Shown here: in pieces, positions 1-42,439 of the stretch
Layout of the letters: every line of letters starts with the position of its first letter
Numbering within the stretch: position 1 is the first letter of the stretch
Assembly: GCA_020849655.1 (NCBI GenBank)
Contig: JADLFU010000189.1
Location: forward strand, 1 to 42,439
From: Polyangiaceae bacterium
Lineage (GTDB): Bacteria; Myxococcota_A; Polyangia; Polyangiales; Polyangiaceae
DNA: 42,439 nucleotides
Reading direction: 5' to 3'
Made by a program: the position numbers and the translations under genes
Notes under the pieces: model-generated
Told to the model about the DNA's origin: nothing
Databases searched by the model: none
Seen by the model: the letters and a program-made list of their open reading frames with translations, nothing else

Positions 1-1
1 C

Positions 2-244
2 ACCCAGGCGGCGCGCGACGCGGCGACGACGGCGGGCCTCGTCGGTGAGCTGTCGGTGGTGGAGGCGAGGGTGCGCATCACGCCGTCGGGCGCGGTGAAG
101 GCGAGCGAGATCGCCGAGGCGCTGCTCGGGCGTGACGTCCCGCACCGCGCCGTCAGGATGGCGGTCTCGGCAGCGGGCGGCGAGAGCCCGCTCGCGGTCG
201 TCGGGCGGCGCCGCGCCGCGCCCCAGGCGCTCGCCGAGGCGTGA
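2..244 (+). CDS. Unidentified protein, C-terminal fragment
   Basis: The frame is open from the left edge of the window to a TGA at 242-244, giving the last 80 residues of a protein that begins upstream. Codons end almost uniformly in G or C, and the residue mix is ordinary (for example LGRDVPHRAVRMAVSAAGG), so it is real coding sequence and not a shadow. I do not recognise the family. No transmembrane segment, Cys motif or low-complexity tail is visible. Its stop overlaps the GTG start of the permease at 241, so the two are probably translationally coupled members of one operon. The function must be read from the missing N-terminal part. Confidence 0.6.
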   Translation, partial: TQAARDAATTAGLVGELSVVEARVRITPSGAVKASEIAEALLGRDVPHRAVRMAVSAAGGESPLAVVGRRRAAPQALAEA

Positions 245-993
245 TCGCGCTCCTCGTCGCCGCCGCGTTCGCCGCGGGGCTGGTCGACGCCATCGCGGGC
301 GGCGGCGGCATCCTCACGGTGCCGGCGCTGCTCGCGGCGGGCCTGCCGCCGGTGACGGCGCTCGGCACCAACAAGGGGCAGGCGGTGTTCGGCGCGCTGA
401 CGAGCGCGGCGACCTTCCTCCGCGCGAGGAGGGTCGATCTCCGGCGCGCGCCCGTCACGTTCGCGGCCGCGCTCGCGGGCTCGCTCCTCGGCGCGCGCGC
501 GGTGTTCCTGGTCGACCCCGCGAAGATGCGCGCCGTCGTGCTCGGGCTCCTCACGCTCGCGGCCGCGCTCTCTGTGCTCAACAAGCCCGCGACGGCGACG
601 CCGTCGAAGGTCGCCCGCGCGCCGCTCGTCGCCGCCGCCGCGGTCGCGCTGCCCATCGGGTTCTACGACGGGTTCTTCGGGCCGGGCACCGGCACGTTCT
701 TCATCCTCGTCTACGCGTACGCGTTCGGTGACGATCTGGTGGGCGCGTCCGCCAACTCGAAGATCGGCAACCTCGCGTCGAACCTCGCGGCCTTCTCGCT
801 GTTCGCGCTCTCGGGCGCGATCCGCTGGGATCTCGCCCTGCCGATGGGCGCCGCGCAGCTCCTCGGGGCCTCGGTAGGCGCGAGGCTCGCGGTGCGCCGC
901 GGCGCCAGGCTCGTCCGCGCGCTGGCGATCGCGGTGTCACTGTCGCTGGCCGCGCGCGTGGCCTGGCAGATGCTCGGGGGCGGCGCGGGGTGA
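241..993 (+). CDS. TauE/SafE (TSUP) family permease, YfcA-like
   Basis: This 250-residue polytopic membrane protein of the TSUP family moves anions or small organic sulfur compounds across the inner membrane; the substrate cannot be told here. The N-terminal half carries the family signature around residues 15-45 (LVDAIAGGGGILTVP, then the ALGTNK stretch). The second half has its internal counterpart, GFYDGFFGPGTGTFF, near residues 140-155, as expected for the duplicated four-helix layout. Length is normal for the family (about 250). The GTG start at 241 overlaps the preceding stop (GTGA). Nothing downstream on this strand is coupled to it; the next gene is convergent. Confidence 0.88.
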   Translation: MIALLVAAAFAAGLVDAIAGGGGILTVPALLAAGLPPVTALGTNKGQAVFGALTSAATFLRARRVDLRRAPVTFAAALAGSLLGARAVFLVDPAKMRAVVLGLLTLAAALSVLNKPATATPSKVARAPLVAAAAVALPIGFYDGFFGPGTGTFFILVYAYAFGDDLVGASANSKIGNLASNLAAFSLFALSGAIRWDLALPMGAAQLLGASVGARLAVRRGARLVRALAIAVSLSLAARVAWQMLGGGAG

Positions 994-1014
994 GGGGCGC
1001 GAGCGCCGGCGTCG

Positions 1015-1401
1015 TCAGTTGCAGCGCATGCCGAGCGGCGCGCCCATCTGGAACCACGACGTCAGCCGCGCCCGCTGATCGTCGGTGAGCTCCTTGTCGT
1101 ACGGGGGCTGGGGCATGAACCTCGTCGTCAGCGCCGAGGCCGCGCGCTCGGCCACCGTCTTGCCGTTGTAGCTGCCGCGGATGTCGCCGAGGCGCAGCAA
1201 CGGGAAGGGCGCGCCGCTCTTCAGCGGGCTGCCGTGGCAGTTTCGGCAGACCGCGAGTGACTTGTCGAACTCGCATGGAATGTCGCCGCTCACGGAGGCG
1301 GGCGTGAACTCCAGCGTCTCTTGGGGTGTCTCCTCGGCGCACGCGGCGAGCGCGACGACCGACACGACCAGCGGGAGGAACCAGCGGGAGGCCTTCGGCA
1401 T
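1015..1401 (-). CDS. Small haem-binding lipoprotein (single CxxCH)
   Basis: This protein of about 128 residues starts at an ATG (1401); a GTG six codons upstream (1419) is the alternative. The N-terminus is a lipoprotein signal (hydrophobic stretch, then LAAC near residue 21), so the mature protein should be lipid-anchored in the envelope. A single CRNCH motif in the middle is a class I cytochrome c haem site, and the C-terminal MPQPPYDKELTDDQRARLTSW resembles the distal ligand region of small c-type cytochromes, as found fused to dehydrogenases. The last residues include another Cys. A TTGACA word lies about 35 nt upstream on this strand (1436-1441). It stands alone, convergent with the permease. 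Role in electron transfer is inferred from the motif only. Confidence 0.72.
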   Translation of the reverse strand: MPKASRWFLPLVVSVVALAACAEETPQETLEFTPASVSGDIPCEFDKSLAVCRNCHGSPLKSGAPFPLLRLGDIRGSYNGKTVAERAASALTTRFMPQPPYDKELTDDQRARLTSWFQMGAPLGMRCN

Positions 1402-1499
1402 GCGGAAGGAGCACGGCACCCGATCGATCCCCCGTTGTCAAGGCTGGACGGCGGATTCGCCTTCGCGGCGCGCACCGCCGACGCTAGGTTGCCGCCACC

Positions 1500-3257
1500 T
1501 TGGAAGACGCCGAGAAGTCGAAGAAGAAGCCCGGCTCGCGCGGGCCCGTGATCGCGGTGCTGCTCGTCATCGTCGGCGCCGGCGCGTGGGTCGGGTGGGG
1601 CGAGTGGCAGAAGCGCGCCGCGGAGAAGCAGACGATCGCGCGGTGCGGCGAGGGCGACGCGGCCTCGTGCGCGCGGCTCTGCGAGCGCACGCCGACCGAC
1701 GTGGCCATGTGCCTGAAGGGCGCGACGGCGGCCGAGAAGGGCGCGGCGAAGGACGACAAGCTCTCGGTGTCGCTCTCGCGGCGCGCGTGCGACGCCGGCA
1801 GCGCCGAGGGGTGCGCGCGGCTCGGGCGCAAGGTGTACAACGGCACTGGCACGACGAAGGACGTGACGAAGGCGTCGGAGCTGTTCAAGCAGGCGTGTGA
1901 CAAGGGCAGCGGCCTCGGGTGCGCGGGCCTCGGTCACATGCACGTGCGCGGCGAGGGCGGGAACCCCCGCGACATGAACCGCGCGATAGATTTGTTCAAA
2001 TCTGCCTGCGACAAGGGCGAGCCGCGCGGGTGCACCGATCTCGCGACGGCGTACGTCAACGGGCAGGGCGGGGTGCCGAAGGACGAGGCGAAGGCGCTCG
2101 CGATGTTCGACGACGCCTGCAAGAAGAGCGTCGATCGCGCGTGCTTCGGCAAGGCGACGATGATGTTCAACGGGCAGGGCACGACGCGCGATCAGTCGGG
2201 CGCCATCGAGCTGATGCGCAAGTCGTGCGAGGGCGACGCGAAGGAGGCGTGCGGCTTCCTCGGCATGGCGTACATGACGGGGCAGGGCGTGCCCGCCGAT
2301 CCGAACCGCGCGATCGCGTGGTTCAAGGACGCGTGCGAGTCCGCGGCGCCCGCGGGGTGCGTCGAGCTCGCGCAGGCGTACGGCGCGGGGCGCGGCGTCG
2401 CGGCCGACGAGGCGAAGGCGCTCGGCTACTACAAGCGCGCGTGCGACGCGGGCCTCCCCGACGGGTGCGCCGCGATCGGGCACGCGCAGATGCTCGGGCT
2501 CGGGATGAAGCGCGACGTCGACGGCGGCGCGAAGATCCTCCTCTCCGCCTGCGAGCAGGGCAGCGCGGCGGCGTGCACGCAGGTGGCGATGGCGGAGCTG
2601 CAGGGCGTGGGGCCGATCGCGCGCAGCGTCGACGGCGCGGCGGCCCGCGCGAAGAAGTCGTGCGAGGAGGGGCACCCGCCCGCGTGCACGCTGCTCGCCC
2701 AGCTGCTCGCGGACGGCGCCATCGGCGGCAAGCGCGAGCCCGAGCGCGCGGCGGAGCTGGCCGACCGCGCGTGCAAGGTCGGCGATCCCGCCGCGTGCGC
2801 GATGCTCGGCGCGATGATGGTGCAGGGCGAGGGGCTGAAGCGGGACTTCGTCGAGGGCATGAAGCTCCTCGAGGCCTCGTGCGAGAAGATGGGCTCGCCG
2901 CAGGCCTGCTCGATGTACGCGCGCGCGCTCCTGCTCACCGGCGACGGCAAGCTCGCGATGGAGAAGGGCGTGCGCATCGCCGAGGAGATGTGCCAGATGG
3001 GCGATCCCGGCTCGTGCCTGCTCGCGGCCGGCGGCTACATCGAGGGCCGCGGCGTGAAGAAGGACCGGAAGAAGGGCGCGCTCATCCTGGTCAGCCTCTG
3101 CGATCAGGGCATCGGGCAGGCGTGTGAGCTCACGAAGAAGCTGCCGGAGGACGCGGTCTCCGCCGCGAAGGCCGAGTACGCGAAGCGCAAGGCCGCTGGG
3201 CCCCAGCCGGGGCCCGCCGGCTCCGCGCCCGCGCCGGCCGCGTCGGGGGCGCCTTGA
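1500..3257 (+). CDS. Cysteine-rich Sel1-repeat (SLR) protein with N-terminal membrane anchor
   Basis: This 585-residue protein starts at TTG (1500), chosen because it gives a short basic cytoplasmic tail (SKKKPGSRG) before a transmembrane helix at about residues 15-33. The rest is a long array of roughly 36-residue Sel1-like repeats (units such as ACDKGSGLGCAGLGHMHVRG followed by a second helix with KA.ELF..AC). Nearly every repeat has a pair of Cys seven to nine residues apart, as in the Helicobacter Hcp cysteine-rich proteins where such pairs form disulfides. It ends in a Pro/Ala-rich tail. The protein is probably periplasmic and scaffolds protein-protein contacts; partners are unknown. It heads a packed series: its TGA overlaps the next start. 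Confidence 0.85.
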   Translation: MEDAEKSKKKPGSRGPVIAVLLVIVGAGAWVGWGEWQKRAAEKQTIARCGEGDAASCARLCERTPTDVAMCLKGATAAEKGAAKDDKLSVSLSRRACDAGSAEGCARLGRKVYNGTGTTKDVTKASELFKQACDKGSGLGCAGLGHMHVRGEGGNPRDMNRAIDLFKSACDKGEPRGCTDLATAYVNGQGGVPKDEAKALAMFDDACKKSVDRACFGKATMMFNGQGTTRDQSGAIELMRKSCEGDAKEACGFLGMAYMTGQGVPADPNRAIAWFKDACESAAPAGCVELAQAYGAGRGVAADEAKALGYYKRACDAGLPDGCAAIGHAQMLGLGMKRDVDGGAKILLSACEQGSAAACTQVAMAELQGVGPIARSVDGAAARAKKSCEEGHPPACTLLAQLLADGAIGGKREPERAAELADRACKVGDPAACAMLGAMMVQGEGLKRDFVEGMKLLEASCEKMGSPQACSMYARALLLTGDGKLAMEKGVRIAEEMCQMGDPGSCLLAAGGYIEGRGVKKDRKKGALILVSLCDQGIGQACELTKKLPEDAVSAAKAEYAKRKAAGPQPGPAGSAPAPAASGAP

Positions 3258-3913
3258 CGCGCGCGGGGGTCGCCGCGGCGCTCTTGCTCGTCGGCTGCGG
3301 CGGCGGCGGCGCGCGCCCCGCGACCCCACCCGCGGCGGCGACCCCGATCGATCCGGCGCTGCCCCCCGAGGCGGCGCGGTGGCTGCCCGCGGAGGACGAC
3401 GCCGTGCTCGCGTTCGACACCGAGGATCTCGTCGCGAAGACGCGCGGCGTGATGATGCTGCGCGTGCGGCGCGTGGGCGGCGGCCGCGTCGAGCTGGTCG
3501 GCCCGAAGCGCGTCGAGCGCCTGCAGCTGTCGCCGTCGGGGTTGATGCGCGAGGCCGAGGGGACGTACCTGCTCAGGCTGCCCGTCGTCGTCGGCGCGAC
3601 GTGGCCCGCCGGCCCGAACGCGTCCCTGTCGCTCGCGCGCGCCGGCGTCTCGATCAAGGTGAAGGCGGGCGAGTTCGACGGCTGCGTCGAGACCGTCGAG
3701 CGCCGCACCGGCGCCGTCCAGGGCACCCTCACCACCACGCTCTGTCCCAATGTTGGAATCGTAAGAATCGAGACGAAGGGCGAGGCGAGCGCGAGCGCGC
3801 GCGCGCCCGGCGCGGCGCCTGTGGAGATCCACGAGGTGGTCGAGCTGCGCAGCTTCCAGAGGGCCATCGATCTCGGGCCCGCGGGGGTCACGCAGACCGA
3901 GGTCGGGCGGTGA
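3254..3913 (+). CDS. Hypothetical lipoprotein
   Basis: This 219-residue protein has a short signal peptide ending in the lipobox LLVGC at about residues 11-15, then a Gly and Pro/Ala-rich linker, consistent with lipidation and membrane anchoring. The TTG start overlaps the Sel1 gene's stop (TTGA at 3254-3257). The body has a beta-rich look (ARGVMMLRVRRVGGGRVELVG, then VEIHEVVELRSF) and two Cys (FDGCVETVE and TTTLCPNVG) that could pair. No catalytic motif is visible. The layout recalls lipoproteins with a repeating beta-sheet fold, but I cannot name the family. Its GTGA junction with the methyltransferase suggests co-translation. Confidence 0.75.
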   Translation: MTRAGVAAALLLVGCGGGGARPATPPAAATPIDPALPPEAARWLPAEDDAVLAFDTEDLVAKTRGVMMLRVRRVGGGRVELVGPKRVERLQLSPSGLMREAEGTYLLRLPVVVGATWPAGPNASLSLARAGVSIKVKAGEFDGCVETVERRTGAVQGTLTTTLCPNVGIVRIETKGEASASARAPGAAPVEIHEVVELRSFQRAIDLGPAGVTQTEVGR

Positions 3914-4581
3914 GCGAGCTGCCGCGGGTGCTGGAGCCCGAGGTGATGGACGACGACGCCGAGGCGCGCGCGTACGACGCGATGGACCACGCCGCCGTCA
4001 ACGAGGCGTTCGTCGACGCCCTGCTCGCGTGCGGGGCCGACGTGACGCGCACGCTGGACGTCGGGACGGGCACCGCGCGCATCCCGCTCGCGCTGATCGC
4101 CCGCGCGCCGTCCGCGCGCGTGGTCGCGGTCGATCTCGCCGAGAGCATGCTGGCGGTCGCCCGCGAGAACCTGCGCCGCGCGGGCAGGGAGGCCGAGATC
4201 GAGCTCGTGCGGGGCGACGCGAAGGGCCTCACGTTCGCGGACGGCGCGTTCACCGCGGTGATCTCGAACAGCATCGTCCACCACGCGCCGCGCCCCGACG
4301 CCCTGCTGCGCGAGCTCGCGCGCGTGACGGCGCCGGGCGGCACGCTCTTCGTCCGCGACCTCTTGCGCCCGCGCGACGAGCGCGAGCACGCGGACCTCGT
4401 GTCGCGGCACGCCGCCGCCGACACGCCGAGGCAGCGCCAGCTCTTCGCCGACTCGCTCCGCGCGTCCTTGACGCTCGACGAGGTGCGCGCGCTCGCGGCG
4501 CCGCTCGGGATCGCCGCGGATGGGATCACGCAGACGAGCGATCGCCACTGGACCCTCTGCGCCCGGCTCGGCGCCCGCTGA
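3910..4581 (+). CDS. Class I SAM-dependent methyltransferase
   Basis: This 223-residue Rossmann-fold methyltransferase has motif I LDVGTGTARIPLAL near residues 46-59, the acidic residue ending strand 2 in VVAVDLAESML (motif II), the RGDAKGLTF motif III region and the post-I stretch VISNSIVHH near residues 117-125. It then has the APGGTLFVRDLLRP motif typical of the UbiE/Methyltransf_11 group. The substrate cannot be deduced. The GTG start overlaps the previous TGA (GTGA), and the SpoA-domain gene begins 4 nt after its stop. In this setting it may modify an envelope component or small molecule, but that is a guess from position only. Confidence 0.85.
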   Translation: MSELPRVLEPEVMDDDAEARAYDAMDHAAVNEAFVDALLACGADVTRTLDVGTGTARIPLALIARAPSARVVAVDLAESMLAVARENLRRAGREAEIELVRGDAKGLTFADGAFTAVISNSIVHHAPRPDALLRELARVTAPGGTLFVRDLLRPRDEREHADLVSRHAAADTPRQRQLFADSLRASLTLDEVRALAAPLGIAADGITQTSDRHWTLCARLGAR

Positions 4582-4585
4582 CGCG

Positions 4586-5647
4586 ATGCAGCTCGGGCCG
4601 CGCACGCTCCGCCTCGACGCGACGACGCTCCCGCGCCTCGACCGCGAAGCGGCGCGGTTCGCGCGGGCCCTCGGCGCGGCGACGCGCCCGGAGCTGCTCG
4701 AGGAGGCGCGCGCGCACGCCTCGGCGCTGACCCGCGCGCCCGTCGAGATCACGGCCGCGCACGCGGCGCTCGGCGCGCTGACGCGAGCGGGCGACGTCAC
4801 CCTGCACCTCGGCTGCGACGACGCCGTCGTCACCCTCGGGCTCGACGGCCGATCGGCGCTCGCCGTCGCCGCGCGCGTGCTCGGGATCGAGGCGCCCGAG
4901 CCGTCGACGGGCGCGGTGGGCGCGAGGGTCGAGGGCGCGGTCGCCGCGCTCGCGGCCGCCGTGCTGCGGAGGATGGGCCCGACGCCGCGCGCGTTTCGCC
5001 CCGTCGACGCGGGTCCGCCGGCGCCGCACCTCACCGTGACGGCGCACGCGCTGCTCGGCGCGGAGCCGATCGAGGTGCGCGTCATCACGCGGGCCGCGAC
5101 GCCTGCGAGCGCGGAGGCGCGCGTCGACCTCGCGGCGCTCGGCGACGTGCCGCTGACGCTCGGCCTCGTCGACGCGACCGCGATCGCGCTGACGACCGCC
5201 GAGCTCGCGGCGCTCTCACCGGGCCGCGCGCTGTCGCTGGGGCGCGCCTCGCTCGGCGAGCGCGTGCTCGGCCTCGTCCCGGCGACGAGCGAGCGCGGCG
5301 CGCGCGTGCGGCTCGACGCGTCTCCGGGCCGGCCCGAGCGGGTCGTGCTAACGGGCGAGGCCGTCGACGCGCCGCTCGCCATGGACCCCGACAGCTCTTC
5401 CCCGCTCGATGAGGCCCTCCGCGAGGCCGAGCTCGTCGTGCGCGTGGAGCTCGCCTCGGTCACGCTGCCGGTCGCCGCGTGGGCCGCGCTGCGGGAGGGC
5501 GACGTCGTCACGACCGACGCGCCCGTCGGCGGCCTCGTGCGCCTGCGCGCGGGCGGCGTCGCGTTCGCCGAGGGACAGCTGTGCGAGCTCGACGGACACC
5601 TCGCCGTGCGCGTCACGCGGCGCGCCCCCACGACCCGAGATCGATGA
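4586..5647 (+). CDS. SpoA-domain protein, SctQ/FliM-FliN-like (type III secretion cytoplasmic ring type)
   Basis: This 353-residue protein starts at ATG 4586, four nt after the methyltransferase stop. The C-terminal 70 residues (about 280-345) have the surface-presentation-of-antigens (SpoA) pattern: VVRVELASVTLPVAAW, then the LREGDVV turn, then GLVRLRAGGVAFAEGQLCEL and VRVTR. The middle region (about 150-270) looks like a diverged first SpoA domain, as in SctQ/HrcQ/YscQ. In type III secretion and flagella these proteins form the cytoplasmic sorting platform or C-ring. No other secretion gene is visible in this window, so it is either an orphan or belongs to a dispersed myxobacterial type III-like apparatus. 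It overlaps the next gene by ATGA. Confidence 0.68.
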   Translation: MQLGPRTLRLDATTLPRLDREAARFARALGAATRPELLEEARAHASALTRAPVEITAAHAALGALTRAGDVTLHLGCDDAVVTLGLDGRSALAVAARVLGIEAPEPSTGAVGARVEGAVAALAAAVLRRMGPTPRAFRPVDAGPPAPHLTVTAHALLGAEPIEVRVITRAATPASAEARVDLAALGDVPLTLGLVDATAIALTTAELAALSPGRALSLGRASLGERVLGLVPATSERGARVRLDASPGRPERVVLTGEAVDAPLAMDPDSSSPLDEALREAELVVRVELASVTLPVAAWAALREGDVVTTDAPVGGLVRLRAGGVAFAEGQLCELDGHLAVRVTRRAPTTRDR

Positions 5648-6174
5648 GACCCACTCCCCTCCTCGCCGCCGCCCTTCTCTCCCTCGCCGCGGGCTGCGAC
5701 AAGCCCAACACCGCGCCCGCGCCCGCCGCGTCCGCGAGCGCACCCGCGGCCGCGTCCTCCGCGCCGCCGGCCGCCTCCTCCGCGCCACCCGCGGCGCCGC
5801 AGGCGTCCGCGTGGGAGGGGCCCTACACCTCCAAGGTCGGCAAGGTCACGCCGCCCGCCGAGGCCAAGATGAAGCTCTGGGAGAAGGATCCCGGCAAGGA
5901 CGGCGTCGGCGCCGGCACGATCAAGCTCTCCATCACGGGCAGGCTCGTGACCGGCGCGCTCGACGGCGCGCTCGGCGCGCTCGTGCTCCACGGCGACGTC
6001 GACGACAAGGTGCTGACTGCGCGGGTCGATCCAAAAGATCCCAACACGCCTCAGGCCTGGACGGGCACGCTGACGGGCAAGCTCGAGGCCGACGCGCTCA
6101 CGGTCGTCCTGCGGGTCGCGAGCCGCGACGCGAACCAGGCGCGCGAGGCCGAGGCGAAGCTCACGAAGCGCTGA
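5644..6174 (+). CDS. Hypothetical Ala/Pro-rich lipoprotein
   Basis: This 176-residue protein starts at the ATG within ATGA (5644), overlapping the SpoA gene's stop. It has a classic lipoprotein signal ending LSLAAGC at residues 12-18, then a 35-residue Ala/Pro/Ser linker that would span the periplasm or reach off the membrane. A compact domain of about 110 residues follows (GTIKLSITGRLVTGALDG, then WTGTLTGKLEADALTVVL) with alternating polar and hydrophobic residues that suggest a small beta barrel or sandwich. No Cys beyond the lipidated one and no catalytic motif is visible. It is the last gene of the packed plus-strand series; convergent cytochrome coding follows after 45 nt. Confidence 0.72.
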   Translation: MRPTPLLAAALLSLAAGCDKPNTAPAPAASASAPAAASSAPPAASSAPPAAPQASAWEGPYTSKVGKVTPPAEAKMKLWEKDPGKDGVGAGTIKLSITGRLVTGALDGALGALVLHGDVDDKVLTARVDPKDPNTPQAWTGTLTGKLEADALTVVLRVASRDANQAREAEAKLTKR

Positions 6175-6219
6175 TCCCTGCGCGGCGTGCCCGGTGCAGC
6201 CGCGAGACTGGACACCTCG

Positions 6220-7131
6220 TCAGCGCCCGCCGAAGGGGCGCGGCGGCACCGCGCGCAGGTACTCCCAGAGCGCGCGGCGCTCGGTCTCGTCGAGCCGCGA
6301 GAGCGCGTCGATGGGCATGAAGGGATCGAGCTGCTTGCCGTCGCGCTTCACGCCGGTCGAGAGGAGCTTGTCGAAGTCCGCGAACGTCCACGGCCCGAGC
6401 GCGGAGGCGTCGGGCGTGATGTTCGCGGGGATGGGCATCGAGCTCGGCGCGCCCGGGATGCGCCCGCCGGAGAAGTGCTCGCCGTGGCACCCCACGCACG
6501 CCTTCGCGACGAACCTCCCGTAGCGCGCGGTCGGCTCGGGCTTCGGCACGTCGGTGGCGGGCGCCACGTGCTCGAGCCTGCGCGCCACGTCGAGCGGCAT
6601 CTTGTCCTGGCGGTCGAGGATCTTGCCGAGCAGCTTGACGTGGGTCTCGCCGTCCGGCTTCTCCACCGGCGGCACCGTCGCGAGGTACGAGCCGAGCGCG
6701 GTGAGATCGTCGTCGGGGAGCCAGCTGAGCTCGTGCACCGGCATGAACACCACGCCGTGGCCGTCGCGCTTGATCCCGTACCGGATGAGCCGCGCGAGCT
6801 GTGGCACGGTGTAGCCCCCCGCGCGCTTGCCGGCGGGCGTGAGGTTCGGGCCCGTGAGCGTCGCGACCGGGCCCATCGAGAGGGGCTTGCCGCCCGCGAG
6901 ATCCGGGCCATGACAGTCGGCGCTCGAGCACGCGCCGACCGACTCCGCGAGGTGCTTGCCGCGCGCGACGACGGCCTCGTCGGCCGAGCGCGTGAGCGCA
7001 GGCAAGGGGCGCTCGTACGTGCGCGCCAGGCTCGCGTCGAACGCGTGCGCCTGCCACCCCACGAAGCTCGCGGCGCCGACCGCGACGACCCCCACCACCA
7101 CGCCCAGGACCTTCCACCCCCGCTTGGCCAT
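6220..7131 (-). CDS. Membrane-anchored dihaem cytochrome c
   Basis: This 303-residue protein has a single N-terminal helix (about residues 7-27, GVVVGVVAVGAASFVGW) followed by two class I cytochrome c domains facing the periplasm. The second domain has a normal haem motif CVGCH near residue 210. The first has CSSADCH near residues 68-74, a four-residue spacing (CX4CH) rather than CX2CH; such sites exist but are uncommon. Each domain has a Met-containing distal region (GVVFMPVHELSWL and LDPFMPIDALSRL). The arrangement resembles the cytochrome subunits that carry electrons from periplasmic alcohol or aldehyde dehydrogenases to oxidases, but no dehydrogenase is adjacent. The aminopeptidase lies 55 nt upstream on the same strand. 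Confidence 0.82.
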   Translation of the reverse strand: MAKRGWKVLGVVVGVVAVGAASFVGWQAHAFDASLARTYERPLPALTRSADEAVVARGKHLAESVGACSSADCHGPDLAGGKPLSMGPVATLTGPNLTPAGKRAGGYTVPQLARLIRYGIKRDGHGVVFMPVHELSWLPDDDLTALGSYLATVPPVEKPDGETHVKLLGKILDRQDKMPLDVARRLEHVAPATDVPKPEPTARYGRFVAKACVGCHGEHFSGGRIPGAPSSMPIPANITPDASALGPWTFADFDKLLSTGVKRDGKQLDPFMPIDALSRLDETERRALWEYLRAVPPRPFGGR

Positions 7132-7186
7132 CCGCGCAGCCTACAGCTTCCCCCGGGCGTGCGGGAGACGGCGACGGCAGGGGGGA

Positions 7187-8728
7187 TCAGACGAGCGACA
7201 GCGCCGACGCCAGCGCCACGACCGGCGCGCCCGTCGGGGTGCCCGTCTGCCAGCTGCCTCCGATGACCGACGAGCCCGCGATGTCGACGTGCAAGAAGGG
7301 CAGATCACCGCCCTCGCGCGTCCGCGCGCGCAGCCCCGAGACGATCTCGAGGAACGCCGCCGGGAACTGGTGCCCCCGCGGCGTGCGCGACGACGGCAGC
7401 GAGTTGCACGACAGCACGTCCTCGGCCGGCGATTTCGCCGCGACGAACGCGTAGTCCTCGGGGCGCAAGGACGAGCGCTCCATCGGGTCTCCGAGCTCCT
7501 CGCCCGCCCGGAGCACGGCCTCCGCGAGCGCGCGGGCGCGGCCGTTCGGGACGAGCGCGGTGAACGGCCCGTACGCGACCGCCGCGTGCCCGGTCAGCGT
7601 CGCGACGGAGAGGAGGGCCGACGCCGAGGTCGCCTCCTCGCGCAGCGCCGCGAGCAGATCGGCGAGCACGAGGCGCCCCTCCGCGTCCGTGTTGCCGACG
7701 CGCACGCGCACGCCCGCGCGCGACGTGAGGATCTCGTCGGTGACGAAGCTGTCGGAGCCGACGCTGTTCCGCACCGCGCCGAGCAGCGCGACGATCCTCA
7801 CATCCTTCGGAGCGCGCTCGGCGACGACGCGCAGCAGCCCGGCGACGGCGGCCGCGCCGCCCTTGTCGCGGCTCATGCCCGCCATGTGGCCGTCGGTCTT
7901 CAGGTCCGCGCCGCCCGTGTCGTAGACGAGCCCCTTGCCCGCGAGCAGCCACGACCGCGCCGCGTCCTTCGGGCCGTACTCGAGGCGGATGACGCGCGGG
8001 TGGTGCCGCGGCACCGCGAGGCTCGCGCGGGCCACGGCGCCGACGAGCGGGTAGCCGCGCGTGATCGCGGCCGCGTCGCGCTCGACCGAGACGGCGACGC
8101 CCGTCCCGCGGAACACCTCCTCGCAGTAGCTCGCCATCCGCTCCGGCGACATGACCTCGGGCTCGGTGCCGCCGATGTCGCGCGCGACCACGCGGCCCGC
8201 CTCGAGCGCCCGCGCGACCTCGACGCCGACGTCGGCCGCGAGGGTCACGCGGGCGGCCCGCGCGGGCCGCTCCGCGCCAGCTCGCAGCTCGTAGGGCTCC
8301 CACGCCGCGCCGAGCGCCGCGAGCGCGGCCACGAGCGGCGCCCGCGCGAAGCGAGCATCCGCGGGCGCGGCCGGCACGACGAGCAGCCGCCGCGCGCCGG
8401 CCGCGAGCGCCTGCGTCACGCCCGCGGCCGTCGCCGCGGAGATCGCCCGGACGTCCTGCTCCCACGCCGAGAGGTCCGGCGTCGTCGACAGCACCAGCCT
8501 CGCGACGGGCCCGAGCAGCGGCAGCACGGAGACGGTCCTCGACGAGGTGAGCCGCCGGTCCGCGGCCTCGGCGGCCTCGATGGCGCGCGTGAGCGGCGCG
8601 GGGAGCTCGCGCTTCGAGAGCGGCCCCTCGCCGACGACGATCACCGCGTCGTGCTCACCCCGCGCCAGCACCTCCGCGAGCGACGAGAGCGGGACGGCAT
8701 CGAGCGGGGGGACGAGCGCGGGCGACAT
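7187..8728 (-). CDS. M17 (leucyl aminopeptidase) family metallopeptidase, NPEPL1-like
   Basis: This 513-residue cytoplasmic aminopeptidase removes N-terminal residues from peptides using two metal ions. The family signature NTDAEGRLVLAD is present (D348, E350, with R352 after it), and the other ligands can be seen in GKGLVYDTGG (K265, D270) and MSRDKGGAA (D288). The YDTGG wording and the RDxGGAA motif fit the NPEPL1-like branch better than E. coli PepA. The start at ATG 8728 is chosen because the open frame further upstream (to 8893) runs through the tRNA-His promoter and gene on the other strand, which is not plausible coding. It is divergent from the tRNA. Confidence 0.85.
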   Translation of the reverse strand: MSPALVPPLDAVPLSSLAEVLARGEHDAVIVVGEGPLSKRELPAPLTRAIEAAEAADRRLTSSRTVSVLPLLGPVARLVLSTTPDLSAWEQDVRAISAATAAGVTQALAAGARRLLVVPAAPADARFARAPLVAALAALGAAWEPYELRAGAERPARAARVTLAADVGVEVARALEAGRVVARDIGGTEPEVMSPERMASYCEEVFRGTGVAVSVERDAAAITRGYPLVGAVARASLAVPRHHPRVIRLEYGPKDAARSWLLAGKGLVYDTGGADLKTDGHMAGMSRDKGGAAAVAGLLRVVAERAPKDVRIVALLGAVRNSVGSDSFVTDEILTSRAGVRVRVGNTDAEGRLVLADLLAALREEATSASALLSVATLTGHAAVAYGPFTALVPNGRARALAEAVLRAGEELGDPMERSSLRPEDYAFVAAKSPAEDVLSCNSLPSSRTPRGHQFPAAFLEIVSGLRARTREGGDLPFLHVDIAGSSVIGGSWQTGTPTGAPVVALASALSLV

Positions 8729-8791
8729 GCGCGCGACCTTCGACCGACGCGGCACCAAAAGCAACCCGCGCGCGGCCGTGATCGGGGCCGC

Positions 8792-8820
8792 TTGCGCGTC
8801 GGGCGGTGTCCTGGTACGGT
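8792..8820 (+). promoter_or_regulatory. Sigma-70-type promoter of tRNA-His
   Basis: TTGCGC at 8792-8797 and TACGGT at 8815-8820 are separated by exactly 17 nt, matching TTGACA and TAnnnT house-keeping promoter elements. The second element ends 15 nt before the tRNA 5' end. This lies outside the aminopeptidase coding region as called here. Confidence 0.55.
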
Positions 8821-8834
8821 CACGGCCCGTTTTT

Positions 8835-8911
8835 GGTGGGTATAGCTCAGCCGGTAGAGCACTGGATTGTGGATCCAGGTGTCGCGGGTTCAAGTCCCGT
8901 TACTCACCCCA
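8835..8911 (+). tRNA. tRNA-His (anticodon GTG)
   Basis: A full cloverleaf is visible: acceptor 8836-8842 pairs with 8901-8907 (one G-T pair), the D arm starts TAGCTCAG, and the anticodon stem CTGGA/TCCAG encloses the loop TTGTGGA with anticodon GTG. The variable loop is 5 nt, and the T stem GCGGG/CCCGT encloses TTCAAGT. The extra G at 8835 opposite C73 (8908) is the identity mark of histidine tRNA, and CCA is encoded at 8909-8911. The SIR2-like gene starts 25 nt after the 3' end; tRNA 3' ends are common integration sites. Confidence 0.97.
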
Positions 8912-8936
8912 AGGTCGACCCCGCGAGGCCCCCGCC

Positions 8937-9938
8937 GTGAGCCGCGCGCGGTTCACGAGAGAGGTCGGCGGCCCGCGCGCGGTGACGCTGGTGCTCGGCG
9001 CGGGCGTGTCGATCGATCGAGGTGCGCCGGCGTGGCGCGCGCTCTCTCGCGATCTCTACACCAAGGCCTTCGGCGAGGCGCCGCCCGCGCTCTCGAGCGA
9101 CGCCGCCGATCCGCTCTCCGATCCGATGGCGCTCGAGCTCGTCCGCGCGCACCTCGGCGAGGCATCGTTCGCCGCGGCGCTGCGGCGGCGCCTGTACGCG
9201 AGGAGCGGCGGGAGGTTCCGGCGGTTGCCGCCTGGCGCGACGCTCGCGGCGGTCGCCGACGTCGTCCGCGCGCAGCAGGCGTCACCGTCGCGCAGGCTGC
9301 TGCGCGTCGTGTCGTTCAACGCGGACGATCACCTCGAGCGCGAGGTGCACCGAGGCAAGGGCTGGCTGGGGGCGCCGATCGCGTGGCCGATCGCGCGCGA
9401 GAGCCAGCCGCCCCGCGCCCTCGGCAAGGGGGGGCGGCCCCCGGTGCCCGTCTACCACGTGCACGGCTTCCTCCCTCGCGACGCCGAGGGGGCGCGGCGG
9501 GCGTGGCAGGACGCGCCGGACACGCTCGTCTTCGCCGACGACGAGTACTGGGCCTCGGTCGCGGAGCCGCTGTCGTTCCCGAACCGCGTGCTCGCCGCCG
9601 CGCTGCACGACTCGGTGTGCGTGTTCGTCGGCACGAGCATGCGCGACCACAACCTCCTGCGCGGGCTCGGGCTGCGCCGCTTCGCGCACCTCCGGGACGC
9701 GAGGGCGGCCGGGCGCGGGGACGCGAGCGTCACGCGCGCGCTCGCCCGCCACTTCTGGCTCACCTCCGAGGCGCCCTCGCCGCTCGCGGAGGTGCTGGAG
9801 CGCAGGGGCGTCACCTCCGTGCTCTGCGACTGGAGGACCGGCGACGCGGCCGAGCTGCTCCGGCGCGCGCTGTTGCCGCGCGCCGTGGGCGCACATGGTG
9901 TACGACCGCCCCCGAGCGATGGGCAAGCGCGCGACTGA
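8937..9938 (+). CDS. SIR2-like (SIR2_2 type) NAD-binding protein
   Basis: This 333-residue protein starts at GTG 8937, just after tRNA-His. It has the Rossmann-type NAD pocket of sirtuin-like defence and signalling proteins: VLGAGVSIDRGAP at residues 19-31, SFNADDHLE (N128, D130) in place of the sirtuin TxNxD stretch, and YHVHGFLPR with the candidate catalytic H176. LVFADDEYW and FVGTSMRDHNLLRGL, near 198-205 and 230-244, are found in SIR2 domains of antiphage proteins such as ThsA, DSR and SIR2-HerA partners, which degrade NAD. No zinc-finger Cys are seen, so a deacetylase role is unlikely. It overlaps the following regulator by 20 nt and forms a unit with the adenine methylase. Defence function is inference. 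Confidence 0.8.
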   Translation: MSRARFTREVGGPRAVTLVLGAGVSIDRGAPAWRALSRDLYTKAFGEAPPALSSDAADPLSDPMALELVRAHLGEASFAAALRRRLYARSGGRFRRLPPGATLAAVADVVRAQQASPSRRLLRVVSFNADDHLEREVHRGKGWLGAPIAWPIARESQPPRALGKGGRPPVPVYHVHGFLPRDAEGARRAWQDAPDTLVFADDEYWASVAEPLSFPNRVLAAALHDSVCVFVGTSMRDHNLLRGLGLRRFAHLRDARAAGRGDASVTRALARHFWLTSEAPSPLAEVLERRGVTSVLCDWRTGDAAELLRRALLPRAVGAHGVRPPPSDGQARD

Positions 9939-10545
9939 TCAGCCCCCAGCGGGCGCGGACGATCGCGCGCCCCGCGTGGAGCTCGCGAAGCGCGCGCTGC
10001 TCGAGGGGGTCGGCGCGGAGGTGGCCTCGTCGTTCCCCGGCATCACGCGGCTCGGGGGGCAGATCGTCGCCGCGCTCTACCTGGCGGAGGGGCCGCAGTC
10101 GATGGACCAGCTGACGGCCGAGCTCGGCTGCGCGAAGAGCAACATCTTCGGCAACGTGCGCGGCCTCGAGGCCGCGGGGATCGTCGAGCGCCGGCGCGAG
10201 GCGGGCGCCCGCCACGACGTGTTCACGCTGCGCGGCCCGTACCCCGACGTCATCATCGGCGCGTACGTCGCGAGGCTGCGGCGGCTCGTCTACGACAAGG
10301 TCGCGCTCGCGGACCGCGCGCTCGCCCTGCTCGGCGACGAGCGAGGCCGCGACGCCGACGCCCTGCGCGGCCGGCTCACCGTGCTGCGCCGCAAGTACGC
10401 GCTGTTCGGCCGCATCTTCGAGCGCGTGCTGCCCGCGATGGAGGGCCCGATCGATCTCGAGGACCTGCTGTCGCGCGTGCCCTCCGGCGTGTTCGACGCC
10501 CTCGCGCGGCTCGGGCGCGCGCTCCCGAAGAGGCCGACCAGATGA
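9919..10545 (+). CDS. GbsR/MarR-type winged-helix regulator
   Basis: This 208-residue protein starts at ATG 9919 (an in-frame ATG at 9895 is possible; neither has a clear ribosome-binding site). Residues about 35-105 form a winged helix of the GbsR branch of the MarR superfamily: a helix FPGITRLGGQIVAALYL, the PQSMDQLTAEL helix, the recognition helix CAKSNIFGNVRGLEAAGIV, then the wing ERRREAGARHDVFTL. The C-terminal half is helical and probably dimerises. It overlaps the SIR2 gene by 20 nt and the methylase by ATGA, so it is the middle gene of a coupled three-gene unit. It may repress the unit or act as its sensor. Confidence 0.78.
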   Translation: MGKRATDQPPAGADDRAPRVELAKRALLEGVGAEVASSFPGITRLGGQIVAALYLAEGPQSMDQLTAELGCAKSNIFGNVRGLEAAGIVERRREAGARHDVFTLRGPYPDVIIGAYVARLRRLVYDKVALADRALALLGDERGRDADALRGRLTVLRRKYALFGRIFERVLPAMEGPIDLEDLLSRVPSGVFDALARLGRALPKRPTR

Positions 10546-11353
10546 GCGTCACCGAGGTCGATCGCGCCGGGCACCCGTTCTGGAAGTGGGTGGGAGGCAA
10601 GCGCCAGCTGCTCTCGCGCCTCGTGCCGATGGTGCCCGCGCGCTTCGGGCGCTACCACGAGCCCTTCATCGGCGGCGGCGCGCTCTACTTTGCGCTCGGC
10701 CCGCGGCACGCGACGATCGCTGACTCGAACACTCGCCTCGTGCGCACGTACCGTGGGGTGCAGGGACACGTGGACGAGGTCATCCTCCGGCTCTCGGGCC
10801 TGTCGAACGACCGCGAGACCTTCGAGCGCGTGCGCGCGAGCGACGTCGACGCGATGTCCGACGCGGGCGTGGCCGCGTGGCTCGTCTACCTCAACAAGAC
10901 GGGTTTCAACGGCCTGTACCGCGTCAACTCGCGCAACATCTACAACGTGCCCTTCGGCGCGATGACGAAGCCGAACATCTGCGACGAGCGGCGGCTGCGC
11001 GCGTGCGCGGCGCAGCTCGCGACGACCGAGATCCTCGACGCCGGGTTCGAGACGGTGCTCGACCGCGCGTCGAAGGGCGATTTCGTGTACTTCGACCCGC
11101 CGTACGTGCCCCTGTCGACGAGCTCGATGTTCGTCAGCTACACGAAGGACGGCTTCGGCATGGACGACCAGCGGCGGCTCGTCGAGGTGGCGGCGACGCT
11201 GAAGCGCCGCGGCGTGCACGTGCTCCTGTCGAACTCCGCCGCGCCCGCGGTGTACGAGCTGTACCGAGGCTTCGAGATCGAGGAGGTGGAGCTGCAGCGG
11301 CTCGTCGGCGCGAAGTCCTCGAGCCGCGGCGCCATCAAGGAGCTCTTGATCCG

Positions 11354-11357
<4 letters not shown>
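10542..11357 (+). CDS. Dam/DpnM-type DNA adenine N6-methyltransferase (D12 class)
   Basis: This 271-residue methylase transfers a methyl group from SAM to adenine N6, in this class usually within GATC. The motifs run in alpha order: KWVGGKRQLL (residues 15-24, motif X), EPFIGGGALYF (40-50, SAM-binding motif I), LNKTGFNGLYRVN (117-129, typical of Dam/DpnM), and the catalytic DPPY at 185-188. Length matches Dam (about 275). No restriction endonuclease is adjacent, so it is either an orphan methylase or the self-marking component of the SIR2/GbsR unit it overlaps (ATGA at 10542). Its TAA stop overlaps the convergent acidic-protein stop. GATC specificity is an expectation, not shown. Confidence 0.9.
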
Positions 11358-11887
<530 letters not shown>

Positions 11888-11963
11888 CGTGGCCTCGCAG
11901 AAGCTCGGGGCGCGCACGCTAGACCAAGCCCGAGCGCCGCGCAAAGCGCGCCGGGCCGAGGGG

Positions 11964-11992
11964 TTGACCTCCGCCGCGGCGATGCGCATCTG
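11964..11992 (+). promoter_or_regulatory. Candidate promoter of hsp20
   Basis: TTGACC (11964-11969) and CATCTG (11987-11992) are 17 nt apart, about 80 nt upstream of the Hsp20 ATG. The first element is close to TTGACA and the second weak. No CIRCE or sigma-32 consensus is seen in the leader. Confidence 0.35.
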
Positions 11993-12071
11993 TGGTCTGC
12001 CGCCGGCGAGCCGCTCCGAGAGGAGGCGCAGCAGGCGGCGAGCCCGTTCACCCCTGTCGAAGGAGACTGTC

Positions 12072-12449
12072 ATGGTCCGCCTGTTCAATGATCTGCACAC
12101 GCCGTTCTCGCTGTTCCACACGCTCCCTCGCGAGGCCTTCGAGCCGCGTGAGCCCGCCCCCGTCGCGGTGCGCGACGCCGACGGCGCCTACGAGCTCTCG
12201 CTCGACCTGCCCGGCGTCTCGCAGAAGGACGTCGACATCACGCTCGAAGGCGCGCTCCTGTCGCTCGTCGCGCGGCGCACGTTCAAGCTGGCGGACGGCA
12301 CCGAGGAGGTCCGCACGCTGACGCGCCGGTTCAAGCTCCCCACGAAGGGCGACGCCGACAAGACCACCGCGGCCCTGAAGGACGGCGTGCTCACCGTCCG
12401 CGTCGCGAAGTTCGAGGCGCCCGCGGTGCAGAAGATCGCGGTGACCTGA
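12072..12449 (+). CDS. Small heat-shock protein, Hsp20/alpha-crystallin family
   Basis: This 125-residue ATP-independent holdase binds unfolding proteins in the cytoplasm. The ATG at 12072 is preceded by a strong AAGGAG (12060-12065) at 6 nt spacing. The alpha-crystallin domain covers about residues 30-118: VRDADGAYELSLDLPGVSQK, DVDITLEGALLSLVARR, then the conserved ALKDGVLTVRVAK near 104-116. The N-terminal arm is short and rich in Phe (LFNDLHTPFSLFHTL), and the C-terminal tail is also short (KIAVT). This fits the compact bacterial sHsp size. It is followed by a near-perfect palindrome (12476-12509). Heat regulation is likely but no operator is visible. Confidence 0.92.
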   Translation: MVRLFNDLHTPFSLFHTLPREAFEPREPAPVAVRDADGAYELSLDLPGVSQKDVDITLEGALLSLVARRTFKLADGTEEVRTLTRRFKLPTKGDADKTTAALKDGVLTVRVAKFEAPAVQKIAVT

Positions 12450-12475
12450 GGGCGCGCAGCCGGGCGCTCGGCGGC

Positions 12476-12509
12476 GGTCGCTCACGGAACGATCGTTCCG
12501 CGAGCGACC
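12476..12509. terminator. 34-nt near-perfect palindrome after hsp20
   Basis: GGTCGCTC and the matching GAGCGACC flank a core GGAACGATCGTTCC; only one base pair (A/G) breaks symmetry around 12492.5. As RNA it would form a 16-bp stem with almost no loop. It has no T run. It may terminate hsp20, or be an operator for the FHA/sigma-54 gene that starts 70 nt later. Confidence 0.5.
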
Positions 12510-12579
12510 CTCGGGCTCGAGCGGGCGCGCCCTCGTCGATTCCGTGAAAGCGCGCGCCCGAGCGGTCGACCTGGCTGGC

Positions 12580-13809
12580 ATGAAGCTCACCACGCCCCCC
12601 GCGCGCACCTGGACCATCGACGCCTGCACCTCCGGCGGCACCAGGCGCGTCGGACTGTCGGAGGGCGAGTCGATCGTGGTCGGCTCGTCGCCGCGCAACG
12701 ACATCACGGTCGAGGCGCCCGGGGTCGCGCCGCGCCACTGCCGCATCGGCGTCGAGGACGGCGCGCTCGTCGTGCGCGATCTCGGCGCGCTCGGGGTGTA
12801 CGGCGGCGGCGGCGCGTGGGTGCAGGAGGCCCGCTTCGGCGACGACGGCACCTTCGCGATCCCGGACACGCTGTTCGTGTGCGCGCCCTTCCTCGTCGAC
12901 GCGCCCGACGCGGGCGACGAGCGACCCCTCGACGGCGTCGTCGGCGACAGCGCGCCGATGCGGCGGCTCGCGCGGCAGGTGCGCAGGTACGCGCCGCTGC
13001 GCGCCTCGGTGCTCATCCGAGGCGAGACGGGATCGGGCAAGGAGCTGGTCGCGGCGGCGCTCCACGCCGAGAGCGCGCGGGCCGACCGGCCCTTCGTCCC
13101 GCTCAACATGGGCGCCCTGCCGCCGGAGCTCGCCGACTCGGAGCTGTTCGGCCACGAGCGCGGGGCGTTCACCGGCGCCGTCGCGCAGCGGCGTGGCGCG
13201 TTCGAGGCCGCGGGCGCGGGGACGCTGTTCCTCGACGAGATCGGCGAGCTCCCGCTGTCATGTCAGGCGAAGCTGCTGCGCACGCTCGAGTGCGGCGAGG
13301 TGCGCCCGCTCGGCGCGTCGGGCCTGCGCCGCGCCGAGGCGCGCGTGGTGGCGGCCACGTGGCAGTCGCTCTCGGCGCGCGTCGCGGAAGGATCGTTCCG
13401 CGAGGATCTCTACCACCGGCTCGCGGTGCTCACCGTCGACGTGCCCCCGCTGCGCGAGCGGCGCGCCGACCTGCCCGCGCTGGCGCGGCTGTTCCTCGGC
13501 GCGCTGGAGCCGGACGTGGGGCCGAAGCAGCTCCACCCGTCGACGCTCGCGCGCCTCGGCCAGTACGCCTTCCCCGGGAACGTGCGCGAGCTGAAGAACC
13601 TCCTCCTGCGCGCGGCGCTCGCGGCCGAGGGGCGCGTCATCCGCCCGGTCCACCTGCAGCTCGGCGTGGAGTCGGCGCCGCGACGCCCCGCGACGCCGCA
13701 CGAGCGCACCCGCCAGATCGTCGAGCGCCACGGCGGCAACGTCACGCGCACCGCGAGGACGCTCGGCGTCTCCCGCACCACCGTCCGCCGCTGGCTGGCG
13801 CGGGCGTGA
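12580..13809 (+). CDS. FHA-domain sigma-54-dependent transcriptional activator
   Basis: This 409-residue enhancer-binding protein is controlled by phosphothreonine rather than by a receiver domain. Residues about 25-105 are an FHA domain (VVGSSPRNDITVEAPGVAPRH has the GR/S..H core). The AAA+ domain spans 118-345, with Walker A GETGSGKE at 148-155, the sigma-54 contact loop GAFTGA at 195-200, Walker B LFLDE at 216-220 and FPGNVREL near 331. A Fis-type helix-turn-helix closes the protein (HGGNVTRTARTLGVSRTTVRRW, split across 384-405). An ATG (12580) is preferred to the GTG 36 nt upstream. FHA activators of this layout are a myxobacterial speciality and would be driven by a Ser/Thr kinase such as those in this window. 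Confidence 0.9.
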   Translation: MKLTTPPARTWTIDACTSGGTRRVGLSEGESIVVGSSPRNDITVEAPGVAPRHCRIGVEDGALVVRDLGALGVYGGGGAWVQEARFGDDGTFAIPDTLFVCAPFLVDAPDAGDERPLDGVVGDSAPMRRLARQVRRYAPLRASVLIRGETGSGKELVAAALHAESARADRPFVPLNMGALPPELADSELFGHERGAFTGAVAQRRGAFEAAGAGTLFLDEIGELPLSCQAKLLRTLECGEVRPLGASGLRRAEARVVAATWQSLSARVAEGSFREDLYHRLAVLTVDVPPLRERRADLPALARLFLGALEPDVGPKQLHPSTLARLGQYAFPGNVRELKNLLLRAALAAEGRVIRPVHLQLGVESAPRRPATPHERTRQIVERHGGNVTRTARTLGVSRTTVRRWLARA

Positions 13810-13857
13810 CCGCGATCCCGACGCTGGGTTTCCTGGGGGACTGTCCACGAGAGCGCT

Positions 13858-14451
13858 TCAGGCGCCCGCGTCGCCTCGGCGCTCTGTCTCCAGCTTGCGC
13901 TCGGCACGCTCGAGGAGCGCGTCCAGCTCGGCGCGCGCGCCGACCGCGCCGACGAGCTCCTGTCGGAGGCGTGTGGCGGTGACGACGCGGTAGCCTCCCT
14001 CGACCTCTCGCGACAACGGGAGCTCCGACACCACGCACGTGAGGAGCCGGGCTGGGCCCGCCCAGGGCCGCACGAGGACGCTGTCGTGGTGAGGCGTCTC
14101 ACCGATGAGCCCCGCCTCCGCGAGCCGCGTGAGGGCCACGGTGTCGCGCAGGTAGGCGTGGACGTCGCCCGCGGAGAGGAAGCCGAAGCCGTGCGCGAGG
14201 CGCATGGCGGTGTCCACGCCGAAGACCGCCTGCTCGCGGAGGGCGTCGATGATGTCCGTGGCGGGGGCGCGGAGGAGGGACGCGCGCACGTCGCCGGCGC
14301 CCCGAAAGAGCAGCGGAACCACACGTACCAGGGAGCGTGCGCGTGAGCCGCCCAGCTCGCGCGCGAGCCTCTGCCGATGGAGGCGTGCCTGGTCACGGCG
14401 CGCTGCCGCGAGGCGTTCTTCTGCGCTCGGGCCACGCCTTCGCTCAGTCAT
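13858..14451 (-). CDS. Unknown protein, partner of nucleotidyltransferase
   Basis: This 197-residue protein starts at ATG 14451, overlapping the last 8 nt of the nucleotidyltransferase gene. The first 45 residues are strongly basic (ERRRGPSAEERLAAARRDQ and so on). The middle (about 50-115) is helical, and residues about 110-145 look like a winged helix (DTVALTRLAEAGLIGE, then a beta pair DSVLVRPW). It ends with a helical, charged tail. I do not recognise the family. The overlap and the pairing suggest a partner that binds or regulates the nucleotidyltransferase, as AbiEi-type antitoxins do, although gene order here is the reverse of abiE. Confidence 0.55.
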   Translation of the reverse strand: MTERRRGPSAEERLAAARRDQARLHRQRLARELGGSRARSLVRVVPLLFRGAGDVRASLLRAPATDIIDALREQAVFGVDTAMRLAHGFGFLSAGDVHAYLRDTVALTRLAEAGLIGETPHHDSVLVRPWAGPARLLTCVVSELPLSREVEGGYRVVTATRLRQELVGAVGARAELDALLERAERKLETERRGDAGA

Positions 14452-15175
14452 GGCCGCCGGTGACCCTGTCGAGGAGCGCGTGGAAGCGCCCGAGCCCGTC
14501 GGCGACCTGTGTCCGGACCGGTCCGTAGCCCTCCGCGCCTGCGTCGGTGAAGGCGGGGTCACGCTCGAGCGCCAGCATGGCGTCCTGCGCGCTCGCCGCG
14601 GCGTCTTCCAGGCGAATCGCGTCGACGGCGCGGAGCAGCGCGACGAGCTCACGCGCGAAGGGCTCGTCGTGGCGACGCTCGGCCAGCAGGAGCAGCGCCT
14701 GCAGCTTGTCCTTGCTGCCTTTGTGGGCGCGCTCCGTCAGCAGCTTGCTCGCCACGAACCCGGCCGGCGTGAGCGCCCGCCCGCCCCCCTCGAGCGCCGT
14801 CGTGGCGTTCGCGTCGCCCACGATGCGGGAGAGATCCTCGAAGACCATCACCCTCAGCGCCCCCGCGCCGCCGATGTGATCCCCGTCGCGTGGATCGCCG
14901 AAGCCGAGGAGATCGAACACCACGCCGTCGTCGCTCACGAAGGTCGCGGTGCCGTGCTCGTGGGCGTAGCCGCGCTCCGCGAGCGCCGCGACGATCGCGT
15001 CGCCCTCGTCCGCGACGAGCCGCTCCGGGACACAGACGTCCACGTCCTCGGTGAGGGCCGGCACCGCGGTCTCGAAGCCGAAGAGCCCCGACGATCCGAC
15101 GAGCACCGGGCTGTCGCCCAGGGGCCCCTCCCGCAGCGCGCCGAGCACCCTCCTGGACACGTCGCGACTGGTCAC
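14444..15175 (-). CDS. Nucleotidyltransferase-fold protein (AbiEii/MNT-like)
   Basis: This protein of about 243 residues starts at GTG 15175; an in-frame GTG at 15217 would add 14 residues and has a better purine stretch upstream, so the start is uncertain. Residues 26-47 match the polymerase-beta-like nucleotidyltransferase core: VLVGSS (G27, S28), then 15 residues, then DVDV (D44, D46), the metal-binding pair. A later conserved stretch DGVVFDLLGFGD may supply a third carboxylate. The C-terminal half is helical (FVASKLLTERAHKGSKDK), as in AbiEii, which transfers nucleotides to target RNA in type IV toxin-antitoxin systems. It is followed with overlap by the unknown 197-residue protein. The target is unknown. 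Confidence 0.65.
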   Translation of the reverse strand: MTSRDVSRRVLGALREGPLGDSPVLVGSSGLFGFETAVPALTEDVDVCVPERLVADEGDAIVAALAERGYAHEHGTATFVSDDGVVFDLLGFGDPRDGDHIGGAGALRVMVFEDLSRIVGDANATTALEGGGRALTPAGFVASKLLTERAHKGSKDKLQALLLLAERRHDEPFARELVALLRAVDAIRLEDAAASAQDAMLALERDPAFTDAGAEGYGPVRTQVADGLGRFHALLDRVTGGHD

Positions 15176-15344
15176 CCCGCGAGCATAGGCACCTCTCTGC
15201 GAGGCGACCACCGGCACGGGTCACGACCCCTGGGCGTCCTCGGCGCCAAGGGGGAACGACGAGGGGTTGGCCGCGACGGCGCTCCACGCCAGGAACGCCC
15301 GGCGCCTCCCGGAGCGCCGCCCGGCTCGCGCGGGCGTGGTCGCG

Positions 15345-16532
15345 TCAGAACGAGCCGGCGGCGGCGATCCCGCGCAGCTCCGGCCCGACCATCGGCGCGA
15401 CCGCCCACTCTCGCCTCGGCGCCCGCGCGGCGGCGGCGGCGTCGCCCTTCCTCGCGGTCAAGAAGTACCCGCCGACGAGCCCCGCCGCGCCGATCACCGC
15501 GAGCCCGAGCCCCACGTTCGCGAACTTCGCGTCGGTGTTCGAGTCGTCGATCGAGCTCTGGTACTTCTTGCAGGCGTCCCCGTAGACGGCCTTCACCTGG
15601 TTCGTCTGCGTGGGAGCGCACGGGCCCTGGCCGCCGAGCGGCGGGTCGGGCTGCTGCTGGCGCGCCTTGATCTGGTCCTTGATGTCGTCGGCGTTCGAGG
15701 TGGCGTCGCCCTTCGCCTTCGTGAACAAGACGAACATCCCGAGGCCGACGACCGCCGCCCCGCCCGACGCCCACGCGACGGGCGAGCGCTTCGCCCATGT
15801 CATGAACTTCTCGCGGTCGCCGCCGCTCGTCGAGAAGCGCGCGTCCGCCGCGGGCTCCGAGGGCGGCGCGGGCCTCGGCTCGTCCTTCGGCGGCGCGGGC
15901 TTCGGCTCGTCCTTCGGCGCGGGCACGGGCACCGGCGCGACGACCGCGCCCCCGCCGCCGAGGTTCAGCTGCGCCATCGTGATCTTCCCCTCGGCCGCCA
16001 TGACGCCCTGGCTGCCTGCCTTGTCGCCCTTCTTCGCCTCGACGACGTGCGGACCGGGCGTGACGTCGAGCGGCTCGCCGAGCGGAGAGGTGCCGATCTT
16101 CTTGCCGTCGAGGTACAGCTCCGCGTCGGGGACGTCGACGGCGATCTGGATGCGGCCGATGCGCCCGCGCGCGTCGGCGAGGCCCTTCTCGGCCTCCGCG
16201 CGCTTCGGGTGGGACGCCGTCGCCGGGTCGCGGAGGAACTCCTTGAAGTGCCCCGCGGCCTCGAAGGCCTTGCCGGACAGCATCTCCGCCTGCGCGAGGT
16301 TGAGGAGGACGTCGGGGTGCTTCTTCAGCGCGTACGCTTGCAAGAAGGCCGCGCGGGCCAGCTCGAACTTCTTCTCGTCGAAGAGCCGGACGCCCTCCTG
16401 GAACCGCTTGCGCGCCTCGGCCGTCACGGCCGGGTCTTCCTGCGCGAGCGCGCGCGCCGGGGCGAGGAGGACAGGGCCAGCGAGGGACGGCAAGAGGAGG
16501 CTGAGCGTGAAGGCGCGCAGGCGAGCGTTCAT
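15345..16532 (-). CDS. Exported TPR-PEGA protein with two C-terminal membrane helices
   Basis: This 395-residue protein has a signal peptide ending near ALAQ (residues 1-30), then a TPR-like helical region (about 35-110, AEARKRFQEGVRLFDEKKFE, then LLNLAQAEMLSGKAFEAAGH). A PEGA-like beta domain follows at about 127-180 (VPDAELYLDGKKIGTSPLGE), then a Pro/Lys/Glu-rich linker. Two hydrophobic helices (about 250-268 and 338-360) bracket a Cys-containing loop. TPR-PEGA proteins of this design are abundant in myxobacteria and often sit beside Ser/Thr kinases. Here the next genes upstream are a Pro-rich membrane protein and a kinase on the same strand, with a 23-nt gap, suggesting an operon. Exact role unknown. 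Confidence 0.75.
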   Translation of the reverse strand: MNARLRAFTLSLLLPSLAGPVLLAPARALAQEDPAVTAEARKRFQEGVRLFDEKKFELARAAFLQAYALKKHPDVLLNLAQAEMLSGKAFEAAGHFKEFLRDPATASHPKRAEAEKGLADARGRIGRIQIAVDVPDAELYLDGKKIGTSPLGEPLDVTPGPHVVEAKKGDKAGSQGVMAAEGKITMAQLNLGGGGAVVAPVPVPAPKDEPKPAPPKDEPRPAPPSEPAADARFSTSGGDREKFMTWAKRSPVAWASGGAAVVGLGMFVLFTKAKGDATSNADDIKDQIKARQQQPDPPLGGQGPCAPTQTNQVKAVYGDACKKYQSSIDDSNTDAKFANVGLGLAVIGAAGLVGGYFLTARKGDAAAAARAPRREWAVAPMVGPELRGIAAAGSF

Positions 16533-16555
16533 GGGGAGGTTCGCTTCGTGGGTTG

Positions 16556-17434
16556 TCAGAACGGGGTGTCGCGGACGATGCCGCCGGGCTTGCCGGGCGG
16601 CTTCTTGTGCGCCGGCGGAGGGTCTTTGGGCGTCGCCGCGGGCTTCGGCGCGGGAGGCGCGGCCGCCACGGGAGGCGCGGCCGCCACGGGCGGGGCAGCG
16701 GGCCTGGTCGGCGCGACGGGCTCGGGCGGGGTCGGCGCCGCGGGCTTCGGCTCATCCCTCGGCGGCGGCGGGACGGCGGGCTTCGGCTCGTCCTTCGGGG
16801 GCTCCGCCTTCGCCGCGGGCTTGTCGGCCGCGGTGTCGGCGGGCTTCGCGGCGTCGCCGCCGGAGTCCTTCGAGCCGGAGAGCGCGAACGCAGCGCCGAG
16901 CCCCAGCAGCACCACCGCCGCCGCGGCGCCCAGCACCAGCGGCAGCTTGCTCTTCGCCTTCGGCGGCGCGAGGTCGTCGTCGTCCACCGGCGCGGCGGCG
17001 GGCGCGGGCCTCGGCGCGGGCGCGGGCTTCGGCGCGGTGAGCGGCACGACCATGCCCGGCTCGAGCCGCACCGTCATCCCGGCGCCCTTGGGCGGCGCCG
17101 TGGGCTCCAGGGCGGGCGCGGGCGCGTCCGCGGGGGGCGCGGGAGCAGGTGACGGCGCCGCGACGGCCTCCGCGGGGGGCGCGGGCGCGGCCTCGACGGA
17201 CGCCTGCGCGGCGGCGGGGGCCTGATCCACGAGCGGGGCCGGCTCGACCGTGCGGGCCGGCTCGATCGTGCGCGTCGGCTCGATCGTCGGCTGCGGACCC
17301 GCGGAGAGCAGCGTCACGTCGGAGCTGAACGCGGCCGCGGCGGGCTTGTCAGCGACCGGATCGTCCTCCCACGCAGGCTTGAAATTTTCGGCGAATTTCT
17401 CCGCGTCTTCGGGCGCGAGGTGCGGCGTGCTCAT
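16556..17434 (-). CDS. Pro/Ala-rich single-pass membrane protein
   Basis: This 292-residue protein starts at ATG 17434 with GGAG just upstream. About 155 N-terminal residues are low-complexity Pro/Ala/Glu with scattered Thr (TIEPTRTIEPARTVEPA), possible phosphorylation sites. One transmembrane helix follows at about 163-185 (LVLGAAAAVVLLGLGAAFAL), then a Pro/Lys/Ala-rich tail containing an 18-nt DNA repeat (PPVAAA twice). No folded domain is obvious. The gene lies between a kinase and a TPR-PEGA protein on the same strand, so it may be a kinase substrate or a spacer-like envelope linker; that is inference. A short acidic N-terminus (EDAEKFAENFKPAWEDD) is the only non-repetitive segment. Confidence 0.65.
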   Translation of the reverse strand: MSTPHLAPEDAEKFAENFKPAWEDDPVADKPAAAAFSSDVTLLSAGPQPTIEPTRTIEPARTVEPAPLVDQAPAAAQASVEAAPAPPAEAVAAPSPAPAPPADAPAPALEPTAPPKGAGMTVRLEPGMVVPLTAPKPAPAPRPAPAAAPVDDDDLAPPKAKSKLPLVLGAAAAVVLLGLGAAFALSGSKDSGGDAAKPADTAADKPAAKAEPPKDEPKPAVPPPPRDEPKPAAPTPPEPVAPTRPAAPPVAAAPPVAAAPPAPKPAATPKDPPPAHKKPPGKPGGIVRDTPF

Positions 17435-17567
17435 GAAAGCTCCGTGCGAAGGGGATGGGACGCTAGCACCCTCTCCCCAGCCACGGCAACGCGACCTGCC
17501 CTCCGTCCATCCTGCAGGAATCGTCGCGTGTCGCTGTCAGCGCGCGGGTCGTTCAACGCCCCAAAGC

Positions 17568-19229
17568 TCACTTCCCTTTGCACTGTCGAGCGTACTGCGC
17601 GTCGACATTCGGCGCGGCCGCGCCCACGCCGCCCGCGATCCCTGCGATCTGGCGGGCGCGCGCGCACTTCCCGCTGTTGGCGGCCTGGCCCACCTGGGTC
17701 GGGATGGCGCCCGCGATCGCGCGGCGGGCGTTCTCGCGAGAGGAGCCGCTGCAGCTGCCGTAGAGCGCGTAGGCCGACACCACGTCCGAGCCGGCGCGCT
17801 TCAGCGCCTCCTGGCAGGCCTCCTCGCCGGTGACCGTGGGCCTCGGGGGCGTCGTCGCCGTCGGGTGCGCGACCGCGGTGACGACGGGCTTCGCGTCCGG
17901 GGGCGGGGCGGAGGACGCCGCGCTCGCCGCCGCGCCGCTCGACTCGTCGCCGCCGCTGTCCTTCTTGCCGGTGAACATCAGCGCGGCCACGGTGCCGGCG
18001 ACGCCGAGCGCGACGACGCCGACGAGCACCCAGATGAGCTTGCCGCCCCCTCCGCCCGACGGGGCCGCCGCCTCCTGGGGAGGCATCATCGCGGGCTGCA
18101 TCATCGGCGACGGCATCGGCATCGGCGTCGCCGGCTGCGCCATCGGCTCGGCCGACTGCGTCACGGGGCCGCTCGGCTGGTGCGGCGTCAGCACCGCCGT
18201 GCCGCCCGCGCCGGCCGCGCCGACCGCCCCCGAGTGCACGTCGGAGGTCGTCGTCGCGCCCAGCATGCGCCCCGCGCCGATGGAGAAATCTTCGAAGAAC
18301 TCGCGCACCGTCGCGTGGCGCTCCTCCGGCTTCTTCAGCATCGCCCGCGTGATCGCGGCCTTCATCTTGCCGGGGACGTCGGTGAACGTCGGCGAGTCCT
18401 CGAAGGGAAACGGCTGCGCGGTCAGGTGCTTCGTCGCCCACTCCCACGGCGTGTTCGCCTCGAACGGGAGGCGGCCGGAGAGCATCTCGTAGGCCATCAC
18501 GCCGAGCGAGTAGATGTCGCTCCGCGCGTCGAGCTCCTTGCCCGAGAACTGCTCGGGGCTCATGTAGGGCGGCGTCCCGAGGACCATCCCCTGCTGCGTG
18601 AGCTTCTGCTCCTTCGCCGCGTCGGTGGAGCCCTTGCGCGCCGCGATGCCGAAGTCGAGCACCTTCACGACGTCGACCTCGTCGCCCACCGTCGTCAGCA
18701 CGATGTTCTCGGGCTTCAGATCGCGGTGCACGATGCCCTGCTTGTGGGCCTCCGAGAGCGAGCCGCACACCTGGCCGAGGATGCGCTCGACGCGCTCCGG
18801 CGCCATGGGCCCGTGGTCCTCGAGGACCTTCGCGCAGTTGGGCCCCTCGACGAACTCCATCGCGATGTAGAGGGTGCCGTCGCCCGCCTGGCCGAAGTCC
18901 TCGACGCGGATCGTGTTCGGGTGCTTCAGCTGCGCGACGGTGCGGCACTCGCGGTGAAACCGCTCGACGATCCCGGGGTCTCTCGAGAGGTGCGAGTGCA
19001 GCGTCTTCACGGCCACCCGCTGCCTCAGCCCCGCGATGCTGCGCTCGGCCTCGTACACGCGGCCCATCCCGCCCTCGCCGAGCAGCTTGACGATCGTGTA
19101 GCGGCCGCCGAGCTCCTGCCCGATGAGCGGATCGACCTCGGGCTCTTCGCGCGTGGGCACCAGCGTGCCGCACTTCGCGCAGAACCTCGCGCCCTCGATG
19201 TTCGGTGTGTCGCACGCAGGACAGTCCAT
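17568..19229 (-). CDS. Zinc-ribbon Ser/Thr protein kinase (Hanks type), membrane anchored
   Basis: This 553-residue kinase begins with a zinc ribbon (CPAC at 3-6 and CAKC at 17-20). The kinase domain runs about 44-310: glycine loop LGEGGMGRVYEA, catalytic loop HRDLKPEN at 168-175, DFG at 192-194, and GTPPYMSPEQ at the activation segment end. A long Pro/Met/Gln-rich linker leads to a transmembrane helix near 390-415 (LIWVLVGVVALGVAGTVAAL). A C-terminal extracytoplasmic domain of about 100 residues contains four Cys. All catalytic residues are present, so it should be active. It lies upstream of the Pro-rich membrane protein and the TPR-PEGA protein, probably its partners. Target unknown. Confidence 0.92.
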   Translation of the reverse strand: MDCPACDTPNIEGARFCAKCGTLVPTREEPEVDPLIGQELGGRYTIVKLLGEGGMGRVYEAERSIAGLRQRVAVKTLHSHLSRDPGIVERFHRECRTVAQLKHPNTIRVEDFGQAGDGTLYIAMEFVEGPNCAKVLEDHGPMAPERVERILGQVCGSLSEAHKQGIVHRDLKPENIVLTTVGDEVDVVKVLDFGIAARKGSTDAAKEQKLTQQGMVLGTPPYMSPEQFSGKELDARSDIYSLGVMAYEMLSGRLPFEANTPWEWATKHLTAQPFPFEDSPTFTDVPGKMKAAITRAMLKKPEERHATVREFFEDFSIGAGRMLGATTTSDVHSGAVGAAGAGGTAVLTPHQPSGPVTQSAEPMAQPATPMPMPSPMMQPAMMPPQEAAAPSGGGGGKLIWVLVGVVALGVAGTVAALMFTGKKDSGGDESSGAAASAASSAPPPDAKPVVTAVAHPTATTPPRPTVTGEEACQEALKRAGSDVVSAYALYGSCSGSSRENARRAIAGAIPTQVGQAANSGKCARARQIAGIAGGVGAAAPNVDAQYARQCKGK

Positions 19230-19275
19230 CGCGGCGGGAGCCTCGCACGATCCGGCCGTCGCGGGCTACCCCGCG

Positions 19276-19515
19276 TCACCCGCGCAGGCGCCCCGCGCGC
19301 GCGGCGAGCTTCGCCTCCGCGCCGCACACGTGGCAGCCGGACCCGAGCGCGGTGGAGAGAAAGGCGCCGTACGCGAGCCCGCGCACGCGCACCTCGTCGA
19401 CGGGGCTGCCGCCGGGGAACAGGCACGCCGCGCCGCTCGTCCCGCACGAGCACGCCACCGAGAACACCCTGCCGCCCGCGCCGCCGACGCTGCGCCACGC
19501 CTCCACGATCGCCAT
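19276..19515 (-). CDS. Small Cys-rich protein
   Basis: A candidate 79-residue protein starts at ATG 19515 and ends at TGA 19276-19278, in the gap between the kinase and hrcA. It contains CSCGTSGAAC (residues about 20-29) and CHVCG near residue 64, so two pairs of thiols that could bind zinc, and a balanced mix of other residues (VDEVRVRGLAYGAFLSTALG). Third positions are mostly G or C. The frame stays open further upstream but with poor composition, which supports the ATG start. No family recognised. It could be co-transcribed with the zinc-ribbon kinase 46 nt downstream. Confidence 0.5.
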   Translation of the reverse strand: MAIVEAWRSVGGAGGRVFSVACSCGTSGAACLFPGGSPVDEVRVRGLAYGAFLSTALGSGCHVCGAEAKLAARAGRLRG

Positions 19516-19567
19516 GCACGACGTAGATGCGCGACCGCGGCGGGGCGTTCGCCGGCTTGACGTCGCC

Positions 19568-20659
19568 GTGACTTCCGGCACCCTGACGGCGTTGCCAGAG
19601 TCCGCCCTCGAAGACCTCTCCGCGCGCGCGCGACGCATCCTCGTCGCCCTCATCACCGAGTACGTCGAGACGGGCGAGCCGGTGGGCAGCCGGGTGCTCT
19701 CGAAGAAGTACGGCCTCGATCTGTCAGCGGCCAGCATCCGCAACGTGCTCGCCGATCTCGAGGACGGCGGGCTGCTCGTGCAGCCCCACACGTCCGCGGG
19801 GCGCGTGCCGACCGACCGCGCGTTTCGCTACTTCGTCGACGCGCTCTTGCAGGTGCGGCCGCTCGCGCCGAGCGATCGCGAGGCCCTGCGCGCGCGCTTC
19901 GCCGACGTGAAGAAGGGCGACGATCTGCTGCGGAGCTCGGGGAAGATCCTGTCCGATCTGACCGGCGGCGTCGCGGTCGTGCTGTCGCCTCGCCCGGAGA
20001 CGCGCACGCTGCGGCAGCTCAGGTTCATCCCCACGCGGCCTGGCGAGCTGCTCAGCGTCGTCGTGTTCTCCGACGGGCACGTCGAGCACACGTACGTGCC
20101 GTTCGAGGGCGTCGTCACCGAGGCCGAGCTCCTGCGCGTCCACGAGCTGCTCGCGGACGTCGTCGACGGGCGCACGCTCTCCGCCGTGCGCGATCTGTGC
20201 GAGCGCCGCCTCGCCGATCAAGAGGTGCAGGTCGACTCCTTGCGGCACCGCGCCTTCGAGCTCGGGCGGCGCGCGGCGGGCGGCGCGAGCAAGGCGGAGG
20301 TGCTGATCGAGGGGCAGTCCCGGCTGCTCGAGCGCCCGGAGCTCGCCGACGTCGAGCGGCTGCGCGATCTCGTGCTCGCGCTCGACGACCGGCGGCTGCT
20401 CGTCGCGCTGCTCGACCGCACCGTGGAGGCCGAGCGGCTGCGCGTCGCCGTCGGGCGCGAGCTCGGCGATCTCGGGGGCGGCGCGCTCGGGGCCGTCGCG
20501 GCGCCCTACTCCGACGGAGGGCGGGTGGCGGGCGCCATCGCGGTGCTCGACGTGCTCCGGATGGACTACTCGAAGGTCATGCCGGTCGTCACGGCGACCG
20601 CCAGCGAGATGAGCGCGGCCATCGACCGCGCCCGGCGCGACGGCGACGACGACGCCTGA
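19568..20659 (+). CDS. hrcA: Heat-inducible transcription repressor HrcA
   Basis: This 363-residue repressor of chaperone operons normally binds CIRCE elements in front of groE and dnaK and is kept active by GroEL. The start is GTG 19568. The N-terminal winged helix covers about residues 10-75: ARRILVALITEYVETGEPVG, SRVLSKKYGLDLSAASIRN, then VLADLEDGGLLVQPHTSAGR followed by VPTDRAFRYFVD, all HrcA hallmarks. The remainder has the GAF-like dimer domain (GGVAVVLSPR, LRQLRFIPT) and ends with the conserved LDVLRMDYSKVMPVV stretch. Length is usual. No dnaK, grpE or groE is in the window and no CIRCE copy was seen, so this is a stand-alone hrcA. Convergent with the aminotransferase. Confidence 0.93.
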   Translation: MTSGTLTALPESALEDLSARARRILVALITEYVETGEPVGSRVLSKKYGLDLSAASIRNVLADLEDGGLLVQPHTSAGRVPTDRAFRYFVDALLQVRPLAPSDREALRARFADVKKGDDLLRSSGKILSDLTGGVAVVLSPRPETRTLRQLRFIPTRPGELLSVVVFSDGHVEHTYVPFEGVVTEAELLRVHELLADVVDGRTLSAVRDLCERRLADQEVQVDSLRHRAFELGRRAAGGASKAEVLIEGQSRLLERPELADVERLRDLVLALDDRRLLVALLDRTVEAERLRVAVGRELGDLGGGALGAVAAPYSDGGRVAGAIAVLDVLRMDYSKVMPVVTATASEMSAAIDRARRDGDDDA

Positions 20660-20670
20660 GCTGGGGCGCG

Positions 20671-21888
20671 TCAGCCGAGCAGCACCTTCGCCATCGCGGC
20701 GGCGACGCGCGGCACCTGCGCCGTCGGCACCGAGCAGAGCGCGACGCGCAGCGACACCGCGAGCGGCACGACGTACACGCCCACCTCGCGGAGCTTCGCG
20801 GCGTCGCCGGGCGGATCCTTGCTCTCGACCGTCACGAAGAAGCCGCCGTCGTACCTGGGGAACTGCAGCCCGAGCGGGCGGGCCGCCTTGTTCCACGCGT
20901 CGACGCGGGTCGCGAGCAGATCGGTGAAGACCTTGCGCTCCTTCGCGGCGCGCCCGCCCTCGTCGAGCAGCCTCGCGACCGCCGCCATGCCCGCGTGGTT
21001 GCAGTTCGACCACGTGCCGCGGCACGCGTACGTGAGGCCCGCGTCGAGATCGGCCACGTCGTCCGCCGACGGCGGGATGGCGACGAGCGCGCCGACGCGC
21101 TGGCCATACGCGAGGAAGCTCTTCGACGCGCTCCACGCGAACGCGATCATCACCTTGTCGGCGATCCTGGCGAGCGCGCTGACGGGGCGAGACAGCGAGC
21201 CCTCGGCGAACGCGGCGTACGCGATGTCGAGCAGCACCGTGAGCGGGCCCGAGGCGCCGTGCTTCGCGAGCACCTCGGCGGTGCGCGCCCAGTCGTCCTC
21301 GCTCATCGAGTAGCCGGTCGGGTTGTGGCAGGGATCGTTCAGCACGACGAGCGCGCGGCCCTGCGCCTGCATCAGCTCGCCGAGCGCGCGATCGAGCGCC
21401 GCGGTGTCGAGCGAGCCGTCCGCGGCGAACATCGAGAACGTCGCGACCTTGCGCCCGTGTTCCGCCGCGATGGTCTGGTACGGGCTCCAGTAGAACGACG
21501 TCGTCAGGAGCGCGTGCCCGTCCTCGACGAACGACGCGAACGCGTGGCGCAGCGCGCCCGTGCCGCCGGGCGTCGCGACGGCGACCGCGCGCGAGGCGAG
21601 GGCCGGCGCCGCCTGGGTGACGTCGCGCTTGACCGCCGCGAGGAACGCCGGCGGGCCCGCGATCGGCGCGTAGCTCGCGAGCTGCTCCGGCGCCGACGAG
21701 AGGAGCGCCTCCGTCAGCGAGGGCAGCGTGCAGAGCTTGCCCGCGTCGTCGAACAGCGCCCCCAGCGTGCCGTTGACGACATCCTCGCCGCGCGCCTTGG
21801 CGTCGGACGCGAGCTTCGACAGCGTGAAGATGGGATCGTTGCCGGGGCGCCCGCGACGCGACGGGACGAGGTGAGCGGAGGAGGCCAT
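20671..21888 (-). CDS. Class I PLP-dependent aminotransferase (AspC/TyrB-like)
   Basis: This 405-residue fold-type I aminotransferase, taken from ATG 21888, probably acts on aspartate or aromatic amino acids with 2-oxoglutarate. Visible motifs are NPTG at 189-192, DIAY at 221-224 and the PLP lysine K256 in SASKSF, followed by YGQRVG. The YGxRVG wording fits the Asp/Tyr subgroup. The start at 21888 is favoured because the 70 nt before it have poor codon use and form a hairpin. However the frame stays open upstream for another 281 codons to ATG 22731, with good coding signal from about 21950 on, so the gene may be read as one 686-residue fusion. Confidence 0.85.
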   Translation of the reverse strand: MASSAHLVPSRRGRPGNDPIFTLSKLASDAKARGEDVVNGTLGALFDDAGKLCTLPSLTEALLSSAPEQLASYAPIAGPPAFLAAVKRDVTQAAPALASRAVAVATPGGTGALRHAFASFVEDGHALLTTSFYWSPYQTIAAEHGRKVATFSMFAADGSLDTAALDRALGELMQAQGRALVVLNDPCHNPTGYSMSEDDWARTAEVLAKHGASGPLTVLLDIAYAAFAEGSLSRPVSALARIADKVMIAFAWSASKSFLAYGQRVGALVAIPPSADDVADLDAGLTYACRGTWSNCNHAGMAAVARLLDEGGRAAKERKVFTDLLATRVDAWNKAARPLGLQFPRYDGGFFVTVESKDPPGDAAKLREVGVYVVPLAVSLRVALCSVPTAQVPRVAAAMAKVLLG

Positions 21889-22731
21889 GGCGGCCCCATA
21901 CCACGCCAGACGACGCGAGGCGTCGCGCCTCGCGCGCCCGGATAACGAGGGAAACCCGACCCGCGCCGCCGGGCCGAGATCGAGCTCGAACCCCGCGCGC
22001 CGGGCCGCGAGCCTCGCGACCGCGGCGGTCGGCGCGACCAGCCGAGGGGCCGCGACCAGCACGTGATCGCCCGCCCCCTCGGACGCGCCGACCGTCACCG
22101 AGCGCCCACCGCCGGAGAGCTGCACGTGCGGGAGCCGCACCCCCGCGGTGCGCACCGACGCGATCGCCAGCAGCACCAGCGCGACACCGACGGCCGGGCG
22201 CGCCAGCACGGGCGCGGCCACGCGGCGCGCGAGATCGACCGTCACGGCCTCGCGCGCCTGCGGGCCCCTCGACGACGACGGCGCGAGCGCCTCCTCCAGC
22301 ACGCCGGGCAGATCGACCTCCTGCGCCGCCTCGCCCACGGAGCCGAGCAGGAGATCGTAGAGGCCGCGCGCGGCGTCGAGGTCGGGGGTGTGCGCGTCGA
22401 TCACGCGCTCGAGCGCGAGCCGCGCGCGAGGATCGATCTTCGCCCGCTCGGCGACGACGATCGCGTCGTGGACCTCTCGAGCGCGCGTGGCCACGAGCGC
22501 GGCGAGCTCGTCGAGCGCAGGATCGCCGTCGTAGTCGGGCGCGAGGCGCGCCGTCAGGATCTCGCACGCCTCGGGCAGCTCGGCCTGCGCGACGCGCACG
22601 TCAGGCAGCACGGCGTCGAGCGCGCGGCTGCTCACGCGCGGGCTGCGGAGCAGCGCCTGCAAGTTCCACAGGCTGCCGACCCCGTCGCGCAGCGCGCCAC
22701 GCGCCTCGATGACTCCCCCTCCGCCACCCAT
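21889..22731 (-). CDS. Unknown membrane protein, in frame with and open into the aminotransferase
   Basis: From ATG 22731 the frame reads about 262 residues with almost 100% G or C third positions, then runs without a stop into the aminotransferase. The N-terminal half is helical and acidic ([30 protein letters not shown]). A single transmembrane helix lies at about residues 172-190 ([19 protein letters not shown]), and a beta-like C-terminal part follows ([15 protein letters not shown]). I do not recognise the family. Codon 263 is TTA (21943-21945), where codon use deteriorates, so the protein probably once ended near there. Its start overlaps the extended ndk reading frame by 131 nt. Confidence 0.55.
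21914..21934 (-). terminator. Hairpin between the unknown membrane protein and the aminotransferase
   Basis: A 9-bp GC stem (CGCGAGGCG with CGCCTCGCG) around a 3-nt loop lies 26 nt upstream of the aminotransferase ATG. There is no T run. It marks the segment as intergenic in character and could terminate or attenuate transcription, or just fold the leader. Confidence 0.4.
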
Positions 22732-23170
22732 ATGCCTCGGATAATGCCCTGGGTTGGACCTCGGAGCCAGGGAAGAAATACGAGATCTCGGCGACGGCGG
22801 TCTCGACGGCGTCCGAGCCGTGCATCGCGTTCTCGCCCTTCGACGCGCCGTAGAGCTTGCGGATCGTGCCCTCGGCCGCCTGCGCGGGATCGGTCGCGCC
22901 GATGACGTCGCGGTACTTCTGGATGGCGTTCTCCGCCTCGAGCACCATCACGACGACCGGGCTGCGCGTCATGAACTCGACGAGCTCACCGAAGAACGGG
23001 CGCGCCGCGTGCACCGCGTAGAACCCCTCCGCGACGCCCTTCGACAGGTGGACCTGCTTCATCGCCTTGATGGAGAAGCCCGCCTGGATCAGGTGGTCGA
23101 TGATCTTGCCGGTGTGCTGCTTCTCGACGGCGTCGGGCTTGATGATGGACAGCGTGCGCTCTTTGGCCAT
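22601..23170 (-). CDS. ndk: Nucleoside diphosphate kinase with abnormal C-terminal extension
   Basis: Ndk transfers the gamma phosphate from ATP to NDPs through a phosphohistidine. The start is ATG 23170. All family features are present: [12 protein letters not shown] at the N-terminus, [11 protein letters not shown], the catalytic H117 in NAMHGSD, and the ending [11 protein letters not shown] at about 127-137. Ndk normally stops near residue 140. Here there is no stop: reading passes CAACCC..., an in-frame TTA at codon 143 (22742-22744), and continues for some 45 Arg-rich residues to TGA at 22601. This lies inside the following gene in another frame. The extension is not real-looking coding. 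pckG ends 41 nt upstream, suggesting co-transcription. Confidence 0.88.
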
Positions 23171-23211
23171 TGCGCGCGCGGCCTTAGCAAACGCCGTCGA
23201 GAAAATCCATA

Positions 23212-24957
23212 TCAGCTCGAGAGGCGCTGCTCGAGCGCGGCGTGCTCGCTCCAGAGCTCCTTCGGCAGCCGGTCGCCGAATTTGGTGAGGAAGGCGCGCT
23301 GCAGCTCGAGCTCGGCCTTCCACGTGGCGGCGTCGACGTCGAGCAGGTGCGGGAGCTTCTCGTCGCCGATGCCGAGGCCGGAGAGGTCGAGGCTCGACGG
23401 CGTGGGCACGAGGCCGACGGGCGTGCGCTTCGCCTCGGCCCGGCCCGCGATGCGGTCGGTGATCCACTTCAGCACGCGCACGTTGTCGCCGAAGCCGGGC
23501 CACAGGAACTTGCCGTCGGGCCCGGTGCGGAACCAGTTGACGTGGAAGACCTTCGGCGGGTTCGACGCCTTCTTGCCCATCGCGAGCCAGTGGCCGAAGT
23601 AGTCGCCCATGTTGTAGCCGCAGAACGGCAGCATCGCCATCGGGTCGTTGCGCGGCACGCCGACGGCGCCGGTCGCCGCGGCCGTCGTCTCGCTCACCAT
23701 CGTCGCGCCGACGAAGACGCCGTGCTGCCAGTCGAGCGACTCGAACACGAGCGGCGCGGCCTTCGCGCGGCGGCCGCCGAAGATGATGGCCGAGATCGGC
23801 ACGCCCGAGGGAGCGTCGATGTCCGCGGTGACGCTGGGGCAGTTCTTCGCGGGGACGGTGAAGCGGCTGTTGGGGTGGGCCGCCTTCTCGCCGGAGCCGC
23901 GGGTCCACGGCCGGCCCTGCCAGTCGGTCGCCGTCTCGGGCGGATCGCCGTCCATGCCCTCCCACCACGGCTCGTTGCTCGGCGTGAGCGCGACGTTCGT
24001 GAAGATGGCGTCGTGCTTCACGCTGGCCATCGCGTTCGGGTTGGTCTTCGAGCCGGTGCCGGGCGCCACGCCGAACATGCCCGCCTCCGGGTTGATGGCC
24101 CACAGGCGCCCGTCGTCGCCGACGCGGAGCCAGGCGATGTCGTCGCCGACGGTCGTCACCTTCCAGCCGGGGAGCGACGGCACCATCATCGCGAGGTTCG
24201 TCTTGCCGCACGCGCTCGGGAACGCCGCGGCGATGTAGTGCGTCTCGCCGGCGGGGCTCGTGAGGCCGAGGATGAGCATGTGCTCGGCCATCCAGCCCTC
24301 GGCGCGCCCCTGCGCGCTCGCGATGCGGAGCGCGTGGCACTTCTTGCCGAGCAGCGCGTTGCCGCCGTAGCCCGAGCCGATCGACCAGATCGTGCGGGTC
24401 TCGGGGAAGTGGCAGATGAACCGACGCTCGGGCGACAGATCGCCGGTCGAGTGCAGCCCGCGCACGAAGTCGGCGCGGTCGCCGAGGGCGTCGACCGCGA
24501 CCGCGCCCATGCGGGTCATCACGCGCATGTTGAGCACGACGTACGCGCTGTCGGTGATCTCGACGCCGACGCGGCTCGACGGGCTGCCGACGGGGCCCAT
24601 CAGGTACGGCACGACGTACATCGTGCGGCCCTTCATCGCGCCCTTGAAGAGCGGCGTGAGCTTCGCGCGGGCGTCGTCCGGGGCCATCCAGTTGTTGGTG
24701 GGGCCGGCGTCGTCCTTCTTCTCGCAGCAGATGAACGTTAGGTGCTCGGTGCGGGCGACGTCGGTGGGGCTCGAGCGGTGAAAGTAGCTGTTCGGGTAGG
24801 TCGCCGGGTTCACCTGGAGGAGGCTGCCGTCACGCAGCGAGAGCTCGATGAGCCGGTCGCGCTCGGCCTCCGACCCGTCGCACACGACGACCTGATCGGG
24901 CTCGCAGAGAGCTTTCACTTCTTCGACCCAGCGAGAGAGCGCTTCGTTCTTGATCAT
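23212..24957 (-). CDS. pckG: Phosphoenolpyruvate carboxykinase (GTP)
   Basis: This 581-residue gluconeogenic enzyme converts oxaloacetate and GTP to PEP, GDP and CO2. The start is ATG 24957. It is the GTP-dependent class: the P-loop region reads [16 protein letters not shown] (A-C-G-K-T-N-L with the reactive Cys). [16 protein letters not shown] is the oxaloacetate-binding segment, NWFR with the [15 protein letters not shown] stretch is the nucleotide-binding signature, and [12 protein letters not shown] is conserved near residue 440. Length is slightly under the usual 600 or so. It is followed by ndk, a fitting partner since Ndk regenerates GTP, 41 nt downstream. Confidence 0.96.
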
Positions 24958-25073
24958 GGGGGGCGGGTTCCTCGTGTGGCGGCTCGCGGCGCCTGGCAGC
25001 TGAAAGGTGGGCCTCGCGCGCGAGCGCGCGGGGGGCGCTGCATACCACACGGAGGCGGGCGTGGGGCCCGCGG

Positions 25074-25823
25074 TCAGGCGGGCGTCGCGGCCGCGGAGAG
25101 CGCGGTCTTGATCTCGAACGGGTGCAGCCCCGCGCGCGCGGCCTTCAACCGCGCGGCGAACGCGGCGACGTGCGGGCACGCGTAGCTCGATCCCGACACG
25201 CGCGCGCGCCCGCCGCCTCGCGCCCAGACCTCGACGTCGACGCCCCGCGCGAGGAAGGCCACGCGGTGACCGCCGCGAAAGCCCAGAAAATAAGGATCTT
25301 CCGCGCTCGCGCGGTCGACCCCGAGCAGGGCGGCGCAGGCGGCGGGATAGTCCGGCGTGCCCGCGTCGTCGGTGGCCGCGACCAGCACCACGCCCTCCAT
25401 CGCCGCGCGATCGACGAGATCGTAGACGTCGAGCAGCAGCTCGCGGCGGCGCGTGCCGAGGCTGAGGTTCACGACGTCGTAGCGCTCGCGCACGCAGAAC
25501 TCGAGCGCCGTGCGGAGCGCCGCGGCCGAGCCGCGCCCGAGCGCGTCGACGAGCCGGACGCTGTGCAGCTCGGCCTCGGGGGCGAGCGCGCGGACGATCG
25601 ACGCGACCGACGAACCGTGGTGCCCGATGTCGCCCGGCGGCGCGCGCGCGACCGTCGAGAGGAGGCCGGACGTCGCGACGGCGAAGCTCCGGAGCGCGGC
25701 GCTCGGCCCGAGCACGTCCGCGTCGACGCCGGTGTCGACGACGGCGACGCGCGCGCCGGTGCCGGGCGGGCACGCCTTCAGATCGGCGATCGTGAACCTG
25801 CGCAGATCGTCGAGCGCCGACAC
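25074..25823 (-). CDS. Subtilisin-like (S8) serine protease, compact and intracellular
   Basis: This 249-residue protease lacks a signal peptide and a propeptide. The catalytic triad is clear: D30 in VAVVDTGVD, H69 in GHHGSSVASI, and S213 in SGSSYACPHVAAF. The position of the oxyanion-hole Asn (AAGN in most subtilases) reads AATDD, so Asp probably replaces Asn, as in the proprotein convertase PC2. It starts at GTG 25823, 12 nt after the stop of the glutamine amidotransferase-like gene on the same strand, forming a two-gene unit. Cytoplasmic subtilases of this size process peptides or act as regulated proteases; the substrate is unknown and no precursor-peptide gene is evident nearby. Confidence 0.85.
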   Translation of the reverse strand: MSALDDLRRFTIADLKACPPGTGARVAVVDTGVDADVLGPSAALRSFAVATSGLLSTVARAPPGDIGHHGSSVASIVRALAPEAELHSVRLVDALGRGSAAALRTALEFCVRERYDVVNLSLGTRRRELLLDVYDLVDRAAMEGVVLVAATDDAGTPDYPAACAALLGVDRASAEDPYFLGFRGGHRVAFLARGVDVEVWARGGGRARVSGSSYACPHVAAFAARLKAARAGLHPFEIKTALSAAATPA

Positions 25824-25834
25824 GCGCGGCCGAG

Positions 25835-26929
25835 CTACGCGGCGCCGTCGTCGACGAGCGCGGGATCGAGGTCGCGCTCGAGCGGGCGCAGGAAGGCGGC
25901 GTCGATCGCGTGCGACTCGTCGTCGAAGCACATCGACGCGGCGAGTAGCTTGGGGACGCTCGCGGGCTTCGCGCGCGGCATCGGCGGCGGCAGGAGGCTC
26001 GGGTGCGCGACCGAGACGGCCGGCGGCGCCTCCCCCGCGAACAGCTCGATGTCGACGACCGGCGGCGGCAAGGCGCGCCAGCCCCGCGCCTCTGCCAGCT
26101 CGTTGAACTTGCGCGTGAGCCACCCGGGGATGAGCAGCGTGAAGGTCTTCGCGATGCGCTCGGGGTTGTCGAGCGTCTGGAGCATCTTCTCGTAGGTGAC
26201 CTTGCCGTACGCGGCGACGAACGCCTCGGCCTGCTCGCGCTTCGCCAGCCAGGCGACGACGCCGGGCTTGTCGGCCTCGGGGTGGAACTGGGTGCCCTCG
26301 ATGCCGGGCGCGAAGTCGAGGCCGAGCAGCGCGCGGCCCTTCGAGATCCCGTCGCGGCTCTCGCGCGCGAGCACCCGGCCGCCGAGCGCCGCGAGCTTGC
26401 GCTCGTCGAGGCCGACGGCCTCCCAGTTGCGGTGCTCGAACGCGAACAGCCGGTCGCGGAAGCGCTCGGTGAGCGGGTGTTCCATGCCGGCGTCGGTCAT
26501 GTAGACGGGCATCACCCCGAACTTGCGCGTGTCGCGCAGGCGCATCTCGGCGACCTCGAAGTGCCGGATGAGCAGCTCGAACGTGTAGCAGACGCCGAAC
26601 ATCGAGGGCCGCTGCGCAAGGCCGCGCAGGTGCGCCTCGACGATCGAGTCGAGCAGCCTGCGGTACTCGACGAGCCACGGCTCGCCGTCGTGGTCGGCCG
26701 GCCCGCCCGGCCCGCCGCTCGAGAGGAAGAGATCACAGCCGGCAGGCGGCAGCTCGTGCTTGTTGCGCGGCTCGACCGTGACGAGCTCGCACTCGAGCTC
26801 GGGGTTCTGCGCCGTCACGCGCTCGAAGAACGCCTCGATCATCACCGCGAAGCAGCGCATCGCCTGGTTCGCGTGACCGTTGTTCATGTCGATCAGGCAC
26901 AGGCGGAGCCGACTAGCTGGGGACGTCAT
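25835..26929 (-). CDS. Class I glutamine amidotransferase-like protein
   Basis: This 364-residue protein starts at ATG 26929. Residues about 8-235 form a class I glutamine amidotransferase fold: SSGGPGGP at 70-77 (oxyanion loop), the nucleophile C114 in FGVCYTFELL, and the H216/E218 pair in TQFHPEAD. The nucleophile elbow lacks the usual GxCxGxQ wording, so it may have a different substrate or none. The C-terminal 130 residues are a separate domain (YEKMLQTLDNPERIAKTFTL, then VVDIELFAG) of unknown fold. No partner synthetase domain is adjacent; instead the compact subtilase follows after 12 nt. The pair may handle a small peptide or amide modification; that is inference. Confidence 0.75.
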   Translation of the reverse strand: MTSPASRLRLCLIDMNNGHANQAMRCFAVMIEAFFERVTAQNPELECELVTVEPRNKHELPPAGCDLFLSSGGPGGPADHDGEPWLVEYRRLLDSIVEAHLRGLAQRPSMFGVCYTFELLIRHFEVAEMRLRDTRKFGVMPVYMTDAGMEHPLTERFRDRLFAFEHRNWEAVGLDERKLAALGGRVLARESRDGISKGRALLGLDFAPGIEGTQFHPEADKPGVVAWLAKREQAEAFVAAYGKVTYEKMLQTLDNPERIAKTFTLLIPGWLTRKFNELAEARGWRALPPPVVDIELFAGEAPPAVSVAHPSLLPPPMPRAKPASVPKLLAASMCFDDESHAIDAAFLRPLERDLDPALVDDGAA

Positions 26930-27056
26930 GGAGGATCTGGCCGCGGCCCGGGTGAGCGCCGACGACCCCGCTCGCTTACGTGATGGAAGCCGAGAAGTCC
27001 AATCAATGCCCGTGATTCCTCGCGGTTTCGTAGGGTGGTGTCGCACCTCCGCGCGG

Positions 27057-28586
27057 TCAGCGCGCGTGCACGTAGACGAGCGTCCCCTGGCCGTTCGCCT
27101 CGATGCCGTGCCACGCGGCGGGGACCTTCGGCTCCGTCCACTCGAAGACCCACGCGGCGTCGCGCGGCGGGAGGTTCACGCAGCCGTGGCTCCTCGGGCG
27201 GCCGAAGCCCTCGTGCCAGACGGCCGCGTGCAGCGCGTAGCCCCCGTGGAAGTACTGAACGTACGGCACGTCGAGCAGCTCGTACTCGGTCGAGTCGGCG
27301 CGGTTGCCGAGCATCGTCGTGGTCACGTGCTTCGCCTGGACGCGGTAGTAGCCCTGGATCGTCGCGCTCGTCGTCTCGGGATCGCCGTCGCCGCCCGCGC
27401 CCGTCGAGACGATCGTCGCGTACACCGCGCGGCGCCCCTCGTAGGCGACGAGGGTCTGCTCGGCGATCGAGACGTCGATCCACTTGTCGCCGTCCCGCGC
27501 GAAGCCGGGGAAGCCTGCGCGGCGCTTGATCACGACGACGCGCGAGCTCGCCGACAGCGCGTGGCCGTCGCGCGCCTCGAGCAGCTCGCCGTCCGTGGGG
27601 TCCTTCAGCGGGATGGGGGTCCACGCGTCGAAGGTGCCGTCGGGCACGAGCCCGCCGCGCGGATCGCGCGCGTAGCGGACCACGCTCTGCCTCGGGAGCG
27701 CGACCGGCAGATCGTCGATCTCGCCGCCGTGGATCTGCGTCTCGGCGACGAGGCGCACGCGGTCGAGGGGGATGAGATCCATCTCGGTCGTCAGCCCGAA
27801 CAGCCGCCCCGAGACGTCGTGCACGGAGAGGAACGCGAAGCTCGACCGCGCGCTCGCCGCGCCTCGGGTCGCCGACGTGCGGCTCTTGTACCAGTGGTTG
27901 ACGGGCTTCGGCACGGGGGCGCCCGGCGTGAGGAACTCCGGGAGCGGGTCGGGCGGGCCCGCGTGCGCGAGCATGTTGGGCACGCTGATCTTCGCGACGT
28001 GCTCCGCGAGATCACCCTCGACGTCGCGCTGCATCTTCGGCGTGGGGACGCGCACGTAGTAGTGCGGCGGACGCGCTCGCGAGCGGCCGTAGAGGTACGG
28101 CAGCCCCTCACCGCGCCGGGGCTGACGGCGCGCGGCGACGGCGAGCTTCGCGTCGAGCGAGGTGGTGAGCTCCGCGTTCTGGCAGACGAACCCGCGCGGG
28201 TGCACGCGGTAGAAGCCGCCGGTGCAGCGCGGCGTGACGGCGACGGGCTGCTCCGCGCGACGGAGCACCGCGCCCGGGCGCGCGTAGCCGAGCTTGCGCT
28301 TGGTGAAGTCGGGCAGATCGTAGATGAGCGTCGGCAGCGCGAGGGCCGCGACCGGCACGCCGCCCTCCTCGTCGTCGACGACGTACGCCGGCCCGAACGG
28401 GAGCGTCGCGACGCCTGCCTCCTCGGCCTCGCTCGCGGCGGGGGGCGCGAAGGGCGCGGGATCGGGCGACGCGCTCGCGGACGCGGACGCGCTCGATCGA
28501 TCGCCCGCGGACGCGCCCGGGGGCTCCCCCCGCCCGCACGCGAGCGCGCCAGCCGCGAGGGCAGAGAGCAGCGAGGCGCGGCGCAC
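27057..28586 (-). CDS. L,D-transpeptidase lipoprotein (YkuD family)
   Basis: This 509-residue envelope enzyme starts at GTG 28586, 5 nt after the upstream lipoprotein's stop. A lipoprotein signal ends in GALAC (about residue 16), followed by a Ser/Ala/Pro linker. The catalytic YkuD domain is at the C-terminus (about 345-500), with the active-site signature HAAVWHEGFGRPRSHGCVNL (His, then SHGCVNL carrying the nucleophile Cys). It forms 3-3 peptidoglycan cross-links or attaches proteins to peptidoglycan. The middle 300 residues form no domain I can name (LPYLYGRSRARPPHYYVRVP). A Ser/Ala repeat of 2-residue units lies near the start. It probably shares an operon with the two lipoproteins upstream. 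Confidence 0.88.
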   Translation of the reverse strand: MRRASLLSALAAGALACGRGEPPGASAGDRSSASASASASPDPAPFAPPAASEAEEAGVATLPFGPAYVVDDEEGGVPVAALALPTLIYDLPDFTKRKLGYARPGAVLRRAEQPVAVTPRCTGGFYRVHPRGFVCQNAELTTSLDAKLAVAARRQPRRGEGLPYLYGRSRARPPHYYVRVPTPKMQRDVEGDLAEHVAKISVPNMLAHAGPPDPLPEFLTPGAPVPKPVNHWYKSRTSATRGAASARSSFAFLSVHDVSGRLFGLTTEMDLIPLDRVRLVAETQIHGGEIDDLPVALPRQSVVRYARDPRGGLVPDGTFDAWTPIPLKDPTDGELLEARDGHALSASSRVVVIKRRAGFPGFARDGDKWIDVSIAEQTLVAYEGRRAVYATIVSTGAGGDGDPETTSATIQGYYRVQAKHVTTTMLGNRADSTEYELLDVPYVQYFHGGYALHAAVWHEGFGRPRSHGCVNLPPRDAAWVFEWTEPKVPAAWHGIEANGQGTLVYVHAR

Positions 28587-28591
28587 GTGCG

Positions 28592-30763
28592 TCAGTAGCG
28601 CAGCGTGCGCAGCCCGGCACGCAGGCTCGGGCCGTCGCCCCGGTGGCCCACGCACGCGAGCACGAGGCGCGCCTGGCCGGTGACGATCGCGTGCGGGCAC
28701 GACGAGAGCTCGTCGGGGTTCGGCGCGGGCGCGAGCTCACCCGGCGTCGACGGGAGGATGCCGCTCGGGAGCAGCGCGCCCCGCGGCGCCGCGGCCTCGC
28801 GGCCGGGCGCGTCGTGCGGGAGGACGCGCGCCTCGCCCGTGCTCGTCCAGACGGCGCGCCGCTCGCGCGCGTTGCCGATCACGACGACGACGTCGCCCTC
28901 GTGCGCCACCGCGACGACGGAGAGGAGGTCGGGTAGCTCGGGGATCGGCAGCTCCTGCCACGGGCTCGCCGCGTCGCGCGCGCGGAAGGCCACCGGGCGC
29001 GTCTCGCCGGACGACGAGACCGCCAGGCCGGCGACGACGAGGCCGGCGGGGCCGAGGGCGGCCGACGTCACCGTGGTCATCTTCGGCGCGCCGCCGTCGT
29101 GGCGCGGCCACCCCTCCGCGGGCGACAGCGGCCGCTCGACGACCCCTCGCGTGACGTCGACGACCGCGATCAACAGGCCGCTCGGGCGCTCCTTCGCGGC
29201 GTCGCGGTGGCGGAGATCGTCACCGTCGCGCTCGTTCTGGTTCGCCGTGCGCACGATCGCGGCGCGCCCGTCGCCCCAGGGGAAGACGCCGAGCGTGTGG
29301 TTCGGCCGCACGCGCGGCAGCTCGGGCACCTCGAGGCGCTTGCCCGCGAGCGGCCCGCTGACGAACAGCACCGACTCGCCGTCTGCGCCGAGATGGACCC
29401 ACGCGCCGCCGGCCCGAGCGAGCGGCGTCGGGGCGACGCGCGCGCGCTCGGGCGCCGGGAACCTGCGCGCGTCGCCGGTGGGCCGCCCGAGCGCGTCGAA
29501 CGCGCGCGCGACGAGCTCGTCGCCCTCGCGCGCGACGAGCATCCCCTCGCCCGACGCGCGATCGTACCCGAGCGCCTCGACCGTCTGCAGCGGGGCGCCC
29601 TCGAACGGCACCTTGGGCGGCGTCGTCACCGCGCGCGGCGCGTGCGGTCCCGCGTCGGTGAGGTCCGGCGCGTAGGCCTTGCCGAGCAGCGTGACGCCGC
29701 CGTCCGCCCGGGGCGCGAGATCGAGCGCAGGCGCCTTCGCGACCCCGCCGAGCTCCGCCACCACCACCTGGCGCTCGATGGCCCCGCGCGGATCGACGGC
29801 CACGAGGTGCAGGGTCTTCGAGACGCTCGCGTCGATGAGCGGCCGCGACGGGCGGCCGCAGCCGTGCTTGGCGCCCTTCGGCTCCCTGACGCCCTGGCGC
29901 GGGGTGCGCTTCGGCGGCGGCGTGACGCCGACGAACGCGACCGCGACGCCCGCGCCGAGCGGCGCCGCGGCCCACTCGCCCCACGCGACGCCCTGGTTCG
30001 CGCCGAGCTGCGCGCGCACCCAGCGCGCGGTGGCCCACTCGGGCGCGCGCCTGATAGGCAGCGGCAAGAACCGCGACAGCTCGCCCGCTCGGCCGCTCGC
30101 GTCGAGCTTCGCGCTCGCCGTCGCGAGCATCTCCCCGGAGTCGAAGGCGACCACGAACACCTCGCGATCTCCCTCGAGAACGTGCACGTCGGTCAGGCCC
30201 ACCGCGTCGCCCGCGAAGAGAAAGGGCGTGACCCGGCCCTGGTCGTCGATGGCGTCGATCACGAGCGGCGATCCCTCGCGCACCGCGTACAGGCGCGCGC
30301 GCCCGCGGCCGAAGCTCACCCACTCGTTCGGCGCCTGCAGGACAGCGCCCCACGGGCCGACCTGCGCGGCGGCCAGCGGCGCGGACGCGTCGGGCAGCGA
30401 CAGCGGCGCGGCGAGCGGCGCCACGCGGAAGAACCGGCACGCGCCAGGCGGCGCGAACGGGCACGGGCCGCCCCCCGCCGCCGGCGCGTAGTGCGCGAAC
30501 AGCCCACGCCCGAACGCCAGCGTCTGCACGCGCCCGGCGGTGAGCGGCTGCGTGGCGTCCCCGCCCGGCGCGAGCTCGACGAAGCCGGAGAGGCCGCGCG
30601 CGGTCCCTGGCGGATCGGCGAGCGTCGCACCCGCCGTCGACGCCGCCGGCGCGGCGGAGGGAGCCGGGGGCGCGGGGTGCGCGGGCTCGCTCGGCGACCC
30701 GCACCCGAGGGGAGCGGCCGCGAGCTCGGCGAGGACGAGGGCGCTCCAGCGGACGGGCTTCAT
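28592..30763 (-). CDS. Large hypothetical lipoprotein
   Basis: This 723-residue protein has a lipoprotein signal ending AAPLGC (about residues 16-21), a Pro/Ala linker, and then a beta-rich body with repeated V/L-rich strands and GxG turns (LDLAPRADGGVTLLGKAYA, WVHLGADGESVLFVSGPLAG, GPAGLVVAGLAVSSSGETRP). The spacing of these segments suggests a beta-propeller or similar repeat fold, but no family signature is visible. Internal Cys pairs (GGGPCPFAPPGACRFF) might form disulfides. The start is ATG 30763, 37 nt beyond the end of the coding signal of the preceding lipoprotein. Function unknown. Confidence 0.78.
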   Translation of the reverse strand: MKPVRWSALVLAELAAAPLGCGSPSEPAHPAPPAPSAAPAASTAGATLADPPGTARGLSGFVELAPGGDATQPLTAGRVQTLAFGRGLFAHYAPAAGGGPCPFAPPGACRFFRVAPLAAPLSLPDASAPLAAAQVGPWGAVLQAPNEWVSFGRGRARLYAVREGSPLVIDAIDDQGRVTPFLFAGDAVGLTDVHVLEGDREVFVVAFDSGEMLATASAKLDASGRAGELSRFLPLPIRRAPEWATARWVRAQLGANQGVAWGEWAAAPLGAGVAVAFVGVTPPPKRTPRQGVREPKGAKHGCGRPSRPLIDASVSKTLHLVAVDPRGAIERQVVVAELGGVAKAPALDLAPRADGGVTLLGKAYAPDLTDAGPHAPRAVTTPPKVPFEGAPLQTVEALGYDRASGEGMLVAREGDELVARAFDALGRPTGDARRFPAPERARVAPTPLARAGGAWVHLGADGESVLFVSGPLAGKRLEVPELPRVRPNHTLGVFPWGDGRAAIVRTANQNERDGDDLRHRDAAKERPSGLLIAVVDVTRGVVERPLSPAEGWPRHDGGAPKMTTVTSAALGPAGLVVAGLAVSSSGETRPVAFRARDAASPWQELPIPELPDLLSVVAVAHEGDVVVVIGNARERRAVWTSTGEARVLPHDAPGREAAAPRGALLPSGILPSTPGELAPAPNPDELSSCPHAIVTGQARLVLACVGHRGDGPSLRAGLRTLRY

Positions 30764-30800
30764 CAGGGCAACCAGCGTACGCGACGCGACGCGAACCGGG

Positions 30801-32102
30801 TAACGGAGTGACGCCGACGCCGGTGATGAGATCGGGGACGCCGCCGCCGAGCGCGTACACGCCGAGATCCTTCACGCCGCCCCCCTCGAACTGCAGCTGG
30901 TAGAGGCCGCGCACCTCGCCGATCAAGACGCGCCCGGAGAGCGCGCCGCGCTCGACCATCGCCAGCGCGCCCGGCACCTGGATCCCCTTGACCTTCTCGA
31001 CGAGCGTGACCGGCGGGGACGCGTCGGGCGCGAGTTTGAGGACGGCGTACGAGTCGCTGCCCCAGAGCGCGACCACCGCCGCGTCGCCCTGCGGGGACAC
31101 CGCCGCGCTCGCCGCCTCGGGGAAGCCGTCGAGCACCTGCGCCTTCGCGAGTCCTCCGCCCTTCGTGTCGACGACGCCGAGCCGCTCGGTGCCGTCGAAC
31201 GCGCTGTTGTCGACGAACAGCACGAGGCGCCCGTCCGGGCTCTGCGCGCGCGCGACGATGATGGCCTGGTCGTCACCGAACAGATCGACGCTCGCGGTCA
31301 CCTTCGGCGCGGGCCCGAGGCCGAGCCGGATGATCTGGTGGCCCGCGGGCGCGCCCGCCGTCTCGCGCGAGAAGAGCACCGCGTCGGACGGCGAGAGCAG
31401 CGCGACGCCACCCCACGCGTTCTTCGTCGCGATGAGCTTCCCGAGATCCTTCGGCGCGCCGTCGCAGCCGATCGAGAACGCGTAGACGCCGCCGCCGGAG
31501 TCGGGCCAGTTCTCGTTGGTGACGTAGGCGGTCGCGCCGTCGGGCGACAGCGTGACGGCGGACGCGTACGAGAAGCTCCCCTTGTAGGCGGGATCGATCA
31601 CGGTGGGCACGCCCGCGTCGTCGAGCCGGAAGACGCCGAGCGTGCCGTCGTCCTGCGCGGCGACGCCGATCTCGCCGTCGGGCGTGAACGCGATGCGGTC
31701 GTCACGCGGGACGCCCATCTGGAACGTGCGGCCCGGCCGGGAGAGGGCGCCGTCCGCGGCGAGGTCGAGCACCTCCCAGTCCTTCGATTTCGTGCCGGTG
31801 GGGCCGGCGTTGGCGTGACCGACGACGACGAAGCGCGTCCGGTCGGCGGGCTTCGGCGCGCGCGCGCACCCGCCGCTCCCCGCGGTCGAGGCCCCCGCCG
31901 CGCCCGCCGGGGATCCGCCCGCGCCCGCCGGGGATCCGCCCGCGCCTGCAGGAGCACCCGCCGCGCCCGCCGAGGATCCGCCCGCGCCCGCGGCGCCCGC
32001 GCCTCCGCCGCTCGCCGCGGGGGGCGCCTCGGCTGGATCGTCGCCGCCGCCGCACGCGGCGAGCGACAGGAACATCGAGAGCGCGACGCGGCGGGGTGTC
32101 AT
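30801..32102 (-). CDS. Gly/Ala-linker lipoprotein with beta-propeller-like body; natural stop missing
   Basis: From ATG 32102 a lipoprotein signal ends LSLAAC (about residue 17). A Gly/Ala/Ser linker built from 21-nt DNA repeats (GGSPAGA units) follows, then a body of WD40/YVTN-like strands: VAAQDDGTLGVFRLD, VTLSPDGATAYVTNENWP, AQSPDGRLVLFVDNS. Such proteins are typical surface propellers of myxobacteria. The coding signal ends at GVGVTPLP: codon 434 is TTA (30801-30803), and there is no stop. The frame continues antilogically through the next gene in another frame to 29220, with a foreign Arg-rich composition. A one-base shift would put TGA at 30764-30766, just before the next ATG. The end given here is therefore an estimate. 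Confidence 0.65.
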
Positions 32103-32117
32103 CGGTCGGCTCGGCGC

Positions 32118-33098
32118 TCAGAAGAAATACGTGCCCGTCAGCCCGACGAGGCCGACGCCGAGGGTGGTCGCGATGGGCTTCGGCACGAGCTTCGAGCTCG
32201 CGTTCGCGGCGAACGACAGCCCGCCGCTGAGATCCCCGACGTCGCAGCGGAGCATCGGCACCCAGACGTACTCGACGCTCACGCCGGCCTCGAACGCGCC
32301 GAACCTCGCGGCGATCGGGTGCGCGCGCAGGCCGAGGATCGCGCCCGTCTTCGACGTGGACGGGCATGGATCGCGGCTCGCCGACGCCGACGCCGACGCG
32401 CGCGCGACGCCGAGCACCAGGCCGAGCCGCGACGCGTACCGCCCGCCGTAGTCGACCGACGCGAGCGCGCCGACCGACAGCGTGATCTCGCGGACCTTCG
32501 TCACGATCTCCTCGCTCGTCACGATCGGCGGCGAGACGCGCGTGTCGACCTCGATCGGCGCGACGAGCTTCGATTTGCGCGAGAAGGTGGCGAGCTCCGG
32601 CTCGAGGCGGAGCGACAGCTCGGGCGAGAACCGCACGTCGTACGCGCCTCGCACGCCCACCCACGGCGACAGCACCGTCAGCGACGAGTCCTTGTTCGCG
32701 CGGGAGATGGCGGCGCCGACGACGAGCCCGGCGCCCAGCTTGCGGGGCGCGCCCGCTTCCTTCGGCGCGTCGGCCTCGGCGGGCTTCTCCTGCTTCGGCT
32801 CGGGCGACGCGTCGTCCTCGGGGGCGGGGGCGCGCTTTTTCGCGGGGGCGTCTGCGGGCTTCGTCGACTCGCCCTTCTTCAGCGAGCGCTCGACCATCTT
32901 CACGTCCTTCGAGGGGACGACCTGCACCTTGCCGCTCGCCAGCTTGATCGTGACGCCGCTCGTCGGATCGTCGTCGAGCACCTTGCCCGAGAGCACCTGA
33001 CCCGATTTCAAGACCACCGTGTCCTCGCCCGCGGCGCGCGCGGGCAGCGCAGCGAGCGAGAGCGCGGTGAGCACGGTGAGAGCCGAGAGGGCACGCAT
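32118..33098 (-). CDS. Outer-membrane beta-barrel-like protein with N-terminal SH3-like segment
   Basis: This 326-residue protein starts at ATG 33098 (a GTG four codons upstream is possible). A signal peptide ends LPARA (about residue 23). Next comes a small beta segment with DTVVLKSGQVLSGKVLDDD and VTIKLASGKVQVVPSKDVK, which resembles the short SH3-like region used to bind or sense polymers. A Lys/Pro/Glu linker follows, then a C-terminal half of amphipathic strands (SLTVLSPWVGVRGAYDVRFS, LSLRLEPELATFS, FGAFEAGVSVEYVWVPM) ending in Phe (GLTGTYFF), as expected for outer-membrane barrels. It lies 15 nt before the lipoprotein gene on the same strand and may start that envelope operon. Confidence 0.78.
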   Translation of the reverse strand: MRALSALTVLTALSLAALPARAAGEDTVVLKSGQVLSGKVLDDDPTSGVTIKLASGKVQVVPSKDVKMVERSLKKGESTKPADAPAKKRAPAPEDDASPEPKQEKPAEADAPKEAGAPRKLGAGLVVGAAISRANKDSSLTVLSPWVGVRGAYDVRFSPELSLRLEPELATFSRKSKLVAPIEVDTRVSPPIVTSEEIVTKVREITLSVGALASVDYGGRYASRLGLVLGVARASASASASRDPCPSTSKTGAILGLRAHPIAARFGAFEAGVSVEYVWVPMLRCDVGDLSGGLSFAANASSKLVPKPIATTLGVGLVGLTGTYFF

Positions 33099-33152
33099 GG
33101 TCCCGCGCACCCTATCGCAAACGCCCCCGCCTGGGCGGCTCTCGGCGACGGA

Positions 33153-33815
33153 TCACCCGTCGCGCCCGCCCGGCTCATCCTCCTCGGCGTCGGCGAGCAG
33201 CCCGTACAGCGCCCGGCGCGTGTCGATGAGGATCTTCTTCGCCGCGGCCCGCTGCGCGCGCGTGCCCGCCTGGCCGACCTCGGCCGTCGCGGCCGCGACC
33301 TGGCCGAACAGCTCGCGCAGCTCCGTGAAGCCCGCCTGCCCGTCGCTCGCGGCCTCCCACGGCGGCGGCTCGCCCGCGCGGGCCTCGGCCTCGCGCCGCC
33401 CCTTCGCCGTCAGGTGGTAGACGCGCCCGCCCGCGCCGGCGTCTACGCGCACCAGGCCCTCGTCCTCCAGCTGCTGGAGCGCGGGGTACATCGACCCGGG
33501 GCTCGGGCGCCACGCGCCGTCGCTGCGCTCGCCGACCGCCTGCATCAGCTGGTAGCCGTTGCGCGGCTCCTCGGCGAGGAGCGCCAGGATCGCCGCGCGC
33601 ACGTCGCCGGGGCGCGCCCGGCCCTCGCGACGGAAGAACGGAGGGCGCCCGAACGGTCCAAAGGGAGGCCCGCCTCCGCCGAAGGGGCCTCCCCCGCCGG
33701 GAGGACCGCCCGCGCGCCCGCGCCCCTGACCCTGACGTGCGGCGAACGCGACGTCACAGTCGCCGCGCTGGTGGTGGTGGTGGCGGATGAGGTGCCAGAA
33801 GAGCGCTGGGTTCAT
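33153..33815 (-). CDS. PadR-family transcriptional regulator with His-rich and Gly/Pro N-terminus
   Basis: This 220-residue regulator starts at ATG 33815. The N-terminus has HLIRHHHHQRG (four consecutive His) followed by a Gly/Pro/Phe linker (GGPFGGGGPPFGPFGRPPFF), unusual for PadR and possibly metal-binding. Residues about 68-140 form the PadR winged helix: RAAILALLAEEPRNGYQLMQ, WRPSPGSMYPALQQLEDEGL, then the wing VYHLTAKG. The C-terminal helices are long and charged, fitting the dimerisation domain of the s2 subfamily. A promoter with an overlapping AT-rich palindrome (33870-33897) lies just upstream and is probably its own operator. Its ligand is unknown; the His cluster hints at a metal. 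Confidence 0.88.
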   Translation of the reverse strand: MNPALFWHLIRHHHHQRGDCDVAFAARQGQGRGRAGGPPGGGGPFGGGGPPFGPFGRPPFFRREGRARPGDVRAAILALLAEEPRNGYQLMQAVGERSDGAWRPSPGSMYPALQQLEDEGLVRVDAGAGGRVYHLTAKGRREAEARAGEPPPWEAASDGQAGFTELRELFGQVAAATAEVGQAGTRAQRAAAKKILIDTRRALYGLLADAEEDEPGGRDG

Positions 33816-33869
33816 GGGGGATCGTCCTCTCGGTCGAGGGCGGCGACGCGCCGCCCGATCGATAGCTCG

Positions 33870-33897
33870 ACGATATATCGTTCAAGCGACCCGTCAA
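33870..33897 (-). promoter_or_regulatory. Promoter and probable PadR operator
   Basis: On the minus strand TTGACG (33897-33892) and TATCGT (33875-33870) are 16 nt apart. The perfect 12-nt palindrome ACGATATATCGT (33870-33881) covers the second element. It is the most AT-rich stretch for kilobases, and PadR proteins often bind ATATAT-core palindromes at their own promoters, so autorepression is likely. Confidence 0.6.
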
Positions 33898-33945
33898 GGG
33901 GAGGTGGGGAGGAGAAGCGCGCGAGCCCGGCCTGACGCGCCGGCG

Positions 33946-35358
33946 TCAGTGGCGGACGTGGAAATCGCCGAGATCGTCGTCCGGTGGCCTCTTCGGCGCG
34001 GGCATCGGGGGCTCATCGCTCCGCCTCGGCGCCGCGGACGGCGCGCGCCTTGGCGGGGCCCCCTGGCTGGCCGAGGGGACGGGCGCAGGCGGCGCAGGCG
34101 GCGCGCCGCTCGCCCCGGCGGACGCGCTGGTCGACGCGGACGTCACAGATGGAGCAGAGACGGCGGAGGGCGCCGCGCTCGGGCCGGTCGCCGCGGTGCC
34201 CTCGGGCGCGCGACGCCCGACAAGCACGCCCACGGCGAGCGCGAGCGACAGCGCGAGGAGCACCCCCGCGCCCGCGACGAGCCTCACGCCGCTCGCGCGC
34301 GCGTCACGCACCTGGCTCTGCGTCAGCGGCGGAGGCGCGGCGGACTGCCGCGCGGCGGAGGCGGGCGCAGGCGGCGCGACGGAGGGAGGCGGCGCGGGCG
34401 GCGGGACGGACGTGTGGCACCCCGCGACGGCGCTGCGGTCGCCGAACCCGAGCGTGCGGACCACGCGGTCGACGTGCACCTGCGCGTGCGGCGGCGCGAA
34501 CGGCGCGAGGTCGACGGCGAGGTGCGCGACCGACGGGTACCGATCTCCCTCTGCCTTCTGCAGGCACCGCAGCACCACGCGCTCGAGCGCCTCGGGCACC
34601 TCCGGTCGCTGCGCGCGCAGCGGGTCGGGCGGCCTCGTGAACACCCGCGAGCACAGCTCGCCGAGCGTGTCGCCGTTGTACGGCACCCGCCCCGCCAGCA
34701 GCTCGTGCAGGACGATCCCGAGCGACCAGACGTCGGCGCGCGACGTGACGTGCTTCGACGAGCGCATCTGCTCGGGCGACATGTAGTAGGGCGTACCCAG
34801 CACCGCCGTCGTCTTCGTGAGGTTGCCTTGCAGGTCGGTGAGCGACTTCGACATGCCGAAGTCGACGACCTTCACGCACGGGCTGCCGTCGTGGCGCGCG
34901 GTCAAGAAGAGGTTCGCCGGCTTGACGTCGCGGTGCACGATCCCGAGCGCGTGCGCCTCGGCGAGGGCCTCGCACGCCTGCAGGACGAACTCGATCGCGA
35001 GCGGCAGCGGGATGGGGCTCCGCTCGCGGATGATCTGCGCGAGATCCTGGCCGTGCAGGCGCTCCATCACCATGAAGGTCGAGCCGTCCTCGAGCGCGCC
35101 GAAGTCGAGCACGCGCGCCGTGTGCTCGCCGCGCAGGCGGCTCGCCGCCTGGGCCTCGCGCTGGAGGCGGAGCCCCGCGTCGCCGGCGCGGGCCACCGTG
35201 GGGAGCAGGATCTTGATGGCCACGGGCTGCCGGAGCGCGAGGTGCGTCGCGGCCACGACCACGCCGAAGCCGCCCCGACCGAGCACGCCGTCGACCCGGT
35301 ACTTTCCGGCGATCACCGCGCCGGGCGAGACGGGGACGGGATCATCGGCCCGGAGCAT
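33946..35358 (-). CDS. Ser/Thr protein kinase (Hanks type), single-pass
   Basis: This 470-residue protein starts at ATG 35358. The kinase domain covers about 20-285: glycine loop LGRGGFGVVVAA, K49 in VAIKI, HRDVKPAN at 142-149, DFG at 166-168, and GTPYYMSPEQ near 188-197. All key residues are present. A Pro/Ala linker follows the kinase, then a transmembrane helix near 365-385 (LVAGAGVLLALSLALAVGVLVG) and a Pro/Ser/Ala tail without a folded sensor. This is the common myxobacterial Pkn layout, with little extracytoplasmic sensing domain. Its neighbours are a PadR regulator downstream and a small Cys protein upstream, both on the same strand but with gaps, so operon membership is doubtful. Confidence 0.92.
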   Translation of the reverse strand: MLRADDPVPVSPGAVIAGKYRVDGVLGRGGFGVVVAATHLALRQPVAIKILLPTVARAGDAGLRLQREAQAASRLRGEHTARVLDFGALEDGSTFMVMERLHGQDLAQIIRERSPIPLPLAIEFVLQACEALAEAHALGIVHRDVKPANLFLTARHDGSPCVKVVDFGMSKSLTDLQGNLTKTTAVLGTPYYMSPEQMRSSKHVTSRADVWSLGIVLHELLAGRVPYNGDTLGELCSRVFTRPPDPLRAQRPEVPEALERVVLRCLQKAEGDRYPSVAHLAVDLAPFAPPHAQVHVDRVVRTLGFGDRSAVAGCHTSVPPPAPPPSVAPPAPASAARQSAAPPPLTQSQVRDARASGVRLVAGAGVLLALSLALAVGVLVGRRAPEGTAATGPSAAPSAVSAPSVTSASTSASAGASGAPPAPPAPVPSASQGAPPRRAPSAAPRRSDEPPMPAPKRPPDDDLGDFHVRH

Positions 35359-35474
35359 GGTGCGTCCTGTTCAGCTCCCGCGAGCGCGCTTGGTCACCCG
35401 AGCCGGCGCGAGGCTCACGCGCGCCGCACTCGCCAGACCCGGACCCATGCCCCACCCATATCTCACGGCTCTCG

Positions 35475-35654
35475 TCAGCGGAACCAGTCCCAGAACGATC
35501 GCGCGGGCCTGACCTCGGGCGACGCGGGCTGGGCGTCCTCGCGGCACCGGCAGCGCTCCGCGGGCGGGACGTCGCGGAGCACCTCCTCGACGTGCCGACC
35601 GCAGCCCGCGAACGTGGGCTTGTGGCAGCGATCACACTCGACTCGTCGGCACAT
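35475..35654 (-). CDS. Small zinc-binding-like protein (MCRRV.CDRC family)
   Basis: This 59-residue protein, too short to be noticed by length, starts at ATG 35654 with an AG-rich ribosome-binding region (GAGGAGAGCGAGAG) just before it. It has MCRRVECDRCHKPTFAGCGR, that is C2, C7, C10 and C18, then HVEEVLRDVPPAERCRCRED with two further Cys. The same pattern (CRRVTCxxCGKPTWAGCGxHVE) occurs in a widely conserved small protein family of unknown function in proteobacteria and actinobacteria. Probably a zinc ribbon. The open frame further upstream has poor composition and is excluded. The kinase gene downstream is 116 nt away. Confidence 0.72.
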   Translation of the reverse strand: MCRRVECDRCHKPTFAGCGRHVEEVLRDVPPAERCRCREDAQPASPEVRPARSFWDWFR

Positions 35655-35941
35655 TTCTCTCGCTCTCCTCGTTTGTGCGGCATGCCACGCGCCCGCGCGC
35701 CAGGCGATGACGCGCGTCAGAGAGCAGGCGACCGCCCGCCGCTGTTCGGTGTCGACGGCTGGCCAAGCTGGCGAGGCCGGCTCCGCCGCGACGAGGGTTC
35801 CGTCGACGTTCCGCTTCGAGAGGTGTCCAAGATTGCGAGCGAACCGGGCGAGGCCAGGGAGGCCGACGCAGGAATACCCGCAGTATTTCGAGGAGGCCGA
35901 CCGACGCATCGCCCGGTGCAGCCGCAATCGTGGACGCCTCT

Positions 35942-36289
35942 TCAGACGAGGTCGAGCAGGCGCGCACGGAGCGACGCGAGCAGCGCGTCCGCCCGGTCGA
36001 GCCCGAGCTGCAGCGCGAGCTTCGCGAAGGCGACCTCGGAGCTCGGCGCGCTCGCCGCGGCCTTCGACGGGGCGGCCTTCGACGGGGCGGCCTTCGACGG
36101 GGTGCTCGGCTTCGAGGCCGGCACGCCAGCTCTCTTCGCCTGCTTGCGCGCGAGGTAGCGCACGCGCTGGACGTTGCTCTCGGAGGTGGTGAACCCTGCC
36201 TCCTTCGCCCGGGCGACGACCTGCTTCACGGGCAGATCGGCGGGGAGACCCTCGATGAACTTGGAAAGCTGCGATTTCGGACGTGCCAT
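35942..36289 (-). CDS. Small basic DNA-binding-like protein with Ser/Lys/Ala repeat
   Basis: This 115-residue protein starts at ATG 36289. The first 50 residues have ARPKSQLSKFIEGLPADLPV, then KQVVARAKEAGFTTSESNVQ followed by RVRYLARKQ. This resembles a helix-turn-helix-like domain of a small myxobacterial protein family (an MARPKS start and a repeated KEAGxT motif), probably DNA-associated. Residues 60-82 are a Lys/Ser/Pro/Ala repeat, encoded by three 15-nt units (36057-36101), joining it to a C-terminal helical segment (VAFAKLALQLGLDRADALL). I do not know the function. The 287 nt before the small Cys protein hold nothing convincing on either strand. Confidence 0.65.
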   Translation of the reverse strand: MARPKSQLSKFIEGLPADLPVKQVVARAKEAGFTTSESNVQRVRYLARKQAKRAGVPASKPSTPSKAAPSKAAPSKAAASAPSSEVAFAKLALQLGLDRADALLASLRARLLDLV

Positions 36290-36414
36290 GGCGGGCGCTC
36301 CTAGCACGGACGGCGCGCGGATCGTCCGCTCGAGATCAACGTTCGGTCCGTCAGGTCGCGCCGCGCCCCGCGCTTCTCGGCGGCCCCCGGTTGCTGCATA
36401 GTGCGCGCGATCCG

Positions 36415-38688
36415 ATGAAGACCCGGTTCGTCGAGAGGGCTCTGCTCGCGTCGCTGTGCGCCGCGGCGTCCGCGCGCGGGGCCGACCCGACGCCCGGCTA
36501 CCCCGAGCCGGTCATCCACTGGGTCGTGCAGAAGGGTGAGACCTGCGAGACGATCGCGAAGGCCGTGTACGGCGCGCCGAAGCACGTCGCCCTGCTCGGC
36601 CGGTACACGCGGGTGCGCTGCGGCGGCGAGCTCGCCGAGGGCCAGACGCTGGTGATCCCCGCGTCGCCCACGTCGCTGCCCGACGCGCGGCTGCGCAGCA
36701 TGAACCCCAACGTCGAGGGCAAGCCGCCCGGCGGCGGGTGGGCCGGGGTCTCCACCGGCGCGCCGCTCTACTCGCAGCACTCGGTGCAGACGAAGCAGAC
36801 GGGCCGCGCGGACATCGAGTTCCTCGATCGCACGCGCATCTTCCTCGCGGACAACACGCTCGTCGTCATCTTCGGCACCGCGGCGCGGACGGCCGTGAAG
36901 AAGAACGTCGCGCCCTCGGTCGAGCTCGAGCAGGGCGAGGTCAAGGCGGGCCTCGCGGCGCTCCGCGGCGAGCCCGTCGGCGTCGCGATCAAGGGCGGCG
37001 GCAGCGTGAGCGCGGCCTCGAAGGACGCGGTCGTCGAGCGCAAGGGCGCGCGCACCACGGTCGCCGTGTTCGACGGCAAGGCGAAGGTCGAGAACGCCGG
37101 CAAGACCGTCGAGGTGCCGACCAACTTCGGCACGCGCTTCGTCGGCGCGAAGCCGCCGGATCCGCCGCGCCCGCTGCCGCCCGCGCCGACGTGGCACGCG
37201 GGCGAGCCGGAGCTGGTGCTCGCGATGGACGGCAAGGGCGCGCTGCGCGCGTCGTGGGGCGAGGTCACGGGCGCGAAGAGCTACCGCTTCGAGGTCTCGC
37301 GCGACGCGGACTTCCGCGATCTGCTCGCGCGCGAGGAGGTGACCGGCAAGGTCACGTCGTTCCGCGCGGAGGCCATCCCGCCGGGCTCGTACTGGGTGTC
37401 GGTGCGCGCCATCGACCAGGAGGACTTCCTCGGCGTCGCGGCGAAGCGGCGGTTCGACGTCGTGGCGGCGCGCGCCGCGCGTGGGCCCTTCACGCTCGGT
37501 GATCAGCGCGTCACGGTGAGTCGCTACACCGTGCTCGAGCTCGAGCCGCGCGCGGGGGACGAGCTCGCGATCGACGACGGCGCGTTCGGCCCCGCGCCGA
37601 AGCGCCTCGACCTCGGCGAGCGCCCGATCAGGCGGCTGCGGCTGCGGCGCGCCGGGGCGGCGACGCTCGAGCTCGCCGTCGACACCCAGCCGACCGAGGC
37701 CGCGGTCACCGCCGCGGCCGACCCCGCGTCGGCGCGCCTCAGGCTGGGCGCGACGCTCTCGGGGATCGACGCGCGCGACGTCCCGACCGCGGTGAAGCCG
37801 GTGTTCCGCGTGCGGCAGGCGGGGGCCGTGGCGGAGATCGCGGCGCGCGTCGACGGCCTCGCGCTGTCGGCGGAGGCGCCGCTGTCGGTCGACGCCGGCG
37901 AGGTGCGCGTCGATCTCGTCGACGGCGCGGGCTTCGTCCTCGGCACGACCGCGCCGTCCGTCGACCGCCCGTCCGGGCCTGCCGCGCCGGCGCTCGCCGT
38001 CCCGCGCGTGTTCCTCGTCGCGCCGCTCGTCTCGCTGTCGCCGCTCGACGACGCGCAGCCGCTCCTGCCGACGCCCCGCGACGCGGGCGCCGTCTCCGTG
38101 TCCGCGGGGCGCGTGGCCGGTGAGAGCGTCACCCAGGGCACGGCGCGCGCGAGCGGATCGCTCGGCCGCGTGGGGCTCGACGGCCGCGTGTCGACCGAGG
38201 CGCGATCGCAGGGCGGCGGCGCGTGGGCGGGCGCGTCGCTGCGCACCTACCGGCGCGGCCTCGCGGAGCTGGAGCACGGGCTCGGCCTGCGCGTGGGGCT
38301 GCCGATGTCGAGCGCGGGGCCGGCGGCGCGCGTCGAGCCCTCCACGACGCTCGCGGGAGTCGGCGGGAGGTGGACCTGGCTCGCCTCGGTCGGCGCGAGG
38401 CTGCGCGCCGAGGACACCGCGACGCGCGCGCCCACGCCTCGCGCCGCGGGGTTCTTGCTCGGGGGCGTCAGCTTCGATCCGGCGCCCGCGTTGCGCATCG
38501 GCGCGCTCGTCGACGCGGAGGTGCTCGGGGCGCGCACGGGCGCCTCGACGCGGGCGAGGGGCGGCGCACAGCTGGGCGTCGAGGCCGGCCGCGCGGTGTT
38601 CGTGGGCGCCTCGGCGCGCGTCTCGCCGTGGTCCGATCTCGGGCCGAGCCTCTCGGCGCAGCTCGCCCTCGGCCTGCGGAGCTTCTAG
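36415..38688 (+). CDS. Secreted LysM-FecR domain protein, surface or outer membrane
   Basis: This 757-residue protein starts at ATG 36415. After a short signal peptide (LLASLCAAASARG) comes a LysM domain (about 34-82, HWVVQKGETCETIAKAVYG, TLVIP) that binds peptidoglycan. A FecR-like domain follows at about 140-250 (GRADIEFLDRTRIFLADNT, ELEQGEVKAGLAALRGE, VSAASKDAVVERKG), then a fibronectin-like segment with SWGEVTGAKSYRFEVSRDAD. The final third has amphipathic strands (WTWLASVGARLRAEDT, VFVGASARVSPWSDLG) ending in Phe (LGLRSF), fitting an outer-membrane barrel or surface domain. Its TAG stop shares a base with the next start (kinase, 38688), so the two are coupled; it may be the sensor or target of the kinase. 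Confidence 0.82.
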   Translation: MKTRFVERALLASLCAAASARGADPTPGYPEPVIHWVVQKGETCETIAKAVYGAPKHVALLGRYTRVRCGGELAEGQTLVIPASPTSLPDARLRSMNPNVEGKPPGGGWAGVSTGAPLYSQHSVQTKQTGRADIEFLDRTRIFLADNTLVVIFGTAARTAVKKNVAPSVELEQGEVKAGLAALRGEPVGVAIKGGGSVSAASKDAVVERKGARTTVAVFDGKAKVENAGKTVEVPTNFGTRFVGAKPPDPPRPLPPAPTWHAGEPELVLAMDGKGALRASWGEVTGAKSYRFEVSRDADFRDLLAREEVTGKVTSFRAEAIPPGSYWVSVRAIDQEDFLGVAAKRRFDVVAARAARGPFTLGDQRVTVSRYTVLELEPRAGDELAIDDGAFGPAPKRLDLGERPIRRLRLRRAGAATLELAVDTQPTEAAVTAAADPASARLRLGATLSGIDARDVPTAVKPVFRVRQAGAVAEIAARVDGLALSAEAPLSVDAGEVRVDLVDGAGFVLGTTAPSVDRPSGPAAPALAVPRVFLVAPLVSLSPLDDAQPLLPTPRDAGAVSVSAGRVAGESVTQGTARASGSLGRVGLDGRVSTEARSQGGGAWAGASLRTYRRGLAELEHGLGLRVGLPMSSAGPAARVEPSTTLAGVGGRWTWLASVGARLRAEDTATRAPTPRAAGFLLGGVSFDPAPALRIGALVDAEVLGARTGASTRARGGAQLGVEAGRAVFVGASARVSPWSDLGPSLSAQLALGLRSF

Positions 38689-40052
38689 TGTCGGACGAGA
38701 CGAAGCCGGCGCCCTTCGAGCGCGAGTCCGAGGTGTCGAGCCTCGGCGCGATGTCCCGCGCGCCGGGCGGGCTGCTCGAGGGCGTCATCGCGCGCAAGTA
38801 CCGGATGACCAAGCTGCTCGGTCAGGGCGGGATGGGCGAGGTCTACCGCGCGCAGCACCTCACCCTCGGCATCGACGTCGCCGTCAAGGTGATGCACTCG
38901 CACGTCGCGGTGCAGAGCGAGTTCGCGCGGCGGTTCGCGCGTGAGGCGCGCGCCGTCAGCGTGCTCAACCACCCGAACATCGTGCGCGTGCTCGACTTCG
39001 GCGCCGACGACGGCCTGCCGTACATCGTGATGGAGTTCCTCCGCGGCGAGGCGCTGCAGGATCGCATCGAGCGCGAGCCCGGGCCGCTGCCGCTCGCGGA
39101 GGTGCGCGACGTGATGACCGCCGCGCTCGCCGCCCTCGACCTCGCGCACGAGGCAGGCGTCGTGCACCGCGATCTGAAGCCCGACAACATCTTCCTCGCG
39201 GAGGAGGGCGGGCGCACCGTGCCGAAGCTCGTCGACTTCGGCCTCGCGCACGTCGACGACCGCGTCGACGCGGGCCCCGCGCTGACCAAGACCGAGATGA
39301 TCGCCGGCACGCCCGACTACATGAGCCCCGAGCAGTGCCGCAGCCTGCGCGTGGGGCCGTCGAGCGATCTGTACGCGATGGGCTGCGTCCTCACGACGCT
39401 GCTGCAGCGGCGCCCGCCGTTCGAGGGGCAGTCCACGATCGATCTCATCACGAAGCACATGTTCTCGCCCGTGCCGCCGCTCGCCCGCCCCGACGGCGCC
39501 GAGCCCGTCCCGGAGGCGCTCGAGCGGCTGCGCCTCGACCTGCTCGCGAAGGATCCGGCCGACCGCCCCACGACGGCGGCCGAGACCAGCCGTCGCCTCG
39601 TCGAGGCGCTCGATCCTTCGTCGCTCGCGCGGCGCATGGAGGGCCGCGACGACCGAGCGCCGCACGACCGCGCGGCGAGGGTGGCGTTCGAGCCGGCCGC
39701 GCGCGCGCCCGCGAAGACGGAGGGCGGCCGCGTGGGCGTCGTCACCGCGTCGTCGACGCGCGCGCTCGGCGACGCGCACCAGCAGGGCCTCGCCATGCAG
39801 GGGATCACGCTCGAGCCGGCGACGCCGTCGAGCGAGGTCGTCGTCATCGACGCGGGCGCGGATCTCGAGGCCGCCCGCGCGGCGCTCGGCGCGCGCGCCC
39901 CCGGCCAGCGCGCGCTCGTGTGCCTGTCGGGCCTCGACGTCGAGCGGATGAACCAGCTGATCGCCGCGGGCGCCGCCGACGCGCTGGGGGCCCCGGTCGC
40001 GGTCGACGCGCTCGTGAAGAAGCTCTCCCGCCTCCTGCGACGCAAGCGCTGA
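38688..40052 (+). CDS. Ser/Thr protein kinase with C-terminal receiver-like domain
   Basis: This 454-residue kinase has no transmembrane helix. It starts at GTG 38688, overlapping the upstream TAG by one base. The kinase domain runs 38-300: LGQGGMGEVYRA, K67 in VAVKV, HRDLKPDN at 160-167, DFG at 183-185, and GTPDYMSPEQ. After a linker, residues about 385-454 look like a degenerate response-regulator receiver: VVVIDAGADLE, GQRALVCLSGLDVERMNQLI, then AAGAADALGAPVAVDALVKKL. That is the beta-alpha pattern of a receiver, including AGAxDxLxxP, but apparently without the phospho-Asp pocket. It is co-translated with the LysM-FecR protein. The tail may bind a partner. Cytoplasmic. Confidence 0.9.
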   Translation: MSDETKPAPFERESEVSSLGAMSRAPGGLLEGVIARKYRMTKLLGQGGMGEVYRAQHLTLGIDVAVKVMHSHVAVQSEFARRFAREARAVSVLNHPNIVRVLDFGADDGLPYIVMEFLRGEALQDRIEREPGPLPLAEVRDVMTAALAALDLAHEAGVVHRDLKPDNIFLAEEGGRTVPKLVDFGLAHVDDRVDAGPALTKTEMIAGTPDYMSPEQCRSLRVGPSSDLYAMGCVLTTLLQRRPPFEGQSTIDLITKHMFSPVPPLARPDGAEPVPEALERLRLDLLAKDPADRPTTAAETSRRLVEALDPSSLARRMEGRDDRAPHDRAARVAFEPAARAPAKTEGGRVGVVTASSTRALGDAHQQGLAMQGITLEPATPSSEVVVIDAGADLEAARAALGARAPGQRALVCLSGLDVERMNQLIAAGAADALGAPVAVDALVKKLSRLLRRKR

Positions 40053-40068
40053 CCGAACGCTCGTTCGG
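40053..40068. terminator. Hairpin between convergent genes
   Basis: CCGAACG and CGTTCGG form a tight 6-7 bp stem right after the kinase stop, with outer TGA/TCA pairing. There is no T run. It sits where both the kinase and the convergent Kelch gene (reading toward it) would need to stop, so it may act on either strand. Confidence 0.45.
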
Positions 40069-40155
40069 CGTCAGGACGTCGGGAGGCGCTGCTCGTCGGC
40101 GGTCTCTCGGCGGCCCTCGCGACGCCGAGGAGCGTCGCGTGTCGCACGGCTCGCG

Positions 40156-42439
40156 TCAGCGACGCCTGCGGCGCCGCCCCCCCCGCGAGGCCCAGGAGCG
40201 CGACGAGCGCCCCGAGTCCGCCGGCGCTCGACGAGCTTCGCGGCACCTCGCACCCGCACCCGCCGCTGTCACTCTCGGCGGGCGCGGTGGGGGCGGGCGC
40301 AGCGCCCGCGGTGCCGGTCCAACCGCCAGCGGAGACAGGGGTGCCGCCGCTGCCTGCCGCGGTCGCGGCGCCCGCCCCACCCGCGCCGGCGCTCCCGCCC
40401 GCGCCGCCCTTCTTGCACTCGGTGCTCTGGCATGTGAACCCGCCCGCGAGATCGCACTCGGCGTTCGTCGAGCACTTGGTGTTGCACTTGTTGCCCGTGC
40501 AGCTGTACCCGGCAGGGCACTTGTTGACCTGGCCCGACGTCGTCTTCTCCTCGGTCGCGCTCGCGCACGTCGTCACCGCGGCTCCGCACTGGCCGGTGAC
40601 CTTGTCGCACTGTGAGCCTGGTGCGCAGTCGGCGTCGCCCGCGCAGGTCTTCTTGCAGGTGTTCGTCGCGGCGTCGCAGAGAAACGCGTCGCACGAGATC
40701 GACGTCGTCTGGCAGGTGCCCTGCCCGTCGCAGCTGCCCGACTGCTGGGTGTTGCCCGTGCAGGTCGGGGTGCCGCACTTCTCGCCCGCGGGGCGCGCCG
40801 CCCGGCACTCACCACCCGGCCCGCAGAGCCCGTCGCCCTTGCACGCGTCGGCAGACTTCTCGCAGGCGCTCCTCGGATCCGTCCCATCCTTCGCGTCGCC
40901 GCACTTGCCGTCGATGCCGGACTGGTTGGCGTTGCCGTTGCACGACCGACAGGCGCCGGCGCACTCGCTCTCGCAGCAGACCCCGTCGACGCAGAAGCCC
41001 GAGTCACAGTCGCCGCCCTTCTTGCACGCGACGCCGGTGTCGAGCTTGGAGACACAGGCGCCCAGCTTGCCGCAGAAGTACCCGACCCGGCACTCGGCGT
41101 CGCCCGTGCAGCTGGTCGCGCAGGTGCTGGCCGCGCAGACATGACCGTTGGCGCAGGTGACGGGGGTCTGGACGGTGGTGCACGCGCCGGAGCCGTCGCA
41201 CACCTGGCCCTGCACGGACGCGCCGACGCAGGTGGTCGCACCGCACGCGGTGCCCCGCGGCGCGGCCTTCGCGCACGCCCCCGCGCCGTCGCACGCGCCC
41301 GTCGCGCCGCACGCGGTGGTGCCGGGCTCGCACTCGTCATCGGGCTCCTTGCTGGCGGGGACGGGCGTGCACGCGCCGTCGGGTTGACCCGTCTTCGCCT
41401 CGACACAAGCCTCACACTCTCCCGCGCAGGGCTTGTTGCAGCAGACGCCGTCGGCACAGGACCCGGAGGTGCAGCCTGCGCCGGTCGTGCAGGGCTTGCC
41501 GACCGCGTCAGCGTACTTCTGGCAGGCGCCCGCGCCGTCGCAGAGGCCGTTGTTCGCGCCGGAGGGGACGCCGTCGTCCTCGCATTCGTCGTCGGGATCG
41601 GTTCCGGCAAGAACAGGGGCGCAGGTGCCGTCGGGCTGGCCTGTTCTCGCGGAGTTGCACGCCTCGCATGGACCATCGCAAGCGGAGTTGCAGCAGACAC
41701 CGTCGACGGACTGCGTGGTTGCGCCGCAGTACAACTCCGCGCTCGCGAGGTAGCTCTGCCCGTGGCCGCCGACAACGAGCACCGTGCCGTCCGGGAGCAC
41801 GCTCGCGGTGTGGAGACGGCGCGCGGTGACCAGCGTGCTTGCCGCGCTGAACCCGTCTCCCGACCACTTCTCCGCGCTCGCGAGGTAGTTGCTCTGCCCG
41901 TAGCCGCCGACAACGAGCACCGTGCCGTCCGGGAGCACGCTCGCGGTGTGGGCGAAGCGAGGGGTGACCAGCGTGCCCGCGCTCAACCCGTCTCCCGACC
42001 ACTCCTCCGCGCTCGCGACGAAGCCGCACTCCCCGAAGCCGCCGACGACGAGCACCGTGCCGTCCGGAAGCACGCTCGCGGTGTGCGCATAGCGCGCGGT
42101 GGCCAGGGTGCCCGCCGCGCTGAACCCGCCTCCCGACCACTTCTCTGCGCTCGCGAGGCTGCCGACTTGCCCGTAGCCGCCGACGACGAGGACCGTACCG
42201 TCCGAGAGCACGCTCGCGGTGTGCTGATGGCGCGCGTTGGTCAGGGTGCCCGCCGCGCTGAACCCGCCTCCCGACCCTCCCGACCACCTCTCCGCGCTCG
42301 CGAGAACGCCGCCTTGTCCGTAGCCGTCGACGACGAGGACCGTGCCGTCCGTGAGCACGCTCGCGGTGTGCGCGGCGCGCGCGGTGGCCAGGCTCCCCGT
42401 CGTGACCCACCCCGGATCGACCAGCACCGGATACACCCG
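40156..42439 (-). CDS. Kelch-like and Cys-rich MYXO-CTERM surface protein, 5'-partial, frameshifted tail
   Basis: The reading frame enters from beyond the right edge and has no start of its own (a GTG at 42436 is a chance codon). About 230 residues form five Kelch-like repeats (HTASVLPDGTVLVVGGYGQ, ASAEKWSG). Some 400 residues rich in Cys follow (GVCCNSACDGPCEACN, then TGQPDGTCAPV repeats), as in myxobacterial adventurous surface proteins. The end reads DSGGCGCEVPRSSSSAGGLG then ALVALLGLAGG. That is the MYXO-CTERM sorting tail, which needs an Arg cluster and a stop. These are one base out of frame: deleting one G of the eight-G run (40177-40184) gives GGRRRRRR and TGA at 40156. In the sequence as given the frame stays open to 39317. 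Confidence 0.8.
41738..42410 (-). repeat. Kelch-coding tandem DNA repeats
   Basis: Five direct repeats of about 130-145 nt each code for one Kelch unit. The words CGCGCTCGCGAGG and GACGAGCACCGTGCCGTCCG recur in each with few changes. Such near-identical units allow expansion or loss by recombination. Confidence 0.75.

Follow-up and report, generated by a model that had tools for sequence, protein, structure and literature searches.

Locus and gene content

Behind a tRNA-His gene of a Polyangiaceae bacterium lie, closely packed and on the same strand, genes for a SIR2-like protein, a GbsR/MarR-type winged-helix regulator and a Dam-type DNA methylase. The question raised by this locus is whether the three genes form a dedicated antiphage system or a local neighbourhood of genes with separate histories. 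The window, by which the whole stretch of analysed DNA is meant, comprises 42,439 nucleotides (contig JADLFU010000189.1), and the features concerned are the following:

7187-8728, minus strand: M17 leucyl-aminopeptidase-type gene, flanking the cluster divergently and found in synteny in the congener (Pfam PF00883)
8836-8911, plus strand: tRNA-His, anticodon GTG, with CCA encoded at its end (ARAGORN; 100% identity in the congener)
8937-9938, plus strand: SIR2_2-domain protein, probable NADase, 333 aa, GTG start (Pfam PF13289, alignments, model)
9919-10545, plus strand: GbsR/MarR-type winged-helix regulator, 208 aa, ATG start (Pfam MarR_2)
10542-11357, plus strand: Dam-family DNA adenine N6-methylase, 271 aa, with DPPY and FIGGG motifs (TIGR00571)

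The GTG start of the SIR2 gene at 8937 is 25 nt downstream of the CCA of tRNA-His. The SIR2 and GbsR genes overlap by 20 nt, and the GbsR and Dam genes overlap by the sequence ATGA. This layout had been proposed in a first-pass annotation and is confirmed by the coordinates, except that the locus was there taken to begin at 8792, 44 nt ahead of the tRNA gene; the remaining coordinates, up to 11357, are correct. The first gene downstream of Dam is on the opposite strand. The cluster neighbours in the Pfam family scan include the M17 peptidase and an Hsp20 protein, and no neighbouring defence system was found around the cluster. At 12583-13809 the window also holds an FHA and sigma-54 activator gene, in which the PADLOC matches to RtcR/CARF cover the AAA+ and HTH parts only.

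Conservation within the genus

The sole other genome of the genus that was compared (G377, MAG KLAP97, CAUJFL010000057.1, loci L024/L045) has the identical order of M17 peptidase, tRNA-His, SIR2, GbsR and Dam, which shows that the arrangement is not due to chance. Apart from the invariant tRNA, identity to this congener is 80% for M17, 79% for SIR2, 82% for GbsR and 76% for Dam. The SIR2 start codon, the reading frames and the ATGA overlap of GbsR and Dam are kept in the congener. The spacings differ, with 19 nt between the tRNA and SIR2 and a 12-nt gap instead of an overlap between SIR2 and GbsR, and the tight gene packing is preserved in both species.

The synonymous divergence of the two species is about 0.5 changes per site. 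The dN/dS values against the congener, which are rough values from NG86 as implemented in Biopython, are 0.27 for SIR2, 0.29 for GbsR, 0.47 for Dam and 0.31 for M17, and each of SIR2, GbsR and Dam is under purifying selection. The synteny together with these ratios indicates that the cluster is old within the genus and that each of its genes has been maintained. Selection on the association of the genes is poorly testable because the cluster is known in two genomes only.

The SIR2 protein

Encoded in a lineage-specific cluster, the protein is a divergent newcomer to the SIR2_2 family. Against a Pfam cut-off of 24.5 bits for SIR2_2 it scores 24.1 bits in the protein scan and passes with 25.6 bits in the genome scan, and its counterpart in the congener scores 28.9 bits. 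Its motifs are LVLGAGVS (18-25), FNADD (N128, D130), YHVHGF (H176) and GTSMRDHN (232-239). Two alignments of SIR2 relatives show that the GAG(V/T)S, N-x-D, HG and G-x-S-x-x-D motifs are kept and that N128, D130 and H176 do not vary in any aligned relative, as the first-pass annotation had anticipated for these pocket residues. By motif they appear to correspond to the catalytic residues N112/D114/H152 of ThsA and N133/D135/H171 of DSR2 (PMC11263360). At the position between N and D, the two species with the cluster have Ala129 and the other relatives have Ile or Phe. In DSR2 and ThsA this residue is Tyr, and the Y134A substitution lowers the activity of DSR2 (PMC11263360). The NADase activity of the SIR2 protein may consequently be weak.

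The fold was compared using a second AlphaFold model of moderate confidence (pLDDT 61.5, pTM 0.68), a first model with pLDDT 45.7 having been set aside. The best matches are the antiphage sirtuins ThsA (Z 19.1, rmsd 4.3, 265 residues), KomC (Z 18.8, rmsd 3.6, 259 residues) and DSR2 (Z 18.5, rmsd 4.8, 260 residues), whereas canonical sirtuins, Sirt5 among them, reach a Z of about 13. The protein is complete. The SIR2 fold covers nearly the whole 333-aa chain, and no sensor domain is attached. The earlier assignment of the domain to the NAD-degrading antiphage type is thus supported by the fold matches and by N128, D130 and H176. A shared fold does not prove function; that the protein acts in defence as an NADase is a reasonable guess, with the reservation that Ala129 takes the place of the pocket Tyr.

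None of the known SIR2 systems compared is reproduced at this locus. KomC of Kongming, another domain-only SIR2 protein (PMC12948488), is likewise a short stand-alone SIR2 NADase and matches the fold over its full length, but the two proteins are only 14-15% identical and neither KomA (deaminase) nor KomB (HAM1) is encoded beside the SIR2 gene here. ThsA of Thoeris has the SIR2 domain with the corresponding catalytic N, D and H, but the window protein lacks its C-terminal SLOG or macro domain, and there is no TIR gene for a ThsB partner among the cluster neighbours scanned. The SIR2 domain fold and N133/D135/H171 of DSR2 are also conserved, but DSR2, like DSR1, has about 1000 aa with a large C-terminal sensor, and its Y134 is replaced by Ala129. 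The HerA ATPase of SIR2-HerA (Nezha) is absent among the neighbour families. By family and description the protein can also be likened to vertebrate FAM118A/B, which are domain-only proteins of Pfam SIR2_2 (PMC12700824).

Distribution of the three genes

A search with the single SIR2 sequence found the gene in 3 of 377 genomes of the phylum, including the one in the window. The other two proteins are 36-39% identical, and at their loci (L042 and L043, the two closest from outside the genus) no GbsR or Dam gene adjoins the SIR2 gene. A survey of the family gave close matches in two of 108 genomes. With a four-sequence profile, matches were obtained in 25 of the 377 phylum genomes, mostly short and weak ones to other SIR2 domains, and in 3 of the 108 family genomes. 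Plasmid and phage collections gave two weak plasmid matches and no phage match. SIR2 domains in viral contigs are only 23-28% identical and have N-terminal extensions. Two of these contigs (L180, 2515-3840, and L182, 2536-3876) encode SIR2_2 proteins of about 445 aa in which the extension looks TIR-like; they are possibly TIR-SIR2 fusions. In another locus (L138, 4915-7959, G390:C332) a distant SIR2_2 protein adjoins an apparent double KaiC/RecA-like ATPase gene, and a Dam-nuclease pair is found about 18 kb away on the same contig.

The GbsR protein scores 27.4 bits for MarR_2 (cut-off 27). It does not qualify as a CudC/GbsR choline regulator, with 24 bits for NF047500 against an equivalog cut-off of 218. 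Its relatives are single-copy genes in 45 of 108 family genomes, and among the loci examined they are never next to a SIR2 gene outside the genus. Recurrent neighbours in the family, named by eye from sequence, are a membrane protein, a zinc-ribbon protein and a thioredoxin-domain protein. A DNA methylase adjoins GbsR at one of about 34 loci outside the genus. This locus, from another genus (L039, 6341-7821, minus strand, G393:C504), has a different methylase gene (N6_N4_Mtase, PF01555), which shares an ATGA with the start of a gene of the same GbsR family.

The methylase matches TIGR00571 with 241 bits (cut-off 114.85) and MethyltransfD12 with 179.4 bits. The closest solved structure is DpnM (2dpm, E 9e-66), and E. 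coli Dam (2g1p) has an E of 3e-30. The target-recognition stretch GLYRVNS/NVP[FY]G is common to DpnM and the window's Dam-family methylase, which probably acts on GATC. GATC sites number 296 in the window against 293 expected from trinucleotides. Dam-family genes were found in 55 of 59 relatives, where they have other neighbours; outside the genus neither SIR2 nor GbsR was near Dam in the loci examined.

Members of the window's Dam clade are 54-61% identical. In three cases (G383, G387 and G390; 56-59% identical to the window's protein) a gene for a PDDEXK_11 nuclease of 130-140 aa begins 3-4 nt downstream of Dam. These pairs (L137, 5379-6641; L140, 6943-8179; L145, 6291-7541) form a compact restriction-modification unit in Myxococcota that is possibly GATC-specific. 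The window's Dam differs from them in having no nuclease, and no DpnII-type nuclease lies beside it, unlike DpnM. No homologue of the PDDEXK_11 partner was found in G000. Other clade members are solitary, among them the closest Dam from outside the genus (L049, G289). A restriction-modification system was therefore rejected for this locus, since the cognate endonuclease is absent (G000) and the next downstream gene is on the other strand.

The independent distribution of SIR2, GbsR and Dam shows that the trio is confined to one genus and that its members have separate histories. The three genes had been expected to recur as neighbours in related genomes; this is true within the genus, in the congener, and fails beyond it. 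No paper that connects SIR2 to either GbsR or Dam in bacteria came up in the literature search.

The tRNA-His gene and expression of the cluster

The position behind tRNA-His had suggested integration at this tRNA, with a direct repeat of its 3' end beyond the cluster. No second copy of the 3' end with up to 3 mismatches is present in the window, no integrase gene was found in the cluster by the Pfam scan, and the GC3 of the cluster, 0.93-0.96, is like that of its neighbours. With the old synteny in the congener, these results led us to abandon integration as the origin of the cluster. In a relative (L088, G196:C261) an ORF starting MAARRKKGAGTVEFRAGVAYARVTLPDGRR, tyrosine recombinase-like by eye, overlaps the region of the tRNA-His 3' end on the other strand, which likely represents integration at this tRNA. 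The site thus seems usable for integration, and its use is not indicated here.

A scan found no promoter-like or terminator-like site on the plus strand. The silence of the promoter scan means little because the promoter of the tRNA itself was also missed. Read-through from the tRNA-His promoter would be the simplest source of expression, since 25 or 19 nt is too short for a usual promoter and there is no terminator-like site. In the region preceding the tRNA, conservation between the two genomes is low outside the tRNA leader. Their comparison revealed no conserved operator there, and the congener lacks the GATC at 8780. Control of SIR2 by methylation or by the winged helix, as suggested in the first-pass annotation, is not borne out by the short spacing, the poor upstream conservation and the unshared GATC; no positive evidence for such gating was obtained.

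Interpretation

The explanation we consider somewhat more probable than all others together is a genus-specific, vertically inherited cluster, probably expressed by read-through from tRNA-His, that consists of a solitary SIR2_2 NADase, a resident GbsR regulator and an orphan DpnM/Dam-type methylase. The cluster would be transcribed together with the tRNA. The SIR2_2 enzyme might be expressed constitutively and be autoinhibited or monomeric until an infection cue triggers it, probably through oligomerisation by analogy with ThsA, KomC and DSR2. Once triggered it would most likely hydrolyse NAD+, and the depletion of NAD+ would serve defence. The GbsR/MarR protein would be a single-copy resident regulator that came to lie downstream of SIR2 and may have its targets elsewhere. 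The adenine methylase would be a family resident that now lies downstream, with no cognate nuclease here. A counterpoint to this explanation is that both species keep the genes tightly packed and retain the ATGA overlap, which would also fit a functional unit.

Such a unit, in which the GbsR protein and the state of Dam methylation gate a NAD-consuming SIR2 effector, is favoured by the close packing, by the effector-type fold of SIR2 and by the methylase overlapping the same GbsR family in G393. It is very improbable in view of the independent distribution of the three genes, the absence of a conserved operator in a poorly conserved upstream region, the GATC missing in the congener and the single methylase among about 34 GbsR loci. 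In the loci examined outside the genus GbsR and Dam lack SIR2 and stand apart from each other, which speaks against a dedicated trio, and because the genes occur apart elsewhere a local gene neighbourhood is likelier than a new three-part defence machine. A three-part system is therefore unproven and, on present distribution data, unlikely. Its most specific form, one defence unit in which the winged helix reads lost or absent adenine methylation of DNA and thereby unleashes a NAD-destroying sirtuin driven by the tRNA promoter, is extremely improbable. The Dam genes that precede PDDEXK_11 and the absence of that nuclease from G000 could also point to a degenerate restriction-modification system that lost its PD-(D/E)XK partner, with the SIR2 NADase as the present killing arm against unmethylated DNA. 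However, the nearest Dam outside the genus is solitary itself, a DNA-binding domain is missing from the SIR2 protein, and SIR2 and Dam are separated by the GbsR gene; we regard this history as highly improbable.

A mobile defence cassette inserted at the 3' end of tRNA-His would agree with the position of the cluster and with the recombinase-like ORF in G196, but it is already largely refuted by the missing repeat and integrase, by the native GC3 and by the same position in two species so far diverged, and is quite improbable. It is unlikely, but less so, that the SIR2 protein is a housekeeping or signalling enzyme that processes NAD or binds ADP-ribose. The gene is chromosomal and vertically kept with no defence genes nearby, Ala129 replaces the active-site Tyr, and in vertebrates the SIR2_2 proteins FAM118A/B show modest NAD processing that may serve signalling (PMC12700824). 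Against this, its patchy presence in the single-sequence search is typical of accessory genes, and antiphage sirtuins are its best fold matches.

The evidence for a three-part system is thin, and the main value of the analysis is in identifying GbsR and Dam as ordinary residents of family genomes. If the SIR2 protein is an active NADase, it would add to the antiphage sirtuins a divergent SIR2_2 member that consists of the domain only and has an unusual Ala within the catalytic Asn-Tyr-Asp motif, and possibly an effector that is expressed by read-through of a tRNA gene.
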